Positions 1 to 50,413 of a stretch of DNA of 50,413 nt are shown here, one piece after another. The translations under genes and the position numbers were made by a program. The stretch is from assembly GCA_943356415.1 (NCBI GenBank), contig CALREW010000003.1, forward strand, positions 1 through 50,413, read 5' to 3'. The stretch's first letter is position 1. Every line of letters starts with the position of its first letter. The stretch is from Candidatus Nomurabacteria bacterium. GTDB taxonomy: Bacteria > Patescibacteriota > Minisyncoccia > Phycocordibacterales > SBAW01. A model generated the notes under the pieces. That model did not search any database. It was not told the origin of the DNA and worked only from the letters and a program-made list of their open reading frames with translations.

Positions 1-16
1 CTAGATGGACGGTGAT

Positions 17-724
17 CTACGCAGCGAGCCGAGTCTCGTCAGGTCCTCGGTCAGTGTATCGAGGTTCGCGGATATCCATGCCGACACGAGGTGCCGGCGG
101 TTCTTCCTCGTCTTCCTCCTGCTCCTCCTCGTTGTCATTGTCTGCAGAGAGAGAACCTTCTTCAAATGAGTACCCCCCTTGAGCGCGTTGTGTCTGGGCT
201 ACGCGGGCTCTTGCTCCGGCCGCAGCTCCTCCAGCAGCACCCGCCCCTCTGGCCCCAAGCGCAAGCGTTGCGAGTCGTCCGACAGGCAAGAAACTGGCCG
301 CGGCCATAAGAAGATTTCCCGAGGACTTACCATTTGCGGCTCTGATAGAAAGCCAGGTTCCGACGGTAAGCGACGGCAGATAGTTAAGCATGGGGACGAA
401 TTCGGCAATACCAGCCATAGCCATACGCCGTGCGAAGGGGGCTCCTTTGAGCCAGAGCCATCCGGAAATAAAAATAAGTCCAAGCAAGCTGAGAAAGAGG
501 TCCGCAATAAATGAAAATCCCACACCTGCAAAAGCGGCAGCTGCTACAAGGGCTTGTCCAACAATGGGAATAAGACCCACCCATCCCACCGAGGCAGCAA
601 AAACCATAGGCATAAACGCGAGCATCATAGGCTGGAGTGCGTCGATGCACACGGCAAAAAACAACAGAGCCGCCATCTCGAGGCCGCCGATCTTTTTCCC
701 ACTTTCTTTTTGTTCCACCTCCAT
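17..724 (-). CDS. multi-spanning membrane protein of the T4SS-like cluster, unknown function
   Basis: 235-aa ORF with several hydrophobic segments and an acidic C-terminal tail; co-directional with the VirB4-like gene. Confidence 0.65.
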   Translation of the reverse strand: MEVEQKESGKKIGGLEMAALLFFAVCIDALQPMMLAFMPMVFAASVGWVGLIPIVGQALVAAAAFAGVGFSFIADLFLSLLGLIFISGWLWLKGAPFARRMAMAGIAEFVPMLNYLPSLTVGTWLSIRAANGKSSGNLLMAAASFLPVGRLATLALGARGAGAAGGAAAGARARVAQTQRAQGGYSFEEGSLSADNDNEEEQEEDEEEPPAPRVGMDIREPRYTDRGPDETRLAA

Positions 725-736
725 ATAAGGACTTGC

Positions 737-2557
737 CTAGGTCGGCGTAGAATCTGCGCGGGCTTTTTTTATAGCCATAAGTTCTGATGGGTCAGAGGTG
801 ATGATTTGGTTTTCGGTATATGAAGCAACCGTTTTTATAGCTACGTGCTTAAGTCCTGCAAAGAATATACCTTCGCCGAGATCGGACTCGAGAAGCAAGT
901 ATTTTTCCTCGTCAGAGAGATTGAACGTCTTTTGCACAAGGTCAATTGATGTTGGTGATTGCTTAAGTAGCAGTTGGAGCGACGAGTTCGTTATCATCGG
1001 CATTCCGTAAGGCGAGTTGAGGAAGTCCGCGACGTCCTGCGTGATTGTCGCAAGACCGAGATAATATTTGCGTCCGCGCTTTGCCATACTGTAGAGGAAG
1101 CTCGCGGTGTCTTGGCTTTTCATCATGATCCACGCTTCGTCGATAACGAGAAGGCGCTTTTTCAATGTTTTGCGCACCGAGTTCCAGATATAGTGCGTGA
1201 CCAAATACATAGCGACTGGCTTCAGTTCGTCTTCCATGTCGCGGATGGAAAACACCGCGAGGCGTTTGTTGAGGTCGACGTTAGTCGGTTGGTTGAGGAA
1301 TCCAGACCACGTACCTTTGGTGTACTTGCTCAAGCGTTGCACCAACGACTCGCTTCCCTCCATGCCAGCTAGTACGAGCTCGAAGTCGGAGAGAAGCGGA
1401 GGCTCTATCTGCGAGAAATCAGAAGAGGGCGTGATGTCTTTGAGCGCGTACGTTTCTGTTATGGCACGGTCGATGATGGCGTCTTCCTCTGGGGTGAGAC
1501 CGCTCAACATGATGCGGAAGATGCCCACTAGTTCAACGATGTTTTTGCGCAATACGTCTGCAGCTGACTCGTCTTCTCGTGGAGTTGGGAGGTCAAACGG
1601 ATTTATGTGGTGTTCCGAGGTAAGCGAAATGTTGAAGTATCGCCCCCCTACCGCTTCAGCGAGGTTCTCGTATTCCCGCTCTGGGTCAATGACAAGGACT
1701 TCGGTATCGAACATCAGCGTACGCAGAATTTCGAGCTTGGTCGCATAGGACTTTCCGGAACCTGATTTTGCGAAGATAACCGAGTTGTAGTTTTCAAGCG
1801 AAAAGCGGTCGAAAAGCACAAGGGAGGCGTTGTGACGGTTGACGCCGTAGAGTATGCCGCGGTCGGAGGTGAGGTCGAAAGAAACAAAAGGAAATATTGA
1901 AGAGAGCGGCGTCGAGTTGAGTTTGCTGTGAACGTCGAGCTCGTCTTTTGCGATGGGAAGCGAACTGCGGAACCCTTGCTCTTGTTGGAAGAGTGCGGGT
2001 TTTACATAGACGAGCCGCGACTCAAGCATCGACTTTATTTCCGATTCGGTCTTGTCGAGCTCCTCGGCACTATCACCATAGATACTGATGTAGACACCCA
2101 CATCAAACATTTTCTCCTGTGCCTGTTGGAGGTCATCGCGGAGGTGTTCGATGTCGCGATAGGCGGTATCAAGCACCGGGTCGCGCACTAAGCCACGATC
2201 TTCGCGGGTGATAATCTGGCTCTGCACCTCCGCCACTTTCTTCTGGAACTTTTTCAACACCTCGGCGGTGTCGGCGGGGTGGATGAATATAGAAATATCG
2301 ATAACCTTATCGAGGTTGATGATAGGAGCAAACCAGCTGTCCGTAAGAAAACGTGGGTAGGACATCACAAAGAACGTTCGCGCTATTTTGTCACCGAGGT
2401 TAAGTTCGCGCGGCGATATTTTGAGTGCTGAGGGCGCGATGACGTCCTGAAGCTCCAATACCCCTTCGCGGTATATCTCTTCGGGAAGTATAGGAGAGAG
2501 CGCCGAGGGTTTCGTCCCCTCTTTGCCCTTGCCGGTTAGAAAATCAAGCAGTGCCAT
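737..2557 (-). CDS. VirB4/TraC-like conjugative ATPase (ATPase part)
   Basis: Walker A FAKSGSGKSYATK, VLVIDPEREY, LLVIDEAWIMM (Walker B), TITQDVADFL; typical VirB4 motifs. Confidence 0.9.
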   Translation of the reverse strand: MALLDFLTGKGKEGTKPSALSPILPEEIYREGVLELQDVIAPSALKISPRELNLGDKIARTFFVMSYPRFLTDSWFAPIINLDKVIDISIFIHPADTAEVLKKFQKKVAEVQSQIITREDRGLVRDPVLDTAYRDIEHLRDDLQQAQEKMFDVGVYISIYGDSAEELDKTESEIKSMLESRLVYVKPALFQQEQGFRSSLPIAKDELDVHSKLNSTPLSSIFPFVSFDLTSDRGILYGVNRHNASLVLFDRFSLENYNSVIFAKSGSGKSYATKLEILRTLMFDTEVLVIDPEREYENLAEAVGGRYFNISLTSEHHINPFDLPTPREDESAADVLRKNIVELVGIFRIMLSGLTPEEDAIIDRAITETYALKDITPSSDFSQIEPPLLSDFELVLAGMEGSESLVQRLSKYTKGTWSGFLNQPTNVDLNKRLAVFSIRDMEDELKPVAMYLVTHYIWNSVRKTLKKRLLVIDEAWIMMKSQDTASFLYSMAKRGRKYYLGLATITQDVADFLNSPYGMPMITNSSLQLLLKQSPTSIDLVQKTFNLSDEEKYLLLESDLGEGIFFAGLKHVAIKTVASYTENQIITSDPSELMAIKKARADSTPT

Positions 2558-3191
2558 ATTGTTTTGCGAGTTGCATAGGCTTCTCTAGTTCGCCTGGGTT
2601 AAACAGTTTGTAGAAAAGCTCGATCACTTCCTCGGTGCCAAGTTCGGCCACACGCACGCCACTTCTTACTAAGCCTTGTTCGACAACCGAGATGCGTTGA
2701 GAGAGTTGCTGATGGTGTTCTTCGAAGTTGGCAGCTTCCTCCTCGCGCGTGCGATTTCCGCCGATCAGCCCTCCAAGAATACCCCCTTCCCTTTTGATAA
2801 CCGCAGGATCATACGGTATGACGACAAAGAAACTTTTTGCCATGATGTTGGCGCGGTCGGTGAATTCTCTGATGTAGTTTATGTAGGAGCGTATCTGAAC
2901 TTTCATCAAGTCGTCCAATTGCTCGGTATATCGGTCTTCAAGGAGTGCGAGATATGGGCGTATGTCGAGTTTGCGCGATTGGATAAAAAACTGAACAGTG
3001 AAATCGAGTGAGTTTAAGAATTGTTGGAACTGAGCGATGATTGCCGACTGCTCGTCGCCTGATTTAAGTGCAAAATTTACGGAACTCGCCAAAAGAATAG
3101 CGCGCAATCCGCCGTCCTTAAGGACAATGGTCCCGTTGCGTACTTCTTTGATGGGGACGAACCCCTGAGTTGCTTGTGCGTTTGTTGCCAT
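2544..3191 (-). CDS. TraC/VirB4 N-terminal-like protein
   Basis: 215 aa, immediately upstream of and overlapping the VirB4 ATPase ORF by 14 bp; 'RNGTIVLKDGGLRAILLASSVNFALKS' resembles the N-terminal region of TraC-type proteins. Confidence 0.65.
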   Translation of the reverse strand: MATNAQATQGFVPIKEVRNGTIVLKDGGLRAILLASSVNFALKSGDEQSAIIAQFQQFLNSLDFTVQFFIQSRKLDIRPYLALLEDRYTEQLDDLMKVQIRSYINYIREFTDRANIMAKSFFVVIPYDPAVIKREGGILGGLIGGNRTREEEAANFEEHHQQLSQRISVVEQGLVRSGVRVAELGTEEVIELFYKLFNPGELEKPMQLAKQYGTA

Positions 3192-3194
3192 GAG

Positions 3195-3641
3195 TTATTG
3201 AAGATCGTCCTCGATGGGAGCTTGTTGATCTTTGATGTTGAGACTCCAGGCAAGATCGCGAAGCTTGCTTCCAGAGAGTTTTGGGACAAGGGGCGCGATT
3301 GCGGCAGCTTCTTTGTGAACCGCTCCCTTTTTATTGGCTGCGCGCTCAGCATTCCAGAGATAGAGTTTCGTTCCCACCATATAGCGAAACCCAAACTCAA
3401 GAATGGTAAGAAACGGGCGGCCATTCATCGTGTAGAACGAGAGAGCAAGCGCTAGTGCCGCGACAGGAGCGGTTAGTAGAGCCGCAAGGATAAACGGCAT
3501 GGTTGAGAACGCCGCGAGCCCAACACCAGCACTTCCAGCCAGATAAATGAACTGTCGAGCGGTCAGGGGGCCAAATATTTTGTCCTCAACCTCAATAAAC
3601 TGCGGAACTTGATAGCGCATTACGATAAGTATAACCCCCAA
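3195..3641 (-). CDS. PrgI family protein
   Basis: 'MRYQVPQFIEVEDKIFGPLTARQFIYLAGSAGVGL' plus two TM segments, upstream of VirB4 as is usual for PrgI. The track start may be a few codons upstream of the true start. Confidence 0.8.
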   Translation of the reverse strand: MGVILIVMRYQVPQFIEVEDKIFGPLTARQFIYLAGSAGVGLAAFSTMPFILAALLTAPVAALALALSFYTMNGRPFLTILEFGFRYMVGTKLYLWNAERAANKKGAVHKEAAAIAPLVPKLSGSKLRDLAWSLNIKDQQAPIEDDLQ

Positions 3642-3697
3642 GCGCGTTAGACATGAGGCGTTAGCAGCTTAAAAGCTAAAGTCTAGGGCACACGCCC

Positions 3698-4330
3698 CTA
3701 CTCGATGGCTTCTCGATACGGGTCATTCGAGTACCCAGGTCCTTTGGCTGGGGCAATACCAACAGTTACGGTTGTCCCTGGCGTTGCCTGGGGAGTGGAG
3801 AGCGTTTTCTCGACGGCTTCAAGGGGTTTTGGGGCCACTGCTACGGGAGTTGCAGGCACTGTGGGGGGCGCTTTTGGGGTTTCAACAAAAACGGTACTTG
3901 GTGCGGGAGGAACTGGGATTGGTGCCTGTTTGGGGATGACATCTTGCAAAGGCGGTCGAGCCGCCTCTGTCTTTGCGGGAGGAGGAGGTGTTGCCGCCTT
4001 TGGGCGTCCGCGTTCCTCGCTCATGCGGCGCATTGCAGTGCGTATGTGTGCGAATATTTCGTTTCCAACATCCGCAGCAATTTTTTGAGAGTCTTCGAGC
4101 GGTATTTTCGCTTGTGCAACCAAGTTGCGCACAAACGCACCTTCGTTGTCGAAGCCGAGCATGACAAGCATCACCTCCCGCTCCATAACGGTCTGTTGGT
4201 CGATGCGCAGCTTGTACCGCTGCCCGATGGCGCGCATCTTTACCGTTGCTTGCGCCTCCCCTATCGCCTGCTTTACATAGTCAGGGAGTTCGGCGATACG
4301 CTTGGCTATTATCTGCTCGGGAGTTTCCAT
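3698..4330 (-). CDS. hypothetical protein with Pro/Ala/Thr-rich C-terminal half
   Basis: 210-aa ORF within the co-directional cluster. Confidence 0.6.
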   Translation of the reverse strand: METPEQIIAKRIAELPDYVKQAIGEAQATVKMRAIGQRYKLRIDQQTVMEREVMLVMLGFDNEGAFVRNLVAQAKIPLEDSQKIAADVGNEIFAHIRTAMRRMSEERGRPKAATPPPPAKTEAARPPLQDVIPKQAPIPVPPAPSTVFVETPKAPPTVPATPVAVAPKPLEAVEKTLSTPQATPGTTVTVGIAPAKGPGYSNDPYREAIE

Positions 4331-4353
4331 GGTCCTTGCTTAGCTTATAAGTA

Positions 4354-6522
4354 TTACGCGGTGTCTTTTTTAGGAGAAGCAGCAGCATCATTGGCGCTCT
4401 TTGACGTGCGGTTGTCATTTGCAGACTCTCTATTTATTTGAGCGATGCGGGCGTCACCTCCTTTCTGGAGTGCAGGCACCTCAACGACGGTAGGTGTCGG
4501 CATATTGTCGTTAGCTACAGGGCGTTGTGCTGCAGGAGTGGTTGGTCGTGGAGGCGGTTCGTCGTCACCACGGTCAGGTTTGCTCTCCCCTCGATTTGGG
4601 GCGTCGTCTTTCTTCTCAGCATAGGAACCAACGGCCTTGTCGATTAGTTCTGCACCAGAGAGATTGTTTGAATGACGAAGCGCATTGGCCAGGGCGTCCT
4701 CGCTGACGCTGTTATGGCCACCTTCAGCATGAGAAGGCTCGTTTTCGTTTGCGACTGCAAGACGCTTGGTGAGGTCACTGATCTTCTCCGCCGTCTGCTT
4801 ATCGCCGGCCTCCTTTTCAAGATTCTTGAATTGTTGACCGAGGAGTGCAGATTCAGTCTGCTTCATCTGTTCGGTGAGTCCTTGCATCGCATCAACAAGT
4901 TTCATGTCTTGCGCGACCGCGATGTTTGCCGTCTCTGCTTTGACGTTTGCATTAACTGCATTGTCATTTGCGGCTGTCCGTGGAGTTTCCGGCGGCGTTA
5001 TCTTTGCCATGATGGTATTGTGCTCCTTCTCATTTCGGCGCACTGCCTCTACCCTGCCGCCAACGCCAGAGGCGCTGCCTAATCCAAGACGAGCGGCAGT
5101 TGTCGGAGCTGCGGCTCGTGCATCGAAACTCGAAGACGCCACTCTATTGAGTGCGCGCCAGGTATACAGCGAAGAGAGACGTCCCGAGGAAGCTCCTTTG
5201 AGGAGGCCTTGATTGTTAGAAGCGCGCATCGCCAATCGGCCGATTGTGTTTCGGCCGACAAAGCCTGCAGCGCCGAGTCCAAAACCGCTCGCGGCCCCTC
5301 CGGCAAACTTCATAGCACCGCCAACAACCGCTTTTGCGCTTGCTTGGCCAAAGATGTCTCCAACTTTAAGTGCCGCCATAAGGAGTCCCACAACGACGCC
5401 GAGGCGAATCATGATGGTAATGATCGGACGAAAGAAATTCTCCACCGTACCTGCGCCTGCGCCTGAATTTTGTGCGGCTGCGTACAGCGAAGAGCCAATG
5501 CTCGATCCGAGGAGTCCTTTATCAAGAAACATAACGATGATGTAGAAGAAGAAAAGAAACGCGGGGGCAAAGAATGCATTTTTGATAAGCCCGTCCCACC
5601 AGTCACGAGAGACCTTCGAAAGACCGGGGATAATGAAAGAAATAAACCCTATTGGAGAAAGGATGATGGCCATCCAGAGACTTACGATGCGCGAGAGGAA
5701 TTGTACCGCTGCGGTGAAAAAGACAAAGGCCAAAATGAGGTTAATAACCCCAAACATAAAGAAGAGACCGATAAGTATCGCAACGTTGCCGAGGAACCCG
5801 TTGCTTTGGTAAAACGCTTGGAATGATTGAGTCGAAATGATTCCCTGGACGTTAAGACCGTTCATTATGTTTTCGGAAATGTACTTCACTTCAAGCGGCT
5901 TGGCCGCAATCTTGATGTCTCCTGCAGTGGAGGTTTGGGAGGTGCGACCATTTGTGTGGTCATAAAACTGGTGCGCGAGGATATTTGAGGTGTCGATAAT
6001 AACGCGGGTGAAAAAGAAACTAAAATTAATTAGAAGTGCTACGACAATAAGTTTTGCGAGCGTCTTCCCTGCACCTACCCCTTCAACGTTAAAAATGAGT
6101 TGGAACGCAAGGTATACCAACAAAAACACGAAGGCCATATTGGCAAGATCGCGCGCCACGGTCCAGCCTTTGTTAATAATTTCGTCTGCATACGTGCCAC
6201 CTTGGAGGGCAATAGAAGCCATAAAGTCGAACACCACGCCGCCAAAGTACGCAATAAGACCGGTCAATTGCACAAAGAGTGTGTAGAAGAGGCTCGCTAC
6301 ACAGACGGAGATGTTTGACCAACTGCAATCGAGTGGATTGGTGGGCTCGTTCGGCTGTTTTCCTGTTTGGTCGGTGCGCGGTATGGATCCTTGCGCTTGT
6401 GCATAGGTAGGAAGCGTCAGAAGCGGCCCTGCAACAAACACAAACATCATCAGCGCTAAAACCGGCAGGCGAAGCCAGGTAATTATGCGACTGGTAAAAA
6501 GTGTTTGTGAAGAGATGGTCAT
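4354..6522 (-). CDS. VirB6/TrbL-like polytopic membrane protein
   Basis: 722 aa; signal-like N-terminus, multiple TM helices, long disordered charged C-terminus; position in T4SS-like cluster. Confidence 0.7.
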   Translation of the reverse strand: MTISSQTLFTSRIITWLRLPVLALMMFVFVAGPLLTLPTYAQAQGSIPRTDQTGKQPNEPTNPLDCSWSNISVCVASLFYTLFVQLTGLIAYFGGVVFDFMASIALQGGTYADEIINKGWTVARDLANMAFVFLLVYLAFQLIFNVEGVGAGKTLAKLIVVALLINFSFFFTRVIIDTSNILAHQFYDHTNGRTSQTSTAGDIKIAAKPLEVKYISENIMNGLNVQGIISTQSFQAFYQSNGFLGNVAILIGLFFMFGVINLILAFVFFTAAVQFLSRIVSLWMAIILSPIGFISFIIPGLSKVSRDWWDGLIKNAFFAPAFLFFFYIIVMFLDKGLLGSSIGSSLYAAAQNSGAGAGTVENFFRPIITIMIRLGVVVGLLMAALKVGDIFGQASAKAVVGGAMKFAGGAASGFGLGAAGFVGRNTIGRLAMRASNNQGLLKGASSGRLSSLYTWRALNRVASSSFDARAAAPTTAARLGLGSASGVGGRVEAVRRNEKEHNTIMAKITPPETPRTAANDNAVNANVKAETANIAVAQDMKLVDAMQGLTEQMKQTESALLGQQFKNLEKEAGDKQTAEKISDLTKRLAVANENEPSHAEGGHNSVSEDALANALRHSNNLSGAELIDKAVGSYAEKKDDAPNRGESKPDRGDDEPPPRPTTPAAQRPVANDNMPTPTVVEVPALQKGGDARIAQINRESANDNRTSKSANDAAASPKKDTA

Positions 6523-6525
6523 GGG

Positions 6526-8451
6526 CTATTGCGTGGGCTGCTGGCTTCCTGCTGGGAATAGGGAGTCAAACACCCCTGGGGCTTGGCGCGGGAAGTACTG
6601 ACAACGGTTCATTTCGTTGGCGATCTGACTATTGTAGGAAGAGAATTCTACCTGGAGCGACGTTAGTTCCGTACTAACTCGAGTAAGGTCGGACGGCTGC
6701 ACGTAGTCGGACAGAGAGCGCGTTCCGTTGAGGTCTTGTAGTACCGCTTGCAGTTCTGTTTGTGTGGTGGCAGCGGTCGCACGAGCAGAGAGCGTCTGCA
6801 GGTATTCAACATTGCGTCCTGACTGGGCGACGATATCTTTGTACGGTTGTTTACGACGCTCAAGCGCGGTTATTGAGAAGTCGACGGTCCTCCCTTCCAC
6901 TCCTGCTTGTGCACGATCACCGGTGTCCGCAAGTGGCGGCGTGGACTTGCCCGTTTCTTTGTCGTGCCAGCACGCAGCAACTTGTCCGAACTGCTGCTGC
7001 ACTCCTTCTACCATTTGAATCGCCTGGTTATTGCGTGACTGGTATTCCTGTTCGATGGCTATCGTGTTGTTGATTTCTCCGAGAACTGTTCCGTCAGAGT
7101 CTGCCCCGCCAGTCGTAGCAGTACCACTAAGGCTATCGGTGTACGAGCCGCGGTAATAGTCGTCTTGGTAAGAGTTCGATTGAGAGAGGCCGAAGAGTGA
7201 ATTGAGTGCCTTGCTGAGAAGTTGAACGACAAGCGCATCAAGAATTTCGTTGAATTCGTCTGCAAGAAGCAGCTGCGTTTCTCCTCCGCCAACGACTTGT
7301 GCAGCTTTTCGGGAAATAATTTCACCTGGTGTGAGGATAATTTCACGACACGAACCTTCTCCTGGCTTTTGATTTCCGGTACAACCGATCTGCTTCTTTT
7401 GTGCAAGGAAGCCACTGCTGATGCCTTTTTCAAATTTCTCACTACCCAATTTGGTTTGGTACGTGAAACTCAGGGTTACTTCAGATGCTAAGTACGCGCC
7501 GTACGCGTTGTTGACTGGTACGACTGAGAATTGTAGCCACGCAGGCCAGCCGCCACCGCTTTGGAAACTGCGTGCAAAATTTTCAACGTTGTTAATGATT
7601 GAAGTGAGTGTGCACGTCGGCGCTCTGTTTGCATACCGCATGGCAAGCGCGATGCGGATGGTGAGTTGAAACGGCGAACACAAAAAGGCGAGATATTGGT
7701 CGCTTTCTATTACGCTACCGATTGCGCGATCGGCAATACCAAGGAAGAAGCGTTGGTAGTCTTGGATAAAGGCTGGTCGGCCGTTAAAGCCGTTGTTTAT
7801 CCAGTCGATGATTGACGCTGCAATCGCGCGCCAGATCATTTTTGCAAGCGCCCACGCGATGCAGTCAAGCATCGACTCCTTTCCTTGCAGCGCGCTTATC
7901 TGTACGAGTTGAGCGGTCTGTATCGCGAGGATTGCTGCCGTCGTTTTGTTGAGTTCTTTTAATTCCGCCTTTACTTTCTCGTCTTCAACGGGCACGGGGG
8001 GGCCTGCAGGAGCCGTAGGAGTTTTAGGTTTTCCAGGAAATGAGTAGCCGATGCCGTCTGGGTCCTCAGGTGGTCTAGGCCCGCTCGCTGATTCTGGAAC
8101 AGGTTGAGGTGGCACGGGCGTGCCGCCGCCAAAGAGGCTGGTAATACCCACCGCTGCAAAGGCCGCAGCGATACCGGCTCCAATGGAGATGCCGCCTGCT
8201 GCCAAACAAGCACCAATCGAGACGGCGCCGGAGGCGGCTCCTTGGCTCCAGCTAACCGTGCCTCCTTGTTCTGCTGCGACGTTACGCAGCGCCGGACTTG
8301 CCTGGGCGGTTGGAACCTTAGCTGCGCCGGTGATACTACCTACTTGGGCGAACGCTTCTTGGGGCAGAAAAAATACCCCACCCCATGGCGCCATCGCAGC
8401 AAAAACAAGCAAGGAGGAAGTGAGTATGCTGGCTAGGCGCGAGTAATTCAT
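6526..8451 (-). CDS. secreted protein of the T4SS-like cluster
   Basis: Signal peptide MNYSRLASILTSSLLVFAAMAPWGG..AFA-Q; ORF start trimmed from 8484 to 8451, giving an ATGA overlap with the upstream gene. Confidence 0.65.
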   Translation of the reverse strand: MNYSRLASILTSSLLVFAAMAPWGGVFFLPQEAFAQVGSITGAAKVPTAQASPALRNVAAEQGGTVSWSQGAASGAVSIGACLAAGGISIGAGIAAAFAAVGITSLFGGGTPVPPQPVPESASGPRPPEDPDGIGYSFPGKPKTPTAPAGPPVPVEDEKVKAELKELNKTTAAILAIQTAQLVQISALQGKESMLDCIAWALAKMIWRAIAASIIDWINNGFNGRPAFIQDYQRFFLGIADRAIGSVIESDQYLAFLCSPFQLTIRIALAMRYANRAPTCTLTSIINNVENFARSFQSGGGWPAWLQFSVVPVNNAYGAYLASEVTLSFTYQTKLGSEKFEKGISSGFLAQKKQIGCTGNQKPGEGSCREIILTPGEIISRKAAQVVGGGETQLLLADEFNEILDALVVQLLSKALNSLFGLSQSNSYQDDYYRGSYTDSLSGTATTGGADSDGTVLGEINNTIAIEQEYQSRNNQAIQMVEGVQQQFGQVAACWHDKETGKSTPPLADTGDRAQAGVEGRTVDFSITALERRKQPYKDIVAQSGRNVEYLQTLSARATAATTQTELQAVLQDLNGTRSLSDYVQPSDLTRVSTELTSLQVEFSSYNSQIANEMNRCQYFPRQAPGVFDSLFPAGSQQPTQ

Positions 8452-9461
8452 GATTGTGATGAAAGTGCTGCAAATGAACCCCACCCGCCCCCGACTTCGT
8501 CTTTAGAGAAGGTGAGGCCTGAGTGCCAAACATCAAGACCCACCAGTACAAGTGCTCCTGCGCCGCCAGTAATCATGCGATTGTAGTTTTGGAGTCCCGC
8601 CACGGCACGTATCGGGTCGTTATTTACTTCAGCCATGTCGTCAAAAGAGCCGCCCGCGATCTCAAGTGCGTTTATTGCAAGGAGGTAATGCTCAGCATAT
8701 GAACTTGGAACGGAAACCGACGCCATGTCGCGCGCCATCGCTCGGTATTGAGAGCCGATGTAGCGCAGTCTTTGTATGCCTGCAGGACTGCCGTCCATAC
8801 CTTCACCGAATGCCTGCATCGCTTTTACAAAGTTTGCATCCGGGTGTTTCAGTATCGCCTGCATAGAAGCGTTCGCAAATGTGCGCACGGCTACATTGTT
8901 GTTTGAGACAACATAAATATCTGAAGGCCCGTACACCTTTCCTTTATAAGGAACCTCAGCGCCATTGACGGCTTCTTGAACTACTTTTGCTTGCGTCTGC
9001 ACATCCCCACTCGTCCCTTCGCCGCGGGCGGCTACATATCGCGCAAATATTGTTTGAGAAAGGTTGTCAGTGAGGTTCGAAGAGCTTGCTGCCGCGAGGA
9101 GTTCATTGAGGAATTTTTGGCTCTCTTCGTCAGCAAGAGAATCGTCAGGGCCGGCCTTTTTGGGGTCTCGGTTGAGCTTTATTTCATCGCTGTCTTTTGT
9201 GCCGTCGCCGTCAGTGTCTGCTTTTTGAGGGTCGGTGCCGCGAACTCCCTCTTCCCAGTCGGGCAGGCCGTCGTTATCGCTGTCGGTGTCGCCTACCGCA
9301 GCTTTTCCTCCTATTGAGACGTTTGAGATAACCGCAAACGCTGAAGACAAAGGTTTCCCGGCTCCTATATAGCTTGCCAAGACAATGCACAGAGCCGCAA
9401 TCGCAACGGAGATTACGAAAAACGCGAACCGCTTACTCGGCAAATACCGGCGGAATTCCAC
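8448..9461 (-). CDS. membrane-anchored protein with thrombospondin type-3 (Ca-binding) repeats
   Basis: DTDSDNDGLPDWEEGVRGTDPQKADTDGDGTKDSDEIKLNRDP motif after an N-terminal TM segment. Confidence 0.8.
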   Translation of the reverse strand: MEFRRYLPSKRFAFFVISVAIAALCIVLASYIGAGKPLSSAFAVISNVSIGGKAAVGDTDSDNDGLPDWEEGVRGTDPQKADTDGDGTKDSDEIKLNRDPKKAGPDDSLADEESQKFLNELLAAASSSNLTDNLSQTIFARYVAARGEGTSGDVQTQAKVVQEAVNGAEVPYKGKVYGPSDIYVVSNNNVAVRTFANASMQAILKHPDANFVKAMQAFGEGMDGSPAGIQRLRYIGSQYRAMARDMASVSVPSSYAEHYLLAINALEIAGGSFDDMAEVNNDPIRAVAGLQNYNRMITGGAGALVLVGLDVWHSGLTFSKDEVGGGWGSFAALSSQS

Positions 9462-9513
9462 GCTTATTAGTATAACCCTCCGATGACCTTTGGGACTGCT
9501 ATACTTGTCCTAT

Positions 9514-9867
9514 ATGTGGATGCGCCAACACATTTCCTCACTACTCGTTGCGTTTATGTTGTGTGCGGCATTCGCAATGAGTGTTTTTTTCTGGCCTAGA
9601 TATGCAAGCGCTGCACTCACTCCCTTTGGTGGCCTCATAACTAAGGTGTTGCCCTGCAATGGCGGAGGTTTTTGGATGACCATAAAGCCTGCAGGGACAA
9701 GTCCGGTAGCTCAAATATGGTACCCATCCACAAGGACCTATATGCATGGACCCCCAAACCACACCAATCAGTGGATATTGGGTCTAGATTCTGGTCCTGG
9801 CACATGCATTGTTGGGAAAGTGCCTTTTGCGGGCATGCTGATGATGATCGTCGGAGACAGTCAGTGA
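9514..9867 (+). CDS. small secreted protein, unknown
   Basis: Signal peptide-like N-terminus (MWMRQHISSLLVAFMLCAAFAMSVFFWPRYASA); start within ORF 9490..9867 is uncertain. Confidence 0.5.
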   Translation: MWMRQHISSLLVAFMLCAAFAMSVFFWPRYASAALTPFGGLITKVLPCNGGGFWMTIKPAGTSPVAQIWYPSTRTYMHGPPNHTNQWILGLDSGPGTCIVGKVPFAGMLMMIVGDSQ

Positions 9868-9887
9868 GGAAATTTCGCAAAATACCC

Positions 9888-10640
9888 TTATTTTGCAAGG
9901 TGTATCCAGGTTTTAAGTGGCACGTCTTCTGCGCGCAAAGTCGCGATATCAGCTGCAGCCTCTCCTATAAGAGGAAGCAGTGCTTTGCCGAGCGTTTTGC
10001 GCTTGTGGGCAAATCCTGCGTGGAGGAGCGCGAAAAACCTCTTTTCGTGCAGAGCGGTTGCAAAGTTTTGCCTAGATATGTCCTTTATAGCAAGAATTGC
10101 TGAATCAACCTTAGGTGGAGGGCTAAATGCGCCTCTAGGAACCTTTTTTACAAACGTTGGGGTTCCGTATGCTTTGACGGAAAGGGAGAGTAGGCTCTCT
10201 TTTTTGCTTCGCGCAATGCGTTCGACCACCTCTTTTTGTAAAAGAAGCGCCATGGTCGATGGCTGCAACGGAGTTTCAAGAAAGAAACGAACTAAGGCGC
10301 CAGAAATATAGTACGGAACGTTTGCCACAATTTTGTACCTGCCTGCCTTGAGGGAAAGTTTTTTTAAATCTTGTGTCAGGATGTCGCCGTGTATCAACGT
10401 AAGTTTTTTCATTGAAATTTCTGCAGCGAACATCTCTCGCAGGAGAGCGATAAGTCGGTCATCTTTTTCAATGGCAATGACGCGCGCGCCGCGGCCAAGT
10501 AGTTCTGCCGTGAGGCTTCCCTTTCCAGGCCCTACTTCTAGTACGATGTCGCCGTCTTTGACGTCACCCGCATCTGCGATGGCATGCAAGTAGGAAGGAG
10601 ATGAAAGAAAATGTTGGCCGAGGCTCTTTTTTGCGCGCAT
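9888..10640 (-). CDS. rsmA: 16S rRNA (adenine1518/1519-N6)-dimethyltransferase RsmA/KsgA
   Basis: KKSLGQHFL, VLEVGPGKGSLT, NVPYYISGALV, FSPPPKVDSAIL. Confidence 0.93.
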   Translation of the reverse strand: MRAKKSLGQHFLSSPSYLHAIADAGDVKDGDIVLEVGPGKGSLTAELLGRGARVIAIEKDDRLIALLREMFAAEISMKKLTLIHGDILTQDLKKLSLKAGRYKIVANVPYYISGALVRFFLETPLQPSTMALLLQKEVVERIARSKKESLLSLSVKAYGTPTFVKKVPRGAFSPPPKVDSAILAIKDISRQNFATALHEKRFFALLHAGFAHKRKTLGKALLPLIGEAAADIATLRAEDVPLKTWIHLAK

Positions 10641-10649
10641 AGCTATGTG

Positions 10650-12644
10650 CTAATCAAGATAGATAGTTCGTCCGATTCGTTCAGGTCCCTCAGCTTCAAT
10701 CAGGTTGGCAGGGATGTCGGTTATAAATTGCGACGGAGCGCCCATAAGCTTGCTACCGTAGATAGTACGAAGTGTCGCGTGGGTAAGATACACCTTCCGC
10801 ATCGCTCGTGTAAGGGCAACATAAAAGAGCCGACGTTCCTCCTCGCCTTCTTCGGGAGATTTCTTCTCACCCTCACGCTCGTACGGGAAGAGCCCCTCTT
10901 CAAGTCCGGCGATAAAAACGTACGGAAACTCAAGTCCTTTACTTGCGTGCACCGTCATAAGGCGAACGGCGTCTTTGTCTTCTTTTAATTCGTCTTGGTC
11001 GGTTGCAAGCGCTGCGTCTTCGAGTAACTTTTCTACACCAAGCGGCGCTTCCATCGCGTCATAGCGTGTCGCAAGCGAAACTAATTCGTAGCAGTTTTCG
11101 AGGCGCTCGCGGTCCTCGCTGTCACCCTCTTTCAGACTTTGTTCAAGACCGCTTTCCTTTAGCGCAAATTTAACTGCCTCAGAGCATGTGCGGTTGTGTG
11201 CCGCTTCGCCGATGCGAGTAAGGAGCCGTCTAAAGTCGCCCACTTTTTGTTGTGCTGAGGCACCGAGTTCTGCTTCGCGTCCGGCAAGCATGGCAAGCAG
11301 CGTCACTTTACCGATACCTCGCGGTGGTACGTTCGCGATGCGTTTGAGATCTGCGCCTGAATCTGGAGTGAGTCCTGCGCGCAATAGACACAAAAGATCC
11401 CGCACCTCTTTGCGCTCAAAGAATTTTACGCCAAGCACTTGGTACGGTATTTCAGCACCGAGAAACGCTTCTTCAAGTGCGCGTGACTGGAAGTTCGCGC
11501 GGAAGAGTACGGCGATATCCCTTGGACGCGCCCCTTCCTCTATGAGTTCGCGACTCTTTCGTGCGATAAAACCCGCTTCGTCCATTTCATCGTACGCGGT
11601 ATAGAGCGATACAGGCTCCCCTTCTCCGTTTTTAGTAAAGAGATTTTTCTCAGCGCGGTATTTATTTTTTGAGATGATATCGTTTGCCGCTGTCAGTATG
11701 ACCTGAGTCGAACGGTAATTCTCTTCGAGTGTGATGACGCGAGCCCCTTTATAGCGTTTGTCGAAGGAGAGGATATTTTTAAGTTCCGCCCCGCGCCAGC
11801 TGTAAATATTTTGGTCGATATCTCCCACCGCGCAAACGTTCTGCGCTTCTCCGACGAGCAATTCTGCCATCTCGTTCTGCACCCGGTTCGTGTCTTGGTA
11901 CTCGTCGATAAGAATATGAGAGAAGCGCTCTTGATATCCGCGGCGCAGCGCTTCTTCGTTGCGAAGAAGGAGTGTTGCGCGCAAGAGGAGGTCATCAAAA
12001 TCAAGCGCTCGGTCCGCCGCAAGCGCGCGTTCATACCCTTCCCATGCGCGCGAAATAATATCCTGTCCGTCACCCATTGCTGACTGGTATGCGGAGAATG
12101 TTGTTCCGCCGCCTTTTTCTTTCGATATGCGACTGAGCACGCCGCGCGGGTCGAACTCTTCAGGAGAAATGCCGGCGTTCTTCATGGCTTCTTTTAGTGC
12201 ACGCAGCGAGTCGCCACGATCCCAGATAGCGGGTGTGCGTGGCAGGTTAAGGAAGCGATGATTTTCTTTGAGAATGAGTAGGCCGAGTGAGTGGAACGTC
12301 GTAACGAGCGGAAGTTGTGTCTCGCGTATTGGGAAATTGAGTTCGGGTGCTTCAGAGAGAAGGGTATGCGTTCGCTCGCGCATTTCTTTTGCCGCCTTGT
12401 TGGTGAATGTCACTGCAAGGATGCGTCTCGGCTCAGTTCCCTTGCGAACGATTTCTAAGATGCGGTGCACGATGACGCGCGTTTTGCCTGCACCAGCACC
12501 TGCAAGTACCAAAAGCGGCCCTTCCGTGTGGAGGACCGCTTCTTTTTGCGCTGAGTTGAGGCCTTCAAGATGCTTCACAGGAGGAGTATACCCCATGAGA
12601 TATGAGTGCGGTTGAAATGTAGCAATCATCCTCGACCCTATCAT
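10650..12644 (-). CDS. UvrD/PcrA/Rep-family DNA helicase
   Basis: LNSAQKEAVLHTEGPLLVLAGAGAGKTRVIVHRI, LIDEYQDTN, GDIDQNIYSWRGA, LEENYRST, LMTVHASKGLEFPYVFIAGLEEGLFP, ALTRA. Confidence 0.95.
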   Translation of the reverse strand: MIGSRMIATFQPHSYLMGYTPPVKHLEGLNSAQKEAVLHTEGPLLVLAGAGAGKTRVIVHRILEIVRKGTEPRRILAVTFTNKAAKEMRERTHTLLSEAPELNFPIRETQLPLVTTFHSLGLLILKENHRFLNLPRTPAIWDRGDSLRALKEAMKNAGISPEEFDPRGVLSRISKEKGGGTTFSAYQSAMGDGQDIISRAWEGYERALAADRALDFDDLLLRATLLLRNEEALRRGYQERFSHILIDEYQDTNRVQNEMAELLVGEAQNVCAVGDIDQNIYSWRGAELKNILSFDKRYKGARVITLEENYRSTQVILTAANDIISKNKYRAEKNLFTKNGEGEPVSLYTAYDEMDEAGFIARKSRELIEEGARPRDIAVLFRANFQSRALEEAFLGAEIPYQVLGVKFFERKEVRDLLCLLRAGLTPDSGADLKRIANVPPRGIGKVTLLAMLAGREAELGASAQQKVGDFRRLLTRIGEAAHNRTCSEAVKFALKESGLEQSLKEGDSEDRERLENCYELVSLATRYDAMEAPLGVEKLLEDAALATDQDELKEDKDAVRLMTVHASKGLEFPYVFIAGLEEGLFPYEREGEKKSPEEGEEERRLFYVALTRAMRKVYLTHATLRTIYGSKLMGAPSQFITDIPANLIEAEGPERIGRTIYLD

Positions 12645-12716
12645 CCGGCGCCCACAGACACTGATGGTCTGGCTATCTCACGGGGTATATCGGAAAGTGG
12701 CCGCGGAACAAATCTT

Positions 12717-13049
12717 TTAGGCCGCTTTTAGTTTTTTCGCTCGCGATGTTTGAGGAAGTGAACGATTGAGTATCTCGCGCAGCAGCACCGCCTCTTCTGT
12801 CGCTATTTGTCCGAGGTCGGGAATCGTATGTTTGAGGAACGAGCGAACTTCGTCGTTCGAAGCGTTTTCAGCGAGCATTTTTTCGAATGTCACTCGTTCG
12901 TTTGGCGTAAGAAGAGGAATGGCTCGTGTTGCTATCGACTCGGAAAGATGACGAGTTACTTCCGCAACGACATTAGAGAGCGCTTTCTTCGGTAACGCAG
13001 CAAGCCCAAAGTATGAGACTAGTTCTTCGTTGTTTTGAGTCGTGTTCAT
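12717..13049 (-). CDS. hypothetical protein
   Basis: 110-aa ORF, co-directional, 8 bp downstream of the 843-aa ORF. Confidence 0.6.
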   Translation of the reverse strand: MNTTQNNEELVSYFGLAALPKKALSNVVAEVTRHLSESIATRAIPLLTPNERVTFEKMLAENASNDEVRSFLKHTIPDLGQIATEEAVLLREILNRSLPQTSRAKKLKAA

Positions 13050-13056
13050 AGGTTTC

Positions 13057-15588
13057 TTAATTTCCGCTGGTTAGTATTCGCGCCTCAGCCGCCGCTACTC
13101 TCTTCATAAAATCCTTCAGAGTTCCTTCTATAGTGAGGTTATGTACGTCGCGTGCTCGTTCGATGAATGTGCGCAAATTGGACATCTCTCGTTTAGAAAT
13201 GAACATTGCATCTGCGGCGGCCGGGTTCGTAGAGTCGCGCATAAACGCCGCCGCATCTTTCCATGCCAACGTACGCTCGAAGCGCAGCAATCCATCTTCA
13301 CCTACCCTGCTCCACACCCCAGGAATATCGAATATGGAACGCAAGTCTTCAGCGTAGAGGGTCGAGGTGGCTCGCTCGAGCTCTTCTCTCGAAACTTCTC
13401 TGGTAGGAATGACTGGCGCCTGGGCAATTGGGAAATCCGGATCTTCAAGTGGAACCGCAATGCGTTCAGCCTGGACTGGCTTCACCTCGGGAGTCACTTC
13501 CCTTTCTTTCACGGCAGTCGGCTTTTCTTGCCTTGCATCTTGGGGCATCAATTGCGAGTAGACATTGAGCGATGAGGCGGAGACAAGCGGTATTGGCTCA
13601 ACCGAAGGGGCGACGTTTTGTGGTGATCGAGGAGCTCCAACTCCCGATTGTGCAGCCGCAGCCTGACGCGCCAAGAGGAGCGCTTCTACCGATGCGAGCG
13701 CGGCTCGTGCACCCTTCAGAGCCTCTTCCACCAAGAGCGTGGCGCGCTGTTCTGCGAGTCTGTTCGCTAATTCGCGCTCTTGAGGTGTATCAAGTTCGGC
13801 ACGTTCTTGTCGCAGGACTCTTAGTTCTGGAAAGATGACATTATTGAGCACTTCAGCAGGAGTTTCTCTTACGGGTTTGGGTGTGGCAACAGCGGTTTCG
13901 ACACGAGGTGCGCTTGTATCGCGTGCAGCTTCCGTCGGTCGAGATGGCGGAATAAATACCGATGGTCCAGGTGTTGGGGTGTGGGTTCTGATACGGGCTT
14001 CACCCTCTTTCCCAGCAGTTGGCCCTTGTTGCTTGAAGCTCTTTTGGACGGCTTGATATGCCGTAAATGCAGCCATCCATTTTTTAGATGCATCTGCAAC
14101 AGATTGATCTGCGTCGGCACGTTTTTTGTCTGACCACATGCCGAGCGAGAATATTTTTTTCAGTCCAGACACAAATCGTTTGTCCCAGGTAGATTCCTCT
14201 GCCTGATTTTTCTGTGCCTGGGCAAGTGCTTTGCGAGCGTCCTGCAGTTCGTGGTACTCAATCGTGTCTTTCAGTTCGAGTTTAAGTGGCTCTTTCTCTG
14301 CAAAAATATCAGTGTCTCCGGGGGCTGCTTTGTCCGCAAGCACTTTTGCTCGCAATTCCGGAGACACGTTAGGTGCTCTCTTTTGTTCTTGAGATTGAGG
14401 AGCTTGAGGAACAACGCCGGGACCTTGTGTGTGCGTGTTAGTGATATCTTCAGCACTCGGGATGCCATCGTACGAATATTCAACAACGGGGGCTTGAGGA
14501 GCGGACGGTGAATTCTTTGCTACAGGAGCTGTTTCTCCCTGCGTCGTTCCTTTTGGAGCGTTGGCTTCGCGTCTGGCACGTTCAAGTGCCAGAGGATTAA
14601 ATTTTTGCTTTGCGGGAGTGGCTTTGGTGGAGCGAGTACTTTTTGGTTTTTCGCCTACGTGAATAGCAACAATATCTTCGGCAAGGGCTGCATCAGCCGC
14701 AGCTTTTGCATCAGCTTCGCGCTTCTCCCGCATGGCGCGCTCGCGAGCAAGAGGGGTTCCAATATCTTTGCGCGTCTTTGCCTCTCGGTTTGGAGCGTCA
14801 ATGGATGCTGCAACGACCTCGGAGATTTTCGGGGCAGTCGCTACTTGCGCGACGCCTTCCTTCTTTGTTTTTTTAGCCGCAACTGCTGGCGCATTTTCTT
14901 TCGCACGCTCGGTTATGACGGGTTTCACTGAATCAAAGGTCAGCGAAGCTCGTTCGTTCGCCTCAACTGATGCGCGCGCGTCGGCTTCTGTGTAATCGAG
15001 CACCGTGCCACTTTCTGCGAGTGCCTCCGCAGCCTTGATTGCAGCAGCCTCCGCTTCTCGCTCTATCCCTTTTATGCGCGCCTTCTCCCGAGATTCCTCG
15101 GCTCGTTTTGCTGCGCGCCCGTCTCCTGAAAGAAGTTCTCCGTCGGAGAGTCCCTGCATCGCTGCCACCAATGCAGCGTCTTTCTCTGTTTGAGTCAGAA
15201 CTTTCGGTGTCTGCGGTATTCTGGTTCGTCCGTTAACGATAGGACGTTCGGCCGCCTCAACAACTTTGGGCGTCTGAGGGATTCTTGTTCGTCCATTAAC
15301 GACAGGGCGCCCCGCTGTCTCCGGAGAAGCTTTAGGTGACTGAGGTATTTTGGTTCGTCCAAGAGGTCGCTCCGTCACTTCAACTACAGGTTTTGGCGCT
15401 TCAACGCGCTGTGCCAACACCTCAGGTTCACCTGAATATGACAGATTAACCCTCATCCCTTTTTGTCGGAGATCCTTTTCGGCGCGGGCAAGAATATCCC
15501 TTGATTTACCTGCAACACCGTTGTCTGGTGGTGTTTTTTTAGACTCTGGTGACTGGCCCGGGGCGGTGTCGCGAGGCATATGGGGCAA
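13057..15588 (-). CDS. large low-complexity protein with internal repeats
   Basis: 843-aa uninterrupted ORF, Ala/Glu/Lys-rich; repeated NGRTRIPQTPKV motif. Confidence 0.7.
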   Translation of the reverse strand: MPHMPRDTAPGQSPESKKTPPDNGVAGKSRDILARAEKDLRQKGMRVNLSYSGEPEVLAQRVEAPKPVVEVTERPLGRTKIPQSPKASPETAGRPVVNGRTRIPQTPKVVEAAERPIVNGRTRIPQTPKVLTQTEKDAALVAAMQGLSDGELLSGDGRAAKRAEESREKARIKGIEREAEAAAIKAAEALAESGTVLDYTEADARASVEANERASLTFDSVKPVITERAKENAPAVAAKKTKKEGVAQVATAPKISEVVAASIDAPNREAKTRKDIGTPLARERAMREKREADAKAAADAALAEDIVAIHVGEKPKSTRSTKATPAKQKFNPLALERARREANAPKGTTQGETAPVAKNSPSAPQAPVVEYSYDGIPSAEDITNTHTQGPGVVPQAPQSQEQKRAPNVSPELRAKVLADKAAPGDTDIFAEKEPLKLELKDTIEYHELQDARKALAQAQKNQAEESTWDKRFVSGLKKIFSLGMWSDKKRADADQSVADASKKWMAAFTAYQAVQKSFKQQGPTAGKEGEARIRTHTPTPGPSVFIPPSRPTEAARDTSAPRVETAVATPKPVRETPAEVLNNVIFPELRVLRQERAELDTPQERELANRLAEQRATLLVEEALKGARAALASVEALLLARQAAAAQSGVGAPRSPQNVAPSVEPIPLVSASSLNVYSQLMPQDARQEKPTAVKEREVTPEVKPVQAERIAVPLEDPDFPIAQAPVIPTREVSREELERATSTLYAEDLRSIFDIPGVWSRVGEDGLLRFERTLAWKDAAAFMRDSTNPAAADAMFISKREMSNLRTFIERARDVHNLTIEGTLKDFMKRVAAAEARILTSGN
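15215..15380 (-). repeat. in-gene tandem repeat (RTxIPQxPK units)
   Basis: GGTATTCTGGTTCGTCC.. / GGGATTCTTGTTCGTCC.. / GGTATTTTGGTTCGTCC.. spaced about 63-66 bp. Confidence 0.75.
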
Positions 15589-15698
15589 AGTATACGCCCT
15601 AAATCACGGATTGAGCTATCCACACCCACCCCTGTCAACGGTTGACGCTCAAACCTCCTCCGTTATAGTTGACCTATCCCGACTGGGAGAGTGGAAAT

Positions 15699-16853
15699 AT
15701 GGCCTCGTTAGGCCTTTTTCGTTCCGAACGACGTGTTTTTCCCAGGCAAAATAGGCTTATAGAATCTCAAATAGACAGCACTTCCCCCTCTGCGTTGCGG
15801 TTTTTGGGAGGGAACGCCAAAATAACGTTATTTTACGGCCTTATAATCATAGGCTCGTGTTTCCTTTTGTTCGGACACCCGACAACTTCGCACGCTGGTT
15901 TACTCTCAAATATCATTTCGAATCTCAAGTCCTCAACCGCGCAAACCACCAGCGCCTCCTCCCCAAGTTTCAATTCACAGAGCATTCACATTTTGCAGGC
16001 CGCAGCCAACCTTGACCCGAACCCAAGCAAGGGTGGCGGAGATATTACGGTTGTTGACGGAACGTCACTTATGCCTGAAACGGGCCCGTCCGGCACCATC
16101 GCTGACATAACGGAACATCCAACTTCCTCAGAGATAAGTGTGTATGTGGTGCACGAGGGCGACACGCTCGCGGGTATCGCAAAAATGTTCGACGTCTCAG
16201 CAAATACGATTCTTTGGGCAAACGATGTTGGAAAGGGTGGGATCAAGCCGGGACAAACGCTTATCATCCTCCCTATCACTGGCGTACGACACACTGTTGT
16301 GAAAGGTGACACTATCGCCTCTTTGGCGAAAAAGTATAAGGCTGATGCGGATGAAATTGCGGACTACAACAATCTCGCTTCAACCGACACGCTTATGGTT
16401 GGCGACGTTGTGATTATTCCAGACGGCACCGTGGCTCCTGTTGCTACTAAAACTGCTACCAAGAAAATTACCGCCAACCCATATCGTGGTGGTTCAGGTT
16501 CAGACCTCGGTGGGTTCTTTATCTGGCCGGTTGCAGGTGGCGTGAAGACGCAAGGACTCCACGGCTATAACGGTATCGATATTGGCGCACCGCAAGGCAC
16601 TCCTATTTATGCAGCAGCGGGAGGAACGGTACTTGTCGCACGCTCGGGCGGATGGAACGGTGGCTACGGCAACTACGTTGTGGTGGTTCATAGTAATGGC
16701 GTGCAAACACTCTACGCGCACATGACTCGAGTTGCGGCTAGTGCCGGAGCGAATGTTGAACAAGGACAGGTGATCGGGTATGTGGGGGCGACTGGGAAAG
16801 CCACCGGCTTCCACCTACACTTCGAAGTTCGTGGTGCGAAAAATCCCTTCTAA
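15699..16853 (+). CDS. LysM-domain M23 family metallopeptidase
   Basis: Two LysM motifs (YVVHEGDTLAGIAKMFDVSANTILWAND; HTVVKGDTIASLAKKYKADADEIADYN) and an M23 domain (GIDIGAPQGTPIYAAAGG..GYGNYVVVVH..TLYAHM..GFHLHFEVR); start set at an internal Met with RBS GGAGAG. Confidence 0.92.
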   Translation: MASLGLFRSERRVFPRQNRLIESQIDSTSPSALRFLGGNAKITLFYGLIIIGSCFLLFGHPTTSHAGLLSNIISNLKSSTAQTTSASSPSFNSQSIHILQAAANLDPNPSKGGGDITVVDGTSLMPETGPSGTIADITEHPTSSEISVYVVHEGDTLAGIAKMFDVSANTILWANDVGKGGIKPGQTLIILPITGVRHTVVKGDTIASLAKKYKADADEIADYNNLASTDTLMVGDVVIIPDGTVAPVATKTATKKITANPYRGGSGSDLGGFFIWPVAGGVKTQGLHGYNGIDIGAPQGTPIYAAAGGTVLVARSGGWNGGYGNYVVVVHSNGVQTLYAHMTRVAASAGANVEQGQVIGYVGATGKATGFHLHFEVRGAKNPF

Positions 16854-16869
16854 ACAGAAGGGATTTTTC
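16838..16869 (+). terminator. rho-independent terminator of M23 gene
   Basis: GAAAAATCCCTTC-taaaca-GAAGGGATTTTTC. Confidence 0.8.
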
Positions 16870-16932
16870 GTCCAGAGACTCGCATCTTGGGCCCATATGG
16901 GCCATTGCGCGGTCCGGTGCTTTTTGAGAAGA

Positions 16933-17658
16933 CTAGTCTTTTGAAGAGAGGGAGAAAGGATTGAGGTTGGTCCCTTTGTCGTATGTGTCGAGGCCCTCCG
17001 CCTTTTTTATTTTTCGTATAGCGATGTAGGTGATAGGTAGAACAATTATTTCCCAAGCGGTGCAAAACAATATGCTCGTGATAGTCCCTTGGAGTGCCTC
17101 TTGGAAACTAAACAGGTTTGCAACAATGACGATGATGGTAACGGCGGTCACGTTGTCGGCTATTTGTCCGAAGAATGTTGAAGCGATGTAGCGGAACCCT
17201 TGTTTCTTCCCGTGCGTCCAAACTTTTAGTTTTGCAAGGATGATTGAGTTCACATTTTCTCCTGCCCAAAATCCAACGATGGCAGCGAGCGCAATGAAAG
17301 GGCTTGCTCTAAATATTAAGTTGAATGCATCGTTTTCAGCAGGAGTGAAGTATTGGCTCGGAGGTATAAGCGTGTATAGATATGCGAGCACGCTTGAGAT
17401 AAACATGCACGCAAAACCAGTCCAGATGATTTTTCGCGAAACTCGGTACCCATACACCTCTGTGAATATGTCAGAAAAGATATAAGTCATCGGGTAGGCG
17501 ATGATTGCCGCAAAAAATACAAAGCCAAACAGCTCAAAGGTTTTGAGCGTGGTAAACATGGTAAGCAAGAGAAACATAACCCAGAGCATGGCAAATACCG
17601 TGAGGTACTTGTGGGGGTGGTTAGCGGAAACAACCGGGTCGGTTATCAATGTATCCAT
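16933..17658 (-). CDS. VUT family / YhhQ-like queuosine precursor transporter
   Basis: Polytopic; 'YPMTYIFSDIFTEVYGYRVSRKIIW', 'FWAGENVNSIILAKLKVWT', 'FRYIASTFFGQIADNV'. Confidence 0.85.
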   Translation of the reverse strand: MDTLITDPVVSANHPHKYLTVFAMLWVMFLLLTMFTTLKTFELFGFVFFAAIIAYPMTYIFSDIFTEVYGYRVSRKIIWTGFACMFISSVLAYLYTLIPPSQYFTPAENDAFNLIFRASPFIALAAIVGFWAGENVNSIILAKLKVWTHGKKQGFRYIASTFFGQIADNVTAVTIIVIVANLFSFQEALQGTITSILFCTAWEIIVLPITYIAIRKIKKAEGLDTYDKGTNLNPFSLSSKD

Positions 17659-17712
17659 GCACTAACTAAATCACGCCACTGTCAATTCGCAACATCGTTT
17701 GTCGGTGGAGAT

Positions 17713-18024
17713 TTATCCGAAGATAACAAAGAGTGCGGTGAATAACGCTGCAACGATGATGGCGAAAATACCGCCGGTTTGAAGAAGGAGTTTTGCGCCC
17801 TCTCTGGGCTTGCTTTCAAACGCGAGAATAAATGGCTGCAAGAGGAATGAAATACACATTGCGAGGACCGAAAGAACAAATAAGGAAAGTATCGATACGA
17901 AAAACAGAAACGGAGGTTGCTGCCCCGGTGCGGCGATAAGCGGAATACCGAAGTACAGTAGGCTTACAACACCTGCGATATAGAGAGCTGCTGCGACAGC
18001 ATTAATAAAAGGGTTTCGGGTCAT
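17713..18024 (-). CDS. small three-TM membrane protein
   Basis: 103 aa, hydrophobic. Confidence 0.55.
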   Translation of the reverse strand: MTRNPFINAVAAALYIAGVVSLLYFGIPLIAAPGQQPPFLFFVSILSLFVLSVLAMCISFLLQPFILAFESKPREGAKLLLQTGGIFAIIVAALFTALFVIFG

Positions 18025-18058
18025 GCAGTATATAACCTGATTTTCTTTAGAGAGGTTT

Positions 18059-19639
18059 CTAACTCTTTAAAAATTCTTGGGGGCGGTATTGGAGCGCTTC
18101 GAGCAAATGGTGCGTTTGGATGTCATCAGCTTCATCGAGGTCAGCGATAGTGCGCGACACTTTAATAAGACGATGATAGCTGCGCGGAGAAAGTCCGAGT
18201 CGTGTTGCCGCTTCGTTAAGTAATTTTCGAACTTCTTTTTCAAGGGGCGCGTACGTATCGAGATCTCGTGCAGAAAGTTCCGAGTTGAGTCGCTTGCCTG
18301 CGTATGAAAGACGCGCATGCATGCGCTCTCGTGCACGCGCCACGTGTGCTCGTGCAGCGGCAGTTTGGCCAACGTCTATCTGCCCACTCAGTTCTTCAAA
18401 CGCGATGGGGCCCACCGGAACCCACAAGTCGATGCGGTCTGCAATCGGACCTGAGACTTTGCGTTGATATTTCGCCAAGGTGCCTTGGGGACAAATACAA
18501 ACTTTTTCTGAGCCGAAGTTTCCGCACGGACACGGATTCATCGCAAGGACGAGCGTTATCTGCGATGGAAAGCGGGCAGAACCACGCGCACGCGCAACGG
18601 ACACAAACCGCTCTTCAAGTGGTTGTCTCAGCGCTTCAATAACGCGTCTATCAAACTCAGGAAACTCATCCATAAAAAGAACACCGCGGTGCGCGAGGGT
18701 AAGTTCTCCTGGTCTTGGCACAGCTCCCCCACCAACGAGCGATACATATGAAGCAGTGTGATGTGGGCTACGAAATGGTGGACGAGTAACAAGTGAACCG
18801 GACACTCCTGCCGTTGAATGAATGCCAGTTACTTCAAGCATTTCTTCGCGGCTCAGTGCCGGCAAAAGAGATGTGAGCGCGCGAGCAAGTAGTGTCTTTC
18901 CCGTGCCTGGTGGTCCGTAGAGACCAATGTGATGGCCACCTGCTGCGGCGATGATAAGGGCGCGCTTCGCGTGTTCTTGTCCACGAATATGATCAAGCGA
19001 GTCGTCTTCTGATTGTTCAGCAGGAAGTTCAGTGACGGGCGTGCGAGGTATCTTTACGTGCGTGCGATCGCCAGTTGCTTCGGTGAGATGTTCAATAGCA
19101 CAGCGTAATGTCTCAACGCCGTAAACGTCTATCCCTTCGATAAGAGCGGCTTCAAGTGCGTTGTCTTTCGGCACGAATACCGCGCGAAACCCAGCTTCTT
19201 TTGCACACTTCACGAGCGGAAGCACGCCGCGCACTGGAAGTAGACGGCCATCGAGCGATAGCTCCCCTGCGAATAACAGACCCGTTGGATCAAACGATAT
19301 GTCCCCCGCCGCAAGGAGATACGAGAGCGCTATAGGGAGATCGAAGAGCGGACCTTCCTTTTTTAAGTCTGCAGGAGCAAGTGAGATAACAATTTTTTTG
19401 TTGTGCGCTTTTGGCGGTGTGAAACCAGCGTGTTTGATAGCAGCCGATACGCGATCGCGCGCTTCTTCGACCGCTTTGTCTGGAAGTCCAACGATTGAGA
19501 AGCTATGCAGGCCGCGTGAAAGGTCCGCTTCAACAGTGACCATTGAAGGAGAGAGTAAAAACGTCTGAGCGCCGTAGACCTTGGCGTAACTCATGGGAAG
19601 TGGAATATAACGTCTCTCGTTCTTATAAAGGCGAAACAC
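18059..19639 (-). CDS. YifB/ComM family Mg-chelatase-like AAA ATPase
   Basis: SIVGLPDKAVEEARDRVSAAIKHAGF, GPPGTGKTLLARALTSLLP, FRSPHHTASYVSLVGGG, LAMNPCPCG. Confidence 0.93.
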   Translation of the reverse strand: MFRLYKNERRYIPLPMSYAKVYGAQTFLLSPSMVTVEADLSRGLHSFSIVGLPDKAVEEARDRVSAAIKHAGFTPPKAHNKKIVISLAPADLKKEGPLFDLPIALSYLLAAGDISFDPTGLLFAGELSLDGRLLPVRGVLPLVKCAKEAGFRAVFVPKDNALEAALIEGIDVYGVETLRCAIEHLTEATGDRTHVKIPRTPVTELPAEQSEDDSLDHIRGQEHAKRALIIAAAGGHHIGLYGPPGTGKTLLARALTSLLPALSREEMLEVTGIHSTAGVSGSLVTRPPFRSPHHTASYVSLVGGGAVPRPGELTLAHRGVLFMDEFPEFDRRVIEALRQPLEERFVSVARARGSARFPSQITLVLAMNPCPCGNFGSEKVCICPQGTLAKYQRKVSGPIADRIDLWVPVGPIAFEELSGQIDVGQTAAARAHVARARERMHARLSYAGKRLNSELSARDLDTYAPLEKEVRKLLNEAATRLGLSPRSYHRLIKVSRTIADLDEADDIQTHHLLEALQYRPQEFLKS

Positions 19640-19657
19640 CCCAAATGGGGCGTTTCG
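19632..19657 (-). terminator. hairpin between dksA-like gene and comM
   Basis: CGAAAC-a-CCCC-aaat-GGGG-c-GTTTCG. Confidence 0.5.
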
Positions 19658-19670
19658 TGTGAATGCGGTG

Positions 19671-20048
19671 TTAGTTGTTGAGTGCGGATTCTTCGCCCAT
19701 GTGCGCCTTGCAGGTGCGAGCCGAAGGGTTTGCCTCGAGGCGATCTTCTTCGATTGCTTCGCCCGACACTTCGCACACGCCGTAGGTGCCTTTTTCGATG
19801 CGCTCGAGTGCTTTTGTAATTTCCGTGTGCTGTATCTCGAGCTGCTTCAGGATCGCGGTGTTTTGTTCGAAGTCCTCTATCTTGTCTGCAACCTCATCGT
19901 CCTCGGTTGCAGCGCTATCTTCCACCGGAGGAGTTGGCTGCCAATCTGCAGGATTATCTGGGTTTTGGCGGCCCACCGTTTTAAGCTCGCGCTCTACCAG
20001 GGCGAGTTCCGCCGTGAGGCGCTCTTTCATTTCATCGATATTTACCAT
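19671..20048 (-). CDS. DksA/TraR-like protein with degenerate zinc finger
   Basis: Coiled-coil N-terminus and 'RIEKGTYGVCEVSGEAIEEDRLEANPSARTC'; start trimmed to MVNIDEMKERL. Confidence 0.8.
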   Translation of the reverse strand: MVNIDEMKERLTAELALVERELKTVGRQNPDNPADWQPTPPVEDSAATEDDEVADKIEDFEQNTAILKQLEIQHTEITKALERIEKGTYGVCEVSGEAIEEDRLEANPSARTCKAHMGEESALNN

Positions 20049-20100
20049 ATGGAGAAGAGCATAGCAGCCTGTCATTGGTGGAGCAACACACGAACCTCCC

Positions 20101-21894
20101 CTAAAATCGAGCGTCCCGCAGCCTACTCGCAATTTCAAAGAGTGTATTTTCGTTCGTGGTAATCGCGATGGTGTGTTGGTTGATGAAGGAGTACAGCAAC
20201 ACCATATCGCCAGCGTCGTTATAAAGAACACGCGCATCGTGATTGCGCACTACTCTGTCGACGAATGAACTTGCGATAATGCGCGGCGTTGTTGTCGCAT
20301 TTGTTTTTTCGTCTGGAAGTTTTGGACGTGGCCGACGATCAAGAAACGGAAGCAAGTCGCTCAGCATCGATGGCTCCCATTCAAGCATTCCGGAAAACGC
20401 TTGTTGGTAGGAGTCAGACTTCACAACAATATAGCCCTGGCTGTTGCCATACACGTGCGTCCCCATAATAAATTCTGGCGAAAGGGCACGTAAAAGTGCC
20501 GGGGGCATACGCGGCGCAACGCGCGACAAAACTTCTTGCGTGGTAGCGAGACGCTTACCCGCTTGCTCTGAATTGTTTGTTGGAGCAGTTTCAACGGTGA
20601 AATAGATTTCTTCCATAAGACCAAGAGACAGCGCCGTTTTATCTCGCAAGTCAGAGAGCGCGCGCATGATTGCTGTGTGATCGAGGCTACCGAGCGGCAG
20701 CTCAACCGAATTATCGACATACAAAATATTCGACGCCTGCACATTGGCTGGAGTATCTACTGGAGGTGGCCCCACATATATATAGAAGGCTGCGACACAA
20801 CCACTAAAGATAAGAAGGATACTTAGTACCCAAAGAATCGTTTTGGTCCACGAAAAGGTGCTACGCGTTGGCTCTTCTTTATAATCGGTTGCGGTGGTGT
20901 GGGTGCGGCGCTCTTCTTCTGCGGCGGCCATGGTAACGAGTGAGGTGCGGTTCGTTTTCACACTCTCCTCTGCGTCAGTTTTGTAGGTACGTAGCGGGTG
21001 GAGTGGCGATGTAACGAGTTCGCGCAGTTGCTCGATGACGGACACGTGCGACTTCGGGGCGCCCGCAATATGCGATACAACCGGCGTGGCTGGTTTTACT
21101 GGTGCAGGTACGGGTATGGAGGTCGCAGATTTAGGCGCCGCAGGATTTTCTGCGAGCACTTTTACTGCGGTCGCTTCTTTCGTAACTCCAGCAACGGATG
21201 CCGCCGCCGGAGAGGCCGCAGCTTTTTCAAGAGACGCAAGAAAAGATGTTGCTTGTGCTGCCTCAACGCTCCGCGGATGAGGTGCCGGTGGTTGGGTGGG
21301 CACCGGCGCTTGGGAGGTCTGTGGTGCGGGCGTCGTTGGTTGTGGTTTTACTGGCGTTTGTAGTGTTGAAGAGACCACTTCAGGATGCATCACAGAAATA
21401 CGCGGGACCACCGGTGTTTCGGTCAACTTTGGTTGAGGCACAGAAACAGGCGCAGCAATAGTCAGAGCAGGAGTTTGAGATACCACAGGTGGAGGAGTCT
21501 CTTTTGTTGATGGCGGCACTGCTGGTTGTTTCGGAGGCTGCGGCGCTTCCGAAGGCACGTGCGGTATTTCACGCAATGGTTGTGCTGCCATAAACGGCGC
21601 GCCTTTTCCTTGAGATCGGACAGAGGCAAGCGCGTCGGCAAGCGAAGGACCTTTTGCAGCAGACGGAGAGCCCGGCAAATGAATATTTTCGCCGAGCTCC
21701 TTTTCGAGGTCTATGGTTTGTTCCGGTTTTGGTGCTTCACCCACGTCTTCACCCGCTTCGTTAGGAGCGGCAGAAACGCTCGGCATGTCTACCGCGAGCT
21801 CCTCTTCTTCTGCATTTCTACTGCTAGGTGCGTTGTTCGGGTCCACGTGGGGTTGGTGGGCGCTCCGAAGGAGTGAGCCCTTTGCGAGACGCAA
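20101..21894 (-). CDS. Pro/Ala-rich single-TM protein, unknown
   Basis: Long proline-rich N-terminal region, TM TILWVLSILLIFSGCVAAFYIYV, ordered C-terminal domain. Start uncertain (overlaps pnp by 71 bp; alternative Met at 21786). Confidence 0.6.
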   Translation of the reverse strand: MRLAKGSLLRSAHQPHVDPNNAPSSRNAEEEELAVDMPSVSAAPNEAGEDVGEAPKPEQTIDLEKELGENIHLPGSPSAAKGPSLADALASVRSQGKGAPFMAAQPLREIPHVPSEAPQPPKQPAVPPSTKETPPPVVSQTPALTIAAPVSVPQPKLTETPVVPRISVMHPEVVSSTLQTPVKPQPTTPAPQTSQAPVPTQPPAPHPRSVEAAQATSFLASLEKAAASPAAASVAGVTKEATAVKVLAENPAAPKSATSIPVPAPVKPATPVVSHIAGAPKSHVSVIEQLRELVTSPLHPLRTYKTDAEESVKTNRTSLVTMAAAEEERRTHTTATDYKEEPTRSTFSWTKTILWVLSILLIFSGCVAAFYIYVGPPPVDTPANVQASNILYVDNSVELPLGSLDHTAIMRALSDLRDKTALSLGLMEEIYFTVETAPTNNSEQAGKRLATTQEVLSRVAPRMPPALLRALSPEFIMGTHVYGNSQGYIVVKSDSYQQAFSGMLEWEPSMLSDLLPFLDRRPRPKLPDEKTNATTTPRIIASSFVDRVVRNHDARVLYNDAGDMVLLYSFINQHTIAITTNENTLFEIASRLRDARF

Positions 21895-23995
21895 AGTCCG
21901 GATCAGCCGCTTTTATGGAGAGGTTGATGCGTCCTTTTTCGTCTATCTCCTTAATCATAACGCGGACTCGCTCGCCTATCGAAACCGCCTCACTTATTTT
22001 GTTGACTCGGAAGGGGGCCACTTCAGAGACGTGCACCAATCCTTCAGCGTTTTTTCCGCTCCCTATTCGTACAAAGGCACCAAAATCCATAAGACGCGTC
22101 ACTTCCCCTTCGTACATCTCTCCTGCCTGGTACTCCTTCACGATATCTTCAATCATGGCCTTCGCCTTTGCTGCTGAGCCGTTCGTGCCGGTGATGAATA
22201 TAGAACCGTCATCTTCAATGGTGATGTCAGTGGCGCCTGAGGTGTCGCGGATGCCGTTGATGACTTTGCCACCACCACCGATAACCATGCCTATCTGATC
22301 GGGGCGCACTTTGAGTGTGAGGATTTCTGGCGCGCGCGGACTAATCGCTGGACGAGGAAGTGCAATTTCTTTCTCAATAACTTCCAATATGTGCAAGCGC
22401 GCAAGTTTTGCACCTTCAAGTGCTTCAACCAAAATAGGTACGGGCACGCCGTCTAATTTGATATCCATCTGTACGGCAGTAACCCCCGCTTTTGTCCCAG
22501 CGACCTTAAAGTCCATGTCGCCATATTCATCTTCCGGACCTTGAATATCAGTGAGTACTTTGTACGCGCCTGAAGTATCAAGCATTAGTCCCATTGCGAT
22601 GCCAGCAACCGGAGCTTTGATCGGCACACCGCCATCCATAAGTGCGAGCGTTGACGCGCACACCGAGCCCATAGAAGTTGAGCCGTTTGACGCAAAACAC
22701 TCAGATACCAAGCGGATAGTGTACGGGAATGAGGTTGCTTCAGGCAAAACAGGAACCATCGCTTTTTCTGCGAGCGCACCGTGTCCCACCATTCGACGAT
22801 TCAATCCGCCAACGCGTCCCGTTTCTCCGGCGGAGAATGGCGGGAAGTTGTAGTGGTGCATAAAGCGCTTTTTCTGCGAACGCTCTTCCATGTTGTCTAC
22901 AATCTGTGAGTCGCCAGGGCCGCCAAGCGTGAGTGCGGTAAAGACGTGAGTACCGCCGCGGTAGAAAATGCCTGAGCCGTGGAGTATCGGAGATATCCCA
23001 CCGGCCTTTGCATAGAGCGGACGTACTTCGTCGAAGCGGCGACCGTCGGCACGCTTATTTTCTTTTATAGCCGCATCGTGGATGCAGACGTCGACCTTCT
23101 CTTCATAGAAGCGATTCGCCGGACCTTTCTCTACCTCGGGCAATTTTTCTTTTACTGCCTTGAGCCATTCTTTCTGGAGGACATGTATCGCGTGCTTGCC
23201 GGGCTCGCCACAGATAACGGCGGCGATAAGTTTTTCTGCAAATTCTGTCGCAAAGAGATCAATAAGTGCTTGTGGAAGTTCTGGTTTGACGATTTCTTTT
23301 TTTGCCTTCCCTATCTCTTTCACGATCGATTCCTGCCACGCCTGTAGTTTGTCGTGTTCTGCCGTTGCGAGGGTAAGCGCGTCAACAACCTCAGACTCCT
23401 GTGCCTCCTTTGAGGCGACTTCTATCATATTGATAGTGCGATCGCGTCCGCAGGCGAGAACGTCGAGAGACATTTCACCGGAGAGTCGAGCGACGTACGT
23501 CGGGTTTACCTCAAGTTGGCCGCCTGCTTTGCAACCAATGCGCACCGCAGATACTGGACCTTTCCACGGAATATCAGACGTTGCGAGCGCAAGAGACGCA
23601 GCGTTTACTGCGAGCTGATCTGGATCATCCTCATCTATAGAGAGGACGGTGATAACGACTTGCACCTCGTTTCGTAAGTGGCTATCGAACAGAGGGCGTA
23701 TGGTGCGGTCAACAACGCGACCGGAGAGGATGGCCTCTTCAGACGGACGACCTTCGCGGCGTACAAAACGGGAACCCAGGATTGCTCCCGCGGCATAGAA
23801 ACGTTCTTCGTACTCAACGGAGAGCGGGAAATAGTCGATGTCTTCACGAGTTTTTTCACTCATGACCGCCGTTGCAAGCACCGCCGTATTTCCGTAACGG
23901 AGAATAACCGACCCACTCGCTTGTTCAGCGAGGTCAGTGAACTCTGCGATCATTTTCTTACCCCCAATTTCTATCTCAAAACTTTTTGAGTGCAT
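21824..23995 (-). CDS. pnp: polyribonucleotide nucleotidyltransferase
   Basis: Two RNase PH domains, KH (QIGMVIGGGGKVI) and S1 (GEMYEGEVTRLMDFGAFVRIGSGKNAEGLVHVSEV). Confidence 0.96.
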   Translation of the reverse strand: MHSKSFEIEIGGKKMIAEFTDLAEQASGSVILRYGNTAVLATAVMSEKTREDIDYFPLSVEYEERFYAAGAILGSRFVRREGRPSEEAILSGRVVDRTIRPLFDSHLRNEVQVVITVLSIDEDDPDQLAVNAASLALATSDIPWKGPVSAVRIGCKAGGQLEVNPTYVARLSGEMSLDVLACGRDRTINMIEVASKEAQESEVVDALTLATAEHDKLQAWQESIVKEIGKAKKEIVKPELPQALIDLFATEFAEKLIAAVICGEPGKHAIHVLQKEWLKAVKEKLPEVEKGPANRFYEEKVDVCIHDAAIKENKRADGRRFDEVRPLYAKAGGISPILHGSGIFYRGGTHVFTALTLGGPGDSQIVDNMEERSQKKRFMHHYNFPPFSAGETGRVGGLNRRMVGHGALAEKAMVPVLPEATSFPYTIRLVSECFASNGSTSMGSVCASTLALMDGGVPIKAPVAGIAMGLMLDTSGAYKVLTDIQGPEDEYGDMDFKVAGTKAGVTAVQMDIKLDGVPVPILVEALEGAKLARLHILEVIEKEIALPRPAISPRAPEILTLKVRPDQIGMVIGGGGKVINGIRDTSGATDITIEDDGSIFITGTNGSAAKAKAMIEDIVKEYQAGEMYEGEVTRLMDFGAFVRIGSGKNAEGLVHVSEVAPFRVNKISEAVSIGERVRVMIKEIDEKGRINLSIKAADPDFASRKGLTPSERPPTPRGPEQRT

Positions 23996-24159
23996 GTACC
24001 TAATATTGACCCTCAGATTTCAGACCTCCTTTCTTTGAGATCTGTCTACCTAAGGGCCACTTACTACTAATGAGAGAAGTCTAACAAACGACGCCTCTCT
24101 GTACATACCAGTTGCATGTCTACGAGCGCCAGGTAGGCTCAGAGGTGGGAGGTCAGCCC

Positions 24160-24363
24160 ATGTATCAGATCATTTACGCGCTGGCGTTTGTCGGGATACC
24201 ACTCTCCCTCATCGTCCAGCTCGGGCTGTGGGTGTCTGGCAAAAATCCGATCGAGGTCGGAAAGAAGCCTGAGAATCCATGGTTTCGGAATACCGCAGGT
24301 CTGGCCTGCGCGCTGTTGCTACTCGTCGGCTGGGCTATAGCCGACTTCAATCGGGGCCCGTGA
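24160..24363 (+). CDS. small two-TM protein
   Basis: MYQIIYALAFVGIPLSLIVQLGLWV..; RBS GGGAGG; followed by a strong terminator. Confidence 0.6.
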   Translation: MYQIIYALAFVGIPLSLIVQLGLWVSGKNPIEVGKKPENPWFRNTAGLACALLLLVGWAIADFNRGP

Positions 24364-24377
24364 GGGCCGCAAACGAA

Positions 24378-24416
24378 AAACCGGCGCCCCGTCACTGTAC
24401 GTGGGGGCGCCGGTTT
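24378..24416 (+). terminator. rho-independent terminator
   Basis: AAACCGGCGCCCC...GGGGCGCCGGTTT. Confidence 0.75.
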
Positions 24417-24449
24417 CGCGTTTATAAAGTGGACAAACCTCTTGGAATA

Positions 24450-25190
24450 TTACAGCGTCTTCCACATAAAGGAGTGCATATTTTTGAAGAGGTCCGCGAT
24501 GTCTTTGTTTTCTATTACGATAGCAGAAAGATCCCGCAGACTTATAAGGGCCACCGTATCTTTGAAGATAAGAACATCAACATTCGAAGAGAACCACTCC
24601 GGCAAGATCTTGGCGCTTCTCCCAGTATCACCGTTTTTGGCCCGTATCTCCGTGATTTTCTTATTGTATTTGCTTCGAAGAAATAAGTCCCGGACTTTCA
24701 TCGCATGCTCGACCACTTCCTTATCGAACTCGTCGTACTCTTCCAGTGAGAATGTTTCGAAGAACACATCGGGCGGGAAGATGGAGTAGGCATCTCCCAC
24801 GGTCTTGAATAGCTCCTCGTATATCTTTTTCATCTCCCGCTTCCCTTCGCGGAACGTGACCTTCGGCTTATTAGTTGCTCGCTCATGCATTTGGGTCATA
24901 TGCGCCACATTTTCTTCAAACATCCGCGCTCGTTTCTTGAAATCGCTGAGCAGTTTCTCAGGCTCATTCGCGGCGTAGTAGGTGCGCTTCCCTACAGGCA
25001 CCCGCACGATGAAGTCCTTTGCAAGCAGCTGCTCCAAGTGCTCGTAGCAGGTTGCGCGCTTGACGCTGGATTCGCGCGCTATTTCAGCGATATCCATGCG
25101 GTTCTTCCCAAGAAGGCACATATAGATAACAGCAGCCTTCTGAGGCAGGCCGACGCCTTCCAGGGCAGCAAGTGGATTAGTTTGTTCCAT
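24450..25190 (-). CDS. TrmB family transcriptional regulator (unpaired, no. 1)
   Basis: N-terminal wHTH 'AALEGVGLPQKAAVIYMCLLGKNRMDIAEIARESSVKRATCYEHLEQLLAKDFI'; TrmB-type C-terminal region. Confidence 0.8.
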   Translation of the reverse strand: MEQTNPLAALEGVGLPQKAAVIYMCLLGKNRMDIAEIARESSVKRATCYEHLEQLLAKDFIVRVPVGKRTYYAANEPEKLLSDFKKRARMFEENVAHMTQMHERATNKPKVTFREGKREMKKIYEELFKTVGDAYSIFPPDVFFETFSLEEYDEFDKEVVEHAMKVRDLFLRSKYNKKITEIRAKNGDTGRSAKILPEWFSSNVDVLIFKDTVALISLRDLSAIVIENKDIADLFKNMHSFMWKTL

Positions 25191-25368
25191 GAGAAGTAGG
25201 ATAAGCGATTTATGAAGAATGTCAATAAAAGCGTCACTATTTATCAATAGATGTCTTAAATAAGCGTTAAAATATAAGCTTTTTATCTATTTTGACGGAA
25301 ATTCAAGCGTATTTTGTAAAACAGTTGCAAAATAATATCAGAGAAAACACACATCCAAGGAGGATGAA

Positions 25369-25578
25369 ATGCAAAGCTCTCTGAAGTCCGCTCTCACTTC
25401 GATCAAGGCCTTTCTATACGAGGTCTTCTGCACCGAAATGCTCATTGTGGTCCTGATAGTTCTTTGTGGAGCGGGCGTCACGGCACATATGTTCTTGCAC
25501 AAGCCTGTGAACCCTTACGCTCCCATTGCCTGCAACAAGGAGTGCCAAGCGGAAAAGGACAAAGGGCCTAAGTGGTGA
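25369..25578 (+). CDS. small single-TM protein
   Basis: RBS AAGGAGGATGAA-ATG; hydrophobic segment; strong terminator downstream. Confidence 0.65.
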   Translation: MQSSLKSALTSIKAFLYEVFCTEMLIVVLIVLCGAGVTAHMFLHKPVNPYAPIACNKECQAEKDKGPKW

Positions 25579-25588
25579 TTGTGAGCAA

Positions 25589-25618
25589 AAACCGGCACCT
25601 TGTGAGGGGCGCCGGTTT
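25589..25618 (+). terminator. rho-independent terminator
   Basis: AAACCGGC..GCCGGTTT followed by TCGCTTTTATTT. Confidence 0.7.
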
Positions 25619-25629
25619 CGCTTTTATTT

Positions 25630-26271
25630 CTACAAGCTTAGTTCATCTCCACTATCAAGGCGTACCGCAGTCTCGCTATTGTCGTCGTCTACAGATGAGT
25701 CAAAACTGTCCGCAGTTTCTTCTGCAGGCTTTGCTGCGCGGGAGCCAAAGAATGAACCGCCGCGATATCCAATAAGGTAGTTGCGAGGGGCTGCCGACAT
25801 GTCGATAAATTCGTCGGCGGCTTCTTTGAGTTTGCTTGAAGACGAGCGTCCGAACGATATCACTTCAACTTGGCACCCAAAGGAATTTTGTAAATAGCGC
25901 ACGAGCGGTACGAAGTCACCGTCGCCTGTTGCGAGTATGACGGTGTCGAGTTTAGGAGCCATTGCCACGGCGTCTATCGCCATGCCCAGATCCCAGTCTG
26001 CTTTTTTCGCACCATCAAGAAAGACTTGGAGGTCTTTAACTTTTGTCTCGATACCTATTTTTGTGAGGGCTTCGAAGAATGCTTTCTCTTCGCCCGACTC
26101 CGTCGAGATAACGTACGCCATAGCGCGGATAAGAACGCGACCCGCAACAGCTTCCTTAACAACGTTTGCGAAATTTACCTTCGCTTTGTAGAGGTTCTTC
26201 GCACTGTGATAGAGATTTTGCGTGTCTATGAACATGCCGACACGCTGGCCTTTGTGTTTTATTACTGCCAT
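25630..26271 (-). CDS. NYN domain (LabA/DUF88-like, PIN-fold) protein
   Basis: RVGMFIDTQNLYHSAKNLYKAKVNF, KKADWDLGMAIDAV, DTVILATGDGDFVPLVRYLQ; start trimmed from 26346. Confidence 0.88.
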   Translation of the reverse strand: MAVIKHKGQRVGMFIDTQNLYHSAKNLYKAKVNFANVVKEAVAGRVLIRAMAYVISTESGEEKAFFEALTKIGIETKVKDLQVFLDGAKKADWDLGMAIDAVAMAPKLDTVILATGDGDFVPLVRYLQNSFGCQVEVISFGRSSSSKLKEAADEFIDMSAAPRNYLIGYRGGSFFGSRAAKPAEETADSFDSSVDDDNSETAVRLDSGDELSL

Positions 26272-26439
26272 GTGAATGATGGGCGCTTCCTGATCGAAGC
26301 AAATGCCCTGAGCTTTTAAAAATGAGTAACGGTAGAACGAAAACAAATTGTGAACGTGCCCTCACGTATAAGTATACGCTTTCTATTTATGAAATAGTCT
26401 TTGCTCTGTGACTTACGAGCAATGGCTACGCATGAGCAT

Positions 26440-26560
26440 CCGAAGCGTTAGTTAAGATGCAGTTCGCGAAACGAGCGAGGCTCTGCGCGAGGCGTATCGA
26501 GTATACGATGAGCGCAGAACGCAGCGAGAGACAAAGAAATGCGCCTAACTAACGCTTCGG
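26440..26560. repeat. 15-bp perfect inverted repeat enclosing a 91-nt structured spacer
   Basis: CCGAAGCGTTAGTTA (26440-26454) / TAACTAACGCTTCGG (26546-26560); abuts the rpsO stop codon. Confidence 0.8.
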
Positions 26561-26827
26561 CTATTTCTTGAGACCGACCTTCTTGAGCAAAGCTGCGTAT
26601 CGCTTCTTGTCTTTGGTCTCGAGATACTTCAAATGAGTGCGGCGATCAGCCACCATCTGCAAAAGTCCGCGACGGCTGTGCTTGTCCTTAAGATGCTTCT
26701 TGAGGTGTTGCGTGAGCTCGTCTATGCGCTTGCTCAATACAGCAACCTGGACCTCCGGAGACCCAGTGTCCTTGTCGTGGACGGCTGCTTCCTTGATGGT
26801 TGCCGTCTTCTTTCGCTTCGTTAACAT
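26561..26827 (-). CDS. rpsO: 30S ribosomal protein S15
   Basis: [53 protein letters not shown]; start trimmed to [14 protein letters not shown]. Confidence 0.95.
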
Positions 26828-26895
26828 GGACAGAGTGTAGCACATATTGTGCAATTTTGCAAGCGATGCCCCACCCCATTTTAGGATAGTTAGGA

Positions 26896-27081
26896 GTGTC
26901 GTTGCTGGTATACTTTGCGCATATGTTTTCCGTATCTGGCGCAAGTATGGGAGTAGTGGCTATTATCAATCCAAACCAGCAGGATGTAGTTCTTGTTGGT
27001 TTGTTCACGGTCGCGGCACTCCTCGCATCTTCGTATGTGTGGGATTGGTTTTGCGCACGTTCACCCAGAATGAAACAGTAG
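26896..27081 (+). CDS. putative small membrane protein
   Basis: 61-aa ORF upstream of and co-directional with the CPBP gene; weak evidence. Confidence 0.3.
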
Positions 27082-27085
27082 GTTC

Positions 27086-27886
27086 ATGTTGGAACATCGC
27101 ACCGAGCCGCTGCGTCTCAATATTCGACACCTTCTCTACCCGCTTCTGGTACTATACGCAACCTCGTACGCGCTTCTCCTTCAGCAGAGCTTTCCACCCC
27201 AAAGTCAGGTTCTCCTGATTATCAAACTGGTGGTCGGAGCAGCTATACTCTGCGCGTCGTCATTCTTTCTCCTCAAGAAAAGTGGCAGCAAGGTTCAGTT
27301 TATGCCGCATCGCATCGATTGGACGATGGTTACCTATTGCGTCGTGCTCGCATTGTTTCTTCTGTACTTGTTTGTATGGTTTAACCTAGCACTATTCCCC
27401 GGCGTATATCCCAAAACCATATCGTATTACGGACCGTTTGATATAGTCAGCCCACTGTACCTCCCTATTCTTCTGGCCATGAGCGTGTATGTGCTTGGAG
27501 AGGAACTATTTTTTAAAGGCGTTGCCTATCAATATTTCCGAACGCGGTTGAGTTTTTTGGCAAGCCTCACTGCTGTGACCGGCTTTTTTGCGTGGGCTCA
27601 CATGAATCCCAACCCTCTCCTCGTTGTTGTTTTGGTTATATTCTCTCTTACAACCACGTTACTTTTTATCGTTACGCGCACTTTCTTGTATGGATTTATC
27701 GTGCACGCCGCTCTGGATATTCTTGCAGTTCTCCTTTCGACGCGACAGTTTCACATAATTATGCTTGAAAATTACACGCTCAAACTCTTGGTTCTTACGA
27801 TACTGTGCCTCGGTCTGACCGGATTTTTACTTTTTTCAAAAAGATACAACACGTCAGAGAAAACGCTGAGCGCGTTGCAGGAGTAG
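27086..27886 (+). CDS. CPBP family intramembrane metalloprotease
   Basis: Polytopic; EELFFKGVAYQYFRTRL and FFAWAHMNPNPLL. Confidence 0.8.
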   Translation: MLEHRTEPLRLNIRHLLYPLLVLYATSYALLLQQSFPPQSQVLLIIKLVVGAAILCASSFFLLKKSGSKVQFMPHRIDWTMVTYCVVLALFLLYLFVWFNLALFPGVYPKTISYYGPFDIVSPLYLPILLAMSVYVLGEELFFKGVAYQYFRTRLSFLASLTAVTGFFAWAHMNPNPLLVVVLVIFSLTTTLLFIVTRTFLYGFIVHAALDILAVLLSTRQFHIIMLENYTLKLLVLTILCLGLTGFLLFSKRYNTSEKTLSALQE

Positions 27887-27901
27887 ATATTCCGTTCATG
27901 T

Positions 27902-28630
27902 ATGCGGCAAGAGCCGTTCTTGGGGCCTCCAAATAAGAGAGCAGCCACTTGGTACTATAGGCGGGTGAACTGGACCAAACTCAATTCCCTGTTTGATTCG
28001 CCTTTCGGTATATATCGTCATCACAAGAAGTATGCGGAAGGTATCGATACTGCTCCGCTCGTAGAAGAAATAAAAAAGAACGAAGCGTTTTGGTCCGCGA
28101 CTCGAGCTCAAAAAGTAGCAGTGCAACGGGAGACACTCAATATTCCGCTTTTAGTTGCTCGCCCCACTTCCCCCTCGATTCATGTGGACAATGTTCAAGA
28201 AGTTGCCCCCTCTCCGTACTTCAAAGATTTTCCTGCTACGTTGCGCGTACTAGAGCGTTTTGCTGTTGGGCGGAATGCTCGCATATCGCGAGTCAATATT
28301 GTTTCACTCACGCCACGAAAGCCGGTTTATTCCCATATCGATCATGGTCTCTATTACGCACCGCGCGCCAGGTACCATCTCGTAGTTAGTTCGAAAGGGA
28401 GCATCATGACAAACGGAGGTCAGCAGACGTTCTTTAAAGAAGGAGAGATATGGCGTTATAACAACAAAGTTCCGCACGAGTCGTACAACGATTCAGACGA
28501 ACGACGTATTCACGTTATTTTTGATTTATTGCCGAACAGCCATCTGGGCCGCCTCAAGAACCGTTTGCTCTGGATCTATTTCAATATGCGGCCGTACCGC
28601 TTCTTCAAACATCGAACGGTTACTCATTGA
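27902..28630 (+). CDS. aspartyl/asparaginyl beta-hydroxylase-like 2OG-Fe(II) protein
   Basis: HIDHGLYYAPRARYHLVVSSKG...GEIWRYNNKVPHESYNDSDERRIHVIFDL: HxD...H with downstream Arg. Start uncertain. Confidence 0.75.
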   Translation: MRQEPFLGPPNKRAATWYYRRVNWTKLNSLFDSPFGIYRHHKKYAEGIDTAPLVEEIKKNEAFWSATRAQKVAVQRETLNIPLLVARPTSPSIHVDNVQEVAPSPYFKDFPATLRVLERFAVGRNARISRVNIVSLTPRKPVYSHIDHGLYYAPRARYHLVVSSKGSIMTNGGQQTFFKEGEIWRYNNKVPHESYNDSDERRIHVIFDLLPNSHLGRLKNRLLWIYFNMRPYRFFKHRTVTH

Positions 28631-28678
28631 TGCCGCAGCGGACATATATTGTGCGACGTGTGGGGTACAATCGTACTG

Positions 28679-29605
28679 ATGACCCTCGACGATCTCCGAA
28701 GCGAATTTCTTGAACACCTTGAGATAGAGAAAGGCCGTTCTGTTAAGACGGTCGAGAACTACGACCGCTATTTGCGACGCTTTATTGCCTACTCGAAAGC
28801 AAAGGCGCCCAAAGATATCACCGAGCGTTCGGTGCGCGACTTCCGTATGTGGCTTAACCGCCAGAGTGCGCACCCGGGTTCTAAAAAGGCGAACGAGCAA
28901 GAAACGCTCAAACGCAAAACACAAAACTACTACCTGATTGCACTGCGCGCGTTCTTAAAGTTTCTCGCGAAGCGCGGGCACACCTCGCTTAGTCCTGAGA
29001 AAATTGATTTAGCCAAAGTTGGTGACCGTCATCTTGACCTAATTTCTTCACAAGAGCTCTCGCGTCTTATGGCTGCGCCGCAAGGAAGTGGCATGCAAGC
29101 GCTACGAGACCGCGCCATCATGGAATTATTTTTCTCGACCGGCTTGCGCGTGTCGGAACTCTGCGCACTTGATCGCGATATCGACCTTGATCGCGAAGAA
29201 ATGTCCGTGCGCGGCAAGGGAGATAAGGTGCGTGTCGTATTTTTATCCTCTGACGCAAAAAAGTCAGTCAAAGCGTATCTCGACAAGCGGGGTGATATCG
29301 AGGAAGCCCTTTTTATCTCAACAGGAAAAGGTTTTTCTAAAAAAGATGGCGGCCGGCTCACTCCCCGTTCAGTTGAACGCATCATCAAACGCTATGCAGT
29401 AAAGGCTGGCATTACCAAAAAAGTGACACCGCATGTTATTCGCCACAGTTTTGCCACTGACCTACTTGAGAACGGTGCAGACCTCCGCTCAGTACAAGCA
29501 CTCCTCGGTCACGCCAATATCACAACCACCCAGGTCTATACGCACGTAACTGACAAACACCTCCGCGACGTGCACAAGGCCTTTCATGGGAAAAGACGAA
29601 AGTAG
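28679..29605 (+). CDS. XerC/XerD-like tyrosine recombinase
   Basis: Phage-integrase N-terminal SAM-like domain; FSTGLRVSELCAL, TPHVIRHSFATDLLENGADLRSVQALLGHANITTTQVYTHV (R, HxxR, H, Y). Confidence 0.93.
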   Translation: MTLDDLRSEFLEHLEIEKGRSVKTVENYDRYLRRFIAYSKAKAPKDITERSVRDFRMWLNRQSAHPGSKKANEQETLKRKTQNYYLIALRAFLKFLAKRGHTSLSPEKIDLAKVGDRHLDLISSQELSRLMAAPQGSGMQALRDRAIMELFFSTGLRVSELCALDRDIDLDREEMSVRGKGDKVRVVFLSSDAKKSVKAYLDKRGDIEEALFISTGKGFSKKDGGRLTPRSVERIIKRYAVKAGITKKVTPHVIRHSFATDLLENGADLRSVQALLGHANITTTQVYTHVTDKHLRDVHKAFHGKRRK

Positions 29606-29611
29606 AAGTTC

Positions 29612-29634
29612 CCCGCCTGCCTGCCGCAGGCGGG
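29612..29634. repeat. GC-rich hairpin CCCGCCTGC-ctgcc-GCAGGCGGG
   Basis: Perfect 9-bp stem just 3' of the recombinase. Confidence 0.7.
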
Positions 29635-29730
29635 ACAAGCGAAGAAAATAGTCTGTATATAGGAAGTGAAAACGCCGCGTTGCCGCGGACGTCAGCACTT
29701 CCCTTCTTGTGGGAAACGCCTTGCGGCGTT

Positions 29731-30240
29731 TTAGCTATGGCGACCGCTGCGAGTTCCCACGACACCTTCTACCTTGTGTCGCGCGAGCGCGGATGCCGGT
29801 GTCCAGAGATAGCCGGAGCGGATGGTCGGATCGATGGAAGGGAGCGGCAATGTAGGAAAGACGAACCAACGTCCTTCCGGCGTTGTCCTCACCGCCAAAA
29901 GCCCAGCTTCTTCGTGAACGGTGAGCTCACGCTCCTTCTTCTTGCCGAGTGCCTCGAGCGCGAACCCGCTGAGTTTCCCGCGAGCGCACAACAAGTCATG
30001 GAGATCGAAGTTCGCCGCTTTCGTCGGCAGCCGTTCTTTCTCCAGACGCCTTAGTTCGACGCGCGCCTCATTGCAACGGTCCTCGCATGCGGCAATCAGT
30101 ACGAGAAGCCGCTGCACGTCCGGCCCCAGTTCGGCAACCGGACGATCGTAGGGTAGTAAACGTGGCACTTCGGCAAAGAGTTTTTGTACCGAAGCGATCG
30201 ACACGGTCCGTACGCTCGGGCAGCGTTGATGGAGTTCCAT
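29731..30240 (-). CDS. hypothetical protein
   Basis: 169 aa; RBS-like GGGGAAG upstream; hairpin at 3' end (29714-29731). Confidence 0.5.
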   Translation of the reverse strand: MELHQRCPSVRTVSIASVQKLFAEVPRLLPYDRPVAELGPDVQRLLVLIAACEDRCNEARVELRRLEKERLPTKAANFDLHDLLCARGKLSGFALEALGKKKERELTVHEEAGLLAVRTTPEGRWFVFPTLPLPSIDPTIRSGYLWTPASALARHKVEGVVGTRSGRHS

Positions 30241-30406
30241 TGCTTCTTCCCCGCTCTTTTGTTCGAGTGAGGATCGCTAGAGGACGATCCTCCTTAATCA
30301 AACTACCGGTCCAACACACTCACAAGCGCAGTAGGTGTACAACTGGTGTTTGCGCGACAAAGCTCACGCCGAAGCGTGAGCTTGCCGAACTGACCTCGCA
30401 GTCAGT

Positions 30407-30598
30407 TCAAGCTGGGTTCTTCCAGCCTTCCTGTTTGCGAATCTCGATGAGTTGCGGGAGGGCGATGGCGCTCACATCCCACCCTTTCTCCTTGCAGTAT
30501 TTTTCAGAGAACGCTGCTCGCTTCTGCATCAGCAAAAGCTGGTCGTCACTTGCGCCCAAGATGCTGTGTTCTCGGTCGCCCAGTCTGATCACCGACAT
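30407..30598 (-). CDS. small conserved-looking protein, unknown
   Basis: 63 aa with consensus RBS CAGGAGGAAAAT-ATG. Confidence 0.6.
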   Translation of the reverse strand: MSVIRLGDREHSILGASDDQLLLMQKRAAFSEKYCKEKGWDVSAIALPQLIEIRKQEGWKNPA

Positions 30599-30644
30599 AT
30601 TTTCCTCCTGGTTGTACCTGCTGTCTTTTCCGCGCGGCGCTCGG

Positions 30645-31748
30645 TTACTTCACTTCTACGAACGCAGCACTTTGATCGACTCGGTAGAGCTTTGCTTCGC
30701 CGCGATTTACCGCGATGCGGCTGCCTGACGTGAAATCTATTTCCCCGTCAACGCCGATGTATTTGACCGACGCGAGGCCCGCAAGCCAGTTGCTGCTATC
30801 TGCGTCATACGCTTTCGCGATGGTGCGGATTGTCTCGTAACTGTTTTGCGCCTCTGCAAGCGGATAGTTTTGGTACGCAGCTTCGTAGGCACGAACGAAC
30901 TCTTCGTTTGGTAGCCAATCGGTGAACCACACGTTCCCGAGTTGCTCGGGCGCAGTTCTCCCTGTGCGCAGTGCTTGTCCGATGACGCTCGTGGTGAGCA
31001 CTGGTGCAGCGATGTTGTTCTCATTGAGGGCCTTCACGGCGCGTTCAGCGAGCGAGCTCACCATAAAGATTGCATCGGGGTTAGCCTGTTTTATTTTTGC
31101 GACTTCAGTGCGGTAATCAGCGCTGTAATCTGCTGTGCAGCTTTTCCCTACTACGGTAATGCCGCGTTTTGCAGCAATATCCGCGAAGAGTGCAGAATGC
31201 GCTGCGCCCCATGCGTCGTTCCAACAAAGTTCGTACACCTTCTTTACTTCAGGATGCAGCGCGAAGAATCGTTCCATGGGCGCCCGTTGGCTTTCTATCC
31301 GGTGACCAAGTGTAAAGAAGTACGGACTGTCTCCCTCGACCGATGTGTCCATGACGGTCGGCGAGATGAGTGTCATCTTCTTCCCTTCTGCAACAGGTAT
31401 CATCGGATTTGTCGTGTACGACCATACGTCGCCGACGACAATATCGACGCCGTCGATCGTTGTTAGTTTCTGAAGCGCGCTGATGCCCATCTTTGCGTCG
31501 GATTTATCATCTTCAACAATAAGTACAAGTTTTCGTCCGCCCGCACCTCCCTCTTTGTTTACCTCCTCAACCGCGAGCTTCGCCGCGTTGAGGTTGTACT
31601 CAGACCACAGGCTTTCCGAACCGGTAAGTCCCATGACGACGCCGATCTTTAAATCGGACGTATTAGAGTGTTCATTGGAAAGTATGGCCGCACCGAAGGC
31701 TACTACCACCGCAACTGCGGCGAAGCCTAGCCAGAATTTGCTGTTCAT
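30645..31748 (-). CDS. LivK/Peripla_BP_6-like ligand-binding protein, N-terminally TM-anchored (SBP1)
   Basis: LKIGVVMGLTGSESLWSEYNLNAAKLAVEEVNKEGGAGGRKLVLIVEDDKSDAKMG; start trimmed to MNSKFW. Confidence 0.88.
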   Translation of the reverse strand: MNSKFWLGFAAVAVVVAFGAAILSNEHSNTSDLKIGVVMGLTGSESLWSEYNLNAAKLAVEEVNKEGGAGGRKLVLIVEDDKSDAKMGISALQKLTTIDGVDIVVGDVWSYTTNPMIPVAEGKKMTLISPTVMDTSVEGDSPYFFTLGHRIESQRAPMERFFALHPEVKKVYELCWNDAWGAAHSALFADIAAKRGITVVGKSCTADYSADYRTEVAKIKQANPDAIFMVSSLAERAVKALNENNIAAPVLTTSVIGQALRTGRTAPEQLGNVWFTDWLPNEEFVRAYEAAYQNYPLAEAQNSYETIRTIAKAYDADSSNWLAGLASVKYIGVDGEIDFTSGSRIAVNRGEAKLYRVDQSAAFVEVK

Positions 31749-31777
31749 ATATCGCAACTACGTTGGTAAATGCCCTC

Positions 31778-31793
31778 CAATACGGCCGTATTG
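31778..31793. promoter_or_regulatory. perfect 16-bp palindrome CAATACGGCCGTATTG in SBP1/TrmB2 intergenic region
   Basis: Read directly; in the 5' leader of SBP1. Confidence 0.55.
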
Positions 31794-31831
31794 CTAAGTA
31801 AATTATGAAGTATTTTACGGAATAGTCAATA

Positions 31832-31868
31832 TTTATCATAAAACAATGATGGTAAGTTTTGTGATAAA
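31832..31868. promoter_or_regulatory. inverted repeat TTTATCATAAAAC-N11-GTTTTGTGATAAA
   Basis: 12 of 13 positions pair; located between divergent SBP1 and TrmB2. Confidence 0.5.
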
Positions 31869-31900
31869 AAAGCCTTATAAAATAAAGTATACTAATACCA

Positions 31901-32671
31901 ATGCCAGAAAATAAAGATGAAAGTGAAGTACTAAAAAAACTTACCGATCTTGGCCTCTCTGAAAAAGAAGCTCGGGTATATATTGCCCTTCTGTCGAGAG
32001 AGTATGTTGGTACCTCCAAACTCATCCATGCAACAGGCCTCCATAGCCAGTATGTATACGACGCACTCATTGGGCTTGAGGCAAAAGGTCTCGCCCATCA
32101 CGTTATTCATAGTGGAAGGAAGCGTTTTGCAGCTCAAACGCCAAAACACCTCGAAACGTTGATTCAAGAAAAAAAGCGCACCGTAGATGCGCTGGTTCCG
32201 CAACTGATGGCACTCTCTGGTAAGGGAGATTTGCAGACGTTTGAAATTTATCAGGGCGTTGAGTCGTGCAAGGCGCAAGATTTCAGAATGCTTGAAGAAG
32301 CGCCTGTGGGCGAGCGTCTCGATATCATTGGCGATGAAGGTCGAAGATTTTTTGATTTGATGGGAGACGATATCGACGTGTACGAATCGATGCGCATTGA
32401 AAAGAAAGTTCACTTGCGTCACATTGTCTCTCCCAACAACGCGACAGAAGTGCTCGAGGCGCTCCAGAGACCAAAATACTTTGAACTACGCACGCTTACC
32501 GGTTTTGCCGTCGGACATATAAATACACTCGTGTGGAGTAGTCACATCTCACTTCACGCATTCGGAAACCCCACCACAACGTTTACGCTGAAGGACCGGG
32601 AAGTAGCACAAAGCTACCGGAACTTTTTCGACGCACTGTGGGCCAAGTGCGACCCAGTTTCGAAGGTATAA
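31901..32671 (+). CDS. TrmB family transcriptional regulator (no. 2)
   Basis: LTDLGLSEKEARVYIALLSREYVGTSKLIHATGLHSQYVYDALIGLEAKGLAHHV. Confidence 0.85.
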   Translation: MPENKDESEVLKKLTDLGLSEKEARVYIALLSREYVGTSKLIHATGLHSQYVYDALIGLEAKGLAHHVIHSGRKRFAAQTPKHLETLIQEKKRTVDALVPQLMALSGKGDLQTFEIYQGVESCKAQDFRMLEEAPVGERLDIIGDEGRRFFDLMGDDIDVYESMRIEKKVHLRHIVSPNNATEVLEALQRPKYFELRTLTGFAVGHINTLVWSSHISLHAFGNPTTTFTLKDREVAQSYRNFFDALWAKCDPVSKV

Positions 32672-32704
32672 CAAAGCCGAGCGGCCTAAGCCGCTCGGCT
32701 TTGT
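32671..32704. terminator. bidirectional terminator between TrmB2 and SBP2
   Basis: ACAAAGCCGAGCGG-cctaag-CCGCTCGGCTTTGT. Confidence 0.85.
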
Positions 32705-32723
32705 TTGGAGTATCTATGGAGTC

Positions 32724-33836
32724 TTAGTACGCAACGTACGTTCCGTTGGTGAACTTCTCAAGTCGAACGGGAGTCATGCTACCCGCGTGGTCAGCGCTGA
32801 ACGCAAACTGACCGTTGGGAGTTGTAAAGGTGTGTGAACCAAGATATGAAGCAACGCTTTTAGTGTCAGCCGATTTGGCGACCGCCTCAGCAAGGATGTA
32901 GACCGCATCGTAGGCGCGGTTAGAAGAATTGGTTGGCTGAACTGTGTAGCGGGCACGGAATTTTTCCTTATACGCATCGGTCGAAACTTCCCAGTTGAGC
33001 ACGGTGAATCCTTCGAAAACCTTTGGGTCGGCACCCTTCGCTGCAAGTGCGTCTGCAAGTCCGGTGTGGATGACATACTTCGGATTGAAGCCAATTGCTT
33101 TTGCTTGCGATACGAATGTCGCTGGATCGGGACCAATCATGTCGAGGAATACAACGTCCACGCCCGCGTTCTTCAATTTTAGTACCGTTGTGCGGAAGTC
33201 GTTGTTGCCTATTTGCTTATAGGTCTCATCAACGACACTCCCCTTACCGCGCTCATTCGAAAGCGTATTGAGTGTTTTTGTTATCTCTGCACCGAAGGCA
33301 GACTCAAAGCGAACCACTGCAATTTTCTTCCAGCTTTCTTTATCAAGATACGAACTCATCGTGCCTACCATCTTCGAGAAGTCGCTCATCATAGTGAAGC
33401 TCATTTCGTTGGTGTCGAATGCTCCTGCGATGCGGGGACTCGAAGGAGTGATGACAACAACATTTCCGGTCTTTGCGAGCGCAAACACAGGCTGGGTTAC
33501 GAAGTCGAAGTTGCTGCCGATAATAGCGTCAACATGATCAACGCTCGTAAATTTTTGATACAACCCCGCAGCGGCTTTAGGGTCAGTGCGGTCGTCTTCA
33601 TACACGACCTCAACCATGCGGCCATCAACGCCGCCTGCTTTGTTGATTTCATCAACTGCAAGGTCGATGCCTTTTTTCGACATTTCACCAAACTGCGCTG
33701 CGACGCCGGTTTGAGAAATAAGCGCCCCGATTCGTATCGGTGCTCCAGTTTTAGTCTCCTTCTTTGAACCTCCCCACATCCAAACGCCAAGCGCGATAAG
33801 GATGATGACCACGACACCTGTGAAGTATTTCGACAT
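32724..33836 (-). CDS. LivK-like ligand-binding protein, TM-anchored (SBP2)
   Basis: IRIGALISQTGVAAQFGEMSKKGIDLAVDEINKAGGVDGRMVEVVYEDDRTDPKAAAGLYQKF. Confidence 0.9.
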   Translation of the reverse strand: MSKYFTGVVVIILIALGVWMWGGSKKETKTGAPIRIGALISQTGVAAQFGEMSKKGIDLAVDEINKAGGVDGRMVEVVYEDDRTDPKAAAGLYQKFTSVDHVDAIIGSNFDFVTQPVFALAKTGNVVVITPSSPRIAGAFDTNEMSFTMMSDFSKMVGTMSSYLDKESWKKIAVVRFESAFGAEITKTLNTLSNERGKGSVVDETYKQIGNNDFRTTVLKLKNAGVDVVFLDMIGPDPATFVSQAKAIGFNPKYVIHTGLADALAAKGADPKVFEGFTVLNWEVSTDAYKEKFRARYTVQPTNSSNRAYDAVYILAEAVAKSADTKSVASYLGSHTFTTPNGQFAFSADHAGSMTPVRLEKFTNGTYVAY

Positions 33837-33972
33837 ATGGTATGCCCGTTACGTTTAATTACAACAACACTTTACCAGCAAACAGTCAATAATAAAAGGG
33901 TCCAATATGACAATTTTTAGCTACTAAATCCCTTTTAAAATAAGGCTTTTAAGAATATAGTCATATATATCT

Positions 33973-34746
33973 ATGACAATGCATTTAGACGACTCTGAAC
34001 ATGAAGCCATTCTCCCAGCACTTCGAAAGATGGGCCTCACTGATATCGATGCGTCTGTCTATATCTGTTTATTAGAACGCGGTGTGCCACTCATGGGTTC
34101 CAAAGTTGCAACACGGCTCTCTCTCCACCGGCAATACGTATATGCGTCTGTACAAAAACTTTTGCGCATGGGGCTCATTGAAGAAGTTCCCTCAGGTGCG
34201 CGCAGTACCTATAAAGCACTGCCTCCCCAGTACCTCACGACGCTCGCGCGTAAACAACTTGAGGAAGTAGAGGTTGCAGCGCGCGAACTTGAACGCGTTT
34301 CATCCATCGGGGCGGAACAGGATTTTGAAGCCTATCGTGGGACGAGACAAGTTTTCGAATTTGAAGAACGATTCGTACACGATTTAGAAGATAACGAAAC
34401 GCAGTACATTATTGGTGGCAGTACCGGAAAATTTCTTGGTTTTTTTGGGGAGCGATATGAAGCGATTAGCCGCATCGCCGCAGCAAAAAATTTACAAAGC
34501 AAATATCTTGCCTCAAACGCAGACCTCGTCCATCTCGCCTATGTACAAACCATCTTCCCCCGCTTCGAATATCGCGTTATCCCAAATATGCCCGAGATGA
34601 TCATGTCGACCGTGATACGCCACAATGGCGTGACGTTTTATAGCTTCGGCAATCCCCCGCTCGTTCACATCCTGCGTTCAAAAATTGTGTTTGAGGATTA
34701 CAAAAAATTTTTTGATATTCTGTGGGAGATGGCCGTGCCACAGTAG
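33973..34746 (+). CDS. TrmB family transcriptional regulator (no. 3)
   Basis: LRKMGLTDIDASVYICLLERGVPLMGSKVATRLSLHRQYVYASVQKLLRMGLIEEV. Confidence 0.85.
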   Translation: MTMHLDDSEHEAILPALRKMGLTDIDASVYICLLERGVPLMGSKVATRLSLHRQYVYASVQKLLRMGLIEEVPSGARSTYKALPPQYLTTLARKQLEEVEVAARELERVSSIGAEQDFEAYRGTRQVFEFEERFVHDLEDNETQYIIGGSTGKFLGFFGERYEAISRIAAAKNLQSKYLASNADLVHLAYVQTIFPRFEYRVIPNMPEMIMSTVIRHNGVTFYSFGNPPLVHILRSKIVFEDYKKFFDILWEMAVPQ

Positions 34747-34752
34747 CAACTT

Positions 34753-35583
34753 TCAACTTTTTGGCACGCGACTTGCCTCGAAACCGGGACGCTCTTTTTT
34801 TGAAATGGCATTTGCAAAGAAGACAATTGCCCAGCGCGATGTTGTGTCAGAGTGGGTATCCTCGGAAAGTTGAACGACATCGTGCCAAATTGGCTTAAAC
34901 CGCTCGTCGGTCATTGTTTGCAAATCAAGTGCGGGCATAAAGAGTGCCGCGCCGCTACGGTGTATCACGGGATAAAGCGTTTCCGGCGATACGCCGACGC
35001 GTAGACCCGGCGCACTCTCAGCAAGAGCTAAGGTCGCCCCTCCGACGTCGTAGTGTGCTGCAGCAAGAAAAGCTCCTTCCCCAGCTTTGTCATATTTAAG
35101 GAACCGCAAAATAGTATTTGTCTGAGGCTCTGTTGTATTGGGGAAATATTCTGTAAACACACCGGGAAACTCATGGTCGAGCAATTCAACAATCGAACGC
35201 AATGTTGCAGTCGCGGCCACGTTAACAGCTCGCGCGTGAGCAAGGAATGTTTGAGCGCGTGGGTCGTTTGCCGCAGGCAATGACGCGATGTGAGATTCAT
35301 ACCCTGGGTGATAGTGGAAAAATTCTTTGTTATCGCGAGCATTATCTACTCCCCTTTTACGCAGACGATATCCTGGAATGCTGTAACTTCGCGCGGGTGC
35401 GTTTGGTGGTGTAAAAGAATCCTTCACTTCTTGTGGGAGGTTCAAGAATTGTAAATATGATTCTGCAGCGGCAGAGAGTTCCGTAAATGAAAGTGGAAAG
35501 GGTATTTCGGCAACATGTCGGCGAGAGATTTCGTCCACCAACTCATCGAACCGTTGTTTTTTGTCGCCGAACAGAGTCTGCAT
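34753..35583 (-). CDS. isopenicillin-N-synthase-like 2OG-Fe(II) oxygenase
   Basis: LRFLKYDKAGEGAFLAAAHYDVGGATLALAESAPGLRVG...WHDVVQLSEDTHSDTTSRWAIVFFAN: HxD, distal H and Arg arrangement. Confidence 0.65.
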   Translation of the reverse strand: MQTLFGDKKQRFDELVDEISRRHVAEIPFPLSFTELSAAAESYLQFLNLPQEVKDSFTPPNAPARSYSIPGYRLRKRGVDNARDNKEFFHYHPGYESHIASLPAANDPRAQTFLAHARAVNVAATATLRSIVELLDHEFPGVFTEYFPNTTEPQTNTILRFLKYDKAGEGAFLAAAHYDVGGATLALAESAPGLRVGVSPETLYPVIHRSGAALFMPALDLQTMTDERFKPIWHDVVQLSEDTHSDTTSRWAIVFFANAISKKERPGFEASRVPKS

Positions 35584-35617
35584 GAGGACTACTATAGCAG
35601 TGTCACTTTAAACGCGA

Positions 35618-35645
35618 AGCGGGCGCCGATCTCTCGGCGCCCGCT
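35618..35645 (-). terminator. rho-independent terminator
   Basis: AGCGGGCGCCGA-tctc-TCGGCGCCCGCT. Confidence 0.7.
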
Positions 35646-35666
35646 CTGCTTGCCTCGCGGCAAGAC

Positions 35667-36833
35667 TTAGGTTTTGCTGCGGGTGTAGACCACCTCGCCG
35701 GCGCCATCGTACTTCGAGTGGATGACGAGCTTCGGGTTGTCGGAGCGTTGACCAATCCGGCCGCAGATCCGGGCTTCCTTGCCATGCGTCGCTGCGAGCT
35801 TGATGAAGCGCAGCGCTTCCTCCTCGCTCTCAATCACCACGAGGAGCCCTTGGCCGCCGTTGTTGCTGCGGTACGCTCGCTCAGCGGGCATCGACTGCCC
35901 GAGCCACTCCTTGCACGCGTGCATCACTGGGAGAGGGTCGTAGAGGTCGGAGAGTTCGGCGTCGAATCCGAAATACAGGATGGCATCCTGGCCGAATTTG
36001 TCGCAGATTCCGCCGCCGGTGATATGCGCGATGTAGCTGATGTCGATCCGCTCGAAATGCGGATTCCAACCATTAGCGTCGGCGAGCAGCTTGTCGTAGA
36101 TGACAGACGGCACTGCCGCCGCCTCGATCCACTCCTGCGCATCAGGATGATCCCACCATGCTTCGCCGAAGCGCGCGGCCAAGGCCTTACGCATGTCGGT
36201 GTAGCCGTTGCCACGCAAACCGCACTCGCGCACGGCGACAACGTACTGCTTTGCCGCGACACGCGAGCCGTCGATGAGCCGGTCGTCACGGTATATGCCG
36301 AAGCCGACGCCCGCCCACAGGAACGGCAGCGTCGGGTCGGGCACTTCGCTTCCGACGAATGGCCCCATGATCGCCGTCTCGCCGTTGAAGATGGTCCACC
36401 CGACCTCCATGGATGCCTCGTAGAGGCCGGCATAGAGATCGATCACGGCTTGCCGCTGCGGTGAACGAGGTTCGCCCGCCGTCCGCACATCGAGCACATT
36501 GGTCATGAGCACTGGCTTGCCTCCCCAACGACTGACATCGGTTGAGGGCATAGCGCACAGATCCCAACCGGCGGTCTTGTGCCTGCGCCTGATATCGACG
36601 AGGCCGGGTTTGGTCCCGATGCCATCCGGTGCGAGGGTGAAAACCGCATCCCTCGGCAGATGTTCGTGGTTCAGCTCGAACCGCGACGGGCCACGGAAGT
36701 TGCCCTTCGGCCGGATGATCCGGATGTACGGCGCGCAGTTGCCGTCCGTCATGCTGCAGTACTTCGCCGCAATGCGGCTAACGGCATCGTTGCCGTCGAA
36801 GTCGAACAGCCCGTCGTCGTCTGGTTTTGCCAT
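35667..36833 (-). CDS. PurM/AIR-synthase-like protein
   Basis: 388 aa; 'LAPDGIGTKPGLVD', 'DLCAMPSTDVSRWGGKPVLMTNVLDV', 'IAHITGGGICDKFG', 'NNGGQGLLVVIESEEEALRFIKLA'. Confidence 0.75.
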   Translation of the reverse strand: MAKPDDDGLFDFDGNDAVSRIAAKYCSMTDGNCAPYIRIIRPKGNFRGPSRFELNHEHLPRDAVFTLAPDGIGTKPGLVDIRRRHKTAGWDLCAMPSTDVSRWGGKPVLMTNVLDVRTAGEPRSPQRQAVIDLYAGLYEASMEVGWTIFNGETAIMGPFVGSEVPDPTLPFLWAGVGFGIYRDDRLIDGSRVAAKQYVVAVRECGLRGNGYTDMRKALAARFGEAWWDHPDAQEWIEAAAVPSVIYDKLLADANGWNPHFERIDISYIAHITGGGICDKFGQDAILYFGFDAELSDLYDPLPVMHACKEWLGQSMPAERAYRSNNGGQGLLVVIESEEEALRFIKLAATHGKEARICGRIGQRSDNPKLVIHSKYDGAGEVVYTRSKT

Positions 36834-36968
36834 CGCCCGTCCTTTCCGGTGTACGTTGGTTGATGTCGAGTTCGGATTTGGTTGCCAAATATACGCAAAG
36901 CTTCCTGAATCACCCTATCTTGCAGAGCCGTTGTGTCAATCTGGAAAAAGTGAGTACTATAACGGCAC

Positions 36969-37772
36969 ATGAAGCTCGTATCGTGGAACGTCAACGGCAT
37001 CCGCGCGGTGCATAAAAAAGGGCTTTTTCTCGCATTTGTCGAAGACGTAAAAGCAGACGTTATTTGTCTGCAGGAAACCAAAGCTGAGCAGGGACAATCC
37101 GAAATAGACTTGCCTCAGTATGAGGAATATTGGAATTCATCGAAGGGTCGTAAGGGTTATAGCGGCACGGCCATTTTTAGCAAAGAGAAACCGTTATCCG
37201 TTTCCTATGATTTCCCGGAGGAAATAATAAAGAAGTTCAAAGTAGATAAAGACGAGTATGGCAATTTAAACGAAGAAGGTCGCATCGTTGTTGCTGAATT
37301 TGAAAAGTTTTTTGTAGCGACGGTCTACACACCAAACTCAAAGCCAGATCTCTCTCGTCTCTCACTTCGCCACAAGATTTGGGACCCGGCCTTCCTTGCA
37401 TACATGCAATTGCTCGAGAAAAAGAAGCCAGTTATTTTCTGCGGCGACCTCAATGTTGCTCACACCGAAATAGATCTTGCGAATCCAAAAGCAAATGAAG
37501 GCGAGCATGGATACACTAAAGAAGAGCGCGAAGGGATGGATAATTACGTTGCAGCTGGTTTTCTAGACACGTTCCGTTACTTTCATCCTGAGGAGAAAAA
37601 CAGATACACCTGGTGGACGCACTGGGCCAACGCTCGCGCGAGGAACGTCGGCTGGCGCATTGATTATCTTCTTGCTTCGAAGTCTTTAGAGAAGAAGTTG
37701 AAGTCCGCCGATATCCGCGACGACATTATGGGTTCTGATCACTGCCCGGTCACGTTGGAAGTAAACCTATAA
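36969..37772 (+). CDS. xth: exodeoxyribonuclease III family
   Basis: MKLVSWNVNGIRAVHKKG, DVICLQETKA, FCGDLNVAHTEIDL, GWRIDYLLAS, GSDHCPVTLEV. Confidence 0.93.
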   Translation: MKLVSWNVNGIRAVHKKGLFLAFVEDVKADVICLQETKAEQGQSEIDLPQYEEYWNSSKGRKGYSGTAIFSKEKPLSVSYDFPEEIIKKFKVDKDEYGNLNEEGRIVVAEFEKFFVATVYTPNSKPDLSRLSLRHKIWDPAFLAYMQLLEKKKPVIFCGDLNVAHTEIDLANPKANEGEHGYTKEEREGMDNYVAAGFLDTFRYFHPEEKNRYTWWTHWANARARNVGWRIDYLLASKSLEKKLKSADIRDDIMGSDHCPVTLEVNL

Positions 37773-37775
37773 ACA

Positions 37776-37813
37776 AACAAAATGTTCGAGGCCCGGGCCT
37801 CGAACATTTTGTT
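37776..37813. terminator. bidirectional terminator
   Basis: AACAAAATGTTCGAGGCCCGGGCCTCGAACATTTTGTT perfect palindrome. Confidence 0.85.
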
Positions 37814-37832
37814 CTAACAAGAAGTTGGCAGA

Positions 37833-38945
37833 CTAGTGGATCTCGACGATCTTCCCTCCCTTGATCTGGTAGAAGGTGATGGCAGGAGTGATGAGTTTGC
37901 CGCTGAGGGACTCTGTCGCTGCTACGGTTGCACTTGGTGCAACGGTAGGAGGATGCACATGAGCAACGATGCACTGCGCATCCTGCTTATCGCAGGCAAG
38001 CTGCGCCTCGTAGAGCGAGAGCACGGCGTCATATATGAATGCAGCATTCTGCAGGTCGCTCGGTTTCGTTTCTCCGTACGTCTTGTTGTACAGAGTCACG
38101 AACGACTCATTTACTGGCGAGTCGAAGAGACGGACACCCTCCATTGCTTGGAGGCCAAGCGTGTTCACAATCGCCTCGGTTGCACAGTTGAGGCGGTTGC
38201 AGAAAACCTCTGCCGTAAGACCGAGCTCACTGCGCTGTTTAAGGAACGCGAGTGAAGTAGGTTCGAAAGAAACCAATACGATTGCTCCAACTTTCTGAGC
38301 CTGTAACTTAATGATTTCGGTTCGAAGGTCGGGCTTGGGGCCACCGTTGGTGGCGGCAAGAGAAAGTGTTGTAACTTCACTGTCGCTGTAGGTCTGTTTG
38401 AGGCCGCGCACGCAGTCCTTCATCACACCTGCTTCATCAAGCATCGCGACGGTCTGTATGCCGCGGGCCTTTGCGTCGCGAGCGTAGCGAGCACAAGCAT
38501 CTTCGACGTCAATGAACGTCTTCACTGCCAGCGGATTGTTAAGTCCAGGATCTGAACTGAAGCCGCTGAAAATGAAAGGCTTTTCCGCAGCCTTTGCGAT
38601 AGGTGATATGGCGTTGTTAGGACCAGTAAATTCAGACATAAGCGCATCAACACCATCTATGGTGATAAGTTTCTGCGCCGCTGAGGCAGCAACCTTTGGG
38701 TCGCTCTGTGAATCCTCGACGATAACCTTCGCCTTCATGTCAGGATTGCGCTCGTTGAGCACGTGCTCTGCAAGAAGCGCAGCGTTGCGGCTCTTCTCGC
38801 CTGCTGAGGCGGACTTCCCTGTTAGAGGGAGTACTACGCCGATACGGACTTCGTTAGAGTGTGCGCTCGAACCTTCGAAGAAATAAGCGGCGAATACTGC
38901 TAAACCTACGACTATAAGCCCTGCTGCGATGTATAACTTTTTCAT
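37833..38945 (-). CDS. LivK-like ligand-binding protein, TM-anchored (SBP3)
   Basis: VRIGVVLPLTGKSASAGEKSRNAALLAEHVLNERNPDMKAKVIVEDSQSDPKVAASAAQKLI. Confidence 0.9.
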   Translation of the reverse strand: MKKLYIAAGLIVVGLAVFAAYFFEGSSAHSNEVRIGVVLPLTGKSASAGEKSRNAALLAEHVLNERNPDMKAKVIVEDSQSDPKVAASAAQKLITIDGVDALMSEFTGPNNAISPIAKAAEKPFIFSGFSSDPGLNNPLAVKTFIDVEDACARYARDAKARGIQTVAMLDEAGVMKDCVRGLKQTYSDSEVTTLSLAATNGGPKPDLRTEIIKLQAQKVGAIVLVSFEPTSLAFLKQRSELGLTAEVFCNRLNCATEAIVNTLGLQAMEGVRLFDSPVNESFVTLYNKTYGETKPSDLQNAAFIYDAVLSLYEAQLACDKQDAQCIVAHVHPPTVAPSATVAATESLSGKLITPAITFYQIKGGKIVEIH

Positions 38946-38992
38946 ATGACAACATGGTATAGTTCAAATGCAGAGTGGCACATATGGCCACA

Positions 38993-39010
38993 TGGTGACT
39001 TTAATCACCA
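38993..39010. promoter_or_regulatory. palindrome TGGTGA-ctttaa-TCACCA between SBP3 and TrmB4
   Basis: Perfect 6-bp arms just 5' of the TrmB4 start codon. Confidence 0.5.
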
Positions 39011-39022
39011 CTTAAAATACCT

Positions 39023-39772
39023 ATGTATAAAGATGAATTAGCAGAACTGGGGCTCGCGCAAAATGAGTCGTACATCTATATAACGTTGGTAAAGCACGGA
39101 GGTCTCGGGGTGAGCCGTATTGCCGAAAAGTCCGGCGTCAATCGTCGCAATGTCTATGACAGCCTTAATCGTCTACTTGAAAAAGGGCTCGTCTACGAAG
39201 AGCTATCAAGCAAAGAAACTCTCTACTTCCCTGTCGATCCGGCGAAGCTGCGCGAAATAGTGGCTCAGAAAAGCCAAAAGCTCGAGTCAGTGTTGCCGTC
39301 CCTTATAAAGATGTTCGGCGCCAAACAGGAGAACGACGCGGTCTATATGTATAAAGGCATCGAGGGTTGGAAGAATTACCTGCGCGATATGGCGCGGGTA
39401 GGCGGTACGGTGCGGGTGTACGGCGCGATGGGCGCATCACTTGATGAACGCTCAAACACCTATTTCGAACAGATCAAATCGAAACTTGCTGCTAAGAAGG
39501 CCGAGATAAAAGTGCTCTACCGTGAAGAAGCGCTTAAGGGTGGCGTTGTGGGGCATTTCGGCAAGTCGGCACAGAATAAGATTCTCGCAAAAGGACTAGG
39601 CACGCACAGCTCCTTTGGCGTGTTTGGCGATATGACGTATGTCGTCACCGATACGCCCACAGCAAAAGAACTCGATGACGAAGTTAAAATGGTTGTCATC
39701 AAGAACAAGCAGTGCGCACAAATGTTTGAAGAGCTCTTTGAGCTCGCATGGAACAAAGCAAAAGAAGCCTGA
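39023..39772 (+). CDS. TrmB family transcriptional regulator (no. 4)
   Basis: LAELGLAQNESYIYITLVKHGGLGVSRIAEKSGVNRRNVYDSLNRLLEKGLVYEE. Confidence 0.87.
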   Translation: MYKDELAELGLAQNESYIYITLVKHGGLGVSRIAEKSGVNRRNVYDSLNRLLEKGLVYEELSSKETLYFPVDPAKLREIVAQKSQKLESVLPSLIKMFGAKQENDAVYMYKGIEGWKNYLRDMARVGGTVRVYGAMGASLDERSNTYFEQIKSKLAAKKAEIKVLYREEALKGGVVGHFGKSAQNKILAKGLGTHSSFGVFGDMTYVVTDTPTAKELDDEVKMVVIKNKQCAQMFEELFELAWNKAKEA

Positions 39773-39806
39773 CGGAAAAGTTCTAGTCCCTCACTCCATC
39801 ATCGGG

Positions 39807-39846
39807 ATACAAAACGTGCGAGACCTAGGTCTCGCACGTTTTGTAT
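39807..39846. terminator. bidirectional terminator (40-bp perfect palindrome)
   Basis: ATACAAAACGTGCGAGACCTAGGTCTCGCACGTTTTGTAT. Confidence 0.85.
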
Positions 39847-39868
39847 TGCACCTTTTGTATACAGGAGG

Positions 39869-40963
39869 TTATTGAACCACTGGGTGTATTTCCCACACAC
39901 CTTCTTTGGCGTCACCATTTTGGTCGAACTCATAGCGGCCGCCAAACCCTCGGTAGCTCGTTTCCTCACGGAGGTACTTAGCAATCGAATCACCGTCCTT
40001 TGCGGGTGCGTTTTGTATTGCCTCAACGAGCAACATCAAACCGTCGTACGCACGGTCAGCGTAGGCGGTCGGTTCCTCACCGTACTTTGCTTTGTACTTA
40101 GCGATGAACTCCGCAGATACGGGCGTCTCGAGTTGGTACACATTTTTGAGTGTGTCAGTCGAGACTGTGTTCGAACTCGCGATCTGTCGGTAAACAGAAG
40201 ATGCGGCAATCACCGGAACATTGAGATGATGCTTGGCAATTTGCTGTACCAACATAACGGCATCTGGTTCGGTGCCAGTCCAGAGAATTGAGTCAGGTGT
40301 CTTCCCAACCAACGAAGGAAACACGGACTCCAGCGCTTTTGCCGTATCTACGTCAGGAAGTGCTTGGAGGAAAACCACTTCGGCGCCTGCTTCCGTAGCC
40401 GCTTTTTTGAAAGCAGCTTCAACCGTATGGCTCCACGCACTTTGCGTAACGACAATGGCGATGCGCTTCTTTCCATTTTCTTTCAACCATTTGGCTACGG
40501 GTGCGTCCATAAGAGCGTTGCGAGGTGCGCCGTGAAATTGGTACGTACTCACATTCTCCACGAACTCTGAAGTGTCTGCGGGAGCATATGCTACAACCTT
40601 GCCTGCGTCGATTGTTGGCTGCGCTGCGCTCTCAAGGAAGGACCACGTCGGACCAACGATGACATCTGGGTGGTAGGTCGTTAAGAGATATTGAAGTGCC
40701 GATATGGTCTTCTTCGGATCAGTACTGTCGTCCTGATACGAAATATCGACGACAACCCCCTTCGCCGCCAGGTCGGCCTGTGCCAAATCCAAGCCTCGTT
40801 TGATGCTCGTTGCATCTTGCACGGCGTATCCAGTGAAACCGAGAACCGCACCGATGCGAACGGTCTCCTTGGATGGAGCCTCATGATTGCTGCGCCAGAG
40901 ACCGTAGCCACCCAAAAGGATGACCAAGATAACAGCGAGAATCGTCCAAAAACCTTTATTCAT
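39869..40963 (-). CDS. LivK-like ligand-binding protein, TM-anchored (SBP4)
   Basis: VRIGAVLGFTGYAVQDATSIKRGLDLAQADLAAKGVVVDISYQDDSTDPKKTISALQYLL. Confidence 0.9.
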   Translation of the reverse strand: MNKGFWTILAVILVILLGGYGLWRSNHEAPSKETVRIGAVLGFTGYAVQDATSIKRGLDLAQADLAAKGVVVDISYQDDSTDPKKTISALQYLLTTYHPDVIVGPTWSFLESAAQPTIDAGKVVAYAPADTSEFVENVSTYQFHGAPRNALMDAPVAKWLKENGKKRIAIVVTQSAWSHTVEAAFKKAATEAGAEVVFLQALPDVDTAKALESVFPSLVGKTPDSILWTGTEPDAVMLVQQIAKHHLNVPVIAASSVYRQIASSNTVSTDTLKNVYQLETPVSAEFIAKYKAKYGEEPTAYADRAYDGLMLLVEAIQNAPAKDGDSIAKYLREETSYRGFGGRYEFDQNGDAKEGVWEIHPVVQ

Positions 40964-41083
40964 AAACGTTTTTAACTAATAGTAACAACAACATTATTAT
41001 CAAAATAGTCAAGTTAGTCAATAAAAAACAGACATAAAATATTGACATTTAAACCTTTTAAATCAATACTTTATGAAAATATG

Positions 41084-41839
41084 TCAAACTTTATTGACCC
41101 GAATATTGCATTACAGCTTTCTCACTTCGGTCTTAACGACAAGGAGTCGAGCGTCTACGTACATCTCCTTTCTCGAGATGAAGCGAGTGCTATAGAGATA
41201 AGCAGGGCTCTGCAGATGCATCGTCAGTTTGTATATAACGCCCTTGCGGCCCTCGATGACAAAGGATTGGTCCTTAGGGTGCAAGAGAAACACTCAAAGT
41301 GGAAAGCTGCCGCCCCAAGGGCTCTTGTTGCCATGGCAGAAGTTCAACAATTGCGTGCGGCCAAGCTATCTGAGGAACTAAGAGCATTGATGAAAATTGG
41401 TGCAGGTCAGGAGTTTGAAGTTTCAGAGGGTAACGCTGCTTTTCGGGCTCACTCACTCGAGCTCATGCGAAAGACGCCGCCCAATACGACAACGCTCCTC
41501 TTTTGCGGAGAGTGGGACAAATATTTTGAGCACATTGGCGAGCAGACGCATGCAGAAAATGAGCGTGTGCGAATTATGAAAAATATTTCATATCGAATGG
41601 TCGGCCCAGCTTCTTTTAGTAAGGCTATGAGCGAAGCAGCTCAGAGCCGAAGTTTACTGGAATGCCGGATCCTCCCAGGACTTGAGGCAAACCTGGTCAA
41701 CACGTTGGTGTATGAAGACACTGTGGATTTTGAAATACACGGCGAGCCGCATATCGGCTTGAGCATCAAAAATAAACTTGTAGCAGACGGCCAGAGACGT
41801 GTCTTTGAGACATTGTGGAATCTAGCCACGCCCGCATAA
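41084..41839 (+). CDS. TrmB family transcriptional regulator (no. 5)
   Basis: LSHFGLNDKESSVYVHLLSRDEASAIEISRALQMHRQFVYNALAALDDKGLVLRV; start trimmed to MSNFIDP. Confidence 0.82.
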   Translation, partial: SNFIDPNIALQLSHFGLNDKESSVYVHLLSRDEASAIEISRALQMHRQFVYNALAALDDKGLVLRVQEKHSKWKAAAPRALVAMAEVQQLRAAKLSEELRALMKIGAGQEFEVSEGNAAFRAHSLELMRKTPPNTTTLLFCGEWDKYFEHIGEQTHAENERVRIMKNISYRMVGPASFSKAMSEAAQSRSLLECRILPGLEANLVNTLVYEDTVDFEIHGEPHIGLSIKNKLVADGQRRVFETLWNLATPA

Positions 41840-41865
41840 AGGACATATCCACACATCTGTCCTTT
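41838..41865 (+). terminator. hairpin AAAGGACA..TGTCCTTT after TrmB5
   Basis: 8-bp stem overlapping the stop codon. Confidence 0.55.
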
Positions 41866-42118
41866 ACATTTGAGTTGACTGGGCGCACTATTCATATCGG
41901 ACAATAACAAGCCGTGCGAGCGCATTTGCCCTGGTGCGTTCGGCGCATCAGTACATTCGTGCAATAAGCATGCTGATTCGATCCACCGGGATTACTTCAC
42001 ACGTTGAGTTAGCTACTCAACAGCACAAATACGTTTATCGACAACGTATAAAAAGTATGTACACAAAGCGGTACAACGTGAGTGCGTGAAAAAAGCAATC
42101 CTAGTCCGATACGAATCT

Positions 42119-42148
42119 AACCCCCGACACCTCCACTCGTCGGGGGTT
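42119..42148 (+). terminator. strong terminator hairpin in intergenic region
   Basis: AACCCCCGAC-acctccactc-GTCGGGGGTT followed by TGTCATTT. Confidence 0.7.
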
Positions 42149-42239
42149 TGTCATTTCTATAGGACATATCAATTTGCTTACAAAATAGGTTCGTGTTTTA
42201 GTTCCACCCAGATGGCGCCTTTGCGCCAGGGAGACACGA

Positions 42240-42731
42240 ATGGCCTTTAGCCCGAATGATAATCGGGCAGAACGCCCGATTCGATGGAACTGTCTGGTCC
42301 TACTACTGATCGTCCCACTCAAACGCGTGGTCCTCATCAGGACTCCGAGCAAGGACTACGATCGGCTTTCCGTCCCTGGAGGAGGAGACGAAGAATACGA
42401 GCTTGAGCCGCGCGAGACCGCTGAGCGCGAGTTTGGTGAAGAAACGGGTATCTGGCTGAGGGACCTTTTCCCTGGACAGGAAATCCTCAAGCTCGCCTTC
42501 ACTGAGAAACGCGACAGCCGGTCCGGGGGCACTCACGACTACCATCTCTTCGTTGGCGCCGTGGACTGGGCACCGATAGAGAGCGTTATGTTGCGAGGCG
42601 CGACAGGCGAAGTGGTAGAACTCGTCCCGGCCGCAGATTTTATGTGGAACCCGGATTTCCACGATCCGCACCGAGAGTTCCTCACTAAGCCCGATGTGCT
42701 CGAGGGCGTGAAGGAGGCACTCGGAGTCTAG
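42240..42731 (+). CDS. NUDIX hydrolase
   Basis: Nudix box GGGDEEYELEPRETAEREFGEETGI. Confidence 0.88.
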   Translation: MAFSPNDNRAERPIRWNCLVLLLIVPLKRVVLIRTPSKDYDRLSVPGGGDEEYELEPRETAEREFGEETGIWLRDLFPGQEILKLAFTEKRDSRSGGTHDYHLFVGAVDWAPIESVMLRGATGEVVELVPAADFMWNPDFHDPHREFLTKPDVLEGVKEALGV

Positions 42732-42759
42732 CGCTCTGAGTGCATGAAATGCGAAAGCG

Positions 42760-42790
42760 AAACCCCCCGCGCGTGAAGCGCGGGGGGTTT
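42760..42790. terminator. terminator
   Basis: AAACCCCCCGCGC..GCGCGGGGGGTTT. Confidence 0.8.
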
Positions 42791-42795
42791 GCTCG

Positions 42796-44268
42796 TTATT
42801 CGACGTGATATTTCTTGCGCAGTTCCTTTACGCTTGCCTCTTCCTCTTCTTCTTTACGCTCCTTCCCTGCTTCTCCGAGTTTTTTTAGTTCTTCATCGGA
42901 CAATTTTGATAACTCCCCTACCCTAGCCCGCAAATGTTCGTCCGTATTTTTCTCTGGGTTGTCTAAAACCTCCTCGAGCAAGGCGTGGAGCATGTATCCG
43001 ATGCGCGGTCCTGCCTTCTCCCCCATTTGCATCAGATCGTTTCCATCAATTTTGAGCATTCCCACCGTGAGTGGCGCGCGGAGCGCTTCTTCTATCATCG
43101 ATTGGTACTTGCGCAGGCGAAATGGTTGCTCTTTTGGTCGGCCAGTACCGATACGATCACAAATGCGGAGGTTCACCAGGTCCCAAATATTTTCCTGGCC
43201 GACATTTCGGACGATACGGCGTACAGCAGAGAGCGTTACTTTCTCTGGATCAGAAAAGAACATGTGCCAGCGCACGAGGTTTGAAACTTTATCGACTGTC
43301 TCCTTCGGAAAACGTAGATCCTGCAAGGCTTTTTTGGTCACTCGCGAACCAACGACATCGTGCCCATAAAAGGTCCAATCGTTCTTCTCCTCGGAGCGGC
43401 GGCGGGTCTCAGGCTTGGCTACATCATGGAAAAGTGCCGAGAGGCGTATGTCGAATGACCAACCTTTGTCTGCTGCGTGCTGAAGGCTCCTCAAGTTATG
43501 CTCCCAAACGTCGTAGCTATGTGCTTGGTTTTGATCAATACCCATTCCCCTTTCTAAGTCTGGCGCGATAAAGCGAAGTGCCCCGATGGCTTGGGCAAGC
43601 TGCACGGCTTTCATGGGCTTGCTTGAATTGAGCATGCGCACAAACTCATCACGGATGCGCTCTTTGGATATTTTTCCTAGTCGTCCGACTTCAGCAATCA
43701 TCGCATCGCGCGTTTCGGGCTCTATTGAAAAGTCGAGCTCTGCCGAGAGACGTATGGCGCGCAGTATGCGTAATGCATCTTCTGCAAAACGTTCTCTCGC
43801 CTGCCCTACCGCTCGCAACACGCCAGCTTTCAGATCCGCCTGCCCCCCGTAGTTGTCTACGAGTACATCTTTTTCTGGACTATAGGCAAATGCGTTCACC
43901 GTAAAGTCTCGACGCTTAAGATCGTCATCGAGTTTCTGGCTCCAGATTACCTCGTCCGGCCGGCGTGAGTCGGTGTACTTCCCTTCCACGCGGTACGGGG
44001 TTACTTCAATGACTTTGAGTCGCTCGTCTGCAGCCTCGTCCCACACAACACCCACGGTCCCAAATTCGTTCGTATAGAAGGTATGCGGAAATATTCGCTG
44101 GATGTCCTCCGGCGTTGCGTCGGTAGTAACGTCCCAGTCGTTCGGCTCCTTCCCTATTACAAGATCGCGGATACAACCACCAACCACGTAGGCTTCGAAG
44201 CCTGCGTCCGAGAGACCAGATGTCACTTGGAGCACTTCTTTCGGTATTGAATCAGGCCGTATTTTCAC
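42796..44268 (-). CDS. CCA tRNA nucleotidyltransferase / poly(A) polymerase family with HD domain
   Basis: AYVVGGCIRDLVIGKEPNDWDVTTDATPEDI, RRDFTVNAFAYSPEKD, ALRILRAIRLSAEL, ALFHDVAKPETRR. Confidence 0.93.
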   Translation of the reverse strand: MKIRPDSIPKEVLQVTSGLSDAGFEAYVVGGCIRDLVIGKEPNDWDVTTDATPEDIQRIFPHTFYTNEFGTVGVVWDEAADERLKVIEVTPYRVEGKYTDSRRPDEVIWSQKLDDDLKRRDFTVNAFAYSPEKDVLVDNYGGQADLKAGVLRAVGQARERFAEDALRILRAIRLSAELDFSIEPETRDAMIAEVGRLGKISKERIRDEFVRMLNSSKPMKAVQLAQAIGALRFIAPDLERGMGIDQNQAHSYDVWEHNLRSLQHAADKGWSFDIRLSALFHDVAKPETRRRSEEKNDWTFYGHDVVGSRVTKKALQDLRFPKETVDKVSNLVRWHMFFSDPEKVTLSAVRRIVRNVGQENIWDLVNLRICDRIGTGRPKEQPFRLRKYQSMIEEALRAPLTVGMLKIDGNDLMQMGEKAGPRIGYMLHALLEEVLDNPEKNTDEHLRARVGELSKLSDEELKKLGEAGKERKEEEEEASVKELRKKYHVE

Positions 44269-44340
44269 ACAACCATCCTAACAGACATTCCTAAGTGAGC
44301 GCTTTGTTATAGCCCTCCCCTGACGTACCATGGGCCCATT

Positions 44341-44412
44341 GCTCCCGTGGTGAAATGGATATCACGACTGGCTTCGAACCAGTTATTCCAGGTTCGAGTC
44401 CTGGCGGGAGCA
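44341..44412 (+). tRNA. tRNA-Arg (anticodon TCG)
   Basis: GCTCCCG..CGGGAGC-A; anticodon stem ACTGG-CTTCGAA-CCAGT; T-arm CCAGG-TTCGAGT-CCTGG; no encoded CCA. Confidence 0.93.
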
Positions 44413-44418
44413 CCTAGA

Positions 44419-44449
44419 CAGAAATATCTGCCCTGCGGCAGATTTTCTG
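44419..44449 (+). terminator. hairpin downstream of tRNA-Arg
   Basis: CAGAAA-t-ATCTGCC-ctgc-GGCAGAT-TTTCTG. Confidence 0.6.
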
Positions 44450-44524
44450 CGCAGGTTCTGACCTGAGCTAAGACCCTCTTGGGGATTAGACGCTAGTCTG
44501 CTATTGTTTTGTCGTCTAAGTTCA

Positions 44525-44577
44525 GCGGATATCGGTTTGGCCTGAGGAATACCTCTAGGCTGTGTTAGAACGGCCGC
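44525..44577 (+). repeat. tRNA-Gly 5'-half-like module with D-loop hairpin (copy C)
   Basis: GCGGATATcGGTTT + GCCTGAGG-aata-CCTCtAGGC + GTTAGAAC. Confidence 0.55.
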
Positions 44578-44608
44578 AGGTTCAGTAAAGGTCATGAGTT
44601 CCTAGAAT

Positions 44609-44657
44609 GCCGGATAGGTTCTCGCTTGGGCAAGCCCTGAGCTGTGGTAGGACGGTC
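44609..44657 (+). repeat. tRNA-Gly 5'-half-like module with D-loop hairpin (copy B)
   Basis: GCCGGATAGGTTC + GCTTGGG-caag-CCCtGAGC + GGTAGGAC. Confidence 0.55.
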
Positions 44658-44669
44658 AAAGTTTGAAAT

Positions 44670-44740
44670 GCGGATATGGTTTAGTGGTAGGACGGCTCCT
44701 TGCCAAGGAGCAGGCGGGAGTTCGATTCTCCCTATCCGCA
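44670..44740 (+). tRNA. tRNA-Gly (anticodon GCC)
   Basis: GCGGATA..TATCCGC-A; GCTCC-TTGCCAA-GGAGC; GGGAG-TTCGATT-CTCCC; no encoded CCA. Confidence 0.94.
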
Positions 44741-44744
44741 CAAG

Positions 44745-44827
44745 CACAAAAATGAGCCCTTCGAAGGGCCATTTTTGTTTGTGCGGATAGAGGAAGCCGA
44801 CTGCTCGGCTTCCGTGGAGAATCGAAC
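44745..44827. repeat. imperfect inverted repeat duplicating the 3' end of tRNA-Gly(GCC) in antisense, plus hairpin
   Basis: CGAAGGGCCATTTTTGTTTGTGCGGATAG [AGGAAGCCGActgcTCGGCTTCCGT] GGAGAATCGAAC mirrors GTTCGATTCTCCCTATCCGCACAAGCACAAAAATGAGCCCTTCG. Confidence 0.75.
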
Positions 44828-44928
44828 AGCTGAGCTATGTTACCCTCAGGTAACAGGCGAGCTGGTGCCCAGACCAAGGTGAGCGACGGCGAACCTTGAG
44901 TCGCGGGCGATCTCCCGGCATCTCTCCT

Positions 44929-44944
44929 TGTTTCCCGTGTAACA
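44929..44944. promoter_or_regulatory. parS-like site TGTTTCCCGTGTAACA
   Basis: 14/16 match to TGTTTCACGTGAAACA. Confidence 0.6.
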
Positions 44945-45026
44945 GGCAAAATAGACAACAAGACGCAAAAGACATCCAGGTTTTATGAATATTGGGTGTT
45001 GAAAAATAAGGGTTTTACTCAAAATC

Positions 45027-45035
45027 TGTGGATAA
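45027..45035 (-). promoter_or_regulatory. DnaA-box match TTATCCACA
   Basis: TGTGGATAA on +; exact 9-mer. Confidence 0.35.
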
Positions 45036-45151
45036 CATTGGGGACATGTGCATAAAAGACACGTCCGATAGGCCTTTAGAATATGGTTCGATTTCAAAAA
45101 TATGGCCTAAAATAAGGTCTTTTTGACTTTTTAGGTCTAAGAAAGTAAAAA

Positions 45152-45167
45152 CGTTTCACGTGATAGG
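45152..45167. promoter_or_regulatory. parS-like site cGTTTCACGTGAtAgg
   Basis: 12/16 match including core GTTTCACGTGA. Confidence 0.5.
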
Positions 45168-45173
45168 AATTAT

Positions 45174-45590
45174 ATGAAGTTTCCCGTGAAAACAACTGAA
45201 AAGCGCCTAACAGGCAACCTAGGAGAGGCTTTAGTTGCTAAATACCTTACAAAACAAGGATTTATAGTACTTTCACGTAACTATCTCCTTGCGTATGGGG
45301 AGTTGGACCTCGTAGCTAAAAAGGCAGGAGTTATCCACTTTGTTGAGGTTAAGTCTGTTACATGTGAAATACCCCCAGATGTTTCCCGTGAAATGAGTAT
45401 TATTAAAAACCCTGCTGAAAAGATAGATGAGCACAAATTGCGCAAAATAGGGAAGGCCGCTCAGACATATCTAGTCAACATGGATCTTTTGGACATGGAC
45501 TGGCAGGTAGATGCGGCACTTGTATGGATTGACCGTGCCTCTAAACGAGCAAAGGTCGAGTTGCTTGAAAACGTGAGTGCGGGCATATAA
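45174..45590 (+). CDS. YraN/UPF0102 family endonuclease-fold protein
   Basis: TGNLGEALVAKYLTKQGFIVLSRNYLLAYGELDLVAKKAGVIHFVEVKS. Confidence 0.88.
   Translation: MKFPVKTTEKRLTGNLGEALVAKYLTKQGFIVLSRNYLLAYGELDLVAKKAGVIHFVEVKSVTCEIPPDVSREMSIIKNPAEKIDEHKLRKIGKAAQTYLVNMDLLDMDWQVDAALVWIDRASKRAKVELLENVSAGI
45178..45193. promoter_or_regulatory. parS-like site aGTTTCCCGTGAAAac
   Basis: 12/16 match. Confidence 0.45.
45356..45371. promoter_or_regulatory. parS-like site TGTTACATGTGAAATA
   Basis: 13/16 match, inside yraN. Confidence 0.45.
45380..45395. promoter_or_regulatory. parS-like site TGTTTCCCGTGAAATG
   Basis: 13/16 match, inside yraN. Confidence 0.5.
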
Positions 45591-45610
45591 AGGACATTGA
45601 TGTCCTTTAT
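45587..45610 (+). terminator. terminator-like hairpin after yraN
   Basis: ATAAAGGACAT-tg-ATGTCCTTTAT. Confidence 0.65.
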
Positions 45611-45636
45611 GGTAGGGTAGGGAGGTTCGAAAAATT

Positions 45637-45707
45637 CGGGGCGTAGTATATCGGTAGTATGCGTGCTTTGGGAGCACGAGGGCCGGGTTCGATTCCCGGC
45701 GCCCCGA
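45637..45707 (+). tRNA. tRNA-Pro (anticodon TGG)
   Basis: CGGGGCG..CGCCCCG-A; CGTGC-TTTGGGA-GCACG; CCGGG-TTCGATT-CCCGG; no encoded CCA. Confidence 0.93.
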
Positions 45708-45715
45708 CAGATTTA

Positions 45716-45741
45716 GCAAAAAGCGCTTCGGCGCTTTTTGC
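45716..45741 (+). terminator. terminator after tRNA-Pro
   Basis: GCAAAAAGCGC-ttcg-GCGCTTTTTGC. Confidence 0.75.
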
Positions 45742-45781
45742 GTTTCGGTGTGGGAAATCCACAAAACTTTTTGAATCGTAG

Positions 45782-45810
45782 TTGACAGGGTTTTCAAACC
45801 GCACTACATT
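45782..45810 (+). promoter_or_regulatory. sigma70-like promoter
   Basis: TTGACA-N17-TACATT. Confidence 0.6.
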
Positions 45811-45816
45811 CGCTAT

Positions 45817-45940
45817 ATGGAACGCCGTTCCTACATCGTCACCAAGTTTTGGCTCCTCCTTACCGAGGGGGCCTCTTGTGGCATGTAGGAATTCGTTCTA
45901 AAGAACTCCTAGACCACAAAGGCCCCCGAAAGGGGGCCTT
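45817..45940 (+). promoter_or_regulatory. attenuator-like leader with 23-codon ORF and mutually exclusive hairpins
   Basis: ORF MERRSYIVTKFWLLLTEGASCGM*; GGGGGCCTcTTGTGG..CCACAAAGGCCCCC versus AAGGCCCCC-gaaa-GGGGGCCTT. Confidence 0.5.
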
Positions 45941-45953
45941 GGTCGTTTAGGGG

Positions 45954-47012
45954 ATGTCTCGTCCCTTGTCAGTCACGTTCAAAATGGAGGAACGGAAGTT
46001 GAAAGCACGATCCCAAGCGGGGCAACAGACCCCGGCACATGTGTTGGCTGCGGCTTGCCTGGCAAAAGCCAGTGCGGTCACCCTTCCCAACGGCTGGAAA
46101 TTTCGCCACTCGCAGAGGGCGGAAGAGCTGCAGCAGGACACGGTGGATTTCCTGACCGGCGTGATGGAGCGGTGGAGAACCGCTTCTCCCACAGAAGAGA
46201 CCTGGGCTCGACGTCACCTGGGGGCCCCGTCCATCTTTGGCCGGGTCAAATTCATCATCGAACAAGATGGCACTGTTCGGGTCATCAGCATCGATGGTGC
46301 GCCCTATATCGGGCTCAGCGCCAAGTACGATCCCGTCTACCGCGGTGCCCTCGAGTACTACAAGGCTGGCGGAGGCCAATGGCCGAACTTCGTTTCTGTC
46401 ACCGGCCCAAACGTCACGAGCGACGACTCCCTATGGGTCAAGACCGTCACGCTGAGCGAAGCCCGCAAAATGGCCGGGCAGCTCTATCTCGTTCGCTTCA
46501 ACCCCAAGACGAATCGCGCGAGGGATGAGGCGGACCTCGTCCATCAATCTGTCGTGCCGGTCGCCCACGTCAACAATCGCTCCTACGGCACGAAGCTCGA
46601 TCTCCTCGAGCCCTTCAAGTGGAGCGATGACGAAGACCCCATCAAGGGCCCGCACGCCATCAAGGGCAGTTGCGGTCGTGGGGGACACTCGGTGTTCTTC
46701 TACGGTCTTGATGCGGGACAGCGGCCGGCGGGGTGCAAGAGTGGCGACTTCGTCGGCGAGGATCGCCTGAAGGCCTTCCTGGACCGCAACGGCGGCAGCG
46801 CGTTCAAGCAGCGCATGTACGGTCCTATGATGCTGTCGCACTGTCCGGGTATGTGCGCGGTCTTCTGCCTGGACTTCGCGTTCGACCGCAAGGCCGGCGC
46901 GTTCGGTAGCTACCGTGCTATCGGTGGCACCTGGCGGGCTCAGCGCTCCATGGTCGTCGTTCCGGGCGAGAAGACCATCATCGGCCCGTTGCGACTTCCG
47001 GGCCGTTCCTGA
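45954..47012 (+). CDS. unknown protein
   Basis: 352-aa ORF, strong terminator downstream; family not recognised; start may be internal. Confidence 0.6.
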   Translation: MSRPLSVTFKMEERKLKARSQAGQQTPAHVLAAACLAKASAVTLPNGWKFRHSQRAEELQQDTVDFLTGVMERWRTASPTEETWARRHLGAPSIFGRVKFIIEQDGTVRVISIDGAPYIGLSAKYDPVYRGALEYYKAGGGQWPNFVSVTGPNVTSDDSLWVKTVTLSEARKMAGQLYLVRFNPKTNRARDEADLVHQSVVPVAHVNNRSYGTKLDLLEPFKWSDDEDPIKGPHAIKGSCGRGGHSVFFYGLDAGQRPAGCKSGDFVGEDRLKAFLDRNGGSAFKQRMYGPMMLSHCPGMCAVFCLDFAFDRKAGAFGSYRAIGGTWRAQRSMVVVPGEKTIIGPLRLPGRS

Positions 47013-47041
47013 CCTAGTCCCGGCTTCGGCCGGCACGGGAA

Positions 47042-47066
47042 GCACCGCGCGTACTACGCGCGGTGC
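47042..47066 (+). terminator. terminator
   Basis: GCACCGCGCGT-act-ACGCGCGGTGC. Confidence 0.7.
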
Positions 47067-47090
47067 CTTTCGTTTCAGTCAGGAGATTTT

Positions 47091-48293
47091 TTACTGCTCC
47101 AGCACTTCGACCAGTGTTTGTTTGAGTGTGGGTACTACGTTGAGATTAAAGAGAAGTGCTTTCTGCGCGATGTCGCCCGTGAGAAGCGCCGCAAGACCTG
47201 AACCCGTTTGCTCAGTAATACTTTTGTTTATGTGACTGACGGTTATCGCACGTAAATCGCGCTCTGCAGTCGTGGCGCCTTGTGTTGCGGTAGCGATGAG
47301 GCCAATGAGCGCGGCATCTGACTCACGAACCACTGCGCCGCCGGAGGAACCTTTTTGCGAAAGTATCGTACCACCAGCAGAGAAGAGATCGGCACCACCG
47401 CCTTCTTTGAAAGTAAAGATTTGGCCAATAGTGGTTCGCGCTGAAGAGATAAAGAGGTTGGTTTGAATCGTCGCGCCATCAAAGAATCCAGCGGGATAGG
47501 CAGCGAGCACCACGGGCACATTTTCAATATTTTCTGCTACCGACATAGAAACGTGCGGGAAAGAAGAGGGAAGTGTATTTGAACCGCTCGGCCCAGTGAT
47601 GCGCAAAAAGGCGAAGTCATTTTCTCCCGTGCCGGTTGGATTTTCAGCAATTATTTTATTAGCATTGTCGGTCATCCACTGTGACGGAAAGTACAGTAGT
47701 TCAGCCTTATACATGGCGCGCGCAGGGGAGCCGCTGCGTATGACGCAGTCGACGTTTCCCGCAGTGGGGTAGTCGCGAAGCAAGAAGAACTGTGCGACGT
47801 GCGCGTTGGTGAGAACGATGCCTCGAGAGTCAATCATGATGCCGCTGCCAGAGATCGGACGCAGGGGACCGCCGCCTGAAGTGACGCAGAGAATATTTAC
47901 GAGGGCACTCCGAACCTTTGTATTAACGTCACCAACAGTCTCTGCTGGTGTTGGTGTTGTTGGAGGGGTTGGTGTGGCGACCACAGGAGTTGAAGGCTCC
48001 GGGTTCTTTGGAGGGAGTGGGGTAGGGGATTCTGGTTTTTTTACAGGAGGAGTAGCCGGGACATCTTTTGGCGCCACTGCAACAGATTTTTTTTCTTCGG
48101 GAGGTTTCGATGTATTGATTGCGTAGGGTGCTGCTTTAGGAAGTGTGACTGAAAGCGTTGTCGGAAAATGTAAAAATGGGGCAGGGGAGACGTGCGGCAG
48201 TTGTGGGTACGAAAATGTGGCGCCTGAAGCAATAATTGCGAGCCCTGTTGCTATCTGGCCGAAGACTGAGGTGATGATGTCGAGAAAAGACAT
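47091..48293 (-). CDS. trypsin-like (chymotrypsin-fold) serine protease with N-terminal TM and Pro/Thr-rich linker
   Basis: GIVLTNAHVAQF (His), SQKGSSGGAVVRESDAALIGLIA (Ser). Confidence 0.8.
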   Translation of the reverse strand: MSFLDIITSVFGQIATGLAIIASGATFSYPQLPHVSPAPFLHFPTTLSVTLPKAAPYAINTSKPPEEKKSVAVAPKDVPATPPVKKPESPTPLPPKNPEPSTPVVATPTPPTTPTPAETVGDVNTKVRSALVNILCVTSGGGPLRPISGSGIMIDSRGIVLTNAHVAQFFLLRDYPTAGNVDCVIRSGSPARAMYKAELLYFPSQWMTDNANKIIAENPTGTGENDFAFLRITGPSGSNTLPSSFPHVSMSVAENIENVPVVLAAYPAGFFDGATIQTNLFISSARTTIGQIFTFKEGGGADLFSAGGTILSQKGSSGGAVVRESDAALIGLIATATQGATTAERDLRAITVSHINKSITEQTGSGLAALLTGDIAQKALLFNLNVVPTLKQTLVEVLEQ

Positions 48294-48365
48294 ATATCGA
48301 GTATACCTGCGAGAAGGTTTTCGACGAGGTTATCTCAAAGGCATCCAGTATGCTAGGTTGTAGGG

Positions 48366-48385
48366 CGACGAGCGGGAACTCGTCG
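48366..48385. repeat. hairpin CGACGAG-cgggaa-CTCGTCG
   Basis: Perfect 7-bp stem. Confidence 0.6.
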
Positions 48386-48457
48386 TTCAAAAAGCGGGAT
48401 TAGCCCGACATGCGTAGCAGTCGAGGTCCCGACCGCAGCGTCGGGATTCTCAGAAAA

Positions 48458-48505
48458 GCGGGATTAGTTCTCACCTGGGTAAACCCTAGGTTATGTTAGA
48501 ACATC
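48458..48505 (+). repeat. tRNA-Gly 5'-half-like module with D-loop hairpin (copy A)
   Basis: GCGGGATTAGTTC + ACCTGGG-taaa-CCCtAGGT + GTTAGAAC. Confidence 0.55.
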
Positions 48506-48550
48506 TAGACAATGGGCCTAGAGTAATAACGAGGACACAGTCCGCAAAAT

Positions 48551-48624
48551 GCGGGATTAGTTTAATGGTAGAACATCAGTTTTCCAAACTGAGAGCACCG
48601 GTCCGATTCCGGTATCCCGCACCA
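48551..48624 (+). tRNA. tRNA-Gly (anticodon TCC), CCA encoded
   Basis: GCGGGAT..ATCCCGC-A-CCA; TCAGT-TTTCCAA-ACTGA. Confidence 0.93.
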
Positions 48625-50146
48625 AAATCTGACTTTCAGAAAATTGACCGACTTTTTCATTGGCGGCGCACAGCGCCGCCCATGCGTTTTGTCCCGACAA
48701 ATCCTCTCCGCTCGGCGCGGTGAGCTGCGCCTCGCGGTTGGCCAAGACGAGGTTCGAGCCAAAGATTTCTTTGGCAGCAACCTTTTTGCTAAAAAGGTTG
48801 CTCTCCCGCGCGATTTTAGGCAGATTCTCTGCCTCTTTTATCCATTCTGTCATCGGTTCGAGCCAGCCAGTCCGCTTTTGTTCAATCCGCGCCGTTTGCT
48901 CTTCCAGCGACTTCTTTTCGGAAAGGAGTTTTGCTTTCTCGGTGCGGTAGATTTCTCGCTCAATATCTTGTTCTAAATAGCCATCGAGAAGTCGCTGGAG
49001 CTTAATTTGAATGGCGCGGATTCTCTCTCCGGATTCCTGAACAAAAGCGGTTGAGGATTGGGCGGCTTCGGTTTTCTCTTTTTCAAGCATAGCGGTTAGT
49101 TCCGCCGCCCAATCCGGTCTCAAAGAAAATTTTTGTAGTAGAGATGATAACTGGCGATCTAGTTCCTCTTGGCGAATACAAGGTTCGGGACATTTCAACT
49201 TTGATTTCTTGGTGCAGTGATAATAGACATATTCGTGAACATTTCCATTTTTCTGTTTCTTCACCTTGTATTCGCCAGTTATCATCATTCCGCATGAGGC
49301 ACAGGAAAGGAGTCCGCAAAAAGGTTGTGGTTCATTTTTTTGCTTGTGGTGCGGACGGCCTCGTTGCTTCAAAACTTCCTGCGCCTTGTCCCAAATTTTC
49401 TTTGAGACCACTGGCTGGTGCTTGCCCTCGTGGATTTCGCCACCATAGCGAAAGTGTCCGTAGTAGAAGGGATTGGAAAGGATAAAAGTAATTCTGTCTC
49501 GGTGGAGTCGCTTGCCGTTTTTTGAATGAATACCGGATTGCGCCAAAAAGTTTGAAATGTCCTCAAGGCGACTTCCATTTTTCGCGTACAGCTCAAACGC
49601 CTTGCGAATGAGTGAGGCGCGCTTCTTGTCCACGATAACAGTTTTCGTTCGCACATCATTGATATATCCGATAGGCGCAAGGCAGGGATATTCGCCGCGC
49701 CTCACTTTTTGGCGCAATCCACGCTTCGTATTTTCGGCAAGCGAATCCACATAGTATTTGCTTTGCCCAAAGGCGATATTGAGCATGAACTTTCCTTGTG
49801 AGGTATTTTCACACCAGAACTGCGGAAATTTCAGGTCCGCAAGTCCACCGCCGTCAAGCAGGTAGATAATCTTTCCACCGTCAACAGAATTGCGCGCCAA
49901 TCTGTCGGGGTGCCAAGCAAGGATAGCGTTTGCATCGCCTCGCTCTATGCGCGAAATCATTTTGTTGAAAATCGGGCGGCCGGTAATTTTGGCGGATTGC
50001 TTTTCAATAAATTCCTCGGCGATGTGCAAACCCTCTTGCCTGGCAAAGGCGCGCAATTCTGTGATCTGCGCTTCAATAGATAAAACCTGCTTGTCCTCCA
50101 CATCGGTGGACTTGCGGGCGTAGAGAAAATATTTGTAGTTGTTCAT
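48557..50146 (-). CDS. large serine recombinase (resolvase + recombinase + zinc ribbon)
   Basis: KYFLYARKSTDVEDKQVLSIEAQ, AWHPDRLARN, AFGQSKYYVDSLAENTKRGLRQKVRRGEYPCLAPIGYIND, CASCGMMITGEY..; start set near MNNYKYF; 3' end antisense to tRNA-Gly(TCC). Confidence 0.93.
   Translation of the reverse strand: MNNYKYFLYARKSTDVEDKQVLSIEAQITELRAFARQEGLHIAEEFIEKQSAKITGRPIFNKMISRIERGDANAILAWHPDRLARNSVDGGKIIYLLDGGGLADLKFPQFWCENTSQGKFMLNIAFGQSKYYVDSLAENTKRGLRQKVRRGEYPCLAPIGYINDVRTKTVIVDKKRASLIRKAFELYAKNGSRLEDISNFLAQSGIHSKNGKRLHRDRITFILSNPFYYGHFRYGGEIHEGKHQPVVSKKIWDKAQEVLKQRGRPHHKQKNEPQPFCGLLSCASCGMMITGEYKVKKQKNGNVHEYVYYHCTKKSKLKCPEPCIRQEELDRQLSSLLQKFSLRPDWAAELTAMLEKEKTEAAQSSTAFVQESGERIRAIQIKLQRLLDGYLEQDIEREIYRTEKAKLLSEKKSLEEQTARIEQKRTGWLEPMTEWIKEAENLPKIARESNLFSKKVAAKEIFGSNLVLANREAQLTAPSGEDLSGQNAWAALCAANEKVGQFSESQILVRDTGIGPVLSVWKTDVLPLN
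48620..48756. repeat. left arm of 137-bp inverted repeat
   Basis: Reverse complement of 50204-50340, 1 mismatch. Confidence 0.95.
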
Positions 50147-50186
50147 GCTCATACAATTATTGGGCAAAGCAAATCCGAGACAGAAT

Positions 50187-50386
50187 TAAAATCGCGCGGG
50201 AGGCGAACCTCGTCTTGGCCAACCGCGAGGCGCGGCTCACCGCGCCGAGCGGAGAGGATTTGTCGGGACAAAACGCATGGGCGGCGCTGTGCGCCGCCAA
50301 TGAAAAAGTCGGTCAATTTTCTGAAAGTCAGATTTTGGTGTGTCTTTACAGTTTGGCTCGAACTCATTTTATCAAAAACTGCTGAA
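50187..50386 (+). pseudogene. truncated C-terminal fragment of a second serine recombinase
   Basis: KIAREANLVLANREARLTAPSGEDLSGQNAWAALCAANEKVGQFSESQILVCLYSLARTHFIKNC*, homologous to the intact gene's C-terminus, opposite strand. Confidence 0.75.
50204..50340. repeat. right arm of 137-bp inverted repeat
   Basis: Read directly. Confidence 0.95.
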
Positions 50387-50413
50387 CGAAACCAGACCAA
50401 GGAAGCCAGCCCC

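What the first reader, a model, noticed from the sequence alone, without database searches (positions are those of the whole stretch)
44525..44657. tRNA-Gly 5'-half-like modules with a covarying D-loop hairpin upstream of tRNA-Gly(GCC)
Two degenerate copies of the tRNA 5' portion precede the real gene. In each, the D-arm (GTTT/GAAC; GTTC/GGAC) encloses an extra hairpin with a 4-nt loop and a conserved bulged T: GCCT-GAGG-aata-CCTC-t-AGGC and GCTT-GGG-caag-CCC-t-GAGC. Sequence differs while pairing is retained, i.e. covariation. I know of no named family with this layout. It may be a tRNA-derived regulatory RNA, decoy, or integration remnant.
Basis: partly seen in the sequence, partly recalled or inferred. 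Interest (0 to 1): 0.72.

Follow-up and report, generated by a model that had tools for sequence, protein, structure and literature searches.

The report
Hairpin elements that copy tRNA ends
Next to its tRNA genes this small bacterial genome carries many short, gene-free hairpin sequences bracketed by copies of the neighbouring tRNA's own end, apparently tiny insertions that enter a tRNA gene yet leave an intact tRNA behind; the reported pair is one local example of a pattern found across a whole bacterial order.

Summary
Copies A (44525-44575) and B (44609-44657) are 5' ends of tRNA-Gly(GCC), each interrupted in the D-arm by a bulged-T hairpin. A third copy lies before tRNA-Gly(TCC) (48458-48506). 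There the tRNA part matches that tRNA, but the hairpin is the shared one, with compensatory changes.

They are not an isolated RNA family. In three genomes (125 tRNAs), exact copies of a tRNA's own end occur beside it far above chance: 5' end upstream, 12 against 0.15 expected; 3' end downstream direct, 35 against 0.6, and inverted, 37 against 0.25. Downstream units are 100-180 nt, carry no genes, form tandem arrays, join at T-loop C56 or G53, and share a covarying two-hairpin core folded on the tRNA-sense strand. The core occurs in 55 of 99 order-level genomes and is not in Rfam. Orthologous tRNAs often lack it, and near-identical cores sit at different tRNAs of one genome. A different upstream double hairpin sits exactly between tRNA nt 10 and 11, and also elsewhere.

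Best reading: tiny insertion elements that regenerate the tRNA end. Cas1 and large serine recombinases are excluded as the general enzyme; the real one is unknown. A regulatory RNA role is not excluded.

The parts
44525..44538 (+). copy A, displaced tRNA-Gly(GCC) 5' end (tRNA nt 1-13, one extra C)
   Evidence: 13 of 13 tRNA bases plus one insertion
44540..44560 (+). copy A hairpin GCCT-GAGG-AATA-CCTC-T-AGGC in the D-loop
44562..44574 (+). copy A, rest of the D-arm (GTGTTAGAACGGC)
   Evidence: 11 of 13 identical to the tRNA
44609..44621 (+). copy B, displaced tRNA-Gly(GCC) 5' end
44624..44642 (+). copy B hairpin GCTT-GGG-CAAG-CCC-T-GAGC
44644..44655 (+). copy B, rest of the D-arm, 12 of 12 identical to the tRNA
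44670..44741 (+). intact tRNA-Gly(GCC)
   Evidence: ARAGORN, Rfam RF00005 68.8 bits
44743..44782 (+). terminator palindrome after the tRNA, continuous with the inverted tRNA 3' end
44781..44790 (+). 3' element: inverted copy of the tRNA acceptor 3' strand (GTGCGGATAG)
44792..44813 (+). 3' element: CTGC-loop hairpin interrupting the inverted copy
   Evidence: same position and loop at other tRNAs of this genome
44816..44827 (+). 3' element: inverted copy of the T-stem and T-loop (GGAGAATCGAAC)
44828..44863 (+). 3' element core, hairpin P2
   Evidence: curated alignment of 9 cores
44867..44908 (+). 3' element core, hairpin P3 with GAGC-GACG-GCGA tip
   Evidence: model R1 match 44864-44908, E 3.7e-9; covariation
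44908..44916 (+). decayed displaced direct copy of the tRNA 3' end (CGATCTCCC for CGATTCTCCC)
48394..48403 (+). displaced tRNA-Gly(TCC) 5' end, nt 1-10
48404..48446 (+). U-type double hairpin inserted after tRNA nt 10
   Evidence: related double hairpins in 18 of 99 genomes, control 0; contexts
48458..48506 (+). copy C: third D-loop hairpin module, tRNA part matching tRNA-Gly(TCC)
48551..48624 (+). intact tRNA-Gly(TCC)

Best explanation
A and B are displaced 5' ends of the adjacent tRNA-Gly gene, each split in the D-arm by a small hairpin insertion and each followed by an intact regenerated tRNA. They belong to a wider set of very small gene-free elements that insert inside tRNA genes and leave a whole tRNA copy behind. 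At the 3' side the unit is T3' (tRNA nt 56 to end) - terminator - inverted T3' - two-hairpin core, joined at T-loop C56 or G53 to the displaced original T3'. At the 5' side it is one or two hairpins joined inside the D-arm (after nt 10 or 13), followed by a restored 5' end. Proposed mechanism (inferred): a short folded single strand of the tRNA-sense strand is joined at a fixed point of the tRNA gene by a recombinase or transposase acting in trans; a single crossover at C56 with a small circle would give exactly the observed order, much as an attC cassette enters an integron. Shown: anatomy, junction points, fixed size, tandem arrays, covariation, sense-strand folding, presence or absence at orthologous tRNAs, near-identical cores at different tRNAs of one genome. 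Inferred: that they move, the single-strand intermediate, the circle, and the enzyme.
For: Copies of a tRNA's own ends flank tRNAs in an end- and strand-specific way: 12 vs 0.15, 35 vs 0.6 and 37 vs 0.25 in 125 tRNAs of 3 genomes. Junctions are sharp: 21 of 47 direct 3' copies start at C56 and 6 at G53, and most end 0-3 nt past N73. Distances cluster at 100-180 nt, tandem copies at 280-390 nt, none beyond 400 nt. Arrays mix core types at one tRNA. 41 of 43 core matches in two relatives lie under 400 nt downstream of a same-strand tRNA. Covariation: 93% of cells paired, score 0.604 vs 0.204 shuffled and at most 0.12 slid. G.T pairs outnumber A.C 62 to 5, so the sense strand folds. The Arg(TCG)-Gly(GCC) spacer is 27-107 nt in relatives that lack the element and 175-294 nt in most that carry one (255 nt here). 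Cores 97-99% alike sit at three tRNA-Leu genes of one genome and at two tRNA-Lys genes of another. The 3' element also sits at the end of a protein gene, before a diverged copy of that gene's 3' end (L118). The U double hairpin sits at tRNA nt 10/11 in displaced 5' copies (9 of 10 with a duplication of 8 nt or more vs 1.6% in mispaired controls) and at non-tRNA sites, mostly after TAG. Modules A, B and C share a hairpin but match their own neighbouring tRNA.
Against: No enzyme was identified. No excised form, population-level polymorphism or movement was observed; the relatives are other species or genera. The 5' modules lack the inverted copy that drives the attC-like model, so both sides may not share a mechanism. 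Some cores follow the tRNA amino acid across genomes (Leu-type), which vertical inheritance of a functional RNA would also give. The conserved GA/GA and G.U features of the core are more than a recombination site is known to need. Away from tRNAs the U hairpin shows little duplication, so the tRNA duplication is not explained by its insertion alone.
Confidence: 0.6

Rival explanations
1. They are regulatory RNA elements of tRNA transcripts: leaders and trailers whose copies of the tRNA end compete with the tRNA for pairing, controlling folding, processing or read-through.
For: Strong covariation, sense-strand-specific folding, and a conserved G.U pair and GA/GA motif. Always on the tRNA strand and usually just after a terminator. 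The inverted copy can pair with either the tRNA 3' end or the direct copy.
Against: Patchy: 44 of 99 related genomes show no core at the threshold, and orthologous tRNAs lack it. Tandem arrays with different cores. Displaced ends exactly at C56 and the mature tRNA end. Also at a protein gene end. The 331-nt region here is no more stable than shuffles.
Confidence: 0.2
2. They are scars of ordinary large integrative elements (phage, plasmid or serine-recombinase islands) that used tRNA genes as attachment sites and later lost their interior.
For: A displaced fragment plus a regenerated tRNA is the hallmark of islands in tRNA genes (PMC4383910, abstract). Large serine recombinase genes abut the 3' end of several tRNAs here.
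Against: Unit size is uniform and no copy lies beyond 400 nt. Cores are conserved and covary. Recombinase number and element number do not correlate (Spearman 0.10, p 0.33), and seven genomes with at least 5 elements have no detected large serine recombinase. Those recombinase loci show no clear displaced tRNA end.
Confidence: 0.1
3. The copies come from replication template switching and slippage at palindromic tRNA and terminator sequences, without mobility or function.
For: The terminator palindrome extends into the tRNA 3' end, as quasi-palindrome correction would produce; minimal 39-42 nt tandem units exist (L013 and L113).
Against: Slippage cannot make the same covarying core at many tRNAs in 55 of 99 genomes, nor near-identical cores at distant tRNAs. 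It may still explain the minimal tandem units and some inverted copies.
Confidence: 0.08

Closest known systems
Genomic islands integrated in tRNA genes (tyrosine-integrase islands; Islander, PMC4383910)
   Same: The target tRNA gene is split, sequence in the insert restores it, and a displaced fragment marks the far end.
   Different: Units of 100-180 nt (or about 60-80 nt on the 5' side) without any gene or integrase; they also carry an inverted copy of the tRNA end and a conserved folded core.
REP sequences, GTAG- and CGTC-tagged palindromes (PMC3733652)
   Same: The U-type 5' hairpin is a short dispersed palindrome, usually preceded by TAG (13 of 33 by GTAG).
   Different: Placed exactly at tRNA nt 10/11 in displaced tRNA 5' copies at many sites; a double hairpin; RAYT transposase not tested. 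The A-C hairpins have no such tag and only three copies.
Integron gene cassettes and attC sites (compared from general knowledge)
   Same: Tandem arrays at a fixed anchor; a folded single strand whose stem could rebuild the double-stranded site.
   Different: No gene; integron integrase not tested; the core hairpins are conserved and tRNA-end sequence replaces attC boxes; the anchor is a tRNA gene.
Casposons and CRISPR spacer acquisition (Cas1)
   Same: Insertion at tRNA 3' ends with a short target duplication has been described for casposases (general knowledge; papers located).
   Different: Cas1 absent from G000, G005, G066 and G082; no terminal inverted repeats or polymerase.

Membership tests
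Genomic island in a tRNA gene | regenerated tRNA plus displaced fragment | tested here: met
Genomic island in a tRNA gene | integrase gene and kilobase-scale cargo inside the repeats | tested here: not met
   all tRNA 3'-end copies lie within 400 nt of the tRNA
REP sequence (finding's modules A-C) | GTAG or CGTC tag beside the palindrome | tested here: not met
   hairpins follow GTTT or GTTC
REP sequence (finding's modules A-C) | many dispersed copies | tested here: not met
   three copies, all at tRNA-Gly
REP sequence (U-type hairpin) | tag beside the palindrome | tested here: inconclusive
   TAG in 21 of 33, GTAG in 13 of 33
REP sequence (U-type hairpin) | dispersed multicopy palindrome | tested here: met
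   18 of 99 genomes, up to 14 per genome, control 0
REP sequence (U-type hairpin) | associated RAYT/Y1 transposase | not tested
Integron cassette (attC) | folded single strand, one strand specific | tested here: met
   G.T 62 vs A.C 5, 3' elements only
Integron cassette (attC) | integron integrase and attC boxes | not tested
   no search of integrase or box motifs was made
Casposon / Cas1 insertion | Cas1 in element-bearing genomes | tested here: not met
   4 of 99 genomes have Cas1, none of the element-rich ones
Rfam RNA family | match above the gathering score | tested here: not met
   only tRNA in the window; permissive search of 44260-45180 gives no credible match for the modules

The most novel reading that the evidence does not exclude
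A new kind of minimal mobile genetic element: gene-free cassettes of about 100-180 nt that fold as the tRNA-sense single strand, enter tRNA genes at a fixed point, rebuild the tRNA end they interrupt, and pile up in tandem arrays, driven in trans by an unknown enzyme.
Probability: 0.4. Interest if true: 0.9.

Novelty: new variant of a known kind. Interest (0 to 1): 0.74.

Why it matters
If right, very small genomes host a class of the smallest integrating elements known, placed inside essential tRNA genes without breaking them, and common enough (up to about half of the tRNA genes in a genome) to shape tRNA transcripts. It would link tRNA attachment sites, REP-like hairpins and cassette arrays, and it gives clear predictions on junctions and enzymes. 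If instead it is an RNA regulator, it is a large uncatalogued structured RNA family acting on tRNA transcripts.

Tried and rejected
Close DNA relatives of 44518-44666 in the family: none. Covariance model of A, B and C: no further copies in 40 genomes. Known RNA families: none beyond tRNA. Cas1/casposase: absent where the elements abound. Large serine recombinases as the driver: no correlation and no clear displaced tRNA ends at their loci. Remnants of big islands: sizes too uniform. Virus-borne element: no exact pattern hit in viral contigs, for one strict pattern only. A scan of genome contigs for named hosts failed. MAFFT misaligned the cores, so the core alignment was curated by hand from folds, and model R1 was built on P3 only. 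A tRNA-Arg(CCT)-like sequence with a U hairpin at nt 10/11 (L232) was examined as a possible broken tRNA but its 5' end does not match, so it is not used as evidence.

Full report
Observation. The two modules are in the sequence as described: A at 44525-44575 and B at 44609-44657, each a copy of the first part of tRNA-Gly(GCC) (44670-44741) with a hairpin inside the D-arm. Local alignment of the spacer to the tRNA gives four colinear blocks and a score reached by 3 of 300 shuffles. A genome-wide screen of the flanks of all 44 tRNAs turned up a third copy, C, at 48458-48506 before tRNA-Gly(TCC). Its tRNA part matches tRNA-Gly(TCC) (12 of 12 bases at the start), whereas A and B match tRNA-Gly(GCC); the hairpin is the shared part. 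Across A, B and C three of seven hairpin pairs change on both sides and every hairpin pair is kept. A covariance model finds only these three in 40 genomes. So the hairpin is real and shared, but its family is tiny.

The pattern is general. Exact copies of at least 10 nt of a tRNA's own ends were counted within 250 nt, in this genome and in two relatives whose tRNA regions were fetched (125 tRNAs). Copies of the 5' end upstream on the same strand: 12 against 0.15 expected. Copies of the 3' end downstream: 35 direct against 0.6 and 37 inverted against 0.25. The five other combinations together are near zero. The tRNA-Gly(GCC) of the finding itself has a 3' element as well, at 44781-44916: an inverted copy of its 3' end split by a CTGC-loop hairpin, a two-hairpin core, and a decayed direct copy.

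Anatomy of the 3' elements. Order: intact tRNA, terminator-like palindrome, inverted copy of the tRNA 3' end, hairpins P2 and P3, displaced direct copy, then often a second terminator. Direct copies start at C56 in 21 of 47 cases and at G53 in 6, and most end 0-3 nt past N73. Distances are 100-180 nt with tandem copies at 280-390 nt and none beyond 400 nt, although 1.5 kb or more of flank was usually held. Arrays of two or three units may mix core types, for example at tRNA-Lys of L152. P3 covaries strongly: 8 own sequences, score 0.611 against 0.263; 43 matches from two relatives, 93% of cells paired, 0.604 against 0.204 shuffled and at most 0.12 slid (that alignment was fitted to the model). 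One-sided changes are almost all G.T rather than A.C (62 to 5), so the folding strand is the tRNA-sense strand, as RNA or as single-stranded DNA. 41 of the 43 matches lie under 400 nt downstream of a same-strand tRNA. The core occurs in 55 of 99 genomes of the order and in 10 of 381 of a phylum sample at a strict threshold, including two genomes of the same class and two of other classes, next to tRNAs where inspected. It is not in Rfam.

Insertion logic. Relatives without an element between tRNA-Arg(TCG) and tRNA-Gly(GCC) have spacers of 27-107 nt; three relatives with one have 175-294 nt, this window 255 nt, and one more (L030) 585 nt including a reading frame. In L118 a 3' element sits at the 3' end of a gene for a topoisomerase-like protein with zinc-finger repeats (identified from the reading frame, not by a family search), and beyond the core lies a diverged copy of that gene's last 24 codons: the gene end was replaced, as integrating elements do. 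Cores 97-99% alike occupy three tRNA-Leu genes of one genome and two tRNA-Lys genes of another; nearest neighbours fall in the same genome in 24 of 68 cases against about 7 expected (one of those pairs, L112 and L193, is the same locus fetched twice, so the figure is slightly inflated). These point to insertion and spread.

The 5' side has at least two hairpin types. The A-C type sits after tRNA nt 13. The commoner U type is a double hairpin (CCCCGACG..GTCGGGG TCCCGAC..GTCGGGA). At tRNAs it lies exactly between nt 10 and 11 of a displaced 5' copy, which continues after it. It occurs in 18 of 99 genomes with no hit for the reversed control pattern, also away from tRNAs, mostly after TAG, and there usually without a flanking duplication. 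This resembles tagged REP palindromes (PMC3733652); tRNA nt 8-10 commonly read TAG, which may be why tRNAs are hit. The D-loop hairpins of the finding probably are a local counterpart, but that is inference.

Mechanism. The order T3' - terminator - inverted T3' - core - T3' is what one crossover at C56 between a tRNA gene and a small circle (core - T3' - terminator - inverted T3') would give, with the folded stem rebuilding the target site, as attC sites do. This is a proposal; neither circle nor enzyme was seen. Cas1 is missing from the element-rich genomes, and large serine recombinases do not track the elements although they abut several tRNAs in this genome.

What remains open. The same facts partly fit a regulatory RNA on tRNA transcripts: sense-strand folding, a conserved G.U pair, GA/GA motifs. 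Patchiness, arrays, exact displaced ends and the protein-gene case weigh against it as the primary explanation, but a mobile element may also have effects as RNA.

Noticed in passing
window 48557-50167 (-): Large serine recombinase gene (PF00239, PF07508, PF13408) whose 3' end runs antisense into tRNA-Gly(TCC). The genome has 8 PF07508 matches, and seven more tRNAs (Arg TCT, Leu CAG, Leu TAG, Ser CGA, Thr CGT, Thr GGT, Ala TGC) have a similar convergent gene running into their 3' end.
   Followed up: partly
L118 1400-1640: 3' element inserted at the end of a topoisomerase-like protein gene, followed by a diverged copy of the gene's last 24 codons.
   Followed up: partly
L104 about 1501-1549 (own genome, C1:421428): Leu-type 3' element with a displaced tRNA-Leu-like 3' end but no tRNA gene detected nearby: possible relic of a lost tRNA.
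   Followed up: no
L051, about 20-60 nt upstream of tRNA-Ile(TAT): Displaced copy of the tRNA 5' half reaching through the anticodon loop, without a hairpin: a third junction point besides D-arm and T-loop.
   Followed up: no
L089 and L060, upstream of tRNA-Arg(GCG) and tRNA-Thr(GGT): Repeated hairpins made of the tRNA acceptor 5' strand, an inner hairpin and the acceptor complement, in tandem (three at Thr).
   Followed up: no
L013 (tRNA-Pro) and L113 (tRNA-Arg CCG): Minimal tandem units of 39-42 nt, each carrying a copy of the tRNA 3' end.
   Followed up: partly
L152, L165, L177, L119, L121: Second and third core types at tRNA 3' ends, e.g. GCCCGATTGAG..ATCCAATCGGGGTACTGAACTTGTAAAGTTCGA, not modelled here.
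   Followed up: no
L201, downstream of tRNA-Ser(GGA): 72-nt displaced copy of most of the tRNA followed by a 3' element.
   Followed up: no
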